This document shows positions 1 through 64,000 of a stretch of 64,000 bases of DNA, piece after piece. The stretch is from Chondrilla cf. caribensis. Lineage: Eukaryota > Porifera > Demospongiae > Chondrillida > Chondrillidae. Location: the NCBI GenBank assembly GCA_964020155.1, contig OZ026547.1, positions 320,001 through 384,000 on the forward strand. Reading direction: 5' to 3'. Positions within the stretch are counted from its first letter, which is position 1; each line of letters begins with the position of its first letter. Under the pieces are notes generated by a model. It did no database searches. It was not told the origin of the DNA and worked only from the letters and a program-made list of their open reading frames with translations. The position numbers were made by a program, and so were the translations under genes.

Positions 1-90
1 GACCGACAAAAATGACCGAGCGTTAGCAAGGTAATTGTTTCCGTTCATTAGCTGACTACGATAATTCGTACTTTTTATTCCTTATTCATT

Positions 91-130
91 TCTTCCTTGT
101 TTTTATCTTTATAGTAAAAACAAGAAAGAA
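91..130. repeat. Hairpin in duplication unit 1
   Basis: TTCCTTGTTTTTA pairs with TAAAAACAAGAAA across a short loop, with one mismatch. The matching hairpin in unit 2 (4161-4210) differs at two stem pairs, and both are compensated. Confidence 0.7.
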
Positions 131-492
131 AGGAATTACCACTAACTGGGCTTCCTCGTTTTTATCTTAATATTTTCTTATTCCATTGGATTACTTTTTA
201 CAACTTACTACTGTTAATATTCCATTATTTTCTAAGATTCCTGAAGAATATTGCCACGTTTCGCTATTTTGTACTGAGATTCTTCTGTTTTATCTTTGAT
301 TCCCCATTCTTTAGATATGTATTTGATTCTTTTCCTTCTTGCTTTATCTTGATGTCATCAGCTGAAAATACTTCCAAGTGCCGTTCTCGTTGACCTCGGA
401 TCAGTTGCTATGGTCTGGGCCGTTCGGGCAGATCTTCTGACACGACAATTTTGTTTTTGGACAACGCGGGCAATGGGACACTACTGCTACAG

Positions 493-560
493 CACTGCAG
501 TCTCTAGTAGAAAGTGTCACCCAATGGTTTCCTGCCTGGTGCACCATTTGCACCACATCC
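493..560 (-). pseudogene. C48 protease exon B fragment
   Basis: Minus-strand frame VVQMVHQAGNHWVTLSTRDC carries the HW that holds the catalytic His in Ulp1-like enzymes, then runs into unrelated sequence before the YDSL block. Truncated copy. Confidence 0.6.
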
Positions 561-649
561 ACTGTTACTGTGACTCGGAGACCAACAAAATAATTTGAGA
601 ATTAAAATACTTAAAGGATATATAAGAAACAAGTAATAACAGTATTCAT

Positions 650-790
650 ACCTCCCTGGTGTTGGCGGGATAATTGGAGACAGACCTGTTGGCACCGCAC
701 TGCACCTCAAACTAGCCACCCGTACTCACTTTTTGGCTCCTCTCTCCTTGTGCTGTGGTTTTTCTGGCCATCAATGTTGGTAACAATCTG
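650..790 (-). pseudogene. NYP-motif exon and preceding IVTNIDGQK exon
   Basis: Minus strand. IVTNIDGQK then a splice donor (about 790-745), then FEVQCGANRSVSNYPANTRE ending at a gtatga donor (about 714-651). The same pair recurs at 4680-4810, 29650-29700, 51060-51187, 59010-59147, 60890-61020 and 63600-63731. Function unknown; the NYP exon looks like a short repeated domain. Confidence 0.6.
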
Positions 791-854
791 TAAAATACAA
801 ATTTTATCATAGTTACAATGATTTCTCGTCTTAGTAAATTACAACGAATTAAAT

Positions 855-985
855 GGTTTTAATGTACAATTTGGACAAACCCACAAGCTCCTCCCTTCTC
901 TGTGTGCATTCTGTGTGGGATTGGATTGTCCCTTGTCCAACGGAGGCCAAGCAAGTGGTCCTGGATTCTGCAGGTTAACACAGCG
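855..985 (-). pseudogene. C-terminal exon ending in CPNC
   Basis: The frame with REGRSLWVCPNC stops about seven residues on, like the W-x-C-P-x-C end of the PHD copies elsewhere here. Parallel copies lie at 4890-5010, 29830-29930, 43430-43555, 50830-50960, 58790-58925, 60690-60790 and 63440-63520. Confidence 0.45.
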
Positions 986-1240
986 AGTGTATGGCCACTA
1001 TAAATCACTCCGAGATTATCGCTTACCTGTCTTCCTCATTTACTTATCTTCTATTATATTCTGTATTTCATTGGATATTGTATTGTGCTGTTAATGATCC
1101 ATAATATAATGGTATAATTGGTATATTCGTATGACATAATCATGTCCTAACTGTGGGATCCCCTTGAGGTCAACAATGCCTTATCTTGAATTTCCGACTA
1201 CATTCGGTACCCTATAGAGCTTTGTCTTGATGAGTTCCCA

Positions 1241-1423
1241 CATTACTTCTCACTCTCACCTGGTAATTTGCATATTTCAGTTTGAAAGTTCTGCTTGTTT
1301 TCAATATTATGGCAGACTGGGCCTCAATTGATTTCCTCACTTTTCTGTCTGACAGTGCCAGTGACGGCAAGCGTCACCCAATGGTTTCCTGCCTGGTGCA
1401 CCATTTGCACCACATTGTATTGT
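1241..1423 (-). pseudogene. C48 exon B with internal deletion
   Basis: The minus frame opens VVQMVHQAGNHWVTL, then loses the YDSL block by a deletion that joins it out of frame to the RKVRKSIEAQ segment. The same deletion is seen at 3620-3790, as expected for duplicated copies. Confidence 0.65.
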
Positions 1424-1504
1424 TACATAAAATGTTACTTAAAAGATACATTAGGAGGTTCTCAAATACAAAATCAATATGTATACTCACTTGTGAAATA
1501 GACA

Positions 1505-1850
1505 TTGACCACAGCAAAATGGCTGTCATTCAACCACCCTCCTCCAAGTAGATCTTCCTCATCTCCTTCATTTAATTTTATACCTTATCTTGAATTTCCG
1601 ACTACATTCAGTGCCCTATAGAGCTTTGTCTTAATGTTTCCATATTGCTTCTCACTCTCACCTGACAGGCTGCGTATTTCAGTCTGAAAGTTCTGCTTGT
1701 CTTTAATATTGTGGCAGACTGGGCCTCAATTGATTTCCTCACTTTTCTGTCTGACAGCAAAATGGCCGTCATTAAACCACCCTCCTCCCAGTAGATCTTC
1801 CTCGTCGTCTTCATTTAATTGTGCTGGTATAATATCAGATTCCACAGCCA
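1505..1850 (-). pseudogene. Truncated exon A and an exon A/B chimera
   Basis: 1567-1507 (minus) carries LLGGGWLNDSHFAVVN and then breaks. 1850-1640 joins the start of another exon A directly to the second half of exon B (LSDRKVRKSIEAQSATILK), skipping the intron and the His/Asp segment. The catalytic core is lost in both. Confidence 0.65.
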
Positions 1851-1949
1851 CCTATTGTGAATGAAAGTGAGAGATGAAATGACAGATATACGATTTTTTG
1901 ATTGCATCTAGCTTGAAAACCAAAAGTGCATTACAGTAATTCAAGTACC

Positions 1950-2720
1950 TTCTCCAAGGCCTGGGACACTTGGATTCTCTCGGGAAATTCCAAGAGAATC
2001 TTTTCAGTGACTTTCGTCAATTCTTGTACACTTGGCCTGACTCTGCCTAAAGTGATTCAATAGCAGCATTGCAATCAAAACTACCTTAAGAATCGGACAG
2101 AATTTGCATAACGTACCTCTTCCTCCATTTGGAGAATTATACTCAATTTCCTCGGGCCACCATGCCGGGATTGGGGACGTTGTCCAAACATTCCTTGTTC
2201 TGACTATTAATTATAGACATAAATAATGTAAGAACAGACACATTGTTTAATCTAATTATTATAACAGCTGCAAGTACATTGTAGTGTAAGAGTGTGAGAC
2301 TTACGCGGGTTAACGAAGCTTGTAATAAAACTTCTTAGCTCGTCCACTGGCCACGAGGAAGGGTGCAAGTTTGACACCTCATGTACTACTGTAACAGAAT
2401 ATAGAATACAGAATATATATAGAATACAGACGTTAATTAAAATATCATTGTAATATGCTGTACACATTGTATGCACATCCCATGAAATGGCCAGAGCATT
2501 CATCTCACGTTATCAAAATCCTCACCCTTCTTTTCGTTTCTTTCATTTTCTTGTCCATTTCTGAGATGTGATGGAACATGCAGAGTACATAATATCATGT
2601 TGTCTGTCTACATCTGAAGGTCCACATTCTACTCACTGTTCTTTCTGGTGACCATTTTGAGGAACAACTTTTGTACGAGGTGGTTCCTTGCAAACCCTTC
2701 CATACCTCTGGAACCTGGAT
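1950..2720 (-). pseudogene. Four-exon upstream block of the protease family
   Basis: On minus, in gene order: VPEVWKGLQGTTSYKSC (about 2720-2630), VHEVSNLHPSSWPVDELRSF (about 2390-2305), IPAWWPEEIEYNSPNGG (about 2207-2118), and RVRPSVQELTKVTEKILLEF (2048-1950, ending at a gtactt donor). Each exon has consensus splice sites. The order recurs at 23.5-24.2, 26.0-26.8, 33.8-34.6, 35.5-36.3, 47.4-48.25 and 52.7-53.5 kb. The block directly precedes exon A of the C48 domain. I do not recognise these domains. Confidence 0.6.
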
Positions 2721-2889
2721 GAAGAATAGAATGAATTTCTCAATAAAACTCAAGTATTGCCTTGTAATAATAACATTCCCGGAGCCCCTGATTCCCACAA
2801 GACAGGAATACCATTGTTAGTTGTGTATTTTAATGGGTCCATGCTCCCTCAGGTTAAAACCACGTGTACATGTTATTTTGTTGTATGAA

Positions 2890-3310
2890 TATCAGCAAAA
2901 TGGCCATCATTAAGCCACCCTTATCCCAGCAGAACTTCATCAATTTATTATTATTACCGGTTGATCTGCTAATAAATTCTTTTCAGCAGTCGCAGTATGA
3001 AGACCATCATTAAATCAAAATAAAAATGATAAATATTAAGAATAAAGTTAATGATACATAATATAAAAATATAACTCAAATTGGTCTAACTGTAAAAATT
3101 GCTAAGATCCCACCACCCTCCTGATGTCGATGGGGCAGGGGATCAATCTCCCTATTCTTTATCATCCTATGGATAGTTTTTCTCATGGTGGATTGAGGGC
3201 TGTGGTGTTGGCAATGAATGGCAAATAGCCCGCATTCATTTTTGGATACATTCAGAGATTGGAACTGCAGCTATTGTGGCCACCAGTCCGGTTTATTTCC
3301 TTCGACCCAG
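2890..3310 (-). pseudogene. C48 catalytic-Cys exon and exon A relic
   Basis: 3270-3110 on minus reads FQSLNVSKNECGLFAI, with the C48 Gln and Cys region, then a shifted QSTMRKTIHRMIKNRE tail caused by an internal deletion. 2950-2890 is an exon A relic, LLG-stop-GWLNDGHFA. Near-identical copies lie at 26965-27345, 46900-47290 and 52083-52560. Confidence 0.6.
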
Positions 3311-3619
3311 AACTTCCTCTTCCCTGGATAACCACAAGACAGAATAGAGTAATCATAAAATAATTCTAAATACCAAAATAATGTAACAGTTGCAAGCAAA
3401 ATACAACAGTAATATTCTTTCATTTCCTTCTTTGGTTGCTGAGTTTTCTCATTTCCCTCATTGGTTGCCTACTTGTATGACATCATCATGCCCTAACAGT
3501 GGGATCTCCTTGAGGTCAACAATGCCTTCTCTTGAATTTCCGACTACATTCGGTACCCTTGAATTTCTGACTACATTCAGTGCCCTATAGAGGTTTGTCT
3601 TAATGAGTCTCCACATTAC

Positions 3620-4050
3620 TTCTCACTCTCACCTGAAGGCTGCGTATTTCAGTCTGAAAGTTCTGCTTGTCTTTAATATTGTGGCAGACTGGGCCTCAAT
3701 TGATTTCCTCACTTTTCTGTCTGACAGTGCCAGTGACGGCAAGCGTCACCCAATGGTTTCCTGCCTGGTGCACCATTTGCACCACATCTGAATTGTTACA
3801 TAAATATGTTAGTACTTAAAAGATACATTAGGAGGTTCTCAAATACAAAATCAATATGTATACTCACTTCTGAAATACGACATTGACCACATTCTATTCT
3901 AAACTCTCTTACAGCTTCTACTTCATCTGTCTGGTTCCCTCCTAACTCCTCCCTTCTACCTTGTTTTTGTCTTCGGTCATTTTGTCTCCGAATCGTGAAC
4001 TTTGAGACTTTATTTCTTATGATCATTTTTGTCGTTCTCCAAGCCAGGAG
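3620..4050 (-). pseudogene. Second deleted exon B copy and flanking sequence
   Basis: 3790-3640 repeats the 1241-1423 deletion. The rest up to the duplication joint is noncoding, with an inverted CATTTTTGTCG / CGACAAAAATG pair at the joint (about 4025-4065). Confidence 0.5.
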
Positions 4051-4160
4051 ACCGACAAAAATGACCGAGCGTTAGCGAGGTAATTGTTTCCGTTTGTTTG
4101 CGGAGTCCGATCGAGGTCGCCCACGTTCGTGCTTGGATATATGATTTCTTTACTTTTGAT

Positions 4161-4210
4161 TCCTTTCTTCCTCATTTTTACCTTTATGGTAAAAATGAGG
4201 AAGAAAAGAA
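4161..4210. repeat. Hairpin in duplication unit 2
   Basis: TTCTTCCTCATTTTTACC pairs perfectly with GGTAAAAATGAGGAAGAA around TTTAT. Relative to unit 1 the stem has two paired substitutions. Confidence 0.8.
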
Positions 4211-4679
4211 ATTACTCATTTACTTATCTTCTTTTATTTTTCTGCACCAGTGCTGCACGAGAGTACCACTTACCAGTCTTCTTTGGTTCATCTTCTATTA
4301 TAATATATTATGGATTACTGCTTAGTGAGCTAAAGCCTTGTTTGATCATTATTTACTATATCATCTTGTTCATCTGAATTACTTTCCTGAATCACCTTCT
4401 CTTTTCTATTCCAAACTCTCTTACAGCTTCATCTGTTCGGTTCCCTCCTAACTCCTTCCTCCTTGTTTTTTTACCTTTATGATCATTGGTCTGTTTCATA
4501 GCCAGGAGCAGAATTTGATGGAGACCAGCAAAATCATCTTTAATAAAACGAAGGATCCTGACTAGGAGACCAACAAAATAATTTGAGATTTAAAATACTT
4601 GGGGCTTTTGGAAAATGAATATTGAAAAAATAATGTAATTATGGATTATTCTAAGAATCAAGTGATAACAGTATTTATA

Positions 4680-5040
4680 CCTCCCTGGTGTTGGTGGGAT
4701 AATTGGTGACAGACCCGTTGGCACCGCACCGCACCTCAAACTAGTCACCGGTACTCACTTTTTGGCTCCTCTCTCCTCGTGCTGTGGTCCTTCTGGCCAT
4801 CAATGTTGGTAACAATCTGTAAAATACAAATTTTATCATAGTTACAATGATTTCTACTATTGTTTCATTCTCACCATAGTAAATTACAACGAATAAAATG
4901 GTTTTAATGTACAATTTGGACAAACCCACAAGCTCCTCCCTTCTCTGTGTGCATTCTGTGTGGGATTGGATTGTCCCTTGTCCAACGGAGGCCAAGCAAG
5001 TGGTCCTGGATTCTGCAGGTTAACACAGCAAGTGTACGGC
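4680..5040 (-). pseudogene. Duplicate of the 650-985 exons (unit 2)
   Basis: NYP exon, IVTNIDGQK exon and CPNC-type end repeat unit 1 with few changes. Interpretation follows unit 1. Confidence 0.5.
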
Positions 5041-5289
5041 CACTATAGAGATCACTCCGTGATTACCGCTTACCGGTGTTCCTCATTTACTTATTTTCTA
5101 TTATATTCTGCATTTCATTGGATATTGTATTGTGCTGTTAATGATCCATAATATAATGGTATAATTGGTATATTCGTATGACATCATCATGCCCTAACAG
5201 TGGGTTCTCCTTGAGGTCGACAATACCTTGTCTTGAGATTCTGACTACATTCGGTACCCTATAGAGGTTTGTCTTAATGAGTTCCCATA

Positions 5290-5545
5290 TTGCTTCTCAC
5301 TCTCACCTGGTAATTTGCATATTTCAGTTTGAAAGTTCTGCTTGTTTTCAATATTATGGCAGACTGGGCCTCAATTGATTTCCTCACTTTTCTATCTGAC
5401 AGTGCCAGATAACAACCATGGAAATAACAGGACTGACCTGCTGTTGGATTGGATTTGGATGATGATTTGGATTTACTCCATTTGTAACCACACGTCTCAA
5501 ATTGAAAAGAGGCAGTTCGTTTATGAACGGGGTTTGCCCTGAAGT
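5290..5545 (-). pseudogene. FINELPL exon and exon B tail beside the element
   Basis: 5545-5465 (minus) reads PFINELPLFNLRRVVTNGVN, an exon repeated at 24440, 29340, 59710 and 61235. 5400-5290 is the exon B second half, LSDRKVRKSIEAQSAIILKT. The 14-kb element sits in the intron upstream of the FINELPL exon. Confidence 0.55.
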
Positions 5546-5607
5546 GGGATAGACAAATAGACAAGTACATTTAGTCTAGTGATATACCAAAAATCAAAGC
5601 AAAATAC

Positions 5608-5611
5608 AACA
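5608..5611. other. Target-site duplication AACA, left copy
   Basis: AACA directly precedes the left terminal repeat. The same AACA follows the right terminal repeat at 19596-19599. Uninterrupted relatives of this repeat contain a single AACA at the site. Confidence 0.85.
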
Positions 5612-5656
5612 AACAGCTTCTTAGAATGACTGTCCCATTCTTATAATGAGTGTTTT
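5612..5656 (+). repeat. Left terminal inverted repeat of the 14-kb element
   Basis: About 45 bp pairs with the reverse complement of 19551-19595, with two mismatches (at 5643 and 5656). The 12-mer TTCTTAGAATGA occurs twice in register inside the right repeat; here the second copy has one change. Such a doubled motif would suit a transposase-binding site, which is inference. Confidence 0.92.
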
Positions 5657-5680
5657 AACAAAATATCCTCAACAAGAAGA

Positions 5681-5686
5681 TTTATT
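5681..5686 (-). terminator. Poly(A) signal of the ParB-like gene
   Basis: TTTATT on plus reads AATAAA on minus, about 150 bp past the stop codon and just inside the left terminal repeat. No clear AATAAA was seen after the stop of the plus-strand gene. Confidence 0.5.
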
Positions 5687-5835
5687 TTGATTGTTTACAA
5701 AATAACCAGATATTTTGGCTACAATTTGGGAATTATGCTTCTTAACTCAATAAATGATTGAAAGTACATCAATAGTTGGCAATAATGTTGGAAAGTTTAC
5801 AAGTGTTGATTAAATGATAGGAATGATGATACAAG

Positions 5836-8800
5836 TTAATGATCTTTGGTGAATAGTTCAAAGTCTTTTCTTATAGAGCATATATTATCTTCTTTATTGC
5901 AAAGAACAATACATCCTCTTGCTTCTTCATTGGCAGCACTTGCAATGTCTGATCCTGCGGGAATTATGAGAGAAAATAGAAAGACTAATTGTAACCCATG
6001 TAATTGTAAGTTTAAAGTTCAGGAATTTGTGATCTGGCTCAGTTTACAAATTTGTGATCCAATTCAGTTTACAAATTTGTGATTCAACTCAGTTCACAAA
6101 TTTGTGATCTGGCTCAGTTTACAAATTTGTGATCTGGCTCAGTTTACAAATTTGTGATCTGGCTCAGTTTACAAATTTGTGATCCAACTCAGTTTACAAA
6201 TTTGTGATTCAACTCAGTTCACAAATTTGTGATCTGGCTCAGTTTACAAATTTGTGATCTGGCTCAGTTTACAAATTTGTGATCTGGCTCAGTTTACAAA
6301 TTTGTGATCTGGCTCAGTTTACAAATTTGTGATCCAGGATGACTCATTTATCATACTTGTGATCCCACAAATTAACCGTAATATTATTGATTGTCGTGCA
6401 ATTGGCAATGTTATTATAGGTATGGAATACAGATTTTCTCGAAATGGACTATTAGATATTCTCATGTTTTTTCTCACCGGAAATTCCTGTGATGTCCAGA
6501 ACAGAGTCCCCTTCACTGCTGAAGGTTCTCACAATGTCCCTCAAGATGGCACTGCCAGATTCGCCCTGAAACAGGTTGTCGTGTGCAATTTTACATCTAC
6601 ATTCTCCAACATGGTAATGGCCAAGTACCAAACAGGCAACTTTCTCTTGCAATGAGAATGGCTCTGTGGATTCTTTAGCTGTACGTATATAAAATTGATA
6701 TGCATCAGACATTGTTTAGTATAAACTTATTACTCTGCTATATACATTGATGGCAAAACCATGTATGTACACATTTCTTGACAGATTCTGAATCAGCCAT
6801 TATGTGATATCAATATGAGGGAATGCAATTCTGTGACTGGAATACGTAGAAGTGAAGGGGCAGAGTTAGGGAATAAATGACAAATTCATATTTAATCTTG
6901 TATAATAGCTCAGCATGACAACTAACTTCTATCATAGCGTTATTTAATAATTTTGTTTCGCCTATGTGTTTGCATTTGCGTTTATTACGCGGTTATATGC
7001 ATTACCAATCGTTTTCCAGTTATCTATCTCGCTATCAAGCCTGTCCCCGCACACGCGCCCGTCCCGCTCTTAACGCCCGTGGTGCGCGTGCGGGGACGGA
7101 CCAGGTAGACTATAATCGCATCACAACAGTCAACTGAGTGCACTCGTGAATACACATCGATCAGCTGTCTGGCCGACGGGGTCTCCCATGAATCGAAGTT
7201 TAGGAAGTTTGATCAATGAAAATTCCACGAAGGTAAGATTAATCTATTATTTGTCGTCGTCTACAGTGGCTGTGAGGAAATTCGTACTGCATGTACATTT
7301 ACCCGCTCAAATCATAGAATCCGAGACTTGTATCATGATTTAGCACGAACTAGTATTGCTACTGGTTAAGCGATCACATGAAAAGAACGATCACAGCCAT
7401 AATCGGCTTCGATCCTCACATTATTAAGCAATGTAACCCTAAACAATCCATCGATTGAGCCTATTTACTAGAAATTGATCTGGAAAACAGTAACTGTTTT
7501 AAATTTGTCTTAGCCCTAATTTAATATGCACTTAACCATGAGATGATAGATGGAAACTAAGTTATACTATGGGATTCAGCCTTCAATTTTGGTGATTATG
7601 TTGGCTAAATAGTACAATATGCTCAGAACATCCTTCTGGCAATAAATTTGAAATGCAACATGATATAATTGAAGTTCTATATTCATCTACTCCTAATTGA
7701 GTTGCATATCTTACTGGAATAACTCTGAAATAAGACACGATTGTTGTTTCTGTGTCCTAAGGATAACCCAGCAGGTGTCTATGAATGTATGCTAAGCATA
7801 TGTCTTACCTTGCGGTATTGTACGACAATGTGTAAATGCCATCAGAGCTTTGTCCATGTTGTTTTCCACAATAGAGAACACCTCCTTACTCTGATGGTAG
7901 GAGCAAAGAATCGCAAGAGTGAACATCTCTTGGATTGCTGTAATGGCATTCACCTGCTTGGCAGCTAATACCAAGGTTAGCAAGTCTGTTCTTATATTAA
8001 ACTCCTATAATAATTAATGTCAGGAAAGAAAATGTTCATTAATTAAAAGCTTATACTGATTGATATTAATAAGCCCCATACCTTCTCAAGAACAGCAATG
8101 ACCAATGTGCTTCCTGAGTAATTTTCTTGCTGTTGACGAATCTTCTGTCCTGTAATGTCCCTAGTATGCACATAGGCCTCAATTTGATTAATATCAGATA
8201 TGCATAATATACCGTTTTCACATGGACGCCGTAAGTGGGTTGAACCTGGGTTGATTTAAATCGGGTTCGACCCGCTTTTGACCTGATTTCCGTTCACATG
8301 GGGATAACAAGATTCGCATATTGTGTAAATATTTCATTTCCAGGAAATGGCGATGTTGGGCGTTCTGCTCATCTTGTTTTAGTTGTGGCATTGCATTGAG
8401 CTCGTAGACAGCAACTAAGGATCAGGTATATGACGAGAAGAGCAGTTATGAACCGTTTTGCGGCAGTACAGACTTTGCAAACTGCTCATTTTTTGGCTTT
8501 CTTGTTCGTTCGGTTCGATAGGGAATTGAAACAGAATTTTTGTGTTGGCACTTTCAACTTTTCATCCCGGGAACTAAAGTGTTTTCTCGAAAGGCAGCAT
8601 GTTATTGCTCAGTAAAATAATAAACTGAGTCGAACTACTATTTATATTAAGCAAAGCTTGGATCTCATCGTCACTCGATGTTCGTCCTACTAGTCCACCA
8701 TTTTTAACTCGCTTCTAACCGGATCAAACCTTAGCTACTTTTTACAAGGGTTTGACTCGGAATTTTAACCTGGGTTCGACCCGGTTTTGTGACGTCATGT

Positions 8801-11800
8801 GAACGCACTAACTCGCTTTAAACCAAGTTCGACTCGGGTTCGACCCGCTGTACAGCGTCCATGTGAATAGGGTAATATTTCTGTTGCATTGCGTGGGGAA
8901 ATATCAGAGGAACATGATTTTTGTGGTTTGGGGTGCCAAACATTGGGGGCTGACTATGATGCTTGAGTAGTAATAAAAACATATATTACATACCTGAATG
9001 AGCCATACATCACTGCAGTTGACGTGGTTTGCACATTTGCTCCGTCAATTGCGGCTTGACAATATCCAATGAATGACGCAGGAAGGCTAGTGCCATCAAA
9101 CTTCAGTTGGGTGAACTCCCGTAGTTTACATTCCTGTGCATACATTGGAAATGACCGGGCTGCTTCCTCCCATGACTGGCATTTCACTGCTCTCGTAAAG
9201 GCCCTTTTGGTTTTATCCATTCTTCGATAGTCTTCAGCAGCTGATTTCATTTCATTGACCTTTTGGCTACCTGAAATGTGTCAACAGGTATATTGATTAG
9301 ATTTTGCATTATTCTTCCTTAGTTTACATGTACATATGTGTATCTTACCATCTAGAACAGATTTCAGCACCTCAATTTGAAACCCATTTGGTAGATTGCA
9401 GAGTGGGGCAAACATGTGAGCTTTGATTTCTGGTCTCTTTCCTTCTTTCAATTTGCTTGTACTAATCTTTTGTCCCTATAGTGAAAGTCACTTCAGTTTT
9501 AAGAGATTTAGTTAAAGCACTTTTATGATATAAGAAGATGGATTAGTTGAAGTAGTATAAATTGATTGAGTAGATATTTTAATAGACCTATTCCAGACTA
9601 ACTAAATTGATTGTGTAATCGCTAAAAGCTGATTATACACTTGCAATATAGAGCTCTTCAAATTACTTTTAAGTTTGAAGTATGATCAAAAATGTATAAG
9701 ACGTTATATCCTGGTGTCCTGCAGCACTTAACTTGTGCCCTGTATTAATAACATCACCTTTGTAAGTCCTTCTTCATATGCCTCCATCACTTTTTCAGCC
9801 AATTCCCACACTTCTGTAGACATGCTAGCCACATTCAGTATATTTCGTTTGTTTGTAGATGACATAGTCTAACAGGCAAATTGGGATAATTAATGAGGTG
9901 TTTATACATATGTGTAATTGTGACTTGTTAGAATTGTTTTGGTATTGTTATTTACTTTAGGAAGGATGTATTCCCCACATTCATCTCTCCACTGTGTTGT
10001 TCCTTGAGGGGCTTCATGAGTAGATTCTAAGTCACCCATTTTGTTCGCGACTCTGAACAACCGAATCCGACAAGCATGGATCTATGGCAGTAGTTTCAAG
10101 AGGAGTGATTGCGCTGAACAATACTGATGTTAGGTGAGCACATTCTACTACAAGAAGTATGTGTACTCACATAGTCCTTGTGAGTGACCTCATGTGACAG
10201 ATGGCTATTGATGTTGTGGCGTTTTGCCAGATGTAAAGCTTCGTCATCTGTCAGGCCAGCATAAACACTTGCTTTTACATTGGCAAAGGTGTGATTTACA
10301 CTAGTCAGCTGTTGTCTTGCTGTTACAGAGTGTAAACCGCCAATGATTTCGTATTTATACTGGTCTTTGAATCTCTCCTGTAGTGTGTAATTTAGTAAAC
10401 TTCAGTTATTACTATTGCTGTTATTATTATTATTACCTTGTGATCTGCATACACATTAATCAGATTTTACTATTTTCTTAACACAAAACCACAATGTTAT
10501 TGATAACTTTGTAAACTTCGTAGATGTGCACATGCCATACATGCATATGTAGGTATGGTTCATAATACTACTGCTATTTTACCATCATATGTGAGCGGAT
10601 CTGAGAAAACAGCCCTCTACTGCACTTTCGTGCATTTGCGTTTTTTGGCATCAATCGATAGCTTGTCTACTCGGCATCACGCTGACGCTTTCGGAATTGC
10701 GATAGCTTGTTCCGTTTATGAGATATGTCGAGTTTAGTATCAGGCACTGAATCGATCGTTTATGGAATAGCATCATTTCCGGTTGTTATTGCGGATTCCG
10801 TATATTCGTTCCGTTACGTCATCTCGTTAAACAAAATGGCGTCGAGTTCACGTACGGTTCCACAGAATGATTTTTCCAAGTCATTTCAGGGACAATGATG
10901 ATAGTTTGAGCCTAGATCGTTCGTATAGACGTTTTTGTATTTTTTATTCGGTATTTGTTCTACTATACCTTTATGTACGTGCTAATTATACGATTACGCG
11001 CCTTGATAGCGGTAGCCGTATAATTTCGTATTGAATAAAATGGTGTACTTCCGAGAGGTGATAATGAGCCGTAAGTCCAAAATTCAACATCGTATGGTCA
11101 CCGCGCTTTCAGGGAACATTCTACTAAACATTTATATCATATTTATGAAAAAAAGAAAATTCGAAAAATTTACACCACAACCTGTTTTGACACCTATCAG
11201 TGTAATCGTAAACAACCTTAGAGGGCTGTTTTCTCAGATCCGCTCACATATCATTGCAGTTATCATTAAATATTTTCAGACCCCTACCACATACGTGGTG
11301 TAAAGCATTACACATTCCCATACCAACGGCCGTGGGTCCATCCGTTTTCTAACAGTATGTTTCTAGGAAAACGCCCATACTTACAACCCTACGTAGTCTT
11401 TCAAAATATGTACTTAAGACAGTAACTGTCCAAACTGATCACTTTGAGTGAGAATAGAGCGTAAGAAGTCAAATGCTTACATTATAGCTCAGAAGAATCC
11501 TCAGAAGGAAACAGCAGATTCGAATGTCAAATAAGACCTGTACGTTGTCTATCAACTATGCCTGTCTGTATAATCTATGCCTGTTTCTATAGCCATGTGT
11601 TTTCACAACAACGCCCATATCGGTGTCTGTATGTTATCACAAAATGGCTGCATCTGTATTAGTACATTTTCACAAAAACGCCCGTATCTGTATCTGATTC
11701 AATCCATACATAGAACTGTAGAATGCCCATAGAACGTCTACTTTTCACACCATATGCCGTATGATGTTCCGACTTAATACATTTACTGTATAGTACAAGG

Positions 11801-13535
11801 TGGAAAAAAGTAAATGTATATGTGTACTCTGAAGCTATATTTACTGATCAAATACACATACAGATACGAGTGTTTTGTAGTAACATCTAGAAACAGACAT
11901 ATGTACTTTAGGGAAAGTACATAATTCCAAATTTGCTGCGTACATACAGGCGTATGTATATGCATATTAGGTTCACTGTTTTGTCATATTATATTTAATA
12001 TAATATGTACATACTCACATACGTATGTCTGGTGTAATACATTTCATACCTCAAAGTCCTCGGTACTTCTGACATCTGCACACAGTAGAGCTACAGATGG
12101 TACACCAGGTCCGTAAGGATCAGCTTTCATATTTTTCTTTAGTTTTTCTAAAAATATTTCATCTATTCCTCGAAGCAGCCTCTCTTTTGGAGGTTCCAAA
12201 CACTGGTTTACTGGCACTGTCATATCACCTGAAAATGAACAGAGTTCTTGACAGATTACTTTGTTAATCCTTGTAATTTATTTACCAACCAATTTTTTTT
12301 CGTTCAATTCGGCTATCTAAGTCCGTGGATACCTGCTTCATTGATGATTGTTTGCTTTTCTTAGATGGATTCCCAGAGGGATTCGGAGCACTTCGCTTAC
12401 CTATACTGACAAGCAGTTCACCGGAGCTGGTACTTATTGGAAGACTATCATCATCTAAAGTTGAGTTGATGCATACATATTTCCGCATGTTAACACAAAC
12501 TGTATTATGTAATACAGTTGAACTAAAGTTTTAATATTATTTCATGACTAGTTGATGTTAGCATATGCTCACCACTTTCCCCATCAGAATCACTAAGCTC
12601 AGTGGTTCGAAAGTCGGTCACTGTTGTCATTGTCTTCACAAAATCCCGTGCTGTTTCACATTTTTGAAACTGCTTTGAAAAGGGATTTCTGTTGTGAACA
12701 AAGTAGTCCACACTCAGAAGTTTACGTCCTTCATCACAGAGAAACTACAGGGAAATATTGGTGTTTAGGAAATAGTATCCTTTCTACCTTTGTTGATTTC
12801 TTTAATGAGATTATTAATACAATACACTAATTCACATACACGTGATACAGTCTGATACTAGATGTTTTTCAGTGATGTGTTTAATTTTCATAGTACCGTA
12901 TTTTACGGGTTATCCCCAGGTGCAACTTATAAACCGTAAAATACGGTAAATGCAGAATGTTACATAACCGTTTGTAATCCTTTTCCAGATTGGGAGAATC
13001 AAACATTTCAATAGAGTGGTGTACCTACGAATGCTAAGGAATGGCGCTACTGAACATTTTGACATTTAAATTTACTCTTACACTAAATAGTACTTTTAAT
13101 TATTACAATGAAGTTATTTTATTATCACCTTTAAATATTATTTCCAATTGTATCCTTTATTATTATTATTATTACAGTATTATATCACTCAACATTCATT
13201 GTGTGACTTTACCTATATACATGGACTAAATAGGTCCTCAATATCTACTCGTACACTGGGATATACATTGCATTATAAATAATACTACTACGTATACTAC
13301 AAATACTATTATACTAAGTCTTAATTACCTCCAGAACAGTCTCCTTTGCAACTTTGAACTTCCGAAGTTTCTGCTGTATTACGTCGTCGGAACTAATTAC
13401 GGCTATCTTAATATCCGTGATATATCCCAGGTCGCCGCCGTCTTGCCTCTTCATCATTTGGCCTTCTACGTCATCCATCAAAGCAATTTTGCCGATATTG
13501 CGGTCGTTAAAAAGGTACCATCGTTTCGAAGGCAT
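5836..13535 (-). CDS. ParB-like domain protein, 13 exons, 667 aa
   Basis: Exons on the minus strand: 13535-13329, 12744-12573, 12454-12401, 12228-12050, 10377-10171, 10081-9956, 9868-9758, 9475-9349, 9270-8994, 8160-8082, 7953-7809, 6678-6478 and 5954-5836. All junctions have GT/AG and matching phase, giving 2004 nt with one terminal stop. Residues about 185-290 look like the ParB/sulfiredoxin-type fold: PGVPSVALLCADV, then YEIIGGLHSVTARQQL (213-228), then VYAGLTDDEALHLAKRHN (242-259), then CRIRLFRVANKMG. I know similar uncharacterised proteins from cnidarians and molluscs by this GGxH / GLTDxEAL / RHN pattern. ParB relatives bind nucleotide and DNA in bacteria; the role here is unknown. The rest is unrecognised. 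In exon 3, reading through the chosen donor gives a basic stretch with KRSAPNPSGNPSKKSKQ, a possible alternative nuclear signal. Acceptor AAGCAG at 7954 is weak but is the phase-compatible choice. The element's own transposase-like gene starts 146 bp away on the other strand. Confidence 0.85.
6021..6337 (+). repeat. 25-bp minisatellite, 13 units, left subterminal
   Basis: Unit ACAAATTTGTGATCTGGCTC plus AGTTT. Variants (ccaattc, ttcaactc, ctggctc) recur in the same order, giving a higher-order period of about five units. It lies in the last intron of the ParB-like gene. The palindromic ACAAATTTGT core is in every full unit. Confidence 0.95.
7040..7097. repeat. GC-rich inverted repeat
   Basis: GTCCCCGCACACGCGCC and GTGGTGCGCGTGCGGGGAC form an imperfect stem around a loop of about 20 nt, inside the 1.1-kb intron 6679-7808 of the ParB-like gene. 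It stands out sharply from the AT-rich surroundings. On plus, an ATG frame follows at 7146-7231, ending NENSTK before a GTAAGA donor-like site, so an antisense promoter with a first exon is possible but unproven. Confidence 0.55.
8211..8873. mobile_element. MITE, 663 bp, TSD AATAT
   Basis: The left end ACCGTTTTCACATGGACGC pairs with the reverse complement of the right end (ACCCTATTCACATGGACGC), with further inner inverted blocks (gttcacatgg / catgtgaacg) and GGGTTCGACCC repeats. AATAT flanks both ends. It lies inside the intron 8161-8993 of the ParB-like gene. No transposase is encoded. Confidence 0.85.
10591..11247. mobile_element. MITE, 657 bp, 29-bp perfect TIRs
   Basis: GTGAGCGGATCTGAGAAAAC and the following 9 bases are repeated inverted at 11219-11247 without mismatch. 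ATAT borders both ends, but it is self-complementary, so it may belong to the repeat rather than the target. It lies inside the intron 10378-12049 of the ParB-like gene. No transposase is evident. Confidence 0.85.
12894..12948. repeat. 55-bp palindromic element with perfect 15-bp arms
   Basis: TACCGTATTTTACGG at 12894-12908 is exactly complementary to 12934-12948, around a 25-nt loop. TA ends suggest a tiny TA-target MITE. It lies inside the first intron of the ParB-like gene. Confidence 0.8.
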
Positions 13536-13680
13536 ATTTCCCCTCTTCTGCTATTTCACTTTGCTTAAACGCGCGCACAATATACCGCCGGCGCCGTGGA
13601 CGAGCTAAGTCAGCTGGTAGCATTTTGTCCAATGATATACGTACGTACGTACTTCATTGCACATATCGAGCAACTGCGAA
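13536..13680. promoter_or_regulatory. Shared divergent promoter between the two element genes
   Basis: Only 145 bp separate the two start codons. The interval holds a CpG-rich patch (gcgcgc, ccgccggcgcc at about 13570-13600), a CCAAT-like tgtccaatga at 13627, and an iterated CGTACGTACGTAC tract at 13638-13651. Bidirectional transcription is inferred from the layout. Confidence 0.6.
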
Positions 13681-16600
13681 ATGGCTTTGGAGTTAGACAT
13701 CGATATTTCGTTCGAAAGCGATAGCGAGCTCGAAAATGTATTTGATTCGCCACCTCCAGAGAAGAAGAGGAAAGACGCCATATTATTGTCGGATGCAGGT
13801 ACAGTATACTGTACTTTATTACGTGTATATACGTATCCGTATCATGCATGCGATAACTGTCAAGTTTTGTAATAAATTCCATCTTACTAAGAGTAGAAAA
13901 AGTCTTACAATGTAAAAATAATACAGTAGTTGTTGTAAATGAAATTATACCTTGTATATTCATATGAATGTCTTAAATAATGGAGTTCAAAACTGTTCAG
14001 AAATTTGTCTTCATGAACCCTGGTGCTACAAAATTAGAAAGAGAAAGTACAATAACTTGGGCAGAAGAGAATATAACATTTTTACATGTGTAATGACCTG
14101 ACCATGGTGTACTGTAAATGCTACTTGGTCGAGTGAGTACACATGGGTTCACTTGTAAGTACATGAAATTTCAAAGAACACATCGGTTGTTATTTTGTTC
14201 AATATAAAAATTACATGAATAAGAACACACACATATCCCAGCCCCTAAACATGCATACACACATAACATATACATGCAAACACCTCATCCCACTTACATT
14301 TGTACATGAGTAAATTCACCTTAAAGTGCCAAAAGACAACGTATCTTTCATTCTTATTATACGAGCCAGACTGTAGCAACTATACCGGTATATGTAAATT
14401 TAAATTATGAAGAATATTATACACTATCACAGTATTATATCCCATGTACGTATGTAGTCACGTGTTGCAGTAGAAACTGCCTACTAAGTTACTCTGAAGA
14501 TGAAAAAGATCAATGTGCAAAAATGTTTGCAAAAAAGTCCGTACACCAGCAACGACAATTCCTACTGGACTTGTTAGTAGCATCACAGCCAGATAACCAT
14601 GGACACAATCAGGTAAAACCACAGACAAGCTAAGGCCTCTCGTTCATACGTATGTACTGTAAATATGACACACACAGAGATAGACAGACAGACAGAACCA
14701 CACACACAAAAGCACACACATACACACGCATTACAGTGGTAATGTACAAATACACATATGTAAATAGCTGTGGATTGTATCAGAGCAATTAGTGATAACT
14801 AATTTCATCTGTTCTTACAATATGTGAGTTACTATTAGCAAATGTTTATATATGACATTGCACCATATTAACAGATACTAGTCAAAGGCAAACATGTTTG
14901 TGATTGTGGCCTCGCTGCACTGATGAATACCACCACCCGTCGCATTAACCGTATAAGAGAACTGTACAAGTCCGGGATCACAACCATAACACCCTTGAAG
15001 CCAACTGGTAGAAAGATTTCCGATAGGTATGTATGTGATAGATGTAGGACAGTTTCATAAATTTACTCTTACAATAAATATATTTTATATACTGTAATTG
15101 TACATCATTCACAAAGGGTGCAACAGGCTGTTGTATGGATGCAAAATTGGTTTGACCTCTTTGGGGACAAAATGCCCGATAGTGAAATGGTACATCTACC
15201 CCACTTTCTATCACGGGAAGGCGTGTACAAAGAGCTGAGAGATGACTTCTGCAGCAAGGGAATGGAGCTGTCGGAGATAATTTCCCTGTCACGCTTCTAT
15301 GTGGTTTGGAATGAAAATTTCCCTAAAGTTTCCATTCCAAAGGTATTCCTCTAGGGCCTGTTAACACTACATACCGTTACTTTCTACGTATATGTGGATC
15401 AGTAACTTTATGTATATGCCTACTCATGGACATAGTGCACCTTTGTACATCTATAATATATGTACGTACCTATTATTACCTATATACATACATATTACAG
15501 ACCAATAGATTTGCTAAATGCGATACATGTGTGATGTACAAAAATGAACGACAAAAATTGTCAGGAAACAAGGCAGGACTGGCAAAATTGGACAGTGAAT
15601 ACAAAATCCACTTGGAAGAAATCAAGTATGTTTGTGAGAATGCTACATAGACCAAATTTTACAACTACTACAATATGAGCTCTCTAAACAGCCATGATAG
15701 ACGTACAGTACAATTATGATCAAATTAAAAAAATTCTATTATCGTGTTGCACTGACATACGTAACTAAGATTACCATGCATGCATAGGTATGTTATGGTG
15801 AAGTTTCTGATGCCAACTGTACATATGTACATAAATTAACAATAGTTGCGTTTGCCTTATAATTAAGGCTGACATCAATCTTGTATACAATATACAGGAT
15901 TGAAAGGTCCTTGTACCACAAGCATATTCAAAAGGCTAGGTCCAATCCCAAGAAGTATTTAACTATCATCATTGATGGAATGGACCAGAAGAAGACCTCA
16001 GTACCTTTCCTACCAACAGAGAGCAAATCTGCTCAAGCAAGTTATAGAGTAGTGTAGTCTAAGAAATATGATCATCACCTGTATATTCATTCCTTCAACA
16101 GGGACTATGGAGACTGAGGACACATTTAACCGGTGCAATTATCCATACTGTAGATCCCAGTGGTAAACAAGTGTATGCTTTTGTAGACATGTTACAGTGG
16201 CCACACGACTCCAATTTAACAATAAATATTCTGGAAGAACTGTTATCAAGATATTGTACTACCAATCAGACCAACCTACCAGAAGTGCTCTACCTACAGA
16301 TGGATAATTGCTACCGGGAAAATAAAAACAGATATATATTTGCATATTGTGCATTGCTTGTTGAGCTCAAGGTTTTTCGTAAGGTGTGCAGCAAATACAC
16401 AGCATTAAATTTAATATTCATGTATACTATGGTTACGATTTTTTCCTATTCAGATACGTATAAACTTTCTGCCCGTGGGACACACTCATGCCGATTGTGA
16501 CCAATTTTTTAGTAGAATATCCCAGCACATTCTTAAGCATGGCATAGAGAGTTTGCAAGGTGCGTGAAACATTAAAGTAAAAAGAGCCAGTAAATACGTC

Positions 16601-19368
16601 CAATACTTAGCACATACGTACATACACATCTATATGCAATTAAAGCTGTGTCATGGAGTACTTGTGTATTATAACTTCAATTTAAAGCAGATTCTACCAC
16701 CATCACTCATATTCTTATTTCCTCCACATTAAAACGAATGTACGTAGATTTATCAAACAAAATTCAAGGTGCATACACACCTACAGCGGAGGTCATCCAT
16801 CTAGACACAATCTTTAATTACAAAGATTATTTAGAGCCTCATGCAACCACCATCAGTGGCCATTCAAAGCCCCTGTGCTTTAAGTTCCAGCTGGATGACA
16901 AAGGCAAAGCACTACTGGATTACAGGGATACCAGTAAAGGCACATGGAAAAGAATACCAACCCCGTTACTTCAGGTATAACTATTATACAGTAGCATATT
17001 ACAAAATTGACTATGTACACTTGTACCATGATGCATAGGCGTTCTTTCATGTGGGCAGGTGTATAATTCACTACACTACCTGAGGTATATTAGCCTGTAA
17101 TACACCTCATTACTATTCACATGGTGTTCTCTGCACAAAGAGATTAAGTTGATGTGTTTACAGAAGCTATGTCTTTAGATGTCTTGCATCATGGTACAAG
17201 ATAGTTATACAATGGGAATGGAAGTTTAGAGATAAACACCTTTGGGCTCCGCCTTCAGGTGTATGAATTGATAAATCTTCAATTCTTATTGTATAACCTA
17301 TACGTATTTCATGTTCAAACACATTTTAAGACACAATTACGCCGTAACATCGATTTACATTGACATATGTACATAGGAACCAAAGTAATCAACCATTGAT
17401 ATGCTACACTTAGTACCTCATGTTCAAAATGAAAGGACGTTCATTCTTCACCGTTGGTGCTTTGGGTCACATACGGTTGCCAGCCGTCTAATGCTGTAGT
17501 TGAAAATACAGGATACAGAGTAACTTCAATTATCAGAAATTTAAAACACAATAGGTAGTCTAGCATAGCCAGCCCTTTATCCACTATCAGAGAAATGGTC
17601 AGATATGATGGCATACCACTTTATTCTGGGAGGTACAGTCAACAATGATCAGCTTCAACCAGGAGGTAATTTACTCCTGTATAACAGTTAGAGGGAAGCT
17701 AAAATTTAGAATACATAGTAAACTTCATGAATTATGAATTAGCTATCCCCAGACTATAATAAGGTACGTAAATGTAATGTGTGCCCAGAAAAAAGAGCAA
17801 TTATACACAGGTATGTATCTACCATGCAGTCACTTCCAGTACTAAGGACACAGCCGGCCACTGTCGATCCATCCATGGATAAAATGGATATACCATATCT
17901 TCAGCGTGACATCCCCAAGTGGGGCAAATGGCTCCAGGAAGACTCGGTAGAAGAATGGGGCATGTTTCTGAAGGAGCCATTACCACCCCCCTCGAGACGT
18001 TGGATGCTACCAATCCTTTTGGCTAATAGCCACGTGAACGTCACCAAACAGCCCAGGGCAGAGAGTATCCTACCCATGATCGCCTCTACATCCTCGGTGA
18101 GCAGTGTGATTTACAAATTGAACACACCACGAATCACACACTGTCATACCACAGACCCTATAAACTACGTCCCTAGTTTAGAGTGTCTATGGGTTACTAT
18201 AAGGTAATTAAGTTAAAGCAAAGCTAAAGGTTGTGATACTAAGGTTCAAAATCGAAATCATCGCGAAGAACACTTACGTGAACAAAAGCTATCCATCACG
18301 ATCCTGTACCTATTCAAAATCTTCCATTAGAGATAGGTCCTCTTCTTCGAGCGTCTATGATCAGATCTTGCTTGAGAACTAGAAAGAGATGAGCGTGATT
18401 CCCAGGCAGCTGGTGAGACGCAGCGCGTTGGCAGTACCGGAAGTACTTACGTAATGTCTCTACGCTAATATACAATAATATTAGTGATATATAATCATTA
18501 TAATTATAATATAAAAAGGGGCAATATCGCGTTACGTAAACAGAGATACGGGTCTTTCAAGTTTTTCAATTCTTTTCTGCGATAAATTCAATCTAAACGT
18601 TTAGTAGAATGTTCCCTGAAAGCGCGGAGACCATTCGAACTTGCGTTTTGGAGCTATGGCTGATTTATTGTCTATCTATAATACGCCATTTTATTCGATA
18701 AGCAGAACACAAATTTGCGCTCTGAGTTAATACTTCAGAACACAAATTTGCGCTCTGGGTTAATACTTCAGAACGCAAATTTGCGCTCTGGGTTAATACT
18801 TCAGAACACAAATTTGCGCTCTGGGTTAATACTTCAGAACACAAATTTGCGCTCTGGGTTAATACTTCAGAACACAAATTTGCACTCTGAGTTAATACTT
18901 CAGAACACAAATTTGTGCTCTGTGTTTGAGTCTTCAGAACACAATTTTGTGTTCCACATTTTCATTGTTCAATGTAATGCACATGTCATCTAATATGTCA
19001 ATTTCTAAATCTTGCTGTAGGTGTCCATAGGCAAGAAGGACATAGTTGGTGTTGAGGACACAACATGTCTTGGGGTTGGCTCTCTTGTGGCAGTCCATGT
19101 AGCAGATTGTCCTCCACCATCTATTGGAAGGGTGGAAGAGATAGAAGGCACAGAAATAAAGGTAGCGTGGCTCAAAGGTGCGTATAACAAAGGTTGGCAG
19201 CCATGGATGGTGGAGGATGAACACAATAAGAGAAGAAAAGTGGAATGGACTGACTGGATATCTAGAAACTCTATTTTACTCTTTGACTTTCATTTAACCA
19301 AAACACAACATTTAAAGAAAGAGACTGTAGCCTGTTTGAAAACTATGTATGACAATCTTGCCATGTAA
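13681..19368 (+). CDS. Transposase-like protein (DUF7869-type) with C-terminal reader-like domain
   Basis: Exons: 13681-13798 (acidic start MALELDIDISFES, then PPPEKKRK), 14471-14612, 14875-15026, 15117-15342, 15501-15625, 15898-16048, 16102-16383, 16454-16559, 16691-16974, 17764-18096 and 19021-19368. Phases match from 14471 onward. The join from exon 1 to 14471 does not fit, so a small exon in between is probably missed. Motifs in order: NCLLSYSEDE, HVCDCGLAAL, a CDTC pair, IIIDGMDQKK (Asp codons 15974 and 15983), LQMDNCYRENKNR (Asp codon 16303) and LPVGHTHADCDQFFSRIS (Asp codons 16493 and 16499). The spacing of these acids suits an RNase-H-fold DDE/D enzyme, which is inference. The family name DUF7869 is from memory. 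The last 115 residues (VGSLVAVHVADC, then IKVAWLKGAYNKGWQPW) resemble a small Tudor/PWWP-like barrel. It is the likely mobility enzyme of the 14-kb element. Confidence 0.82.
16975..17763 (+). other. Long intron of the transposase-like gene, nothing recognised
   Basis: This 789-bp stretch separates two phase-compatible exons. A short frame at about 17560-17650 (SPLSTIREMVRYDGIPLYSG) could be an extra exon, but I could not fit its splice phases. No repeat or element was seen. Confidence 0.4.
18590..18705 (-). mobile_element. Diverged partial copy of the 10591-11247 MITE
   Basis: Read on minus, it matches 11030-11150: GAATAAAATGG, then CCGCGCTTTCAGGGAACATT, then CTACTAAAC, with scattered changes between. 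It lies inside the last intron of the transposase-like gene, right against the 33-bp minisatellite. Confidence 0.65.
18702..18955 (+). repeat. 33-bp minisatellite, 8 units, right subterminal
   Basis: Unit contains ACAAATTTGCGCTCTGG followed by gttaatacttcagaac. It lies in the last intron of the transposase-like gene. Its 17-bp core differs from that of the left minisatellite at two positions. The unit is a multiple of three, so frames stay open on both strands without meaning a protein. Confidence 0.95.
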
Positions 19369-19550
19369 TATTTGTATATATATATGCTTCTTGCCAGCAA
19401 ATTCATAATTGTAAACGATTTTTGAGATAGTAATTTGCAAAAATATATGACTATACTCTCTCAATAATATTCTTTTAATAGTTCTATTCACTAGTCTGGG
19501 AATATTTGTGAAAATGTACAAAAAAGCAAACGAAGCCTAACAGTATTTGT

Positions 19551-19595
19551 GAAACACTCATTCTAAGAATGGGACAGTCATTCTAAGAAGCTGTT
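19551..19595 (-). repeat. Right terminal inverted repeat of the 14-kb element
   Basis: Reverse complement of the left end. Read inward from 19595 it begins AACAGCTTCTTAGAATGAC and carries two exact copies of TTCTTAGAATGA. Similarity to the left end fades after about 45 bp. Confidence 0.92.
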
Positions 19596-19599
19596 AACA
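19596..19599. other. Target-site duplication AACA, right copy
   Basis: AACA followed by gtaatattctttc, the sequence that continues directly after AACA in uninterrupted copies of the surrounding repeat. Confidence 0.85.
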
Positions 19600-19674
19600 G
19601 TAATATTCTTTCGTTCCATTTCATTTCTTTCATTGGTTGCTGAGTTTTTTTCTCATTTCCCATCCTACGATGAT

Positions 19675-19965
19675 TTCTCCTTTGCTGCATCCTTTATTGG
19701 AAAGCATCACCCAGTGGTCCCCTCTTGATGTACCACTTGAACCACATCTGTATTGTTAGCTAAAATATGTTCATTAAAGATAATGTCATTATGATGTCAA
19801 CTTTCTCAAAAATATGCAATCAATACATATACTCGCTATTAAAGAACCCTACCTTCAAGGCTAGGGTATTTTCCAGGCCATTTTGCTGTGGCCATTGATG
19901 TTTTAGTAGAGCATTGACCACAGCAAATCTGGCCATCATTAAGCCACCCTCCTCCCAGCAGAATG
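19675..19965 (-). pseudogene. C48 exon A and exon B, frameshifted
   Basis: 19965-19838 has DNDILLGGGWLNDG, then one extra base (ggccagatttgc instead of ggccattttgc) shifts the frame before FAVVNALLKHQWPQQNG. 19760-19680 has lost one base before the HW. Shared lesions at 56390 and 63040 show this subtype spread after the shift arose. Confidence 0.65.
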
Positions 19966-20282
19966 TCGTTATCTTCCTCACTTTGAGAGGCATGGCCCTC
20001 CTTGCTGTCATGACCCAGATCGATTAATCTTAGTAATGATCTGATTAATCTTTGGAGTGAACCTAGTTTCTTTTGTTTCATGTTCTCTTGAATGTTGTAA
20101 ATGCTCTTACAGCTTCTACAGCTTCATCTGTTTGGCTGATCATTTGATTGGTTCGACGACCGGTCTTCCTTGTTTTCATATCTTGTATTAGATTCTGCAT
20201 TTCATTGGATTCTCCATCCTTGTTTTCTCTTTCATTATAATATTGACTTGTTTTATCTGAAATATTTTCTCAAAAGTCACTT

Positions 20283-20340
20283 TTAAGCTCTCTCAGTAAA
20301 TTTTAAGTACTCCTGCCAGAGAGTAGCTTGCCTCCTTTGA
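20283..20340 (-). pseudogene. C-terminal piece of C48 subtype B
   Basis: Minus frame ends RRRQATLWQEYLKFTERA and a stop, the same end as 22163-22612 and 55586-56032. The catalytic part is missing here. Confidence 0.6.
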
Positions 20341-20429
20341 ATCATTTGAGCATCTAAACAAGTAATTGCAAGCAAAATCCAACAGTAATATTCTTTCATT
20401 ACCTTCATTGGTTGCTCATTTCCCTTCCA

Positions 20430-20560
20430 CGGTGGAGCTTGAGACAGTGGCTGCATTTTTGCTGATTGCATTGCCCACGTGTCTTTTTAAACAGTCTAGA
20501 CAGAAAGCATGTTCACATCTGGAAACATGGGAATTTTCCAGTATCTCTGAACATCATATT
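20430..20560 (-). pseudogene. RING half-finger exon
   Basis: Minus frame SEILENSHVSRCEHAFCLDC followed by LKRHVGN. The C-x-H-x-F-C-x2-C core matches the middle of a RING finger. The distal CPxC pair is not in this exon. It then continues into the ATVSSSTVE coil segment, so it is a fused exon. Confidence 0.55.
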
Positions 20561-20737
20561 ATAAAGAATAACATACAGAAAGGGTAAATCACATGACATA
20601 TGGAATTTTACATGTTAACTCAACAGACAATAGCTTAACTGACCTGCATGCCCTTGGATGAGGTGAAGGAATTCAAAATGACACGAATAGACAATTGATA
20701 CATTGATAATTATGCATCATCCATTAAATTTATGTAC

Positions 20738-20833
20738 CTGGGCATTGGCTGGTGGTCTGAAGTCCAGAATTTCTGGTAAAGACAAAGCCAGTGGTGGCAC
20801 AAGACCGCGGATATCCAGAACAAGTCCCTCTCC
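20738..20833 (-). pseudogene. GLVPPLALSLPEILD segment
   Basis: Minus frame RGLVPPLALSLPEILDFRPP runs to a gtacat donor after PANAQ. The same sequence follows a charged coil (EREMRKQEELDDRHMDAVSQ) at 51.3, 49.65 and 63.85 kb. Function unknown. Confidence 0.5.
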
Positions 20834-21012
20834 CTTCATCACCTACAGTACATGCATTGTTTGGTATGCTTATGTCAGTATACACGTTTTAATACAAGAA
20901 ACGTTGACATTTTGGCCTGAAGTAGGAGGGATTGAAATCTCCACAAAGTGTCTATGCATCCACCCAAAGATTGGTCGCACTCAGTGTATATTGTGACAAT
21001 ACAAACAAGTCA

Positions 21013-21720
21013 CATCCTAGCCACAACACAGTACAGATTGTCACTACAAATGTCACGACCACCTTGTGAAATTTCTTCTAGTGCCAATCGATCTCGATGA
21101 TGGCAGCCCTTGAAGAGCAATTTTCTGTTGGTCCGTTCTCTTCTCTCAAACGTGTGAGTCGTGGATGCTTTCATCTTTGTTGAGGCACATTGAAAGGAAT
21201 AATTGTTTGTCCTCCAATTCCAGAAACTCTCGTCCTCGAAAGACTCCAATTTTTCCAGTACCTCTGAACTACATATTATAAAGAATAACATATATGAATC
21301 CTAGTACTACACATGTAAACACTCAAGATTAGGAGTAACAAAGGGTGTTGTAGGATAAGCTTCCTCAACAATTGATATTGCTAATTAAGTTGTCCAGTGT
21401 CTATATGGATTCAATAAATGCTGAGTTTCGAGGCTTAATGGAGCCCAATACTCCGAACTACCCCCAGTGTCCCAAATTATCATGTTTTAGCCTACGCATA
21501 GTAAAAAACAGTACAATTCTATATTATAACAGAACGATAGGACAGTGAAAAGAATTAAACTTAATAAAGGTTTGTCTTCGCCTTGTGGCTTATGCTGGAG
21601 AGTCGTACTTACTATATTGCCAGTCCGTCCTATTTGGGACGATTCAGGTGATGAATCCTTCTTCCTAGGCGGGGTTGGCAGAATGTTTAGCTTTCTTTTC
21701 GGATCTGTCTCTTTGACCAT
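21013..21720 (-). CDS. Putative first exon and following exon, unrecognised
   Basis: 21720-21612 on minus begins MVKETDPKRKLNILPTPPRK and ends at a GTAAGT donor in phase 0. It looks like a start exon. 21287-21013 then holds an open frame SEVLEKLESFEDESFWNWRT that resembles the lead-in to the RING exon. Whether the two splice together is not resolved. It may be the 5' end of the minus-strand copy into which the 14-kb element inserted. Confidence 0.35.
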
Positions 21721-22162
21721 GCTTCAAGTGCATATTCGCCTCTTCGTTCCATAATAGACCCTTGAACGAAGATCCTTATAGTCTCTCTTCCTTGTTATTT
21801 GCATAGTCAGCGAATTATGGCAGTGATGGGTTTAGGGCGGCTACTTTCAAGGTACAGCGATAGAACGCAAACATAAGTCACTAGTAAGAACTCTTCCTTT
21901 CGTAATCAAATACAACTGAAATTAAGTTAAGAAAAAAAGTCTTTTTTGTTCCATGTTCTCTCGAATGTTGTAAATGCTCTTACAGCTTCTAATTCATCTG
22001 TTTGGCTATGATCTTTACAATCATTTGATTGGTTGACGACCAGTCTTTCTTGTTTTCATATCTTGTATTAGATTCTGCATTTCATTGGATTCTCCATCCT
22101 TGTTTTCTCTTTCAGTAATATATTGACTTGTTTTATCTGAAATATTTTCTCAAAAGTCACTT

Positions 22163-22612
22163 CTAAGCTCTCTCAGTAAATTTTAAGTACTCTTGCCAGA
22201 GAGTAGCTTGCCTCCTACGAATCATTTGAGCACCTAAACTTCCCTGGGGAAACCCATGCATCTTGCCTGCTTCAAAGCAATAGAGATGATCGCGCATTAC
22301 TGCTTGATCAAACAGGACTGTGCCTTGATCTTGTCAACGATACAGTGATGTCGCATGGTCTGCGGCATATATGCCACAAGCTGTCCCCCCATTCTGCTGT
22401 GAGCACTTGACAAATTCCACAGTGATTTCACTGTAGGTGTTACTCAGGAGAGTGGCAAGTGGTTTTTCAAGTACTTTCCCATTTCCTGTGTAAAAGTACT
22501 TTGTCCCCCATGCAGTGAGGGCACTGTCATATACCTTGACAGTACCTGGGGAGCAGCCCACAGTGGACACCACCAGCCAATGCCTTGGTATGTGGACAAT
22601 CTGTACCATGTT
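22163..22612 (-). pseudogene. C48 subtype B catalytic exon, one premature stop
   Basis: After a CCACAG acceptor the minus frame reads NMVQIVHIPRHWLVVSTVGC, then VKVYDSAL, then VKCSQQNGGTACGIYAADHA, supplying His, Asp, Gln and Cys of a Ulp1-like protease in order. A TGA replaces a GGA codon near 22336. The frame then continues FDQAVMRDHLYCFEAGKMHG to the stop TAG at 22163-22165, lacking a PHD finger. This is the best-preserved subtype B core in the window. Confidence 0.75.
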
Positions 22613-23306
22613 CTGTGGATGAAAAACAGTGAAGGTGAAGGAAAATGACTCCATTTGTAATTTGTGGGGAAAATAATTCTAAATACTAAAATAATGAAGT
22701 AATTGCAAGCAAAATACAACAGTAAAATTCTCCATTCAGCTTCCTTCAAATGCTCTCTTCAGTAGCTCAATGCCTTGGTAGGTATACAATCTGTACCATG
22801 TTCTGTGGATGAAAAACAGTGAAGGTGAAGGAAAATGACTCCATCAATTCTAAATACTAAAATAACGAAGTAATTGCAAGCAAAATACAACAGTAAAATT
22901 CTTTCATTTCCTTCTTTGGTTGCTGAGTTTTCTCATTTCGCTCATTGGTTGCCTACTTGCATGACATAATCATGCCCTAACAGTGGGATCTCCTTGAGGT
23001 CGACAATGCCTTATCTTGAGATTCTGACTAAATTTCGTGATTTCTGACTAAGTTTGTCTTAATGAGTTTTCATATTACTTCTCACTCTCACCTGGCAATT
23101 TGTATATTTCATTCTGAAAGTGCCCTTTGTCTTTAAAATCGTGGCACATTGTGCCTCTACAGATTTTCGTATTTTTCTGCTTGACAGTGCAGTTGAGGGC
23201 AAGGAATCAAAGACAAAGATTTCCTGTTACCTAAAATATGTTACTTAAAGATAATACATTAGGAGGATCTCAAATACATAATCAATATGTATACTCACTT
23301 CTGAAA

Positions 23307-23585
23307 TATCCTGCCGTTATGGTTAAGGTATTTTCTAGGCCATTTTGCTGTGGCCATTGATGCTTGAGTAGAGCATTGACCACAGCAAAATGGCCGTCAT
23401 TCAACCACCCTCCTCCCAGTAGATCTTCCTCATCTTCTTCATTTAATTTTATGGTTGGTGCTGGTACAGTATCAGATTCCACAGCCACCTTCTCCAAGGC
23501 CCAAGATACTTGGATCGAGAGAATCTTTTCTGCCACTTTGGTCAATTCTTGGGCACTTGGCCTGACCCTGCCTAAAGAGATTCAA
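23307..23585 (-). pseudogene. C48 exon A fused to its upstream exon by precise intron loss
   Basis: Minus frame runs RVRPSAQELTKVAEKILS, IQVSWALEK, then VAVESDTVPAP and LLGGGWLNDGHFAVVNALLK without interruption. In other copies a 100-200-bp intron separates LEK from VAV. Its exact absence here confirms the boundary. Five residues (EFPER) are also missing. It ends at a gtgagt donor in the usual phase 1. Confidence 0.75.
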
Positions 23586-23653
23586 TAGCAGCATGGTAAT
23601 CAACATTACCTTCATAATTGTTTAAACTGGACAGAATTTGCATAACATACCTC

Positions 23654-24190
23654 TTCCTCCATTTGGAGAATTATACTCCATTTCTTTGGGCCACCATGCC
23701 GGGATTGAAGACTGTGTCCAAAAATTCCTCGTTCTGACTATTAATTATAATATAGGTATACATAATGTAAGCACAGACAAATTACATAATCTAATTATTA
23801 TAACAGCTGTAGTACATTGTAGTGTAAAGGTGTGAGACTTATGTGGGTTCCTGAAGCTGGTGATGAACCTCCTCAGCTCTTTCACTGGCCAGGAGGAAGG
23901 ACACAAGCTCAATACCTCATGTACTACAGAATATAGAATGCAGAATACAGACGTTAATTAAAAATTAATATCATTGTAATATGTTGTACACATTGTATGC
24001 ACATCCCATGGAATGGCCAGAGCATTCCTCTCCCGTTATCAAAATCCTCACCCTTCTTTTCATTCGGGGCTTTTATTTTCTTGTCCTTTTCTGAGAAGTG
24101 ATGGAACGTGCAGAGTACATGTGTTGTCGTCTGTCTACATCTGAGGGTCAACATTCTACTCACTGTTCTTTCTGGCAACCATTTTGAGAA
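23654..24190 (-). pseudogene. WWP, VHEV and VPEVW-tail exons
   Basis: On minus: a long frame with SRMLTLRCRQTTTHVLC (about 24180-24030), VHEVLSLCPSSWPVKELRRF (about 23930-23850) and SIPAWWPKEMEYNSPNGG (about 23746-23654). The donor after the VHEV exon reads AT instead of GT (cacATAAGT), so splicing there is probably lost. Confidence 0.6.
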
Positions 24191-24439
24191 AGACGGTCAG
24201 GCATATTGTCATGACTTACTTTCTTGACTCCTCCTCTTTTGGTCAATGTTGAATGTAATATTGTATGAACTATATAAATAGCAAATATGTTACAGTAATA
24301 AGATATCCAGATAACAACCATGGAAATAGCAGAACTGACCTGCTGTTGGAGAAGAGATTGGCTTCCCTGAATAACCACAACAAGACAGAATAGAGTAATT
24401 ATTGATTTTGTGGCTGCAGTCATCACTACTAGCTGGTTA

Positions 24440-24535
24440 CTTACTATCTGGATTCACTCCATTCGTCACCAAACGTCTCAACTCCATAAGTGATAGTTCA
24501 TTTATGAACTGGGTTTGCCCTGAAGTGGGATAGAC
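24440..24535 (-). CDS. FINEL exon of the modular family
   Basis: Minus frame FINELSLMELRRLVTNGVNP after an AG acceptor, ending at a GTAAGT donor. One of five copies of this exon. Domain not recognised. Confidence 0.5.
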
Positions 24536-24719
24536 AAGTAGACAAGAACATTTAGTCTAGTTGATATACCAAAAATTAAAGCAAAATGCAACAGTAATGT
24601 TCTTTCATTTCCTACTTTGGTTGCTGAGTTTTCTCTCTCTGGCTTTCTAAGCTTATAGGTTTAAAAACCTTCACCGAGTATATTTATTGAAGAAATAAAA
24701 AACTTACCACTGTTCACTG

Positions 24720-24989
24720 TCTCTCCCACCACCTGGACCAGTGCTGGAGGTTGAATCTGGTTGCCTTGGAGGAGGGGGCTGAAATTAAAGACGATAGTTG
24801 TAAGTACAGAACGTTGAACAATGTCTCCCCGTGACTTACTGCAGGTGTGTTTCTGCAACTGTTTTCCTTTAAAGGGACGCAATTGACACATCTCCTCTCC
24901 TCTTTAACGCACCTGCACCTGCTGCAGCTGCCAATGGTGCACCTGCAGCACCACTGGAACGTAAACCTCCTCCTGGTCGACGTCGCCAT
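24720..24989 (-). CDS. CXC-like cysteine-cluster start exon and proline-rich exon
   Basis: 24989-24840 on minus starts MATSTRRRFTFQWCCRCTIG and continues CSRCRCVKEERRCVNCVPLK with a last Cys in SCRN. The C-C-x-C-x4-C-x2-C-x-C-x6-C-x2-C pattern resembles tesmin-type CXC zinc clusters. It ends in phase 0 at GTAAGT. About 24781-24720 follows as PPPPRQPDSTSSTGPGGGRD. The ATG and basic run make this a likely N-terminus of family members. Confidence 0.65.
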
Positions 24990-25156
24990 TCTTCTATACT
25001 GAATTGGTATACTAAGTTTTTATGGCACAGTGGGACCTCTATTCCAAACCTCTGAAACGAGGACACCTGTGCATTAAGGACTGAAATTAAGGTCCCAATA
25101 TGCCATTGAATTGGTAAGCAGACTAATCATAATCATATAAATAATAGCAGTCATAC

Positions 25157-25225
25157 TTCTGTGGTGCCGGCAGGGTAGTTGGTGATGAAGACCTCCCGGC
25201 ACGCACCGGTCCGAAGAGTGTGAAC
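25157..25225 (-). CDS. NYP-motif exon
   Basis: Minus frame FTLRTGACREVFITNYPAGT after CTGCAG, ending at gtatga. It matches plus-strand copies at 43821, 44221 and 46020. Module of unknown function. Confidence 0.5.
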
Positions 25226-25588
25226 CTGCAGACAAATATTTATACAGATACTGATACAGATATTTCTGCCGTACACGAAGGGAACATAGGCTTCATTTGT
25301 GCTGCCTACATTGCCCAAATGCAAGTTGCTTTATTATTATGATATTTATACGCTTAAAATATAAATAAATCTCTGTCACTCATTAAAATCAATAAAATTA
25401 ATATATAATATTGAAAATTTAATCTACTCTTTGTCAATCAATAAATTGAAATCAATAAATACTTAAATAATAAATTTAATCTCTGTTATCATGATATAAT
25501 TTCAATCTTGTTATCTGTAGAAAAAAGTTGTAACATTTAGTTGTAGGGTTACGCCAAGTAACATACATGTACATATGTACAAACCCGG

Positions 25589-25646
25589 CGGGGTAGTTTG
25601 TTACGAACACCTCCCAACACTGTACCGGTCCGACGGGAGTGAACCT
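25589..25646 (-). CDS. NYP-motif exon, second copy
   Basis: Minus frame FTPVGPVQCWEVFVTNYPAG after CTGCAG. The conserved frame with variable residues suggests past coding constraint. Confidence 0.5.
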
Positions 25647-25734
25647 GCAGGCGAAGAAGAGAAATAACAGATAACATCACTCAACCAGCCCAGTACTTAC
25701 TCCCGTGTGTTTAAAAACACCACCACTCACTATT

Positions 25735-26800
25735 GAAGAGTCCAGCCTTCAAGGTTAGGGTATTTTCCAGGCCATTTTGCTGTGGCTATTGATGTTTTAG
25801 TAAAGCATTGACCACAGCAAAATGGCCGTCATTCAACCACCTTCCTCCAAGTAGATCTTCCTCATCTTCTTCATTTAATTGTAATTGCTGGTGCTGGTAT
25901 AATATCAGATTCCACAGCCACCTATTGTGAATGAAAGTGAGAGATGAAATGACAAATATACGATTTTTGATTTCCCCTAGCATGAAAAGCAAAAGTGCAT
26001 TACAGTAATTCAAGTACCTTCTCCAAGGCCTGGGATACTTGGATTCTCTCGGGAAATTCCAAGAGGATCTTTCAGTGACTTTCGTCAATTCTTGGGCACT
26101 TGGCCTGACTCTGCCTAAAGTGATTCAATAGCAGCATTGCAATCAAAAGGACCTTAAGAATCGGACAGAATTTGCATAACGTACCTCTTCCTCCATTTGG
26201 AGAATTATACTCTATTTCCTCGGGCCACCATGCCGGGATTGGGGACGTTGTCCAAACATTCCTCCTTTTGACTATTAATTATAATATAGGCATAAATAAT
26301 GTAAGCACAGACAAATTGCATTATCTAATTATTATGACAGCAGCAAGTACATTGTAGTGTAAGAGTGTGAGACTTATGCGGGTTAACGAAGCTTGTAATA
26401 AAACTTCTTAGCTCATCCACTGACCACGAGGAAGGGTGCAAGTTTGACACCTCATGTACTACTGTAACAGAATATAGAATACAGAATATATATAGAATAC
26501 AGATGTTAATTAAAATATCATTGTAATATGCTGTACACATTGTATGCACATCCCATGGAATGGCCAGAGCATTCATCTCACGTTATCAAAATCCTCACCC
26601 TTCTTTTCATTCGTGGCTTTTATTTTCTTGTCCATTTCTGAGATGTGATGGAACATGCAGAGTACATAATATCATGTTGTCTGTTTACATCTGAGGGTCC
26701 ACATTCTACTCACTGTTCTTTCTGGCAACCATTTTGAGGAACAGCTTTTGTACGAGGTGGTTCCTTGCAAACCCTTCCATACCTCTGGAACCTGGATGAA
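25735..26800 (-). pseudogene. Degraded protease block (VPEVW to exon A)
   Basis: On minus: VPEVW exon (about 26790-26700), VHEV exon (about 26455-26375, donor GT changed to AT), WWP exon (about 26270-26186), the ELTKV exon (about 26115-26015, with one base lost) and exon A (about 25920-25745). In exon A GGG is GGR and a TGG codon is TAG inside KHQ-stop-PQQNG. Several independent lesions mark it as dead. Confidence 0.65.
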
Positions 26801-26964
26801 GAATAGAATGAATTTCTCAATAAAACTCAAGTATTGCCTTGTAATAACATTCCGAGAGCCCCTGATTCCCACAAGACAGGAATACCATTGATAGTTGTGT
26901 ATTTTAATGGGTCTATGCTCCCTCAGGTTAAAACCATGTGTACATATTATTTTTAGTTGTACAA

Positions 26965-27345
26965 ATATCAGCAAAATGGCCATCATTAAGCCACCCTTCT
27001 CCCAGCAGAACTTCATCAATCAATTTATTATTATTACTGGTTGATCTGCTAATAAATTCTTTTCAGCAGTCGCAGTATGAAGACCATCATTAAATCAAAA
27101 TAAAAATGATAAATATTAAGAGTAAAGTTAATGATACATAATATAAAAATAAAACTCAAATTGGTCTAACTGTAAAAATTGCTAAGATCCCACCACCCTC
27201 CTGATGTCGATGGGGCAGGGGATCAATCTCCCTATTCTTTATCATCCTATGGATAGTTCTTCTCATGGTGGATTGAGGGCTGTGGTGTTGGCAAGGAATG
27301 GCAAATAGCCCGCATTCATTTTTGGATACATTCAGAGATTGGAAC
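26965..27345 (-). pseudogene. Catalytic-Cys exon copy and exon A relic
   Basis: Same arrangement as 2890-3310, nearly base for base, so the two are products of a recent duplication. It contains the FQSLNVSKNECGLFAI start and the same internal deletion. Confidence 0.55.
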
Positions 27346-27685
27346 TGCAGCTATTGTGGCCACCAGTCCGGTTTATTTCCTTCGACCCAGAACTTCCTCT
27401 TCCCTGGATAACCACAAGACAGAATAGAGTAATCATAAAATAATTCTAAATACCAAAATAATGTAACAGTTGCAAGCAAAATACAACAGTAATATTCTTT
27501 CATTTCCTTCTTTGGTTGCTGAGTTTTCTCATTTCCCTCATTGGTTGCCTACTTGTATGACATCATCATGCCCTAACAGTGGGATCTCCTTGAGGTCAAC
27601 AATACCTTATCTTGAGATTCTGACTACATTCAGTGCCCTATAGAGGTTTGTCCTCATGAGTCTCCACATTACTTCTCACTCGCAC

Positions 27686-27888
27686 CTGGCATTTTGCATA
27701 TTTCATTCTGAAAGTCCCACTTGTCTTCAATATCGTGGCACATTGTGCCTCTATAGATTTCCTTATCTTTCTGCTTGATAAAACCAGGGATGGTAACGAA
27801 TCATACACTAGTATATCTCTTTTGCTGCATCCTTTATTGGAAACTGTCACCCAGTGGTCCCCTGCTTGATGTACCACTTGAACCACAT
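27686..27888 (-). CDS. C48 exon B, intact frame
   Basis: 203 nt from a GCAG acceptor to a GTGCGA donor, phase 1 in and 0 out. It reads VVQVVHQAGDHWVTVSNKGC, KRDILVYDSLPSL, then KIRKSIEAQCATILKTSGTF. HW supplies the catalytic His and YDSL the Asp of a Ulp1-like cysteine protease (de-SUMOylase class). The Cys is in a separate exon. Confidence 0.65.
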
Positions 27889-27975
27889 CTGCATTGTTAC
27901 CTAAAATATGTTCAAAAAAGATAATGTCAATATGTCAACTTTCTCAAAAATAATGCAATCAATACATATACTCAC

Positions 27976-28600
27976 TATTAAAGAGTCCAGCCTTCAAGGT
28001 TAGGGTATTTTCAAGGCCATTTTGTTTCAGTAAAGCATTGACCACAGCAAAATGGCTGTCATTAAGCCACCCTCCTCCCAGCAGAACGTTGTTATCTTCC
28101 TCACTCGTGGCTATGGGATTGGCATGAAATCAGCCACCTATTGTGACAGTACAAGAGGGATGAAATGAAAGATTCACCATATATCGTTAGATTGCATCTA
28201 GCATGAAAACCAAAAGTACATTACAGTAATTCAAGTACTTTCTCCAAGACTGACCCTTGGCTGACCCTGACACTTGGATTCTCTGGGGAAATTCCGAGAG
28301 AATCTTCTCTGCGATTTTTCTTAAATCTTGAACATTTGGCCTGACTTATCTAAAGTGATTCAATAGCAGCTTTGTAATCAAAGTACATTGACAATTATTC
28401 AAGCGGAACAGAATCTGCATAACGCACCCCTTCCACCATTTGGAGAGACATAATCTACATCCGTAGGCCACCATGTTGGGATGGAAAACTCGCTCCATAT
28501 ACTCCGTGAAGATTTTGCTGTGGCCATTGATGTTTGAATAAGGCATTGACCACAGCAAAATGGCCATCATTTAACCACCCTCCTCCAAGCAGAACTTCAT
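27976..28600 (-). pseudogene. Exon A copies and an exon A / WWP chimera
   Basis: 28110-27976 (minus) keeps DNNVLLGGGWLNDSHFAVVN in frame, with an in-frame deletion of HQWPQ and a broken start. 28600-28429 reads LLGGGWLNDGHFAVVNALFK, then at CAGCAAAAT passes directly into the WWP exon (SIPTWWPTDVDYVSPNGG, other frame). This is a recombination joint at a shared short sequence. Confidence 0.6.
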
Positions 28601-28639
28601 CATCTATCTTGCTCATGGCTATATGGTGGGCATGAAAAT

Positions 28640-28840
28640 GATTTTAAAATAAGAATTAGGTGATACTTTCTCAAATCACATCTACTTGTATTGTTGTTCT
28701 CTGGATTTGTCTGAATGCCATGGAGTGGCTGGTTCCCGCCTTTGTTGAAGCGAAAGGCTTCCAATTCTCCAAAACAGTAAAGGAAGCCTCTGATAGAGAC
28801 ATAATGCTCATACACAATTCTTTAATCTTTCATGTTTACT
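28640..28840 (-). other. Unrecognised fragment
   Basis: Minus frame SIRGFLYCFGELEAFRFNKG resembles KSFLSCYGELNTFCLDKEVG at 32700-32760 on minus, so this is another repeated module, cut at both ends. Function not recognised. Confidence 0.3.
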
Positions 28841-28891
28841 TTTCCGTTTCTTCAGTCCCTTATTTACAACACTTCAATTGGGTTTCTGACC

Positions 28892-29400
28892 CTAAAATTT
28901 GTATTTGTGCATTGTCAGTTTGCAGTTTCCGATCACTTCTAAACTCTCAGTTCTCTGGTCCAATGGGAGTGAACCTGTGTAGTGAAGAAAAGAAATACCA
29001 GATAATATCACTGGACTAGCCCAGTTCTTTACTCCCATGTGTTCATTGATTTTGTGGCTGCAGTCATCACATACATTCAGAGATTGGAACTGCAGCTCTT
29101 CTGGCCACCAGTCTGGCTTGTTGGGCTGGACCCAGAACTTCCTCTTCCCTGGATACATGCAACTGCAGGTGTTGCGGCCACCAGTCCGGTTTATTTCCTT
29201 CGACCCAGAACTTCCTCTTCCCTGAATAACCACAACAAGACAGAATACAGTAATCATTGATTTTGTGGCTGCAGTCATCACTACTAGCTGGTTACTTACT
29301 ATCTGGATTTACTCCATTTGTTACGATACATCTCAAATCCATAAGTGGCAGTTCGTTTATGAACTGGGTTCGCCCTGAAGTGGGATAGACAAGTCGACAA
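28892..29400 (-). pseudogene. Tandemly doubled KPDWWPEEL exon and FINEL exon
   Basis: On minus: FINELPLMDLRCIVTNGVN-like exon (about 29395-29320), then two copies in a row of the GKRKFWVQPNKPDWWPEELQ exon (about 29230-29070). The first copy is truncated where the second begins. The WWP motif matches the other WWP exon class, so the domain is repeated within the protein family. Confidence 0.55.
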
Positions 29401-29479
29401 GTACATTTAGTCTAGTTAATATACCAAAAATTAAAGCAAAATACAACAGTAATATTCTTTCATTACCTTCATTGGTTGG

Positions 29480-29935
29480 CTCAACTCGAGTTTTGCTCAT
29501 TTCTCATGAAGTCCAGAAGTTCTGGTAGCCAGTGGTGGCACAAGACCGCTGATTTCTCCAATGCTGTCTTCAGCAGCTGCGAGACTGCTGATTTCCTCAA
29601 AAGCTGGCTGACAGCATCCATATGTCTGTTATCCAGCTGCTCTTGTTGAGGTTTTCTCCTTGTGCTGGGGACCTTCTGGCCATCAATGTTGGTAACAATC
29701 TGTAAAATAAGAATTTTATCATAGTTACAATGATTTCCTAGTACTATACAGTCAAAGCAAGTTTCATTCTCACCATAGTAAATTACAACAATTAAAATGG
29801 TTTTAATATACAATTTGGACAAACCCACAAACTCCTCCCTTCTTTGTGTGCATTCTGTGTGGGATTGGATTGTCCCTTGTCCAACGGAGGCCAAGCAAGT
29901 GGCCCTGGGTTCTGCAGGTTAACACAGCAAGTGTA
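29480..29935 (-). pseudogene. Coil segment, IVTNIDGQK and CPNC-type end
   Basis: Minus order: a CPNC-type tail exon (about 29930-29830), IVTNIDGQKVPSTRRKPQ (about 29700-29645), then fused coil pieces NRHMDAVSQLL and SGLVPPLA-like sequence. The coil block is internally duplicated. Confidence 0.45.
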
Positions 29936-30217
29936 TGTACATATGACATATGAGCAGTGTTCGACGGCCACTTGAAATCACCCCAGGATTACTGCTCACT
30001 GGTCTTCCTCATTATCTTATAATATATTCTGCATTTCATTGGATATTGTCCAATTTTATCTGAATTACTTTACCAAGTCACCTCTTTACCGGCACCAATT
30101 TGTAATCTACATAAGATCTTTTCACTATGGCTGGCTGGCTATGTGGAAGCTGCAAAGACGAAAAATAATTGTAGGCTTTGAACATTGAATTCTTGAACAA
30201 TAACTATAGTAACTTAC

Positions 30218-30354
30218 CACAGGTGTGTTTTGCATCAATTTTCCTGTAGAGGGACACAGTTTATGCATTCTCTTCTCATATATACACATTTACACTTGCT
30301 GCACATTCCGGTTGTGCACTTGCAACATCGTTCGAAGGAATATCTTCTTGCCAT
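30218..30354 (-). pseudogene. CXC-like start exon with an internal stop
   Basis: MARRYSFERCCKCTTGMCSK then CKCVYMRRECINCVPLQEN, followed by TGA where relatives have Ser or Arg before the last Cys. The donor is intact. Confidence 0.6.
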
Positions 30355-30605
30355 TCTTGAATGAAGTGAATCATCAATAGGCACATATATAAGTATAGTT
30401 TTAAAATGTAGTGTATACTGAGTGGTCAGCCATTTTCATGATAGGACTTATTTTCTTGACTCCTCCTCCTTTGGTCAATGTTGAATATTGTATGGACTAT
30501 ATAAATAGCGAATATAATGTAATAGGACCTATAAGCATTGAACGTTGAATTCTAGAAACAATATCTCAGGTAACTTACTGCAGGCGAGTTGGTGTTCTCA
30601 CATTA

Positions 30606-30734
30606 TCATCTTTTTGATGGCTCGCAGTTGAGGCAAACCCGCTTCAGTTTTGTGCACCTGCACCTGCTGCAGCTGCCGTTTGAGCATTTGCAACATCTTT
30701 GAAATGAAAATCGTTTGTAATTGACCTTAGGCAT
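30606..30734 (-). CDS. CXC-like cysteine cluster, second type
   Basis: Minus frame MPKVNYKRFSFQRCCKCSNG then CSRCRCTKLKRVCLNCEPSK and a stop. All cluster cysteines but the last are kept. The stop may come from loss of the usual donor. Confidence 0.5.
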   Translation of the reverse strand: MPKVNYKRFSFQRCCKCSNGSCSRCRCTKLKRVCLNCEPSKR

Positions 30735-31149
30735 TCCGCTGTGTGCTTTCAATTCCGCCAAAACTGCTACTTGAAATGCAATCATAGATACTAGACAAAA
30801 ATTGGGATAGCAAACGCATGACGTCACACATTGGAACCTCCATTTACCTTCATCGGTTGAGTTTTTTCCCATTTCCCTTTCCCTTTGGAGCTTGAGACGG
30901 TTGCTATGAACATTGAAAAAATAATATAATTAATATAATTAAAGAATACGGGTCTTCCAGTACCTCTAAACTGTATATTATAAAGAAAAACATACAGACA
31001 GGGTGAATCACATGGCATAACCACAGAGTATGGCCGCATACCACATGGCATATGGAATTTTACATGACAATAGCTTAATTGACCTGGTCATGGATGAGGG
31101 ATTGGATTATTGTCTCTCCACCAGCGAAGGCCAAGCAAGTGGCCCTAAA

Positions 31150-31370
31150 CTAAACTTACCTTTGTGATATTCCCACCCTACACAAAGGGCACGTAGGCTT
31201 CATTTGTTCCACTTGTATTGCCCTCATCTGTCTCTATACACACTAGGCAAAAAACATGCCCGCATCCCAAAATATGTGCATTTTCGAGTATCTCAAGACG
31301 ATAGCTTAACTGACCTGCTCTTGGATGAGGGATCAGATTGTCTCTTGACCAGTCAATCACAAGAATATTG
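31150..31370 (-). pseudogene. RING-like exon, frame broken before CPLC
   Basis: Minus frame GQLSYRLEILENAHILGCGH then VFCLVC gives the middle of a RING finger. The distal part QMKPTCPLCRVGISQ is present but one base out of frame. The plus-strand copy at 50406-50610 shows the same offset. Confidence 0.55.
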
Positions 31371-31684
31371 ATGGTCTTTCTTGGCTCGATGTTACTATCA
31401 ATTTATGTCCTTTAATGCAGTTTTTGCAGAATGTCTGATATTGTATTCAGTAACTACACTACTGTGAAGATTATTACCCTACATAGTTCTTGCTTGCTTT
31501 CTGCTCTAGAGTGTTGCTGGGGGATTTTCCCTCACCAAATGCGGCCACCCCATCCAGGGCCAATAATAGATAATTTTAAGACAAGGTAATCATGTAATCT
31601 CAAAGAAGAACAACAATAAAAAATCAGCAATTATTAAAGTCTCAAATAAAATAATCAGTAATTTAAAAACTACTGTATGCAACT

Positions 31685-31930
31685 AGGACAAACCCAGTTC
31701 CGGCCGCTCCTTTTCCTACCCATGCATGATAGGTGGAATTTTTTATTGCATTTATTGCATTCAATCACTGGTATGGAAGTTAACTAGGGTTTATTGCAAA
31801 TGAGACCGCTGATTTCCTCAAATGCCCTTCTTAAAAGATTGCTGACGGCATCCATTTGTCTCATCCAGCTCCTCTTCAGACTGGATGACAGACCTGTCTC
31901 TGGCTGTCAGCCCGAGACGTGGGAGCCAGA
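31685..31930 (-). pseudogene. PHD-finger C-terminus fused to coil segment
   Basis: Minus order: RQMDAVSNLLRRAFEEISGL (about 31870-31805) runs straight into the PHD exon at CNKP. The next codon is TAG, then IPVIECNKCNKKFHLSCMGR and SGRNWVCPSC. The zinc ligands C-x2-C, H-x2-C and W-x-C-x2-C are visible; His is present here. Confidence 0.6.
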
Positions 31931-32179
31931 TTGATGGATCTCGGGGGATGGCTTTAGAAAGGAAAATGTATTACATCATTATACAGAGTAAATTCACATA
32001 TCACAAAATTAGGATGTAAATAAATCTTACAGTCTGAGGATGGCGATTGAGTTGCAGTCTGTATATTGAATCAGAAATGATAATGATGATAATATAATCT
32101 ATTATGGAACATAGTAAGTTAAAATACTAACCTGGGAAATTTGGCAGGATTAGCTGAGACCATTGCATTTGCAATGGTC

Positions 32180-32760
32180 TCAAGATCTCTTCTGGTGAAA
32201 GGTGTGAGACTTACGTGGGTTCATGAAGCTGGTGATGAACCTCCTCAGCTCTTTAATTGGCCAGGAGGAAGGACACAAGCTCAATACCTCATGTACTACA
32301 GAATATAGAATATAGAATACAGAATATAGAATACAGAATACAGAATATAGAATACAGACGTTGATTATAATATTATTGTAATATGTTGTACACATTGTAT
32401 GCACATCCCATGGAATGGCCAGAGCATTCATCTCCCGTTATCAAAATCCTCACCCTTCTTTTCATTCGTGGCTTTTATTTTCTTGTCCATTTCTGAGATG
32501 TGATGAAACATGCAGAGTACATAATATTATGTCGGCCATTTTTATGATAGAACTTACTTTCTTGACTCCTCCCTCTTTTTCAATGTTAAATATAATATTG
32601 TATGGACTACATAAATATCAAATATGATGTAATGGGATATCCAGATCTTATAGGCCACGTAAGCCCTGCCTTGTGAATGGGGCCCCCACCTCCTTGTCGA
32701 GGCAGAAGGTATTTAATTCTCCATAACAGGAGAGAAAGCTTTTCACCTGTAGAAAAGTAC
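32180..32760 (-). pseudogene. Left arm's last family fragments
   Basis: Minus: LKSFLSCYGELNTFCLDKEV (about 32755-32650), a VPEVW-tail remnant (about 32540-32430) and the VHEV exon VLSLCPSSWPIKELRRFITS (about 32300-32215). To the right of about 32.8 kb the same modules read on plus. Confidence 0.5.
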
Positions 32761-33274
32761 TTAACCTATGATAGATACAAAAGAAAATGTAATGTACTAG
32801 AAAAATATAATTTACTATAAATAACCAGTACTCACTCATCGCCTTCTCCTCCTCCCCTTGTTTTCTGGTGGAAGACACACTCACTGATTTGTTGGTGCTA
32901 CCTTGCAGGGAGGAACATTAACTGTATGTGCAGAAAAAAGAAACACTCATAAAGCCACATCCACTGTGCATACTTGTTGGGCTGTGGCCCTTTCTGCCAA
33001 CATCAGGCAATTGACTGCATTGATGACCACTTGCATGCTGATTCCAAGCACTGATAACCTACGATTAATTCACTGCAAAGATAAGGTTCTTTTGGAGTTG
33101 CAATTATTTGAAATTCAAATAAGCACCTACCACAAGCTAGTTATTATAGAGGGAGTGGTGCAATGGTTATATAATAACTATCACATACACAAACTTGTCC
33201 CACTTCTGGTCAGTTCTGTTATTTCCAAGGGCTATCTGTACATCCTATTTATATTATTATTTGTTATTTATATA

Positions 33275-33425
33275 GGTCCTGTCACAACAATCCCTGAAGT
33301 GGTCCCCAAGTTATCTCCACTTCTTCGGTCAGTTGAAGGCCTTCCACCTGGTAAAGGATGTTGGAGCTGTCCATTCAAAGGGCTATGCATATGTGGCATA
33401 CTTTGAAAACCACCCCGTAGAAAAA
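33275..33425 (+). CDS. RRM-type exon fragment
   Basis: After TATATAG the frame reads SLKWSPSYLHFFGQLKAFHL, then VKDVGAVHSKGYAYVAYFEN and HPVEK before GTAAGT. KGYAYVAYF fits the RNP-1 signature of RNA-recognition motifs, and FFGQL fits the loop before it. RNP-2 is not in this exon. An overlapping longer frame from 32903 is likely noncoding. Confidence 0.5.
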
Positions 33426-33729
33426 GTAAGTGTGACATTGTATTGTGTTAATAATATTAATTACTATAATTTATATGCCCAATGTACATAAGCTTACTTT
33501 GAGAACTGATTTGCAATTGGTAATCCAAACGCGAACCTTTCGCTACATGATATAGGTACATATTGATCTTTTTGACTTTTTCCTGATTGTGTCGACATTA
33601 GAACGTAGTTGTATCAGTGGTAACAAAATTTATGAATATTCTATAACAAAAATAACATGTACACATGGTTTTAACCTGAGGGAGCATGGACCCATTAAAA
33701 TACACAACTAACAATGGTATTCCTGTCTT

Positions 33730-34575
33730 GTGGGAATCAGGGGCTATGGGAATGTTATTACAAGGCAATACTTGAGTTTTATTGAGAAATTCATTCTATT
33801 CTTCATCCAGGTTCCAGAGGTATGGAAGGGTTTGCAAGGAACCACCTCGTATAAAGGCTGTTCCTCAAAATGGTTGCCAGAAAGAACAGTGAGTAGAATG
33901 TGGACCCTCAGATGTAGACAGACAACAACACATGTACTCTGCATGTTCCATCACATCTCAGAAATGGACAAGAAAATAAAAGCCACGAATGAAAAGAAGA
34001 GTGAGGATTTTGATAACGTGAGATGAATGCTCAGGCCATTCCATGGGATGTGCATACAATGTGTACAACATATTACAATGATATTTTAATTAACGTATGT
34101 ATTCTGCATTCTATATTCTGTAGTACATGAGGTATTGAGCTTGTGTCCTTCCTCCTGGCCAGTTAAAGAGTTGAGGAGGTTCATCACCAGCTTTGTGAAC
34201 CCACGTAAGTCTCACACCTTTACACTACAATTACCAGCAGATGTTATAAAAATTAGATTATGCAATCTGTCAGTGTTTACATTATGTATGGCTATATTAT
34301 AATTAATAGCAAAATCTTCATGGAATATATGGAGCGAGTCTTTAGTCCCAACATGGTGGCCTACAGATGTGGACTATGTCTCTCCAAATGGTGGAAGGGG
34401 TGTGTTATGCAAATTCTGTTCGTTTTGAATGATTGTCAATGTACTTTGATTACAAAGCTGCTATTGGATCACTTTAGGAAGAGTCAGACCAAATGTTCAA
34501 GATTTAAGAAAAATCGTGGAGAATATTCTCTCTGAATTTCCTGAGAGAATCCAAGTGTCCCAGGCCTTGGAGAAG
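33730..34575 (+). CDS. Upstream exon block, plus-strand copy
   Basis: VPEVWKGLQGTTSYKGCSSK (about 33811-33890, frame open to 34026), VHEVLSLCPSSWPVKELRRF (about 34122-34204), LVPTWWPTDVDYVSPNGG (about 34307-34398), and RVRPNVQDLRKIVENILSEF ending LEK at a gtactt donor (about 34478-34574). All splice sites look usable. It leads into exon A at 34679. Confidence 0.55.
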
Positions 34576-34678
34576 GTACTTGAATTACTGTAATGCACTT
34601 TTGGTTTTCATGCTAGATGCAATCAAAAAAATTTAATCGTATATCTGTCATTTCATCTCTCACTTTCATTCACAATAG

Positions 34679-35149
34679 GTGGCTGTGGAATCTGATATTA
34701 TACCAGCACCAGCAATTACAATACAATTAAATGAAGAAGATGAGGAAGATCTACTTGGAGGAGGGTGGTTGAATGACGGCCATTTTGCTGTGGTCAATGC
34801 CTTACTCGAGGCCAAAGCAAAATGGCCTGGAAAATACCCTAACCATAACGGCAGGATATTTCAGAAGTGAGTATACATATTGATCTTGCATTTGAGAACA
34901 TCCTAATGTATTATCTTTAAGTAACATATTTTATGTAACAATACAGATGTGGTGCAAATGGTGCACCAGGCAGGAAATCATTGGGTGATGCTTTCCACTA
35001 GAAGCTGCAGTAACGGAAGAATCATCGTCTATGATTCCTTGCTGTCACTGGCACTGTCAGATAGGAAAATGAGGAAATCAATTGAGGCCCAGTCTGCCAC
35101 AATATTAAAGACAAGCAGAACTTTCAGACTGAAATACACAGCCTGTCAG
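34679..35149 (+). pseudogene. C48 exon A (frameshifted) and exon B (intact)
   Basis: 34679-34866 begins VAVESDIIPAP and has LLGGGWLNDGHFAVVNALLE. A deletion then shifts the frame, changing the exit phase so that it no longer fits exon B. 34947-35149 is an intact 203-nt exon B: VVQMVHQAGNHWVMLSTRSC, IIVYDSLLSLALSD, ending TACQ at gtgaga. Confidence 0.65.
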
Positions 35150-35449
35150 GTGAGAGTGAGAAGCAATATGGAAACTCATTGGGACAAATTTCTATAGGGT
35201 ACCGAATGTAGTCAGAATCTCAGGGTTAGGTACTGTTGACCTCAAGGAGATCCCACTGTTAGGGCATGATGATGTCATAGGAATATTATCTCAGTCGACT
35301 AGAATTTCCACATATGAAACAATCTGAACACAATAGCTATTATGTGTTGTATGCTGATTTCGTACAACTAAAAATAACATGTACACGTGGTTTTAACCTG
35401 AGGGAGCATGGACCCATTAAAATACACAACTAACAATGGTATTCCTGTC

Positions 35450-36310
35450 TTGTGGGAATCAGGGGCTATGGGAATGTTATTACAAGGCAATACTTGAGTT
35501 TTAGTGAGAAATTCATTCTATTCTTCATCCAGGTTCCAGAGGTATGGAAGGGTTTGGGAGGAACCACCTCGTACAAAAGGTCTTCCTAAAAATGGTCACC
35601 AGAAAGAACAGTGAGTAGAATGTGGACCCTCAGATGTAGACAGACAACATGATATTATGTACTCTGTTCCATCACATCTCAGAAATGGACAAGAAAATAA
35701 AAGCCACGAATGAAAAGAAGGGTGAGGATTTTGATAACGGGAGAGGAATGCTCTGGCCATTCCATGGGATGTGCATACAACGTGTACAGCATATTACAAT
35801 GATATTTTAATTAACGTATGTATTCTATATATATTCTGTATTCTATATTCTGTTACAGTAGTACATGAGGTGTCAAACTTGCACCCTTCCTTGTGGTCAG
35901 TGGACGAGCTGAGAAGTTTCATTACAAGCTTCATTAACCCGCGTAGGTCTCACACTCTTACACTACAATGTACTAGCAGCTGTTATAATAATTAGATTAT
36001 ACAATGTGTCTGTGTTTACATTATTTATGTCTATATTATAATTAATAGTCAAAACGAGGAATGTTTGGACACAGTCCCCATCCCAGCATGGTGGCCCATG
36101 GAAATCGAGTATAATTCTCCAAATGGAGGATGAGGTACGTTATGCAAATTCTGTCCGATTCTGAAGGTGCTTTTGATTGCAATGCTGCTTTATATTGAAT
36201 CACTTTAGGCAGAGTCAGGCCAAGTGCCCATAAATTGACTAAAGTGGCAGAAAAGATCCTCTAGGAATTTCCCGAGAGATTCCAAGTATCACGGGCCTTG
36301 GAGAAGGTAC
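35450..36310 (+). pseudogene. Second plus-strand upstream block
   Basis: VPEVWKGLGGTTSYKRSS-type exon (about 35532-35610), VHEVSNLHPSLWSVDELRSF (about 35860-35942), VPIPAWWPMEIEYNSPNGG (about 36050-36130, with a stop before its donor), and an ELTKV exon with a TAG codon (about 36210-36306). Confidence 0.55.
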
Positions 36311-36413
36311 TTGAATTACTGTAATGTACTTTTGGTTTTCATGCTAGATGCAATCAAACGATATATGTATCTTTCATTCATATCTGTCATTTCATCTCTC
36401 ACTTTCACAATAG

Positions 36414-36660
36414 GTGGCTGTGGAATCCGATACGGTACAACCAACCATAAAATTGAATGAAGAAGAGGAGGAAGATCTACTGGGAGGAGAGTGGTGCGTT
36501 ATGCAATTTCTGTTTGGTTTGAATGATTGTCAGTGTACTTTGATTACAAAGCTGCTATTGAATCACTTTAGGCAGAGTCAGACCAAATGTTCTAGATTTA
36601 AGAAAAATCGTGGAGAAGATTCTCTCTGAATTTCCTGAGAGAATCCAAGTATCTCAGGCC
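36414..36660 (+). pseudogene. Exon A joined inside the WWP downstream intron
   Basis: VAVESDTVQPTIKLNEEEEE, DLLGGEW, then at GGAGAGTGG the sequence becomes the intron and ELTKV-type exon that normally follow WWP. Short GGAGG homology probably drove the joint. Exon A is therefore truncated. Confidence 0.6.
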
Positions 36661-36779
36661 TTGGAGAAGGTACTTGAATTACTGTTACATACTTTTGGTT
36701 TTCATGCTAAATGCAATCTAACGATATATGGTGCATCTTTCATTTCATTTCATCCCTCTTGTACTGTCACAATAGGTGG

Positions 36780-37250
36780 CTGATTTCATGCCAACCATAA
36801 CCGAAGATAACGGCATTCTGCTGGGAGCTAGGAGGGTGGCTTAATGATGGCCATTTTATCTGTGGTCAATGCTCTACTAAAACATCAATGGCCACAGCAA
36901 AATGGCCTGGAAAATACCCTAACCTTGAAGGCAGGGTTTTTTAATAGTGAGTATATGTATCGATTGCACATTTTTGAGAAAGTGGATATCATAATGACCT
37001 TATCTTTAATGAACATATTTTAGCTAACCATACAGATGTGGTTCAAGTGGTACATCAAGCAGGGGATCACTGGGTAACAGCTTCCAATAAAGGATGCAGC
37101 AAAGGAGAAATCCTCATATATGGTTCGTTACCGTCCCTGGCTTTGTCAAGCAGAAAAGGAAATCTGTAGAGGCACAATGTGTCACGATTTGAAAGACAAG
37201 TGGCACTTTCAAAATAAAAGATGCAATTCGCCAGGTGAGAGTGAGAAGAA
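36780..37250 (+). pseudogene. Exon A and exon B, several frame lesions
   Basis: 36780-36950: ADFMPTITEDNGILLG, then a small insertion (gagctag) breaks GGGWLND. 37037-37225: VVQVVHQAGDHWVTASNKGC, LIYGSLPSLALSSRK. The Asp of YDSL is Gly and a deletion then leads to an early stop. Confidence 0.6.
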
Positions 37251-37329
37251 ATATGGTAATTTAGAAATGGACTCATTATACATTATATTAGTGTTACTAT
37301 TATAATTGTATTTATTTTTCATCAACAGG

Positions 37330-37780
37330 CACCCTCAGACGAGCTCGAGAGGAGAGGGGAGAGTTCCAGGTGGGGGCCCATTCACAAGGGAGGGCCTACA
37401 TGGCCTATAAGACTACAAATATAGATTCAGGTGGGGACCCACATGGCGTACAGATCTAGAGAAAGCCACAGAACTGATGAAATTATTACTAAAATCAATA
37501 GGACGGGAGTAATGACAGCAAGGAGGGCCACACCTCTTGAAGTAAGCAATGGTTATTTTATACACTGTGCTGTGTGTTCATGTGTTTGCAGTTCATGCAT
37601 AGGAATTAAAATGCGCATGTACACATCAGTTAGTGTTACTATTATAATAGTATCTATTTTCTTGTCAACAGCCATCACCCAGACAAGCAGAACAAAGAAG
37701 TGAGTACTGAGTGAGTACCACCCAGACTAGAGGAGGAGAGGGAAAGGAGAGGAGGAGTAAACAAGTGAGTACTGGTGGCT
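37330..37780 (+). other. Degraded family tail, little readable
   Basis: Pieces of the VGAHSQGRAYMAYK-like module (also at 32650) and GVMTARRATPLEV, a segment that elsewhere precedes exon A. No intact exon. Confidence 0.3.
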
Positions 37781-37789
37781 AGTGTCTTA

Positions 37790-38690
37790 TCCTGTTTGAT
37801 TACCACAGTGGATGTGGCTTCATGAGTGTTTCTTTTTTCTGCAGATACTGTTAATGTCCCTCCATGTGAGGTTGCTCAGCAGAAAGGATAGGTTATTATA
37901 AATAAAAATATTGGTTAAAAATACTAAACCTGGGCTAACCAATTGTTATAATTTGATTATTATGGTTATAATACTAACAATTACATATTTTGATTATTTT
38001 TGTACCATCATTAATTATGTTGCTTCAATAAAATTGTATGGTTATTTTAATAAATATAATATTGCTCCAATCGAATGGTTGGTCATATGACATTTCATTG
38101 AAAACTTGTCAAATTTAAAAAGAGAATCAAGTAATATGTAACGTATTGCAATTCTATTATTTCGAGTGGACCCCTTTACTCAATATTACACATACTTGTT
38201 TATCAAATATGCACACTGGTATACTAATATACATACTAATTGGTACAACAGGGTGCTCTTAGTAGCACATGTGATAGGGTGCTCTTAGTGGCTGGTAGCA
38301 CATATGCAGTACCACTCCTGGTACAGGGTACTCTTAGTAGCACACATATAGTACCACTCCTATTGTATATATTTGATATGTATAAGTGTCTGTATCAACC
38401 TGTATAAATTGGTGGATGGTGAGTGTATAACGTGTACAAGTGTGTGTATCACATGTACGTACATGTGTCAATGTGTACCTGTGGATCAAATTCACACATG
38501 TAGTAGCACTCCTAGTATGGGTGCTATTAGTAGCACACATGTAGTAGCACTCCTAGTATGGGTGCTATTAGTAGCACACATGTAGTAGCACACATGTAGT
38601 AGCACACATGTAGTAGCACACATGTTGTACCAAAGCAAAACGGCTTTCATGAAAGCCACCACTCATCAAAAGACTGTTATCATAACTTAT
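37790..38690. repeat. AT-rich spacer with tandem TAGTAGCAC repeats
   Basis: Roughly 38230-38635 is built from variants of gtagcacacatg and tagtagcactcctagtatgg in direct tandem. No gene is supported. Confidence 0.7.
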
Positions 38691-38697
38691 TAGAGTA

Positions 38698-39275
38698 CAG
38701 TGGACCCTCATTTATCCGGACTTCATTTATCCGGAGGCTCGGATTATCCGGACACCAAATTTCCAGGGATAGCTATTTGCACATTAGCCATTTGGCCTTA
38801 GTGGTGCATGAATAATAATAATAGGTACACGTACTTGAACAGTCAGCAAACAAGTAATTCGAGTTAAAAAGGGTCTTCCTTAGGTTCAGAAGAACCTTCG
38901 TTGAAGTAATTATGTTCGGCGAAGCTTCAAAGCACTAGTTTCAGCCCAATTCTTCAATCTTGGTGTTCGAAATCGGCCATCTTTTTTCGCACAATATAAA
39001 TTATAATATAAATTCATTGTTGCGGTTACGTGTAGGAGCACATCTTAGATGTAGACGAGCGTTTCATTCCGGAAGTCGAAATGAAAACAATAATAGGGAT
39101 CATGGAAAAGTTGCAAACCATTTGTTGTGTTTTACTTTCTAGCCAACATGTAGCCAAATAATGAGTAATATATTGACATATCATAATGCATTCAGTCCCG
39201 TTTCAGTTATCTGAACATTTCGCATATCCGACCACCCCTCGGTCCCAAGGTGTTCGGATAAGTGAGGGTCCACTG
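38698..39275. mobile_element. pogo/Tigger-like MITE, 578 bp, TA target
   Basis: The left end CAGTGGACCCTCATTTATCC and the reverse complement of the right end CAGTGGACCCTCACTTATCC match. TA lies directly outside both. CAGTGGACCCTC...TATCCG ends are typical of pogo/Tigger members of Tc1-mariner. No transposase frame is left. Confidence 0.88.
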
Positions 39276-39279
39276 TACT

Positions 39280-40257
39280 TTGATCTGAATTCAAAACACT
39301 CATGGAAGCCATAATATCCCAGCACAGCTGATGAGTACCTAATATTGGACGAAACAGGCCTGATCTTAGATTAACTTGCAATTGATCAAAGGTTTGCAAA
39401 CAAAATCTAAGATCCTGTCCTGTGCATTGGGTATAATATTACATTCATATGTATGTACACTGCCTATATTATTATTATCATTAAATAAAATACATATTAT
39501 ATTATACATTGTTACATTATTATTAATAATATTGTACATAATATCCAAACATACATATACAATTGACAATATAAGATACAAACAAATAGATAAAAAATAT
39601 TCGAAAAGTGGGGTGTCCAACATCATTTTACCCAAAATGGCCATGGAGTTGCCTTGCTAAATTGCAACAGAGATTCTCTAGATCAGAAAATTGTGGGCCA
39701 TTTTATCACCAGAGGCATGTTTGATGCGGGTGCCTAGATCACCATCATATTATTATTATTATTATTACTATGATTATTCAAATATTTTACAATTAAATAA
39801 ATAAATATAATAATAATAATAATAATATTTGCCAGTCATTGCAGCAGGTGGACGTGGGCTATTGGGTCCTGGTTGCCGTTCCTTGTTATTATTATTATTC
39901 AATCAATTATATTCCTTCATCATTTACCCTAGCGAACTTTGAGGGGCACCTATGTACATTGATCCTAATCCCCCTTCACAAATCCATTCAATTCCATGGA
40001 CCAATCACCATTTTACTCCATCCACTCTTCATTATGTGTTTCTGTTAATTATTATTTTTGACATTGTTGCTGCTATTGTATTATTACTAAAATTATGCAA
40101 TATTGATGTATAATATTATTACAATAAATACAATAATAATGGCAATAAAAATGTTATAATGAAAATTATAATAACAGTTTTAAATAAGCCAAAGTGCAAC
40201 ACTCTTCAAATTCAGGATCTATGTATATGGAAAGCAGGAATATTAAAATTAAAATGA
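39280..40257. other. Low-complexity AT-rich spacer
   Basis: TTATTATTA and AATAATAAT runs with no supported gene or element end. Confidence 0.5.
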
Positions 40258-40639
40258 ACACCAACACACGCACGCACAACACACACACACGCCCACACAC
40301 ACACACCTGCCCACACACCCACACACGCGCACACACACACTCACACGCACGCACACGTGCACGCACACGCACACACATGCACGCACACACACGCACACGC
40401 ACACGCACACACACACATGCACATGCACACGCACACGCACACGCACACACACACACACGTACACGCACACGCACACGCACGCACACACGCACGCACACAC
40501 ACATGCACACACATGCACACACATGCACACACATGCACACACACAGCACACATACATGCACACACATGCACACACACATAGCACACACACACACACACAC
40601 ACACACGCATGCACACACGCACGCACACGCACACACACG

Positions 40640-40707
<68 letters not shown>

Positions 40708-40745
40708 TATACACACACAGACACACACATATACACACACATTCA
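40258..40745. repeat. CA microsatellite, about 490 bp
   Basis: Long imperfect (AC)n tract with interspersed CG and TG steps. Long open frames of His/Thr or Cys/Val on either strand follow from the dinucleotide period and are not genes. Confidence 0.97.
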
Positions 40746-41540
40746 TGCACATACACAATAAGAACAACAACATCCTCATTTTACAGTGACTCACTTGGGA
40801 TGGATAATGATGTTGTTCAGTTAGCACTATCGTCTCTTTTCACAAGTTTGCACATCTTTTTTGCCACATCAATGCAATAATATAAAGACTCAGATATCTT
40901 CTTGGAAGACTTGCACAAAGGCTCAGTTTGTATTTAATGACTGTTTCAAGATTAGCGAAGTTTTTATCCATGGCTCAGGCTCAAAGAGGAAGATGAGGAA
41001 GAGAATAGCAATAGTATGATCCTTCTGATGCAACGCATGTGAGTCCTTTCGTAATTTTATTCTATCCGTTATCCATCTTATAGAAAACGAAGCAAAGAGA
41101 AAGAGAAAAAGAGAAAAGATATGCAAATTCTAAGAAGAGTGTAAGAAAAAGAAGTACTGCATGTTTCCGCACGTTCCTGAAAAGCTGCTGAAAGACTTGA
41201 TTCCCCCTTATTACATATGTTACAAGTATCCAAATTGTGAAGGGTGTTCATACATTCACTGGCAGTAGAGTTAGAAAGTACAAAATGTTTTTAAAAACCA
41301 CTACTAATCTATATGACCATCACAACTATGGTCTCCCTCCAATTTTGAGAAAACATTACGCAATATCCCAGTCACAAGCGGTCACATGACATCTGCTGTG
41401 AAAGCGACTGATGAATGAATTCCAATTCATTAATGCCTTGGTGAGTTCGTGGACATTCCCCACATGTGTACAGACTCATCTATGTTCAAAACCTACAATT
41501 ATATCTTTTCTTCTATTCAGCCCATCAATCGAAAAGCTTA

Positions 41541-41945
41541 ACTTCTTGATCTGGACATGAGCTCTTTCATGGAGACACAAGATTTAACTTGTACCATTTG
41601 GTGTGTTGATGTTTTCTGAGGACCATTATCTCTCAGAAGTAAGTTTCTGTGTTTTTGGTAGCATCTGAGAGCATCTGAGAGCATCTGAGAGCATCTGAGA
41701 GCATCTGAGAGCATCTGAGAGCATCTGAGAGTATCTGAGAGCATCTGAGAGCATAAAACCCCACCATCTCTTCATGTGTTCTCTCTAATGTACTTTAGGG
41801 ATATGACAGAGGACAAAGGAGCCAAGGATACTGTGAAAGCTTAGTACCTTGATATCGACATGAGCTCGTTCATGGAGACGCAAGATTTGACTTGCCCAAT
41901 TTGGTGTGTTACATTTTCTGATGCCCAGCACCAGACACGTGTTTG
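41541..41945 (+). repeat. Duplicated SSFMETQDLTC fragment around a 10-bp minisatellite
   Basis: DMSSFMETQDLTCTIWCV (about 41555-41615) and DMSSFMETQDLTCPIWCV (about 41855-41915) are two copies of one short coding-like segment. Between them, 41661-41750 holds nine units of GCATCTGAGA. The segment is not recognised. Confidence 0.6.
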
Positions 41946-41974
41946 CTTTCATTGAAGTAAGGTTTATTCAGAAA

Positions 41975-42090
41975 CATTGAGACATATTGTACAGGACCAT
42001 TTGCTGCCTGTTTCAGGAAAAACAGTCAACATTGACCAAAGGGGAGGAGTCAAGAAAGTAAGTGCTATCATGAAAATGGCTGACCCCTTT
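41975..42090 (+). other. Family fragment VNIDQRGGVKK
   Basis: The sequence aacattgaccaaaggggagg followed by agtcaagaaag is shared with minus-strand stretches at 24230, 30470 and 32570. A small exon or repeat piece with a donor-like end. Confidence 0.35.
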
Positions 42091-42271
42091 CCCTATAGAC
42101 GGTCACATACACAAATATCAAGTAACGCGTGCTTGATGTATACAATATTCATGCATATGTGGCAGTCGCGAGTAGAAATTAGGAATTAGGTACGCCAAAC
42201 AGAATTTTTTTTTTTTTTTGCAAAAATACATTCTTTGACATGTGGAGTTCTATGCCTAAAAATTTCGACAC

Positions 42272-42800
42272 TCAATTCCATTCAACTCTCGGTGTATGGT
42301 CCAGTAACAAATCCCTCTGCTCTCGATACGCTAGGAACATTACAGATTTCCGTATATTTCTTTTGTATACTTGGAAAAAGCAACTCATAAGAACACTTAA
42401 AAAGATAGCACAAGCATTTGTTCTCGCCTTCTGAGCTTTGTTGAGGCTACACGTATCCAAATACGACGATGCTTTCACCAGACACAATGCTAAACTATCC
42501 GAGAATCGACCGTGTTTACCAGTGCGTGCTGTGCCTTCCACAAAGTGTTCTCTAAGTGCTTGAGGTTTTCCTCGACGACTTTGTGTAGACATAGGAGCAG
42601 GAGTAGATGTAAGAGGTTTGTTTTCAGTCTCAAAGTCGTTGGATATACCACCATTCACAGATAAAACTCGCAGAAACCATTCTTCGGTTGGTAAGAAGTC
42701 ATTTGGGATAAAAAAAGGAATTCGTCAAAATTCACCTTCGGCCGTGTTTTGGCAATTTTCTCATTGTTTACATAAGGCGGTTCAGGTACCTTTTCGCTTG
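42272..42800 (-). other. Unrecognised minus-strand open frames
   Basis: Two adjacent frames: VPEPPYVNNEKIAKTRPKVN (about 42795-42660) and a 128-residue frame from 42658 with KARTNACAIFLSVLMSCFFQ. Neither is repeated elsewhere in the window. Coding status uncertain; I do not recognise a family. Confidence 0.3.
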
Positions 42801-42839
42801 ACACGTCACATATTCACATATATTCATATGTGATGTCCC

Positions 42840-43420
42840 ACAGTCACAATTGAAGAGATGGAAGTAGTCATGTATTCTAAGGTGACAATGGTGCACAAGA
42901 CACTGGCAAACAATTGGTGTTTACTATTCTGTATCCCAGGTCCAGAGTAGACTCAAGTTATGTTGAAATAAGAGATGAAAAGAATGCTTACCAGGATGTC
43001 TGTATCATGATGCTATTTGATGTGACATGGCAAGGAAAGTGCTTTAATTTTAGTAAAAGCAAACACATACAATGTACCTTTATGCACAGCTAGTGAATGT
43101 AGCCAGCTATGGCTTCTCATTTTTAACAATTAGGATTATGTTCTAACTATTATAACATTATATTTTGTTTATTTATTTATTCTTTTCTTAGTATTTATTC
43201 ATTCATTTATTCCCATATTCATTATTTTGTTTAGAATATTAAAAGATAATAAAAATCAAGAGTAGAGGTGATTCAGAATGTTATTCAGATAAAATTGGAC
43301 AAGATCCAATGAAATGCAGAATATAAGATAAATGAGGAAGATTGATGAGCAGTAATCCTGGGGTGATCTCAAGTGGCCGTTGAACACTGCTCATATGTCA
43401 TATGTACATACACTTGCTGT
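42840..43420. other. Spacer without recognised features
   Basis: AT-rich sequence with tttatttattc runs. The family repeats resume at about 43320. Confidence 0.4.
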
Positions 43421-43429
43421 GTTAACCTG

Positions 43430-43885
43430 CAGAATTCAGGACCACTTGCTTGGCCTCCGTTGGACAAGGGACAATCCAATCCCACACAGAATGCACACAG
43501 AGAAGGGAGGAGCTTGTGGGCTTGTCCAAATTGTACATTAAAACCATTTTAATCGTTGTAATTTACTATGATGAGAATGAAACTCGCTTTGACTGTATAG
43601 CACTAGGAAATCATTGTAACTATGATAAAATTTGTATTTTACAGATTGTTACCAACATTGGTGTAGTGCGGTGCGGTGCCAACGTATTTTATATTTGGAC
43701 CTATTTAAACAACCGTCAACAGAATAAGCAAGAATTGATATTTGCTGAATCCAAACACACATGGGAGTAAGTACTTGGCTGGTCGAGTGATGTTATCTGT
43801 TATTTCTCTTTGTCTGCAGGTTCACTCCTGTCAAAACGGTGCCGTGTCAGGAGGTGTTCGTAACAAACTACCCCGCCGGGTTTGT
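43430..43885 (+). pseudogene. CPNC end, IVTNI exon and NYP exon
   Basis: GRSLWACPNC-type tail (about 43440-43545), IVTNIG (about 43646) cut into a unique stretch, and FTPVKTVPCQEVFVTNYPAG (43821-43880) after CTGCAG. Broken set. Confidence 0.5.
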
Positions 43886-44109
43886 ACATATGTACATGTA
43901 TGTTACTTGGTGTAACCCTACGACTAAATGTTACAACTTTTTTCTACAGATAACAAGATTTAAATCATGATAACAGAGATTAAATTTATTATTTAAGTAT
44001 TTATTGATTTCAATTTATTGATTGACAAAGATTAGATTAAATTCTCAATATTATATATTAATTTTATTGATTTTATTGAGTAACATTTTATGTGTATAAA
44101 TATCATAAT

Positions 44110-44302
44110 AATGAAGCAACTTGCATCTAGGCAATGCAGGCAGGACAAATGAAGCCTACGTGCCCTTCGTGTAGGGCAAAAATATCTGTATCTGTATCTG
44201 TATAAATATTTGTCTGCAGGTTTTTCCCGTCGGACTGGGGCGGTGCTGGGAAATCTTTGTCACCAACTACCCTGCCGGCACCACGGAGGTATGACTACTA
44301 TT
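44110..44302 (+). pseudogene. RING tail and NYP exon
   Basis: QAGQMKPTCPSCRAKI (about 44140-44185) is the distal CPxC pair of the RING module. FPVGLGRCWEIFVTNYPAGT (44221-44289) is an NYP exon with CTGCAG acceptor and gtatga donor, interrupted just after by the 44303-45252 insertion. Confidence 0.5.
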
Positions 44303-45252
44303 CAGGGCCGTAGCAAGCACATTTTAGTAGGTCCGGCCGAAAAAAGTTTTCAGCGGAATTAGTAATTACACCTTATCCATGACAAAAAACTGCTACTCAT
44401 CAAATGTAACTGTGCTAATTTAAATTGCTGAAATTAATACGTCTTAGGAAATGAAATCAACTGCATTGTTAATCCAAGTGTATAATTTTTTTGGTATTAA
44501 ACTGAAACCAAACAATATCAATCAGTAATCCTGATTGAGCCTTTAATCTTAGTGCTTAAAAATTTTCTGCACAACGTATGCCGCTAATGCGCAGCTATCT
44601 GCGATATAAAACACGTATTGTAATGTAAATTTATACACAAGCCTATGCCTTAAATATATATACAACAGGCAAATTTCTATGGGAATATACGGAGTAGTTG
44701 AAATATAAATAGGTTAATTCTGGTAGTTCTGTTATTCATGCGACGCTCCTCGAATCTGTCGAAGTAAAATCGACCAAGTTTGAAAAATTACTCTCAATAA
44801 GCTTTAATTTACCCTCGATGCCAGTTTGAAGCTTTCAAATAGATCCGTTTGAAAGTTTCAGACCGAAATGTTTACATCTTCTACAATCGGCCATTTTGGA
44901 CGTTTACGGTTGGGTGCACCGTATACACTAGTCTAGCCCGTATATGTATCATTTCATAACGCGTTTGGAAATCTTCGTTTTCGTTATACGTAGTTGGGGA
45001 AGACAATCGTCGCCGTATCTTCCGAGAAACTTACTAACATGATAGTTGTAACTTGTGAGTTATATTTCTTTCTTCTTTTCCATACTTACCATACCGAATA
45101 GTATATTCCGAAGAGAGTATAGTTACAAATTCATTTGATAGAATTATCATTCATAGTAAGGTAGTAATCAACTTTTTCAAAATAATAAAGATGCCCTTGC
45201 TAATATTGGTCCGGCCAAAACCGGACCAACCGGAGTGCCTCCTACGGCCATG
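44303..45252. mobile_element. Non-autonomous DNA transposon, 950 bp, hAT-like ends
   Basis: Left end CAGGGCCGTAGCAAGCAC pairs imperfectly with the reverse complement of the right end (CATGGCCGTAGGAGGCAC), and both have GGTCCGG further in. CTATT flanks both sides (5 bp certain; 8 bp only with mismatches). The empty site is seen at about 46095 and 51435, where gactactattatttg is continuous. No transposase frame. Confidence 0.85.
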
Positions 45253-45316
45253 CTATTATTTGTATGATTATGATTAGTCTGCTTACCAATTCAATGGCTC
45301 TACGTATTCCTTTTAG

Positions 45317-45440
45317 GATAAGCTGGTTGCCTTCTTAAACAACGCCATGGGGCTACATTCCCTGGGTGTGAGCCCAGGGGATCCGGTGCTGGGCATATCT
45401 ATGTCCGGCACCGACAGGCTTCATACCTTAGTATACCAAT
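45317..45440 (+). CDS. LVAFLNNAMG module exon
   Basis: DKLVAFLNNAMGLHSLGVSP then GDPVLGISMSGTDRLHTLV. It pairs with the NYP exon upstream, as at 46020-46275. 60255-60412 is a distant relative (AHSLTISTGNLVLGI). Function unknown. Confidence 0.5.
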
Positions 45441-45469
45441 TTATAATATGTGGATCTCAACAAAAGATA

Positions 45470-45760
45470 ATGGCATCAAGACATTTTTCCTTTCAGCGGT
45501 GTTGCAGGTGCACCATCGTCACCTGCAGCAGGTGCAAGTGCGTTAAAGAGAAGAATGAATGCGTCAGCTGCATCCCTTTAAGGGTGAAAAGTTGCAGAAA
45601 CGCACCTGCAGTAAGTCATGGGGAGACATTGTTCCAGAATTCAACGTTATGTACTTACAACTATCGTCTTCCTTTCAGCCCCCTCCCTGGCCCAAGGCAA
45701 CCAGACTCAACCTCCGGCACCAGTCCAGGTGGTGGGAGAGAGAGTGAACAATGGTAAGTT
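45470..45760 (+). CDS. CXC-like start exon and proline-rich exon
   Basis: 45470-45610: MASRHFSFQRCCRCTIVTCS then RCKCVKEKNECVSCIPLRVK and SCRN, phase 0 at GTAAGT, with full cysteine spacing. About 45679-45752: PPPWPKATRLNLRHQSRWW or PPSLAQGNQTQPPAPVQVVG depending on frame. The phase-0 reading is the PP-rich one. Confidence 0.6.
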
Positions 45761-46019
45761 GGAAGAAAATGGTAGGTTTGGATCAGAGATCTTGATAGAA
45801 GAGAATTAAGCTCTTAATATTTGACATTTTTTCAATTCAAAAAAAACAGACACCTCATTTTGCAAGGGAAATATTGTATTAGTGTTGTTTGTAATTCAAA
45901 CCACATGTACACATTAGTTGGTGCTACTATTATAATAGTATCTCTTAACATTGACCACACACGAGAGTAAAGTACTGGGCTGGTCGAGTGATATGTTATT
46001 TCTCTTCTCCGCCTGCAGG

Positions 46020-46600
46020 TTCACTCCCGTCAGGCCGGTACGGTGCCGGGACGTTTTTGTAACCAACTACCCTGCTGGCACCAAAGGTATGACTACTATT
46101 ATTTGCATAATGATTAGTCTACCTACCAATTCAATGGCGTTACGGATTCCTTTTAGGAAGAGCTGGTTGCCTTCCTGAACAACGCCATGGGGCTACATTC
46201 CCTGGATGTGAGCCCAGGGGATCCAGTGCTGGGCATATCTATGTCCGGCAACAACAGGCTTTATGCCTTAGTTGAGGTAGGTGTGATGTTGTTCACCAAT
46301 GTTATGCTATATTATTGATTTATTCATGCTTGTCTATTCCAGGTGTGGTTGCTGCAGGAAGCCTCCAACATGGTGGCCCTGGATGGTATGGGAGGCCATT
46401 TATTATTCCGTTATTATTTATTATTCCTTCATTACATTATTCCGCGACCAGCGGTGATTCATTACCGTCACTGGCTCTGTCAGACAGAAAATATGGAAAT
46501 CTGTAGAGGCCACAATGTGCCACAATTTTAAAGACAAGTGGCACTTTCAGAATGAAATATGCAAATTGCCAGGTGAGAGTGAGAAGTAATATGGAAACTC
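46020..46600 (+). pseudogene. NYP exon, LVAFLNN exon and chimeric exon
   Basis: FTPVRPVRCRDVFVTNYPAG (46020-46087), EELVAFLNNAMGLHSLDVSP (46155-46275), then VWLLQEASNMVALDG (46344-) which runs into the second half of a C48 exon B (about 46480-46575) out of frame. Confidence 0.5.
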
Positions 46601-46859
46601 ATCAAGACAAATCTCTATAGGGTACCGAATGTAGTCGGAATCTCAAGATAAGGTATTGTTGACCTCAAGGAGATCCCACTGTTAGGGCATGATGATGTCA
46701 TACAAGTAGGCAACCAATGAGGGAAATGAGAATACTCAGCAACCAAAGAAGGAAATGAAAGAATATTACTGTTGTATTTTGCTTGCAATTGTTACATTAT
46801 TTTGGTATTTAGAATTATTTTATGATTACTCTATTCTGTCTTGTGGTTATCCAGGGAAG

Positions 46860-48245
46860 AGGAAGTTCTAAGTCGAAGGAAATAAACCGGACTGGTGGCC
46901 ATAACAGCTGCAGTTCCAATCTCTGAATGTATCCAAAGATGACTGCGGGCTATTTGCCATTGCCAACACCACAGCCCTCAATCCACCATGAGAAAAACTA
47001 TCCATAGGATGATAAAGAATAGGAAGATTGATCCCCTGCCACATCGACATTGGGAGGGTGGTGGGATCTTAGCAAGTTTTACAGTTAGACCAATTTGATT
47101 TTTATTTTTATATTATGTATCATTAACTTTATTCTTAATATTTATCATTTTTATTTTGATTTAATGATGGTCTTCATACTGCGACTGCTGAAAAGAATTT
47201 ATTAGCAGATCAACCGGTAATAATAATAAATTGATTGATGAAGTTCTGCTGGGAGAAGGGTGGCTTAATGATGGCCATTTGCTGATTTTCATACAACAAT
47301 AATAACTAATTACACATGGTTTTAACCTGAGGGAGCATAGACCCATTAAAATACACAACTAACAATGGTATTCCTGTCTTGTGGGAATCAGGGGCTATGG
47401 GAATGTTATTACAAGGCAATACTTGAGTTTTAGTGAGAAATTCATTCTATTCTTCATCCAGGTTCCAGAGGTATGGAAGGGTTTGGGAGGAACCACCTTG
47501 TACAAAAGCTGTTCCTTAAAAAGGTCACCAGAAAGAACAGTGAGTAGAATGTGGACCCTCAGATGTAGACAAACAACAACACATGTACTCTGCATGTTCC
47601 ATCACTTCTCAGAAATGGACAAGAAAATGAAAGAAACGAATGAAAAGAAGGGTGAGGATTTTGATAACGGGAGAGGAATGCCCTGGCCATTCCATGGGAT
47701 GTGCATACAACGTGTACAGCATATTACAATGATATTTTAATTAACGTCTGTATTCTATATTCTATATTCTATATTCTATATTCTATATTCTATATTCTGT
47801 AGTACATGAGGTATTGAGCTTGTGTCCTTCCTCCTGGCCAGTGAAAGAGCTGAGGAGGTTCATCACCAGCTTCAGGAACCTACGTAAGTCTCAGACCTAT
47901 ACACTACAATGTACTACAGCTGTTATAATAATTAGATTATGTAATTTGTCTGTGCTTACATTATGTATACCTATATTATAATTAATAGTCAGAACGAGGA
48001 ATTTTTGGACACAGTCTTCAATCCCGGCATGGTGGCCCGAGGAAATAGAGTATAATTCTCCAAATGGAGGAAGAGGTACGTTATGCAAATTCTGTCCGAT
48101 TCTGAAGGTACCTTTGATTGCAATGCTGCTATTGAATCACTTTGGACAGAGTCAGGCCAAGTGACCAAGAATTGACCAAAGTCACTGAAAAGATTCTCTT
48201 AGAATTCCCCAAGAGGATCCAAGTGTCTCAGGGCTTGGAGAAGAT
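46860..48245 (+). pseudogene. Cys exon, exon A relic and upstream block
   Basis: 46918-47050: SLNVSKDDCGLFAIANTTAL then a deletion. 47235-47290: LLGEGWLNDGHLL relic. Then VPEVWKGLGGTTLYKSC (about 47462-47545), VHEVLSLCPSSWPVKELRRF (about 47803-47884), IPAWWPEEIEYNSPNGG (about 47988-48075) and an ELTKVTEKILLEFP exon whose acceptor AG is lost (about 48142-48243). 47750-47800 is a 7-bp TATTCTA tandem. Confidence 0.55.
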
Positions 48246-48340
48246 ACTTGAATTACTGTAAGGTACTTTTGGTTTTCATGCTAGATGCAATCAAAAAAGC
48301 ATATATCTGTCATTTCATCCCTCACTTTCACTTACAATAG

Positions 48341-48821
48341 GTGGCTGTGGAATCCGATACGGTACAACCAACCATAAACTTAACTGAAGAAGATGAGGAA
48401 GATCTACTTGGAGGAGGGTGGTTGAATGACGGCCATTTTGCTGTGGTCAATGCTTTACTGAAACAACAATGGCCACAGCAAAATGGCCAGGAAAATACCC
48501 TAACCTTGAAGGCTGGACTCTTTAATAGTGAGTATATGTATTGATTGCACATTTTTGAGAAAGTTGGCATATTGACATTCTTTTTTGAACATATTTTAGG
48601 TAAAAATGCAGATGTGGTTCAAGTGGTACATCAAGCAGGGGACCACTGGGTAACAGTTTCAAATAAAGGATGCAGCAAAAGAGATATAATAGTGTATGAT
48701 TCGTTACCGTCCCTGGCTTTATCAAGCAAAAAGATAAGGAAATCTGTAGAGGCACAATGTGCCACGATATTGAAGACAAGTGGGACTTTCAAAATGAAAT
48801 ATGAAATACGCAGCCTGTCAG
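48341..48821 (+). pseudogene. C48 exon A (intact) and exon B (7-bp insertion)
   Basis: 48341-48527 reads VAVESDTVQPTINLTEEDEE, DLLGGGWLNDGHFAVVNALL, ending phase 1 as required. 48612-48821 reads VVQVVHQAGDHWVTVSNKGC, IIVYDSLPSLALSSKKIRKS. An extra AAATATG near the end shifts the frame just before the donor. His and Asp are present. Confidence 0.68.
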
Positions 48822-49094
48822 GTGAGAGTGAGAAGTAATATGGAAACATTAAGACAAAGCTCTATAGGGTACTGAATGTAGTCAGAATCTCAAGATAAGG
48901 TATTGTCGACCTCAAGGAGATGCCATTGTTAGGGCTTGATGATGTCATGCAAGTAGGCAACCAATGAGGGAAATGAGAAAACTCGGCAACCAAAGAAGGA
49001 AATGAAAGAATATTACTGTTGTATTTTGCTTGCAATTGCTACATTATTTTGGTATTTAGAATTATTTTATGATTACTCTATTCTGTCTTGTTGT

Positions 49095-49740
49095 GGTTAT
49101 TCAGGGAAGAGGAAGTTCTGAGTCGCAGGAAATGAACCGGAGTGGTGGCCGCAACACCTGCAGTTTGAATCTCCAAATGTTATCTAAAGCTCAATGTAAG
49201 ATATAATTATATGTATATAAGTTCTACTGTACATTATTATTATTTATGTTTACTAAGAAGCCAAATGCAATGGTCTCAGCTAATCCTGCCAAATTTCCCA
49301 GGTTAGTATTTTAACTTTAGTTACTATGTTCCATAATAGATTATATTATCATCATTATCATTTCTGATTCAATATACAGACTGCAACTCAATCGGCATCC
49401 TAGGCCTCAGACTGTAAGAATTATTTACATCCTAATTTTGTGATATGTGAATTTACTCTGTATAATGATGTAATACATTTTCCTTTCTAAAGCCATCCCC
49501 CGAGATCCATCAATCTGGTTCCCACGTCTCGGGCTGACAGCCAGAGACAGGTCTGTCATCCAGTCCGAAGAGGAGCTGGATTGTCACAAATGGATGCCGT
49601 CAGCCAGCTTTTAAGAAGGGCATTCAGTGAGAAAATCAACGGTCTTGTGCCACCACTGGCGTTGTCTTTGCCGGAAATTCTGGACTTCAGACCACCACAG
49701 CCAATGCCCAGGCACATAAATTTAATGGATGATGCATGTA
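49095..49740 (+). pseudogene. WWP relic, MDAVSQ coil and GLVPPLALSLPEILD exon
   Basis: 49108-49195 is a GKRKFW-type exon with lost WWP residues (RSGGRNTCSL). About 49495-49720 joins SGWQPETGL-type sequence to MDAVSQLLRRAFSEKINGLV and LSLPEILDFRPPQPMPR. Confidence 0.45.
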
Positions 49741-49794
49741 TCAATTGTCTATTCGTGTCAATTTGAATTCCTTCACCTTCACTATTTTCATCCA

Positions 49795-50051
49795 CAGAAC
49801 GTGGTACAGATTGTCTACATACCACGATGCATGGTTTTCCCCAGGAAAATTTAAGTGTTCAAATGCTTCGAAGAAGGAGGCAAGCTCCTCTCTGGCAAGA
49901 GTACTTAAAATTTATTTCTTGCATTTGCAATAAACCCTGCTTAACTTCCATACCAATGATGGAATGCAATAAATGCAATAAAAAATTCCTCCTATCATGC
50001 ATGGGTAGGAAAAGGAGCGGCCGGAACTGGGTTTGTCCTAGTTGTATATAG
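49795..50051 (+). pseudogene. C48 subtype B with core deleted, PHD finger kept
   Basis: The exon begins NVVQIVYIPRC after CCACAG, then a deletion removes HW, YDS and the Cys block and resumes at MHGF. The tail reads MLRRRRQAPLWQEYLKFISC, ICNKPCLTSIPMMECNKCNK, KFLLSCMGRKRSGRNWVCPS, CI and stop. It shows the PHD pattern C-x-C, C-x2-C, (L)-x2-C, W-x-C-x2-C with the usual His replaced by Leu. TAATTACTGATTATTTTATT repeats follow. Confidence 0.7.
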
Positions 50052-50405
50052 TAGTTTTTAAATTACTGATTATTTTATTTGAGACTTTAATGATTACTGA
50101 TTATTTTATTTGAGACTTTAATAATTACTGATTATTTTATTGTTGATTGCAATTGTTCTTCTTTGAGATTACAATGATTACCTTGTCTTGAAATTATCTA
50201 CTATTGGCCCTGGATGGGGTGGCCCCATTGGTGAGGGAAAATCCCCCAGCAACACTCCAGAGCAGAAAGCAAGCAAGAACTATGTAGGGTAATAATCTTC
50301 ACAGTAGTGTAGTTACTGAATACAATATCACACATTCTGCAAAAACTGCATTAAAGGGCATATATTGATAGTAACATCGAGCCAAGAAAGACCATCAATA
50401 TTCTT

Positions 50406-50960
50406 GTGATTGACTGGTCAAGAGACAATCTGATCCCTCGTCCAAGAGCAGGTCAGTTAAGCTATCGTCTTGAGATACTCGAAAATGCACATTTTTTGAG
50501 ATGCGGGCATGTTTTTTGCCTAGTGTGTATAGAGACAGATGTGGGCAATACAAGCGGAACAAATGAAGCCTACGTGCCCTTTGTGTAGGGTGGAAATATC
50601 ACAAAGGTAAGTTTAGTTTAGGGCCACTTGCTTGGCCTTCGCTGGTGGAGAGACAATAATCCAATCCCTCATCCATGACCAGGTCAATTAAGCTATTGCC
50701 ATGTAAAATTCCATATGCCATGTGGTATGCGGCCATACTCTGTGGTTATGCCATGTGATTCACCCTGTCTGTATCTCAAGTGGCCGTTGAACACTGCTTA
50801 TATGCCATATGTACATACACTTGCTGTGTTAACCTGCAGAATCCAGGGCCACTTGCTTGGCCTACGTTGGACAAGGGACAATCCAATCCAACACAGAATG
50901 CACACAGAGAAGGGAGGAGCTTGTGGGCTTGTCCAAATTGTATATTAAAACCATTTAATT
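50406..50960 (+). pseudogene. RING-like exon and CPNC-type end
   Basis: 50440-50545: GQLSYRLEILENAHFLRCGH, VFCLVC. 50550-50605: AIQAEQMKPTCPLCRVEISQ, one base out of frame, with a GTAAG donor. Then 50640-50720 repeats the lead-in, and 50845-50945 is a REGRSLWACPNC-type tail. Confidence 0.5.
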
Positions 50961-51054
50961 CATTGTATTTTACTATGATGAGAATGAAACTCGCTTTGAC
51001 TGTATAATACTAGGAAATCATTGTAACTACGATAAAATTCTTATTTTACAAATT

Positions 51055-51430
51055 GTTACCAACATTGATGGCCAGAAGGACCCCAGTACAAGGAGAGAGG
51101 AGCCAAAAAGTGAGTACCGGTGGCTAGTTTGAGGTGCAGTGCGGTGCCAAGGGGTCTGTCACCAATTATCCTGCCAACACCAGGGAGGTATGAATACTGC
51201 TATTACTTGTTTCTTATATATCCTTAATTACGTTATTTCATCAATGTTCATAGCGACCATCTCAAGCTCCACCGTGGAAAGGGAAATGAGAAAATAAGAG
51301 GAGCTTGATGACAGACACATGGACGCTGTCAGCCAGCTGCTGAAAAGAGCATTTCAAGGAATCAGCGGTCTTGTGCCACCACTGGCGTTGTCTCTACCAG
51401 AAATTCTGGACACCGCCGGCACCACGGAGG
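51055..51430 (+). pseudogene. IVTNIDGQK, NYP and coil exons
   Basis: IVTNIDGQKDPSTRREEPK (about 51053-51110), a GANGSVTNYP-type exon (about 51130-51187), then a coil EELDDRHMDAVSQLLKRAFQ and SGLVPPLALSLPEILD (about 51290-51410) fused to the end of an NYP exon (TAGTTE). Confidence 0.5.
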
Positions 51431-51602
51431 TATGACTACTATTATTTGTATGATTATGATTAGTCTACTTACCAATTCAATGGCATATTGGGACCTTAAT
51501 TTCAGTCCTTAATGCACAGGTGTCCTCGTTTCAGAGGTTTGGAATAGAGGTCCCACTGTGCCATAAAAACAGCAACTTAGTATACCAATTCAGTATAGAA
51601 GA

Positions 51603-51890
51603 ATGGTGACGTCGACCAGGAGGAGGTTTTCGTTCCAGTGGTGCTGCAGGTACACCATTGGCAGCTGCAGCAGGTACAGGTGCGTTAAAGAGGAGAGGAG
51701 ATGCGTCAATTGCGTCCCTTTAAAGGAAAACAGTTGCAGAAACGCACCTGCAGTAAGTCACGGGGAGACATTGTTCAAACGGCCTGTACTTACAACTATC
51801 GTCTTTCTTTTATTTCAGCCCCCTCCCCTAAGGCAACCAGACTCGACCTCCGGCACCGGTCCAGGTGGTGGGAGAGACAGTGAACAGTGG
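51603..51890 (+). CDS. CXC-like start exon and proline-rich exon
   Basis: 51603-51752: MVTSTRRRFSFQWCCRYTIG, SCSRYRCVKEERRCVNCVPL, KENSCRNAPA, phase 0 at GTAAGT. Two cluster cysteines are Tyr here (CCRY, SRYRC), which should weaken zinc binding. About 51819-51890: PPPLRQPDSTSGTGPGGGRD, ending at GTAAGT. Confidence 0.58.
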
Positions 51891-52082
51891 TAAGTTTTTT
51901 ATTTCTTCAATATACTAGGTGAAGGTTTTTAAACCTATAAGCTAAGAAAGCCAGAGAGAGAAAACTCAGCAACCAAAGAAGGAAATGAAAGAATATTACT
52001 GTTGTATTTTGCTTGCAATTGCTACATTATTTTGGTATTTAGAATTATTTTATGATTATTCTGTCTTGTTGTGGTTATTCAG

Positions 52083-53510
52083 GGAAGAGGAAGTTCTGGG
52101 TCCAAGCAAACAAGCCAGACTGGTGGCCACAACAGCTGCAGTTCCGAATGCATGCAAAGATGAATGCCAGCTATTTGCCATTGCCAACGCCACAGCCCTT
52201 GTAAACGGTATAGATTCCACCAACTGCAGTTGGGATCAATCCACCATGAGAAGAACTATCTACAGCATGATAAAAGAATAGGAACCCACCATAACCCACC
52301 ATCAACCCTGCCCCATCGACATCAGGAGGGTGATGGGATCATACCAACTTTTACAGTTAGACCAATTTGATTTTTATTTTTATATTATGTATCATTAACT
52401 TTATTCTTAATATTTATCATTTTTATTTTGATTTAATGATAGTCTTCATACTGCGACTGCTGAAAAGAATTTATTAGCAGATCAACCGGTAATAATAATA
52501 AATTGATTGATGAAGTTCTGCTGGGAGAAGGGTGGCTTAATGATGGCCATTTTGCTGATATTCGTACAACTAAAAATAACATGTACACATGGTTTTAACC
52601 TGAGGGAGCATAGACCCATTAAAATACACAACAAACAATGATATTTCCTGTCTTGTGGGAATCAGGGGCTATGGGAATGTTATTACAAGGCAATACTTGT
52701 GTTTATTGAGAAATTCATTCTATTCTTCATCCAGGTTATAGAGGTATGGAAGGATTTGGGAGGAACCACCTCGTACAAAAGGTTTTCCTCAAAATGGTTG
52801 CCAGAAAGAACAGTGAGTAGAATGTGGACCCTCAGATGTAGACAGACGACATGATATTATGTACTCTGCATGTTCCATCACATCTCAGAAATGGACAAGA
52901 AAATGAAAGAAACGAATGAAAAGAATGGTGAGGATTTTGATAACGGGAGATGAATGCTCTGGCCATTCCATGGGATGTGCATACAACGTGTACAGCATAT
53001 TACAATGATATTTTAATTAACGTCTGTATTCTATATATATTCTGTATTCTATATTGTTACAGTAGTACATGAGGTGTCAAACTTGCACCCTTCCTCGTGG
53101 CCAGTGGACGAGCTTAGAAGTTTCATTACAAGCTTCATTAACCCGCGTAAGTCTCACACTCTTACACTACAATGTACTAGCAGCTGTTATAATAATTAGA
53201 TTATGCAATTCATCTATGCTTACATTATTTATGCCTATATTATAATTAATAGTCAGAAAGAGGAGTTTTTGGACACACTCCCCAATCCCGGCATGGTGGC
53301 CCGAGGAAATTGGGTATAGTTCTCCAAATGGAGGAAGAGGTACGTTATGCAAATTCTGTCCGATTCTGAAGGTACTTTGACTGGAATGCTGCTATTGAAT
53401 CACTTTAGGCAGAGTCAGGCCAAATGTACAAGAATTGACGAAAGTCACTGAAAAGATTCTTTTGGAATTTTCCCAGAGAATCCAAGTGTCTCAGGGCTTG
53501 GAGAAGGTAC
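52083..53510 (+). pseudogene. Cys exon, relic and upstream block
   Basis: 52083-52281: KDECQLFAIANATALVNGID then WDQSTMRRTIYSMIKE. The Gly after the catalytic Cys is Gln. Then the exon A relic (about 52505-52555), VPEVW-type exon (about 52735-52812), VHEVSNLHPSSWPVDELRSF (about 53065-53147), WWP exon (about 53255-53339, WWPEEI changed) and ELTKVTEKILLEFSQRIQVS (about 53410-53507). Confidence 0.55.
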
Positions 53511-53599
53511 TTGAATTACTGTAATGTACTTTTGGTTTTCATGCTAGATGCAATCAAAAAATCTGACATCTTTCATTTCATCTCTCACTTTCATTTACA

Positions 53600-53947
53600 A
53601 TAGGTGGCTGTGGAATCCAATACGGTACAAGGAGTGACGGCCATTTTGCTGTGGTCAATGCTTTACTAAAACATCAATGGCAACAGCAAAATGGCCTGGA
53701 AAATACCCTAACAATAAAGGCAGGGCTCTTTAATAGTGAGTATATGTATTGATTGCATATTTTTGAGAAAGTTGACATCATATTGACATTATCTTTAATG
53801 AACATATTTTAGCTAACAATACAGATGTGGTTCAAGTGGTACATCAAACAGGGGACCACTGGGTGACAGTTTCCAATAAAGGATGCAGCAAAAGAGATAT
53901 ACTAGTATATGATTCGTTACCGTCCCTGGCTTTGTCAAGCAAAAAGG
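53600..53947 (+). pseudogene. Shortened exon A and exon B cut by an insertion
   Basis: 53605-53735 starts VAVESNTVQ then skips LLGGGWLND to SDGHFAVVNALLKHQW-like sequence. 53826-53947 reads VVQVVHQTGDHWVTVSNKGC, ILVYDSLPSLALSSKK and is then replaced by unrelated DNA. Confidence 0.6.
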
Positions 53948-54672
53948 GGGTGACGTTTCTAGCTCAACAAACATATCTGAACTCTATGCACGTTTATACT
54001 TTTCATTTCTTATTTCGAATATCGGTATTATAATTCAGTAATGGTAAAATTGCTGCTCCAATAAACCATATCAAATTGGCTAGTGTAGCGATTCCGGTGG
54101 GTTTTATTAAAGCTACTGGGATACATTTAACATTGTATATCTATTACCGTTATTGAGATGTCACCGCATTTGTCATATAGGAAGGAGAAGAAACGGATTT
54201 CAATTGTGACATCTCAACAACCATAATAGATACAAACGTCTCTATTTAGATTTACCATGTAAGAACATTTTCTTGGCGATGACAGCATTTTATCTTTCAA
54301 AAAACCCACCAGAATGACAAAAGAATCTACTACATTAGAAACTCGACCGTGATATATCCATTTTACGTGCATGTCACGAGTTAAGCATCACGTCATTGTT
54401 ACTCGGTGATAGCCCGGTACAGCTAGTCCCACGATAAAGGTTCAACGTTCTTTTTCGAGGCAATACGCTATCCTATATCTACTAATTGGCGCAATTTAGA
54501 AGAGAATATTACTTCTCTAACGGCGAATTTTGCGAATTCTTTTGTGACGGTTCTTATAGAAACGTGAATGTCATGTGACTGCTCGTGACCCGCTACCAAA
54601 TTAGGCAATTCTATTGTTTACATAACTTTAAAACCGCAAGTTATTTGTTTCCCCGTTTGATGCTGACATCTA
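53948..54672. mobile_element. Unique insert with nested inverted repeats
   Basis: Foreign to the family on both sides. Inner arms TATCTATTACCG...GAGATGTCAC (54138-54165) and their inverse (54206-54233) form a strong hairpin. A wider pair, ggtgggtttt and aaaacccacc, encloses it. Perhaps a fold-back element, but clear ends and a target duplication were not found. Confidence 0.5.
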
Positions 54673-55065
54673 CCTGCGCACTCTCCTGAGTAACACCTAC
54701 AGTGAAATCACTGTGGAATTTGTCAAGTGCTCACAACAGAATGGGGGGACAGCTTGTGGCTTATGCCGCAGCCCATGTGACATCACTGTGTCATGGACAA
54801 GATCAAGGCACAGTCCTGTTGATCAAGCAGCAATGCGCGATCATCTTCTCTATTGCTTTGAAGCAGGGAAGATGCATGGGTTTCCCCAGGAAAATTTAAG
54901 TGCTCAAATGCTTCGAAGGAGGCAAGCTCCTCTCTGGCAAGAGCACTTAAAATTTATTTCTTGCATTTGCAATAAACCCTGGTTAACTTCCATACCAGTG
55001 ATTGAATGCAATAAAAGCAAGTCAGAAAAAGAGCAGCCGGAACTGGGTTTGTCCTAGTTGCATAT
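54673..55065 (+). pseudogene. C48 subtype B Cys segment with broken PHD
   Basis: SNTYSEITVEFVKCSQQNGG, TACGL, then a small deletion shifts the frame. A second frame continues MRDHLLYCFEAGKMHGFPQE, FISCICNKPWLTSIPVIECN and then loses the KKFxLSC part. Two separate lesions. Confidence 0.65.
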
Positions 55066-55249
55066 AGTATTTTCTTAAATTACTGATTATTTTATTTGAG
55101 ACTTTAATAATTACTGATTATTTTATTTGAGACTTTAATAATTACTGATTATTTTATTGTTGATTGCAATTGTTCTTCTTTGAGATTACAATGATTACCT
55201 TGTCTTGAAATTACAATGAAAAAATGTTCACCAATTATCCCACCAACAC

Positions 55250-56032
55250 CAGGGAGGTATGAATACTGTGTTATTACTTGTTTCTTATATATACTTAATT
55301 ATGTTATTTTTTCACGACCGTCTCAAGCTCCATGGTGGAAAGGAAAATGAGAAAAATATTGCAATATATGCAGCTAATCCTGCCATATTCGTGTCATTTT
55401 GAATTCCTTAACTTGGAAAGGGAAATGAGCAGAACTCGAGTGGAGCAACCAATGAAGGAAATGAAAGAATATTACTGTTGTATTTTGCTTGCAATTACTT
55501 CATTAATTTGGTATTTAGAATTATTTTCCCCACAAATTACAAATGGAGTCATTTTCCTTCACCTTCAATATTTTCCATCCACAGAACGTGGTACAGATTG
55601 TATACCTACCAAAAGGCATTGGCTGGTGGTGTCCACTGTGGGCTGCTCCCCAGGTACTGTCAAGGTATATGACAGTACCCTCCCTACAGGGGAACAAAGT
55701 ACTTTTACACAGGAAATGAGAAAGTACTTGAAAAAGCACTTGCCACTCTCCTGAGTAACACCTACAGGGAAATTACTGTTAATTTGTCAAGTGCTCACAA
55801 CAGAATGGGGGACAGCTTGTGGTTATGCCGCAGCCCATGTGACATCACTGTGTCATGGACAAGGTCAAGGCACAGTCCTGTTTGATCAAGCAGTAATGCG
55901 CGATCATCTTCTCTATTGCTTTGAAGCAGGCAAGATGCATGGGTTTCCCCAGGGAAGTTTAGGTGCTCAAATGCTTCGAAGGAGGCAGGCTACTCTCTGG
56001 CAAGAGTACTTAAAATTTACTGAGAGAGCTTA
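55250..56032 (+). pseudogene. C48 subtype B exon, frameshifted before the His
   Basis: After the NYP and coil remnants (55230-55380), 55586-56032 starts NVVQIVYLPK. Two extra bases (ccaaaaggc, not ccaaggc) put RHWLVVSTVGCSPGTVKVYD out of frame. A later single-base loss precedes SQQN. The tail ends LWQEYLKFTERA and stop. 62262-62690 carries the same first lesion. Confidence 0.65.
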
Positions 56033-56299
56033 GAAGTGACTTTTGAGAAAATATTTCAGATAAAACAAGACAATATTATAATGAAAGAGAAAACAAAGAT
56101 GGAGAATCCAATGAAATGCAGAATCTAATAGAAGATATGAAAACAAGGAAGACCAGTCGTCGAACCAATCAAATGATCATAAAGATTGTAGCCAAACAGA
56201 TGAATTAGAAGTTGTAAGAGCATTTACAAAATTTAAGAGAATATGGAACAAAAGAAACTAGGTTTACTCCAAAGATTAATCAGATCATTACTAAGATTA

Positions 56300-56790
56300 A
56301 TCTATCTGGGGTCATGACAGCAAGGAAGGCCACGCCTCTAAAAGTGAGGAAGATAACGGCATTCTGCTGGGAGGAGGGTGGCTTGATGATGGCCAGATTT
56401 GCTGTGGTCAATGCTTTACTAAAACATCAATGGCCACAGCAAAATGGCCTGGAAAATACCCTAACCTTGAAGGCTGGGTTCTTTAATAGTGAGTATATAT
56501 TGATTGCATATTTTTGAGAAAGTTGACATCGTAATGACATTATCTTTTTTGAACATATTTTAGCTAACAATATAGATGTGGTTCGAGTGGTACACCAAGC
56601 AGGGGACCACTGGGTGATGCTTTCCAGTAAAGGATGCAGCAAAGGAGAAATCCTGGTATATGATTCGTTACCGTCCCTAGCTTTGTCAAGCAGAAAGATA
56701 AGAATAAATTGTAGAGTGAGACTTTCAGAATGAAGTATGCAAATTGTCAGGTGGGAGTGAGAAGTAATATGGAAACTCATGAGGACAAAC
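56300..56790 (+). pseudogene. Exon A (extra base) and exon B copy
   Basis: 56325-56488 has the shared ggccagatttgc shift. 56576-56730 reads VVRVVHQAGDHWVMLSSKGC, ILVYDSLPSLALSSRKIRIN, then a deletion ends the frame. Confidence 0.6.
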
Positions 56791-56849
56791 CTCTGTAGGG
56801 TACCGAATGTAGTCAGAATCTCACGATAAGGTATTGTCGACCTTTTGAC

Positions 56850-57425
56850 TTTTTTCCAGGTTTACAGAGGTATGGAAGGGTTCACTAGGTACCACCTTGT
56901 TCAGAAGGTCTTCCTCGAGAATGAGATTAGATTATGCAATTCGTCAGTGTTTACATTATGTATGCCACATTAGAATTAAGTCAGAACGAGGAGTCTAAAG
57001 TGGCAGAAAAGATTCTCTCGGAATTTCCCGAGAGAACCCAAGTGTCTCAGGCCTTGGAGACCGTACTTGAATTACTGTAATGTACTTTTGGTTTTCATGC
57101 TAGATGCAATCAAAAAATCTGATATCTGTCATTTCATCTCTCACTTTCACAATAGGTGGCTGTGGAATCCGATACTGTACAACCAACCATAAACTCAAAT
57201 GAAGAAGCCATTGGGTGATGCTTTCTACTAGAGACTGCTGTGCCGAAGAAATCATCGTATATGATTCTTTGCTGTCACTGGCACTGTCAAGCAGAAAGAT
57301 AAGGAAATCTGTAGAGGCACAATGTGCCACGATTTCAAAGACAAGTGGCACTTTCAGAATGAAATATCCAAATTGCCAGGTGAGAGTGAGAATTAATATG
57401 GAAACTCATTAAGACAAACCTCTAT
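56850..57425 (+). pseudogene. Collapsed block ending in exon B
   Basis: Short pieces of VPEVW, WWP-side and ELTKV exons (56860-57070), a cut exon A (57155-57205), then exon B from HWVMLSTRDC: IIVYDSLLSLALSSRKIRKS to YPNCQ at gtgaga (57208-57378). Confidence 0.55.
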
Positions 57426-57679
57426 AGGGTACTGAATGTAGTTGGAATCTCAAGATAAGGTATTTTTGACCTCAAGGAGATCCCACTGTTAGGGTTTGAT
57501 GATGTCATACAAGTAGGCAACCAATGAGGGAAATGAGAAAACTCAGCAACCAAAGGAAATGAAAGAATATTACTGTTGTATTTTGCTTGCAATTGCTACA
57601 TTATTTCATTATTTAGAATTATTTTATGATTACTCTATTCTGTCTTGTGATTATTGTTGTGATTATTCGGGGAAGAGGA

Positions 57680-58000
57680 AGTTCTGGGTCCAAGCAAACA
57701 AGCCAGATTGGTGAGTTCCAATCTCTGAATGTATCCAAAGATGAATGTGGGCTATTTGCAATAGCAAACGCCACGGCACTTGTGAACGGCATAGATCCCA
57801 CCACCTGCAGTTAGTTCCAATCTCTGAATGTATCCAAAGATGAATGTGGGCTATTTGCAATAGCAAACGCCACAGCACTTGTAAACGGCATAGATCCCAT
57901 CACCTGCAGTTGGGATCAATCCTCCATGAGAAGAACTATCTACAGCATGATAAAGAATAGGAAGATACCCTGCCCCATCGACATCGGGAGGGTGATGGGA
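57680..58000 (+). pseudogene. Catalytic-Cys exon, tandemly duplicated
   Basis: FQSLNVSKDECGLFAIANAT, ALVNGIDPTTCS occurs twice in a row (57717-57810 and 57815-57910). The second copy continues WDQSSMRRTIYSMIKNRKIP to CPIDIGRVMGS and a stop. DECG supplies the C48 nucleophile and the upstream Gln. This is the best copy of the subtype A C-terminus. Confidence 0.68.
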
Positions 58001-58191
58001 TCATAGCAATTTTTACAGTTAGACCAATTTGATGTATCATTAACTTTACTCTTAATATTTATCATTTTTATTTTGATTTAATGATGGCCTTCATACCGTG
58101 ACTGCTGAAAAGAATTTTATCAGCAGATCAACCAGTAATAATAAATTGCTTCGTTCACTCGTTCCATCCTCCATCTGCCATCCATGCTCAG

Positions 58192-58255
58192 TGCTCTGAC
58201 CACTCGGTATACTGCTCTGACCACTCGGTATACTGCTCTGACCACTCGGTATACA
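58192..58255 (+). repeat. 21-bp tandem, three units
   Basis: Unit gctctgaccactcggtatac plus t repeated three times just upstream of a CXC-like exon. Confidence 0.85.
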
Positions 58256-58278
58256 CTACACTTTAAAACTATACTTAT

Positions 58279-58410
58279 ATGCCTAGATGTTCCTTCGAAC
58301 AATGCTGCAAGTGCACAACCGGAATGTGCAGCAAGTGTAAGAGTGTTTTCAATAAGAGAATGCATAAACTGTATCCCTCTACAGGAAAATCGATGCAAAA
58401 CACACCTGTG
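58279..58410 (+). pseudogene. CXC-like start exon, altered cysteines
   Basis: MPRCSFEQCCKCTTGMCSKC, then KSVFNKRMHKLYPSTGK in the shifted frame. The alternative frame VFNKRMHKL/ECINCIPLQENRCKTH retains the rest, implying a frameshift inside the cluster. Donor GTAAGT follows CCTGTG. A duplicated 90-bp piece follows (58420-58590). Confidence 0.5.
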
Positions 58411-58739
58411 GTAAGTTACCAGAGACATTGTTCAAAAATTCAATGTTCAAAGCCTACAATTATTATTTTTCGTCTTTGCAGTTTCCACATAGCCACCCAC
58501 CCATAGTGAAAAGTTCAAGAATTCAATGTTCAAAGCCTACAATTATTATTTTTCGTCTTTGCAGTTTCCACATAGCCACCCACCCATAGTGAAAAGATCT
58601 TATGTAGATTACAAATTGTTGCCAGTAAAGAGGTGACTTGGGAAAGTAATCAAATTGGATAATATCCAATGAAATGCAGAATGTAATAGAAGATAAATGA
58701 GGAAGACCGGTGAGCAGTAATCCTGGGGTGATCTCAAGT

Positions 58740-59300
58740 GGCCGTTGAACACTGCTCATATGTCACATGTACATACACTTGCTGTGTTAACCTGCAGAAT
58801 CCAGGACCACTTGCTTGGCCTCCGTTGGATGAGGGACAATCCAATCCCACACAGAATGCACACAGAGAAGGGAGGAGCTTGTGGGTTTGTTCAAATTGTA
58901 CATTAAAACCATTTTATTCGTTGTAATTTACTATGATGAGAATGAAACTCGCTTTGACTGTATAGTACTAAAAAATCATTGTAACTATGATGAAATTCTT
59001 ATTTTACAGATTTACCAACATTGATGGCCACCAGAAGGACCCCAGCACAAGTAGAGAGGAGCCAAAAAGTGAGTACCGGTGGCTAGTTTGAGGTGCGGTG
59101 CGGTGCCAACGGGTCTGTCACCAATTATCCCACCAACACCAGGGAGGTATGAATACTGTTATTACTTGTTTCTTATATATCCTTAATTATGTTATTTCTT
59201 CACGACCGTCTCAAGCTCCATGGTGGAAAGGGAAATGAGAAAACAAGGAGCTGGATGACAGACACATGGATTGCAAATGCAAATGCAATGGTCTCAGCTA
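58740..59300 (+). pseudogene. CPNC end, IVTN-type, NYP and coil exons
   Basis: GRSLWVCSNCTLKPF tail (about 58855-58925; first Cys-Pro changed to Cys-Ser), a TNIDGHQKDPSTSREEPK exon (about 59010-59068), the NYP exon GANGSVTNYPTNTRE (about 59090-59147) and the start of the coil (59215-59260). Confidence 0.5.
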
Positions 59301-59704
59301 ATCCTGCCAAATTTCCAAGGTTAGTATTTTAACTTACTTATATATGTTCCATAATAGATTATATTATCATCATTATCATTTCTGATTCAATATACAGACT
59401 GCAACTCACTCGGCATCCTCAGACTGTAGAGACACAATGTGCCACGATATTGAAGACAAGTGGGACTTTCAGAATGAAATATACAGATTGCCAGGTGAGA
59501 GTGAGAAGTAATATGGAAACTCATTAAGACAAACCTCTGCAGTATATAGTATAGGATATATTCAATGTTCAAAGCCTACAATTATTTTCTCTATTTTCAG
59601 CCTCCTTACTGCCTACCTGGACGAGACAGACGAGACATGGGTCTTTAATTTTTGGTATACCACCTAGACTAAATGTACTTGTCTACTTGTCTATCCCACT
59701 TCAG

Positions 59705-59945
59705 GGCAAACCCAGTTCATAAAGGAACTGCCTCTTCTCGATTTGAGACGTGTGGTTACAAACGGAGTAAATCCAAATAGTAAGTAGTGATGACTGCAGC
59801 CACAAAATCAATAATTACTCTATTCTGTCTTGTTGTGGTTATTCAGGGAAGAGGAAGTTCTGGGTCGAAGGAATTAAACCGGACTGGTGGCCAGAAGAGC
59901 TGCAGTTTGAATCTCCAAATGTATCTAAAGCTCAATGTAAGATAT
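59705..59945 (+). CDS. FIKELPL exon and KPDWWPEEL exon
   Basis: 59707-59780: FIKELPLLDLRRVVTNGVNP, then GTAAGT. 59848-59936: KRKFWVEGIKPDWWPEELQF, ESPNVSKAQ, then gtaaga. Both frames are clean and adjacent in the expected order. The P-x-WWP motif recurs in the other WWP exon class. Confidence 0.55.
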
Positions 59946-60180
59946 AATAAGTAATCCAAATAGTTGCAGTTCCAGTCGCCAAATGTATCTACAGTTCAAT
60001 GTAAGATATGATAATAAGTAATCCAAATAGTAAGTAACCAGCTAGTAGTGATGACTGCAGCCACAAAATCAATGAGAATCCAACACCATCAAGGAAAGGA
60101 AGTGAGCAATGGTGAGTTGTTTATTTGGTATGCTAACACAAGTGCTGGCCTGGTGGGTAATCCAATCACATTTTACACAG

Positions 60181-60415
60181 GTTCCCTCCAACGGGACCAT
60201 CAAAGTGCCAGCAAGTTCATACAACCAACTATCCGCTCAGCACCATGGAGGTTTGAATACTGTTCACCTGTTTACTTGCCCCTTTTCCCTCTTAGGAGCA
60301 ATTAGCCTCATTTATCGGGGGATAATGATGGCACATTCCCTGACCATCAGCACAGGGAATCTGGTGCTGGGCATCATGCCTGGCACAAGGTGTTCATTTG
60401 CTTTCATTGAAGTAA
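60181..60415 (+). CDS. Diverged NYP exon and LVAFLNN-like exon
   Basis: GPSKCQQVHTTNYPLSTMEV (about 60185-60250) aligns with the NYP exon. AISLIYRGIMMAHSLTISTG then NLVLGIMPGTRCSFAFIEV (about 60298-60412) aligns with the LVAFLNNAMG exon. The most diverged pair in the window, perhaps from another family member. Confidence 0.45.
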
Positions 60416-60639
60416 GTATAATGTTTGTGTGTTAAAGATGTGCTTATATTATTGTTTTTTCCCTTCTACCTCCAGTTAAGAACCGTGACAGAGACTACTA
60501 ATGCACTGAACGATTTGAACAAATGGTAAGATTTTCCTTTGAACTATGCTGCAAGTGTAAATATATAATAGAAGATAAATGAGGAAGACCGGTGAGCAGT
60601 AATCCTGGGGTGATTTCAAGTGGACGTCGAACACTGCTC

Positions 60640-61320
60640 ATATGTCACATGTACATACACTTGCTGTGTTAACCTGCAGAATCCTCCGTTGGACAAGGGA
60701 CAATCCAATCCCACACAGAATGCATACAGAGAAGGAAGGAGCTTGAGTGTTCGTCCAAATTGTACATTAAAACCATTTAATTCTTTGTAATTTACTATGA
60801 TGAGAATGAAACTTGAAACTCGCTTTGACTGACTGTATAGCACTAGGAAATCATTGTAACTATGATAAAATTCTTATTTTACAGATTGTTATCAACAATG
60901 ATGGCCAGAAGGACCACAGCACAAGTAGAGAGGAGCCAAAAAGTGAGTACCGGTGGCTAGTTTGAGGTGCAGTGCGGTGCCAACGGGTCTGTCACCAATT
61001 ATCCCACCAACACCAGGGAGGTATGAATACTGTTATTACTTGTTTCTTATATATCCTTAATCATGTTATTTCTTCAATGTTCATAGCGACCGTCTCAAGC
61101 TCCATGGTGGAAAGGGAAATGAGAAAAAACTCAACCAATGAAGGGAATGAAAGAATATTACTGTTGTATTTTGCTTTAATTCTTGGTATATCACTTAGAC
61201 TAAATGTACTTGTCTACTTGTCTATCCCAATTTAGGGCAAACCCAGTTCATTAACGAACTGCCTCTTCTCGATTTGAGACGTGTGGTTACGAATGGAGTG
61301 AATCCAGATAGTAAGTAACC
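60640..61320 (+). pseudogene. CPNC remnant, IVTN, NYP, coil and FINEL exons
   Basis: Order: shortened CPNC tail (60690-60785), a TNNDGQKDHSTSREEPK-like exon (60885-60942), NYP exon (about 60962-61020), coil start (61086-61130), then FINELPLLDLRRVVTNGVNP (61236-61310). Frames are mostly open. Confidence 0.5.
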
Positions 61321-61669
61321 AGCTAGTAGTGATGACTGCAGTCACAAGTCAATGATTACTCTTTTCTGTCTTGTTGTGGTTATTCAGGGAAGAGGAAGTT
61401 CAGGGTCGAAAGAAAGCTCAATGTAAGATATAATAATATGTAACTGTTCACCTAAGTATATTATGCATGTATCAGTATGGCATTTTGTGGTATTGTGTAA
61501 CCTTCCAGTTCATACAATATATATAGAAACACCAAGTATGCTAAATAATTCAGTAATTTCACAGCTTTGAGATGAGCACATATAAAAGCCGGTCCTGACA
61601 CTTTCCTTTTTCTCCCAATCCCCAACTTCTTTCAGATAGGCTGTGAGTATCAAGGTACACTGCTCAACA

Positions 61670-61890
61670 ATGTCAAAAAGAGCAGCCGGAACTGGGTTTG
61701 TCCTAGTTGCACATAGTATTTTCTTAAATTACTGATTATTTTATTTGAGACTTTAATAATTACTGATTATTTTAATTGAGACTTTAATAATTACTGATTA
61801 TTTTATTTGAGACTTTAATAATTACTGATTATTTTATTGTTGATTGCAATTGTTCTTCTTTGAGATTACAATGATTACCTTGTCTTGAAA
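61670..61890 (+). pseudogene. PHD tail and its 3' tandem
   Basis: Only KSSRNWVCPSCT-like residues of the PHD remain (61672-61717). Then ATTACTGATTATTTTATTTG is repeated about four times, as after the PHD copies at 50051 and 55065. Confidence 0.5.
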
Positions 61891-62261
61891 TTGCAATGAA
61901 AAAATGTTCACCAATTATCCCACCAACACCAGGGAGGTATGTTATTTACTTGTTTCTTATATATCCTTATTATGTTATTTCTTCACGACCGTCTCAAGCT
62001 CCATGGTGGAAAGGAAAATGAGAAAAATATTGCAATATATGCAGCTAATCCTGCCATATTCGTGTCATTTTGAATTCCTTAACTTGGAAAGGGAAATGAG
62101 CAGAACTCGAGTGGAGCAACCAATGAAGGAAATGAAAGAATATTACTGTTGTATTTTGCTTGCAATTACTTCATTATTTTGGTATTTAGAATTATTTTCC
62201 CCACAAATTACAAATGGAGTCATTTTCCTTCACCTTCACTATTTTTCATCCACAGAACGTG

Positions 62262-62690
62262 GTACAGATTGTATACCTACCAAAAGGCATTGGCTGGTGG
62301 TGTCCACTGTGGGCTGCTCCCCAGGTACTGTCAAGGTATGACAGTACCCTCCCTGCAGGGGGACAAAGTACTTTTACACAGGATATGAGAAAGTACTTGA
62401 AAAAGCACTTGCCACTCTCCTGAGTAACACCTACAGGGAAATTACTGTTAATTTGTCAAGTGCTCACAACAGAATGGGGGGACAGCTTGTGGCTATGCCG
62501 CAGCCCATGCGACATCACTGTCAAGGCACAGTCCTGTTTGATCAAGCAGTAATGCGCGATCATCTTCTCCATTGCTTTGAAGCAGGCAAGATGCATGGGT
62601 TTCCCCAGGGAAGTTTAGGTGCTCAAATGCTTCGAAGGAGGCAAGCTCCCCTCCGGCAAGAGTACTTAAAATTTACTGAGAGAGCTTAGA
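62262..62690 (+). pseudogene. C48 subtype B exon, two frameshifts
   Basis: Same start and same two-base insertion as 55586-56032. Later, EITVN replaces EITVEF by loss of one base, then KCSQQNGGTACGYAAAHATS is legible, and the end is LRQEYLKFTERA and stop. Closely related to the 55.6-kb copy. Confidence 0.65.
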
Positions 62691-62974
62691 AGTGACTTTT
62701 GAGAAAATATTTCAGATAAAACAAGGCAATATATAATGAAAGAGAAAACAAGGATGGAGAATCCAATGAAATGCAGAATCTAATAGAAGATATGAAAACA
62801 AGGAAGACCGGTCGTCGAACCAATCAAATGATCATAAAGATCATATAGCCAAGCAGATGAATTAGAAGCTGTAAGAGCATTTACAAAATTTAAGAGAACA
62901 TGGAACAAAAGAAACTAGGTTTACTCCAAAGATTAATCAGATCATTACTAAGATTAATCTATCTGGGGTCATGA

Positions 62975-63420
62975 CAGCAAGGAAGGCCACGCCTCTAAAA
63001 GTGAGGAAGATAACGACATTCTGCTGGGAGGAGGGTGGCTTGATGATGGCCAGATTTGCTGTGGTCAATGCTTTACTAAAACATCAATGGCCACAGCAAA
63101 ATGGCCTGAAAAATACCCTAACCTTGAAGGCTGGGTTCTTTAATAGTGAGTATACATATTGATTGCATCTTTTTGAGAAAGTTGACATCATAATGACATT
63201 ATCTTTAATGAACATATTTTAGCTAACAATACAGATGTGGTTCAAGTGGTACATCAAGCAGGGGACCACTGGGTGACACTTTCAAATAAAGGATGCAGCA
63301 AAGGAGAAATCCTGGTATATGATTTGTTACCGTCCCTGGCTTTGTCAAGCAGAAAGATAAGAATAAATTGTAGAGTGAGACTTTCAGAATGAAGTATGCA
63401 AATTGTCAGGTGGGAGTGAG
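62975..63420 (+). pseudogene. Exon A (extra base) and exon B copy
   Basis: 62980-63147 shares the ggccagatttgc shift with 56.4 and 19.9 kb. 63234-63385 reads VVQVVHQAGDHWVTLSNKGC, ILVYDLLPSLALSSRKIRIN, then ends early; YDSL is YDLL. Confidence 0.6.
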
Positions 63421-63429
63421 AAGTAATAT

Positions 63430-64000
63430 GGAAACTCCTCCCACACAGAATGCACACAGAGAAGGGAGGAGCTTGTGGGTTTGTCCAAATTGTACATTAA
63501 AACCATTTAATTCATTGTAATTTACTATGATGAGAATGAAACTCGCTTTGACTGTCTATATAGCGCTAGGAAATCACTGTAACTACAATATTTTACAGAT
63601 TGTTACCAACATTGATGGCCAGGACCCCAGCACAAGTAGAGAGGAGCCAAAAAGTGAGTACCGGTGGCTAGTTTGAGGTGCAGTGCGGTGCCAACGGGTC
63701 TGTCACCAATTATCCCACCAACACCAGGGAGGTATGAATACTGTTATTACTTGTTTCTTATATATCCTTAATTACGTTATTTCTTCAATGTTCATAGCGA
63801 CCATCTCGAGCTCCATGGTGGAAAGGGAAATGAGAAAACAAGAGGAGCTGGATGACAGACACATGGACGCTGTCAGCCAGCTGCTGAAGACAGCATTTGG
63901 AGAAATCAGTGGAAGGAGGCAAGCTCCTCTCTGGCAAAAGCACTTAAAATTTATTTCTTGCATTTGCAATAAACCCTGGTTAACTTCCATACCAGTGATT
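63430..64000 (+). pseudogene. CPNC tail, IVTN, NYP, coil and PHD start, cut by window end
   Basis: REGRSLWVCPNC-type tail (about 63450-63515), IVTNIDGQ exon (about 63598-63652), NYP exon (about 63673-63731), coil EREMRKQEELDDRHMDAVSQ (63810-63912) joined directly to RRQAPLWQKHLKFISCICNK (63913-) of the PHD exon. The rest lies outside the window. Confidence 0.5.

Follow-up and report, generated by a model that had tools for sequence, protein, structure and literature searches.

A complete 14-kb DNA transposon with two divergent genes and palindrome arrays inside both ends

The stretch of 64,000 nucleotides analysed here (the window) contains a DNA transposon, at 5612-19595, that ends in 44-bp inverted repeats and is flanked by a target site duplication of 4 bp. 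It carries two predicted divergent genes, one for a likely DDD transposase with the domain DUF7869, and the other for a second protein that may bind tandem palindrome arrays and thereby unite the ends of the element. To this reading as a whole, a probability of about 0.52 is assigned.

Structure of the element

The transposon proper is 13,984 bp long and has AACA on both flanks (Table 1). A sequence-only reading of the same DNA had placed it at 5608-19599, a span that does hold the element but takes in both AACA duplications. The same reading had described inverted repeats of about 45 bp with two mismatches; the repeats are real, but are 44 bp long with a single mismatch, the second falling at the base directly after them. 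The element termini read AACAGC...GCTGTT. The AACA duplication itself was correctly seen, as were uninterrupted paralogues of the target repeat: the 44 bases of the joined flanks agree with a sequence at 29425 in 40 positions and with one at 24570 in 38, compared with 27 for the best of 60 random chimeras matched to the first 30 kb of the window. Matches of at least 34/44 occur at six places. The element is filled, as had been proposed, by two outward-facing multi-exon genes, which together cover 5836-19368 and leave 145 bases between their start codons. Both gene models were assembled manually, with open frames and splice sites as the guide; they give 13 exons on the minus strand and 12 on the plus strand, where 13 and at least 11 had been counted.

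Table 1. Features of the transposon and its surroundings (positions in the window).
Feature	Position	Strand	Details and basis
Left target site duplication, AACA	5608..5611	.	sequence and empty-site match
Left terminal inverted repeat	5612..5655	+	44 bp, 1 mismatch to partner
Second gene	5836..13535	-	13 predicted exons, 704 aa: 13535-13329, 12744-12573, 12454-12290, 12228-12050, 10377-10171, 10081-9956, 9868-9758, 9475-9349, 9270-8994, 8160-8082, 7953-7809, 6678-6478, 5954-5836
Exons 12-13 of second gene, degenerate N6/N4 methyltransferase-like tail	5836..6678	-	EGDSVLDITGISGSD; PF01555, sub-cut-off
Left subterminal array	6024..6334	.	25-bp unit x 12.4; 12 exact CAAATTTG sites (6047-6329)
Exons 4-5 of second gene, most conserved part, ParB-like by eye	10171..12228	-	PSVALLC, IIGGLHSVTA, LTDDEALHLAKRHNIN; alignments
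Nested insertion, 661 bp, palindromic ends, outside the element's core	10586..11246	.	absent from the C1 and C16 copies
Transposase gene	13681..19368	+	12 predicted exons, 783 aa: 13681-13798, 14458-14612, 14875-15026, 15117-15342, 15501-15625, 15898-16036, 16102-16383, 16454-16559, 16691-16974, 17593-17665, 17753-18096, 19021-19368
Catalytic region, exons 6-9, DUF7869	15898..16974	+	PF25273, residues 302-516, E 1.4e-62
Right subterminal array	18703..18949	.	33-bp unit x 7.5; 7 exact CAAATTTG sites (18710-18915); unit sequence unlike left
C-terminal BAH-like domain (last exon)	19021..19365	+	
Right terminal inverted repeat	19552..19595	-	
Right target site duplication, AACA	19596..19599	.	sequence and empty-site match

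Copies and relatives in the host genome

The host genome (137 Mb in 37 contigs, of which the window is positions 320001-384000 of contig C2) was searched for further copies, as the sequence-only reading had proposed, and these were found. A second full-length copy lies on contig C1 (3067455-3080644; 13,190 bp); it is 99% identical, with matching ends and a duplication of its own, AGTA. A third copy, on contig C16, is truncated by 830 bp on the left. Given these two copies, it is unlikely that the inverted ends are an assembly artefact, one of the outcomes that had been named as speaking against a transposon. Two elements of a diverged subfamily, C2b (4675921-4691353; 15,433 bp) and C2c (5338779-5354660; 15,882 bp), have matching inverted ends and the duplications TGAAT and GAGT, respectively. 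Several insertions therefore combine inverted repeats with duplications of almost constant length (AACA, AGTA, GAGT and TGAAT), the pattern of cut-and-paste transposition; the duplication is 4 bp long in three of the four complete elements and 5 bp in one.

With gaps set aside, the three closely related copies differ by 0.6-1.1% outside exons and by 0.3% within them. The gaps are mainly due to array length, the loss of the left end on C16, and the 661-bp insertion private to the window copy. Every exon, frame and splice site of both gene models is retained in the C1 copy, where the frames are open, and the same holds for the C16 copy except for the lost exon 13 (the last) of the minus-strand gene. 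Over the three copies, which share ancestry, there are 17 synonymous and 4 nonsynonymous coding changes at 953 and 3,514 sites, the second gene contributing just four of them (three silent, one not). By these counts, the copies appear to have been under selection until recently; given the common ancestry and the few changes in the second gene, p values for the counts serve as a guide. C2b and C2c are probably non-autonomous, since transposase exons 3-8 were looked for in C2b and none was found, and C2c has no DUF7869 match; the end of C2c carries a last transposase exon.

Two further groups of relatives were observed. Five right-end relics on contig C9 (1781973, 1833918, 1843169, 1852861 and 1902518) have nearly the same flank, and three are spaced 9-10 kb apart, as if a repeated segment carried them. 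On C2, one element occurs twice, at 5473960-5487623 and 5554570-5568224, about 80.6 kb apart and with near-identical spacing of matches, which suggests a segmental duplication.

Pairing of the two genes

Searching the genome with the second protein gave at least 75 exon matches, a lower bound because 63 of 92 candidates were scored, and these were grouped into 17 loci. At one diverged locus, C8, all 13 exons were found. DUF7869 has 56 matches at 24 loci, 18 intron-split and six unsplit. The second gene lies within 12 kb at 15 of these 24 loci, always divergent as in the window, while 0.08 pairs would be expected if the 18 intron-split loci were placed at random. Sister copies, four differing duplications at four complete elements and 15 two-gene loci, together with the 40/44 paralogue of the empty site, bear out the original description of a complete two-gene DNA transposon.

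It is highly improbable that both genes instead belong to the host and occupy a conserved locus, framed by inverted repeats that are a coincidence or an assembly artefact. The intron density is like that of host genes, and other animals have full-length transposase homologues, entered as uncharacterized proteins. Such an origin is, however, contradicted by near-identical copies on three contigs, by the four element-specific duplications and by the empty-site paralogues.

The nine DUF7869 loci without the second gene comprise C5:3357, C19:2153, C7:2160 and the six unsplit loci, one of which (C10:2329269) has a DUF7869 score below the cut-off. The other unsplit genes (C3:3661383, C2:6210000, C16:4618964, C1:7830713 with a frame of 2351 codons, and C6:2679022) lack both the second gene and exact arrays. 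These five apparently represent another lineage of the same transposase.

The probable transposase gene

The match of the plus-strand product to PF25273 scores 211 bits against a curated cut-off of 26 and spans profile positions 1-190 of 192. D285, D373 and D415 form a candidate catalytic triad. The third position is D in all 38 lettered rows of the alignment; the adjoining residue is E in 36 of the 38, but A in the window. A homologue of the protein has a predicted integrase-like core. Sponge proteins (Amphimedon, Ephydatia) are among the best matches, in keeping with a host that is probably a sponge. The DUF7869 protein is likely to be the DDD transposase of the element. One intron of the gene model has a GC donor, and the junction of exons 1 and 2 is its least certain part. 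Viral contigs scanned with short peptide patterns contained no relatives of the transposase, and no mention of DUF7869 was found in the open-licence literature.

The second gene

The second protein has no significant match to any family. Exons 4-5 look ParB-like by eye, with statistical support that is weak or absent. PF02195, the ParB N-terminal family, has zero matches in the genome, and SopB of plasmid F is also without a PF02195 match. For the profile comparison, the ParB yardstick consisted of YbdM of E. coli together with 65 out of 71 viral relatives; hhalign gave probabilities of 2.3% for the whole protein and 3% for the domain. In local mode, the ParB box is aligned and beats 40 of 40 shuffles at a probability of 3%, while global mode gives nothing. 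PF20188 matches one diverged copy at E 0.013, below its cut-off.

In the last two exons, there is a likeness to N6/N4 methyltransferases in the region of motif I. This is the PF01555 match of Table 1, with E 0.0095 for the piece and E 0.15 for the whole protein, both below the curated cut-off; a phage methyltransferase family matches the C-terminal exons weakly, at E 0.1. The protein might accordingly be read as a DNA methyltransferase guided by a ParB part, or as a dead relative of such an enzyme, that marks the element to tune its silencing, with the arrays guiding the marking and not end pairing. The algal transposon Sola1-1_Ec32 has been described with the same layout and domain pair (PMC12477816), and tuning of silencing by marking the element's own DNA has been proposed for such algal accessory proteins. 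This reading, which the weak C-terminal matches also favour, is nevertheless quite unlikely: the catalytic motif [DNS]PP[YFW] is absent from three models, of which two (the window and C8) include the C-terminal part, and a search of the genome with PF01555, taken up to E 10, yielded no match.

Wider searches placed the protein no more firmly. When viral and genome contigs were scanned with short peptide patterns, no relative came to light. Among the 7,995 candidates of a protein collection sharing most words, the protein alone matched nothing, and the alignment of second proteins matched one 326-aa metagenome protein. A partial fold model combining this protein (P0121) with the window exons reached a pLDDT of 52.6, and nothing in the viral fold library matched at or below E 0.001.

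Two leads for the ParB-like core were rejected. In a diverged copy it resembled 99 mycobacteriophage records, at a best E of 0.2, and several of the 20 listed are annotated as DNA methylase; this was put down to chance, because in one aligned protein the match sits in the helicase part, outside any ParB domain. Four plasmid records matched the core at E 3 to 6. In the PDB, the core profile matches phosphomannomutase (E 1.1) and designed dTor repeat proteins (best E 2.8e-10), the latter over one 28-residue helix-like stretch, where no stretch passes alone. These were regarded as matches of composition and not of kinship.

Palindrome arrays inside the ends

The most telling feature of the element is its tandem palindrome arrays, which lie 0.4-0.9 kb from the ends and whose link to them the sequence-only reading had missed. 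Besides the array sites, the window element has one CAAATTTG in between, and 131,655 bases of other sequence, including the array-free locus C5:3357 and the C9 relics, contain it once. Among relatives, C2b and C2c have units of 35 and 40 bp, and the left end of C8 has a 35-bp unit. The units are mutually unlike save for one palindrome, usually (C)ACAAATTTG(TG). TRF detected no such array in the 1.5-kb ends of C20, C24, C9 and C1:7704; at C20, exact pairs of the core are nonetheless present.

Genome-wide, two ACAAATTTG cores 14-44 bases apart were matched 95 times, as against 4 times in a reversed control. Grouped by eye, the 95 pairs form 25 clusters in 137 Mb. Of these, 21 lie at most 21 kb from a second-gene locus, on the sides of known or expected element ends; the other four are lone stray pairs, and the control yields as many. 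An exact array accompanies 13 of the 17 second-gene loci (the exceptions are C2:5760, C1:7991, C5:2302 and C2:4586), but none of the nine DUF7869 loci without the second gene (Fisher p 0.0005, an optimistic value because several loci are near-identical copies).

This distribution bears on which protein reads the arrays. Transposases that bind subterminal motifs are common, and here the arrays would be within reach of the transposase, which has a long N-terminal region outside the DUF7869 match. The arrays might then be read by the transposase itself, or by a host factor, and the second protein would be an unrelated passenger or regulator. We consider this rather unlikely, as the arrays track the second gene and not DUF7869, and as the second gene is kept at 15 loci and has no excess of amino-acid changes between copies.

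By analogy with TNPA of maize, we infer instead that array binding and end pairing are the work of the second protein. The transposase would attach to the inverted repeats, cut there and join the element to its target with a 4-bp stagger. The second protein, with a ParB-like fold and a degenerate methyltransferase-like tail, would read the CAAATTTG palindromes, probably as a dimer, and would bridge both arrays, thus pairing ends at least 13 kb apart; it may also repress, regulate or mark the element.

A bolder form of this proposal can be put forward only tentatively. Bacterial ParB-parS partition systems combine a ParB protein with arrays of a palindromic site. The element shares with them a ParB-like protein and palindromic-site arrays; it differs in that no partition role is indicated and the ParB homology is without statistical support. 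It is possible, if doubtful, that the element belongs to an animal transposon lineage, perhaps a superfamily of its own, with a parS-like system in which a dedicated ParB-like protein loads on the arrays inside both ends and pairs them over 12 to more than 21 kb, a dead methyltransferase domain being kept as a structural or reader part.

Comparison with known transposons

The sequence-only reading knew the pairing of gene products from no named superfamily, but a precedent exists. In Ectocarpus, a protein with ParB-like and DNA-methyltransferase parts was described in 2025 for the giant DNA transposon Sola1-1_Ec32, where it is encoded on the other strand from the transposase; transposons of green and red algae are stated to have proteins of a similar kind (PMC12477816). 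The layout is therefore of a known kind. The transposase of Sola elements is of the DDD type, and their duplications are 4 bp long (PMC10741241), the length seen here in three of four complete elements. The comparison with Sola1 covers layout, described gene products and duplication length. Differences are the following: the host here is an animal, judged by the closest protein matches; the methyltransferase-like tail lacks the catalytic motif; and end arrays are not among the features of the Ectocarpus element in the available text of its description (PMC12477816).

The nearest working model, and the best-studied parallel, is En/Spm of maize, a multi-exon CACTA element in which TNPA binds subterminal repeats and is needed together with TNPD, the putative transposase (PMC2613891). 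Subterminal repeat units differ between CACTA families (PMC2613891), as they do here between subfamilies. However, the two En/Spm proteins arise by alternative splicing (PMC2613891) and not from two divergent genes. In CACTA elements, the inverted repeats are also short and of the CACTA type, and the duplication is 3 bp long (Tgmt*), in contrast to 44-bp repeats and duplications of 4-5 bp; the termini here lack a CACTA-type sequence. Fungal transposons of several superfamilies carry TET/JBP, a DNA-modifying second gene (PMC12730594). They resemble the present element in being DNA transposons with a second gene, but the second gene is different and so, in the available text of their description, are the superfamilies and the duplication lengths (PMC12730594).

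The open-licence literature yielded no relevant report of a ParB transposon besides the Ectocarpus paper (PMC12477816), and nothing relevant on Sola1 in sponges. As far as that literature shows, the following would be new: an animal example of such a transposon, the conservation of the gene pairing over diverged subfamilies, a methyltransferase-like tail that lacks the catalytic motif, palindrome arrays that mark the family, and the predicted role of DUF7869 as a transposase. If the proposal is right, ParB-type accessory proteins of transposons, reported from algae, would extend to animals, and DUF7869, an unnamed domain, would gain a transposase role. A practical open question is how very large DNA transposons unite ends at least 13 kb apart. 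It is directly testable here, since one genome has copies that are recent and apparently intact, and in it the site and the second protein are both conserved.

Other features in the window

The 661-bp insertion lies in an intron of the second gene and has 36-bp inverted ends (97%); at the insertion point, the C1 copy has a clean site with one ATAT. Another MITE-like stretch (by eye), with inverted GGGTTCGACCCG-type sequence, occupies 8218-8877, also in a second-gene intron. The right part of the window contains a 547-bp inverted repeat (30992-31538 and 50228-50774; 98% complementary), with more inverted pairs around it.
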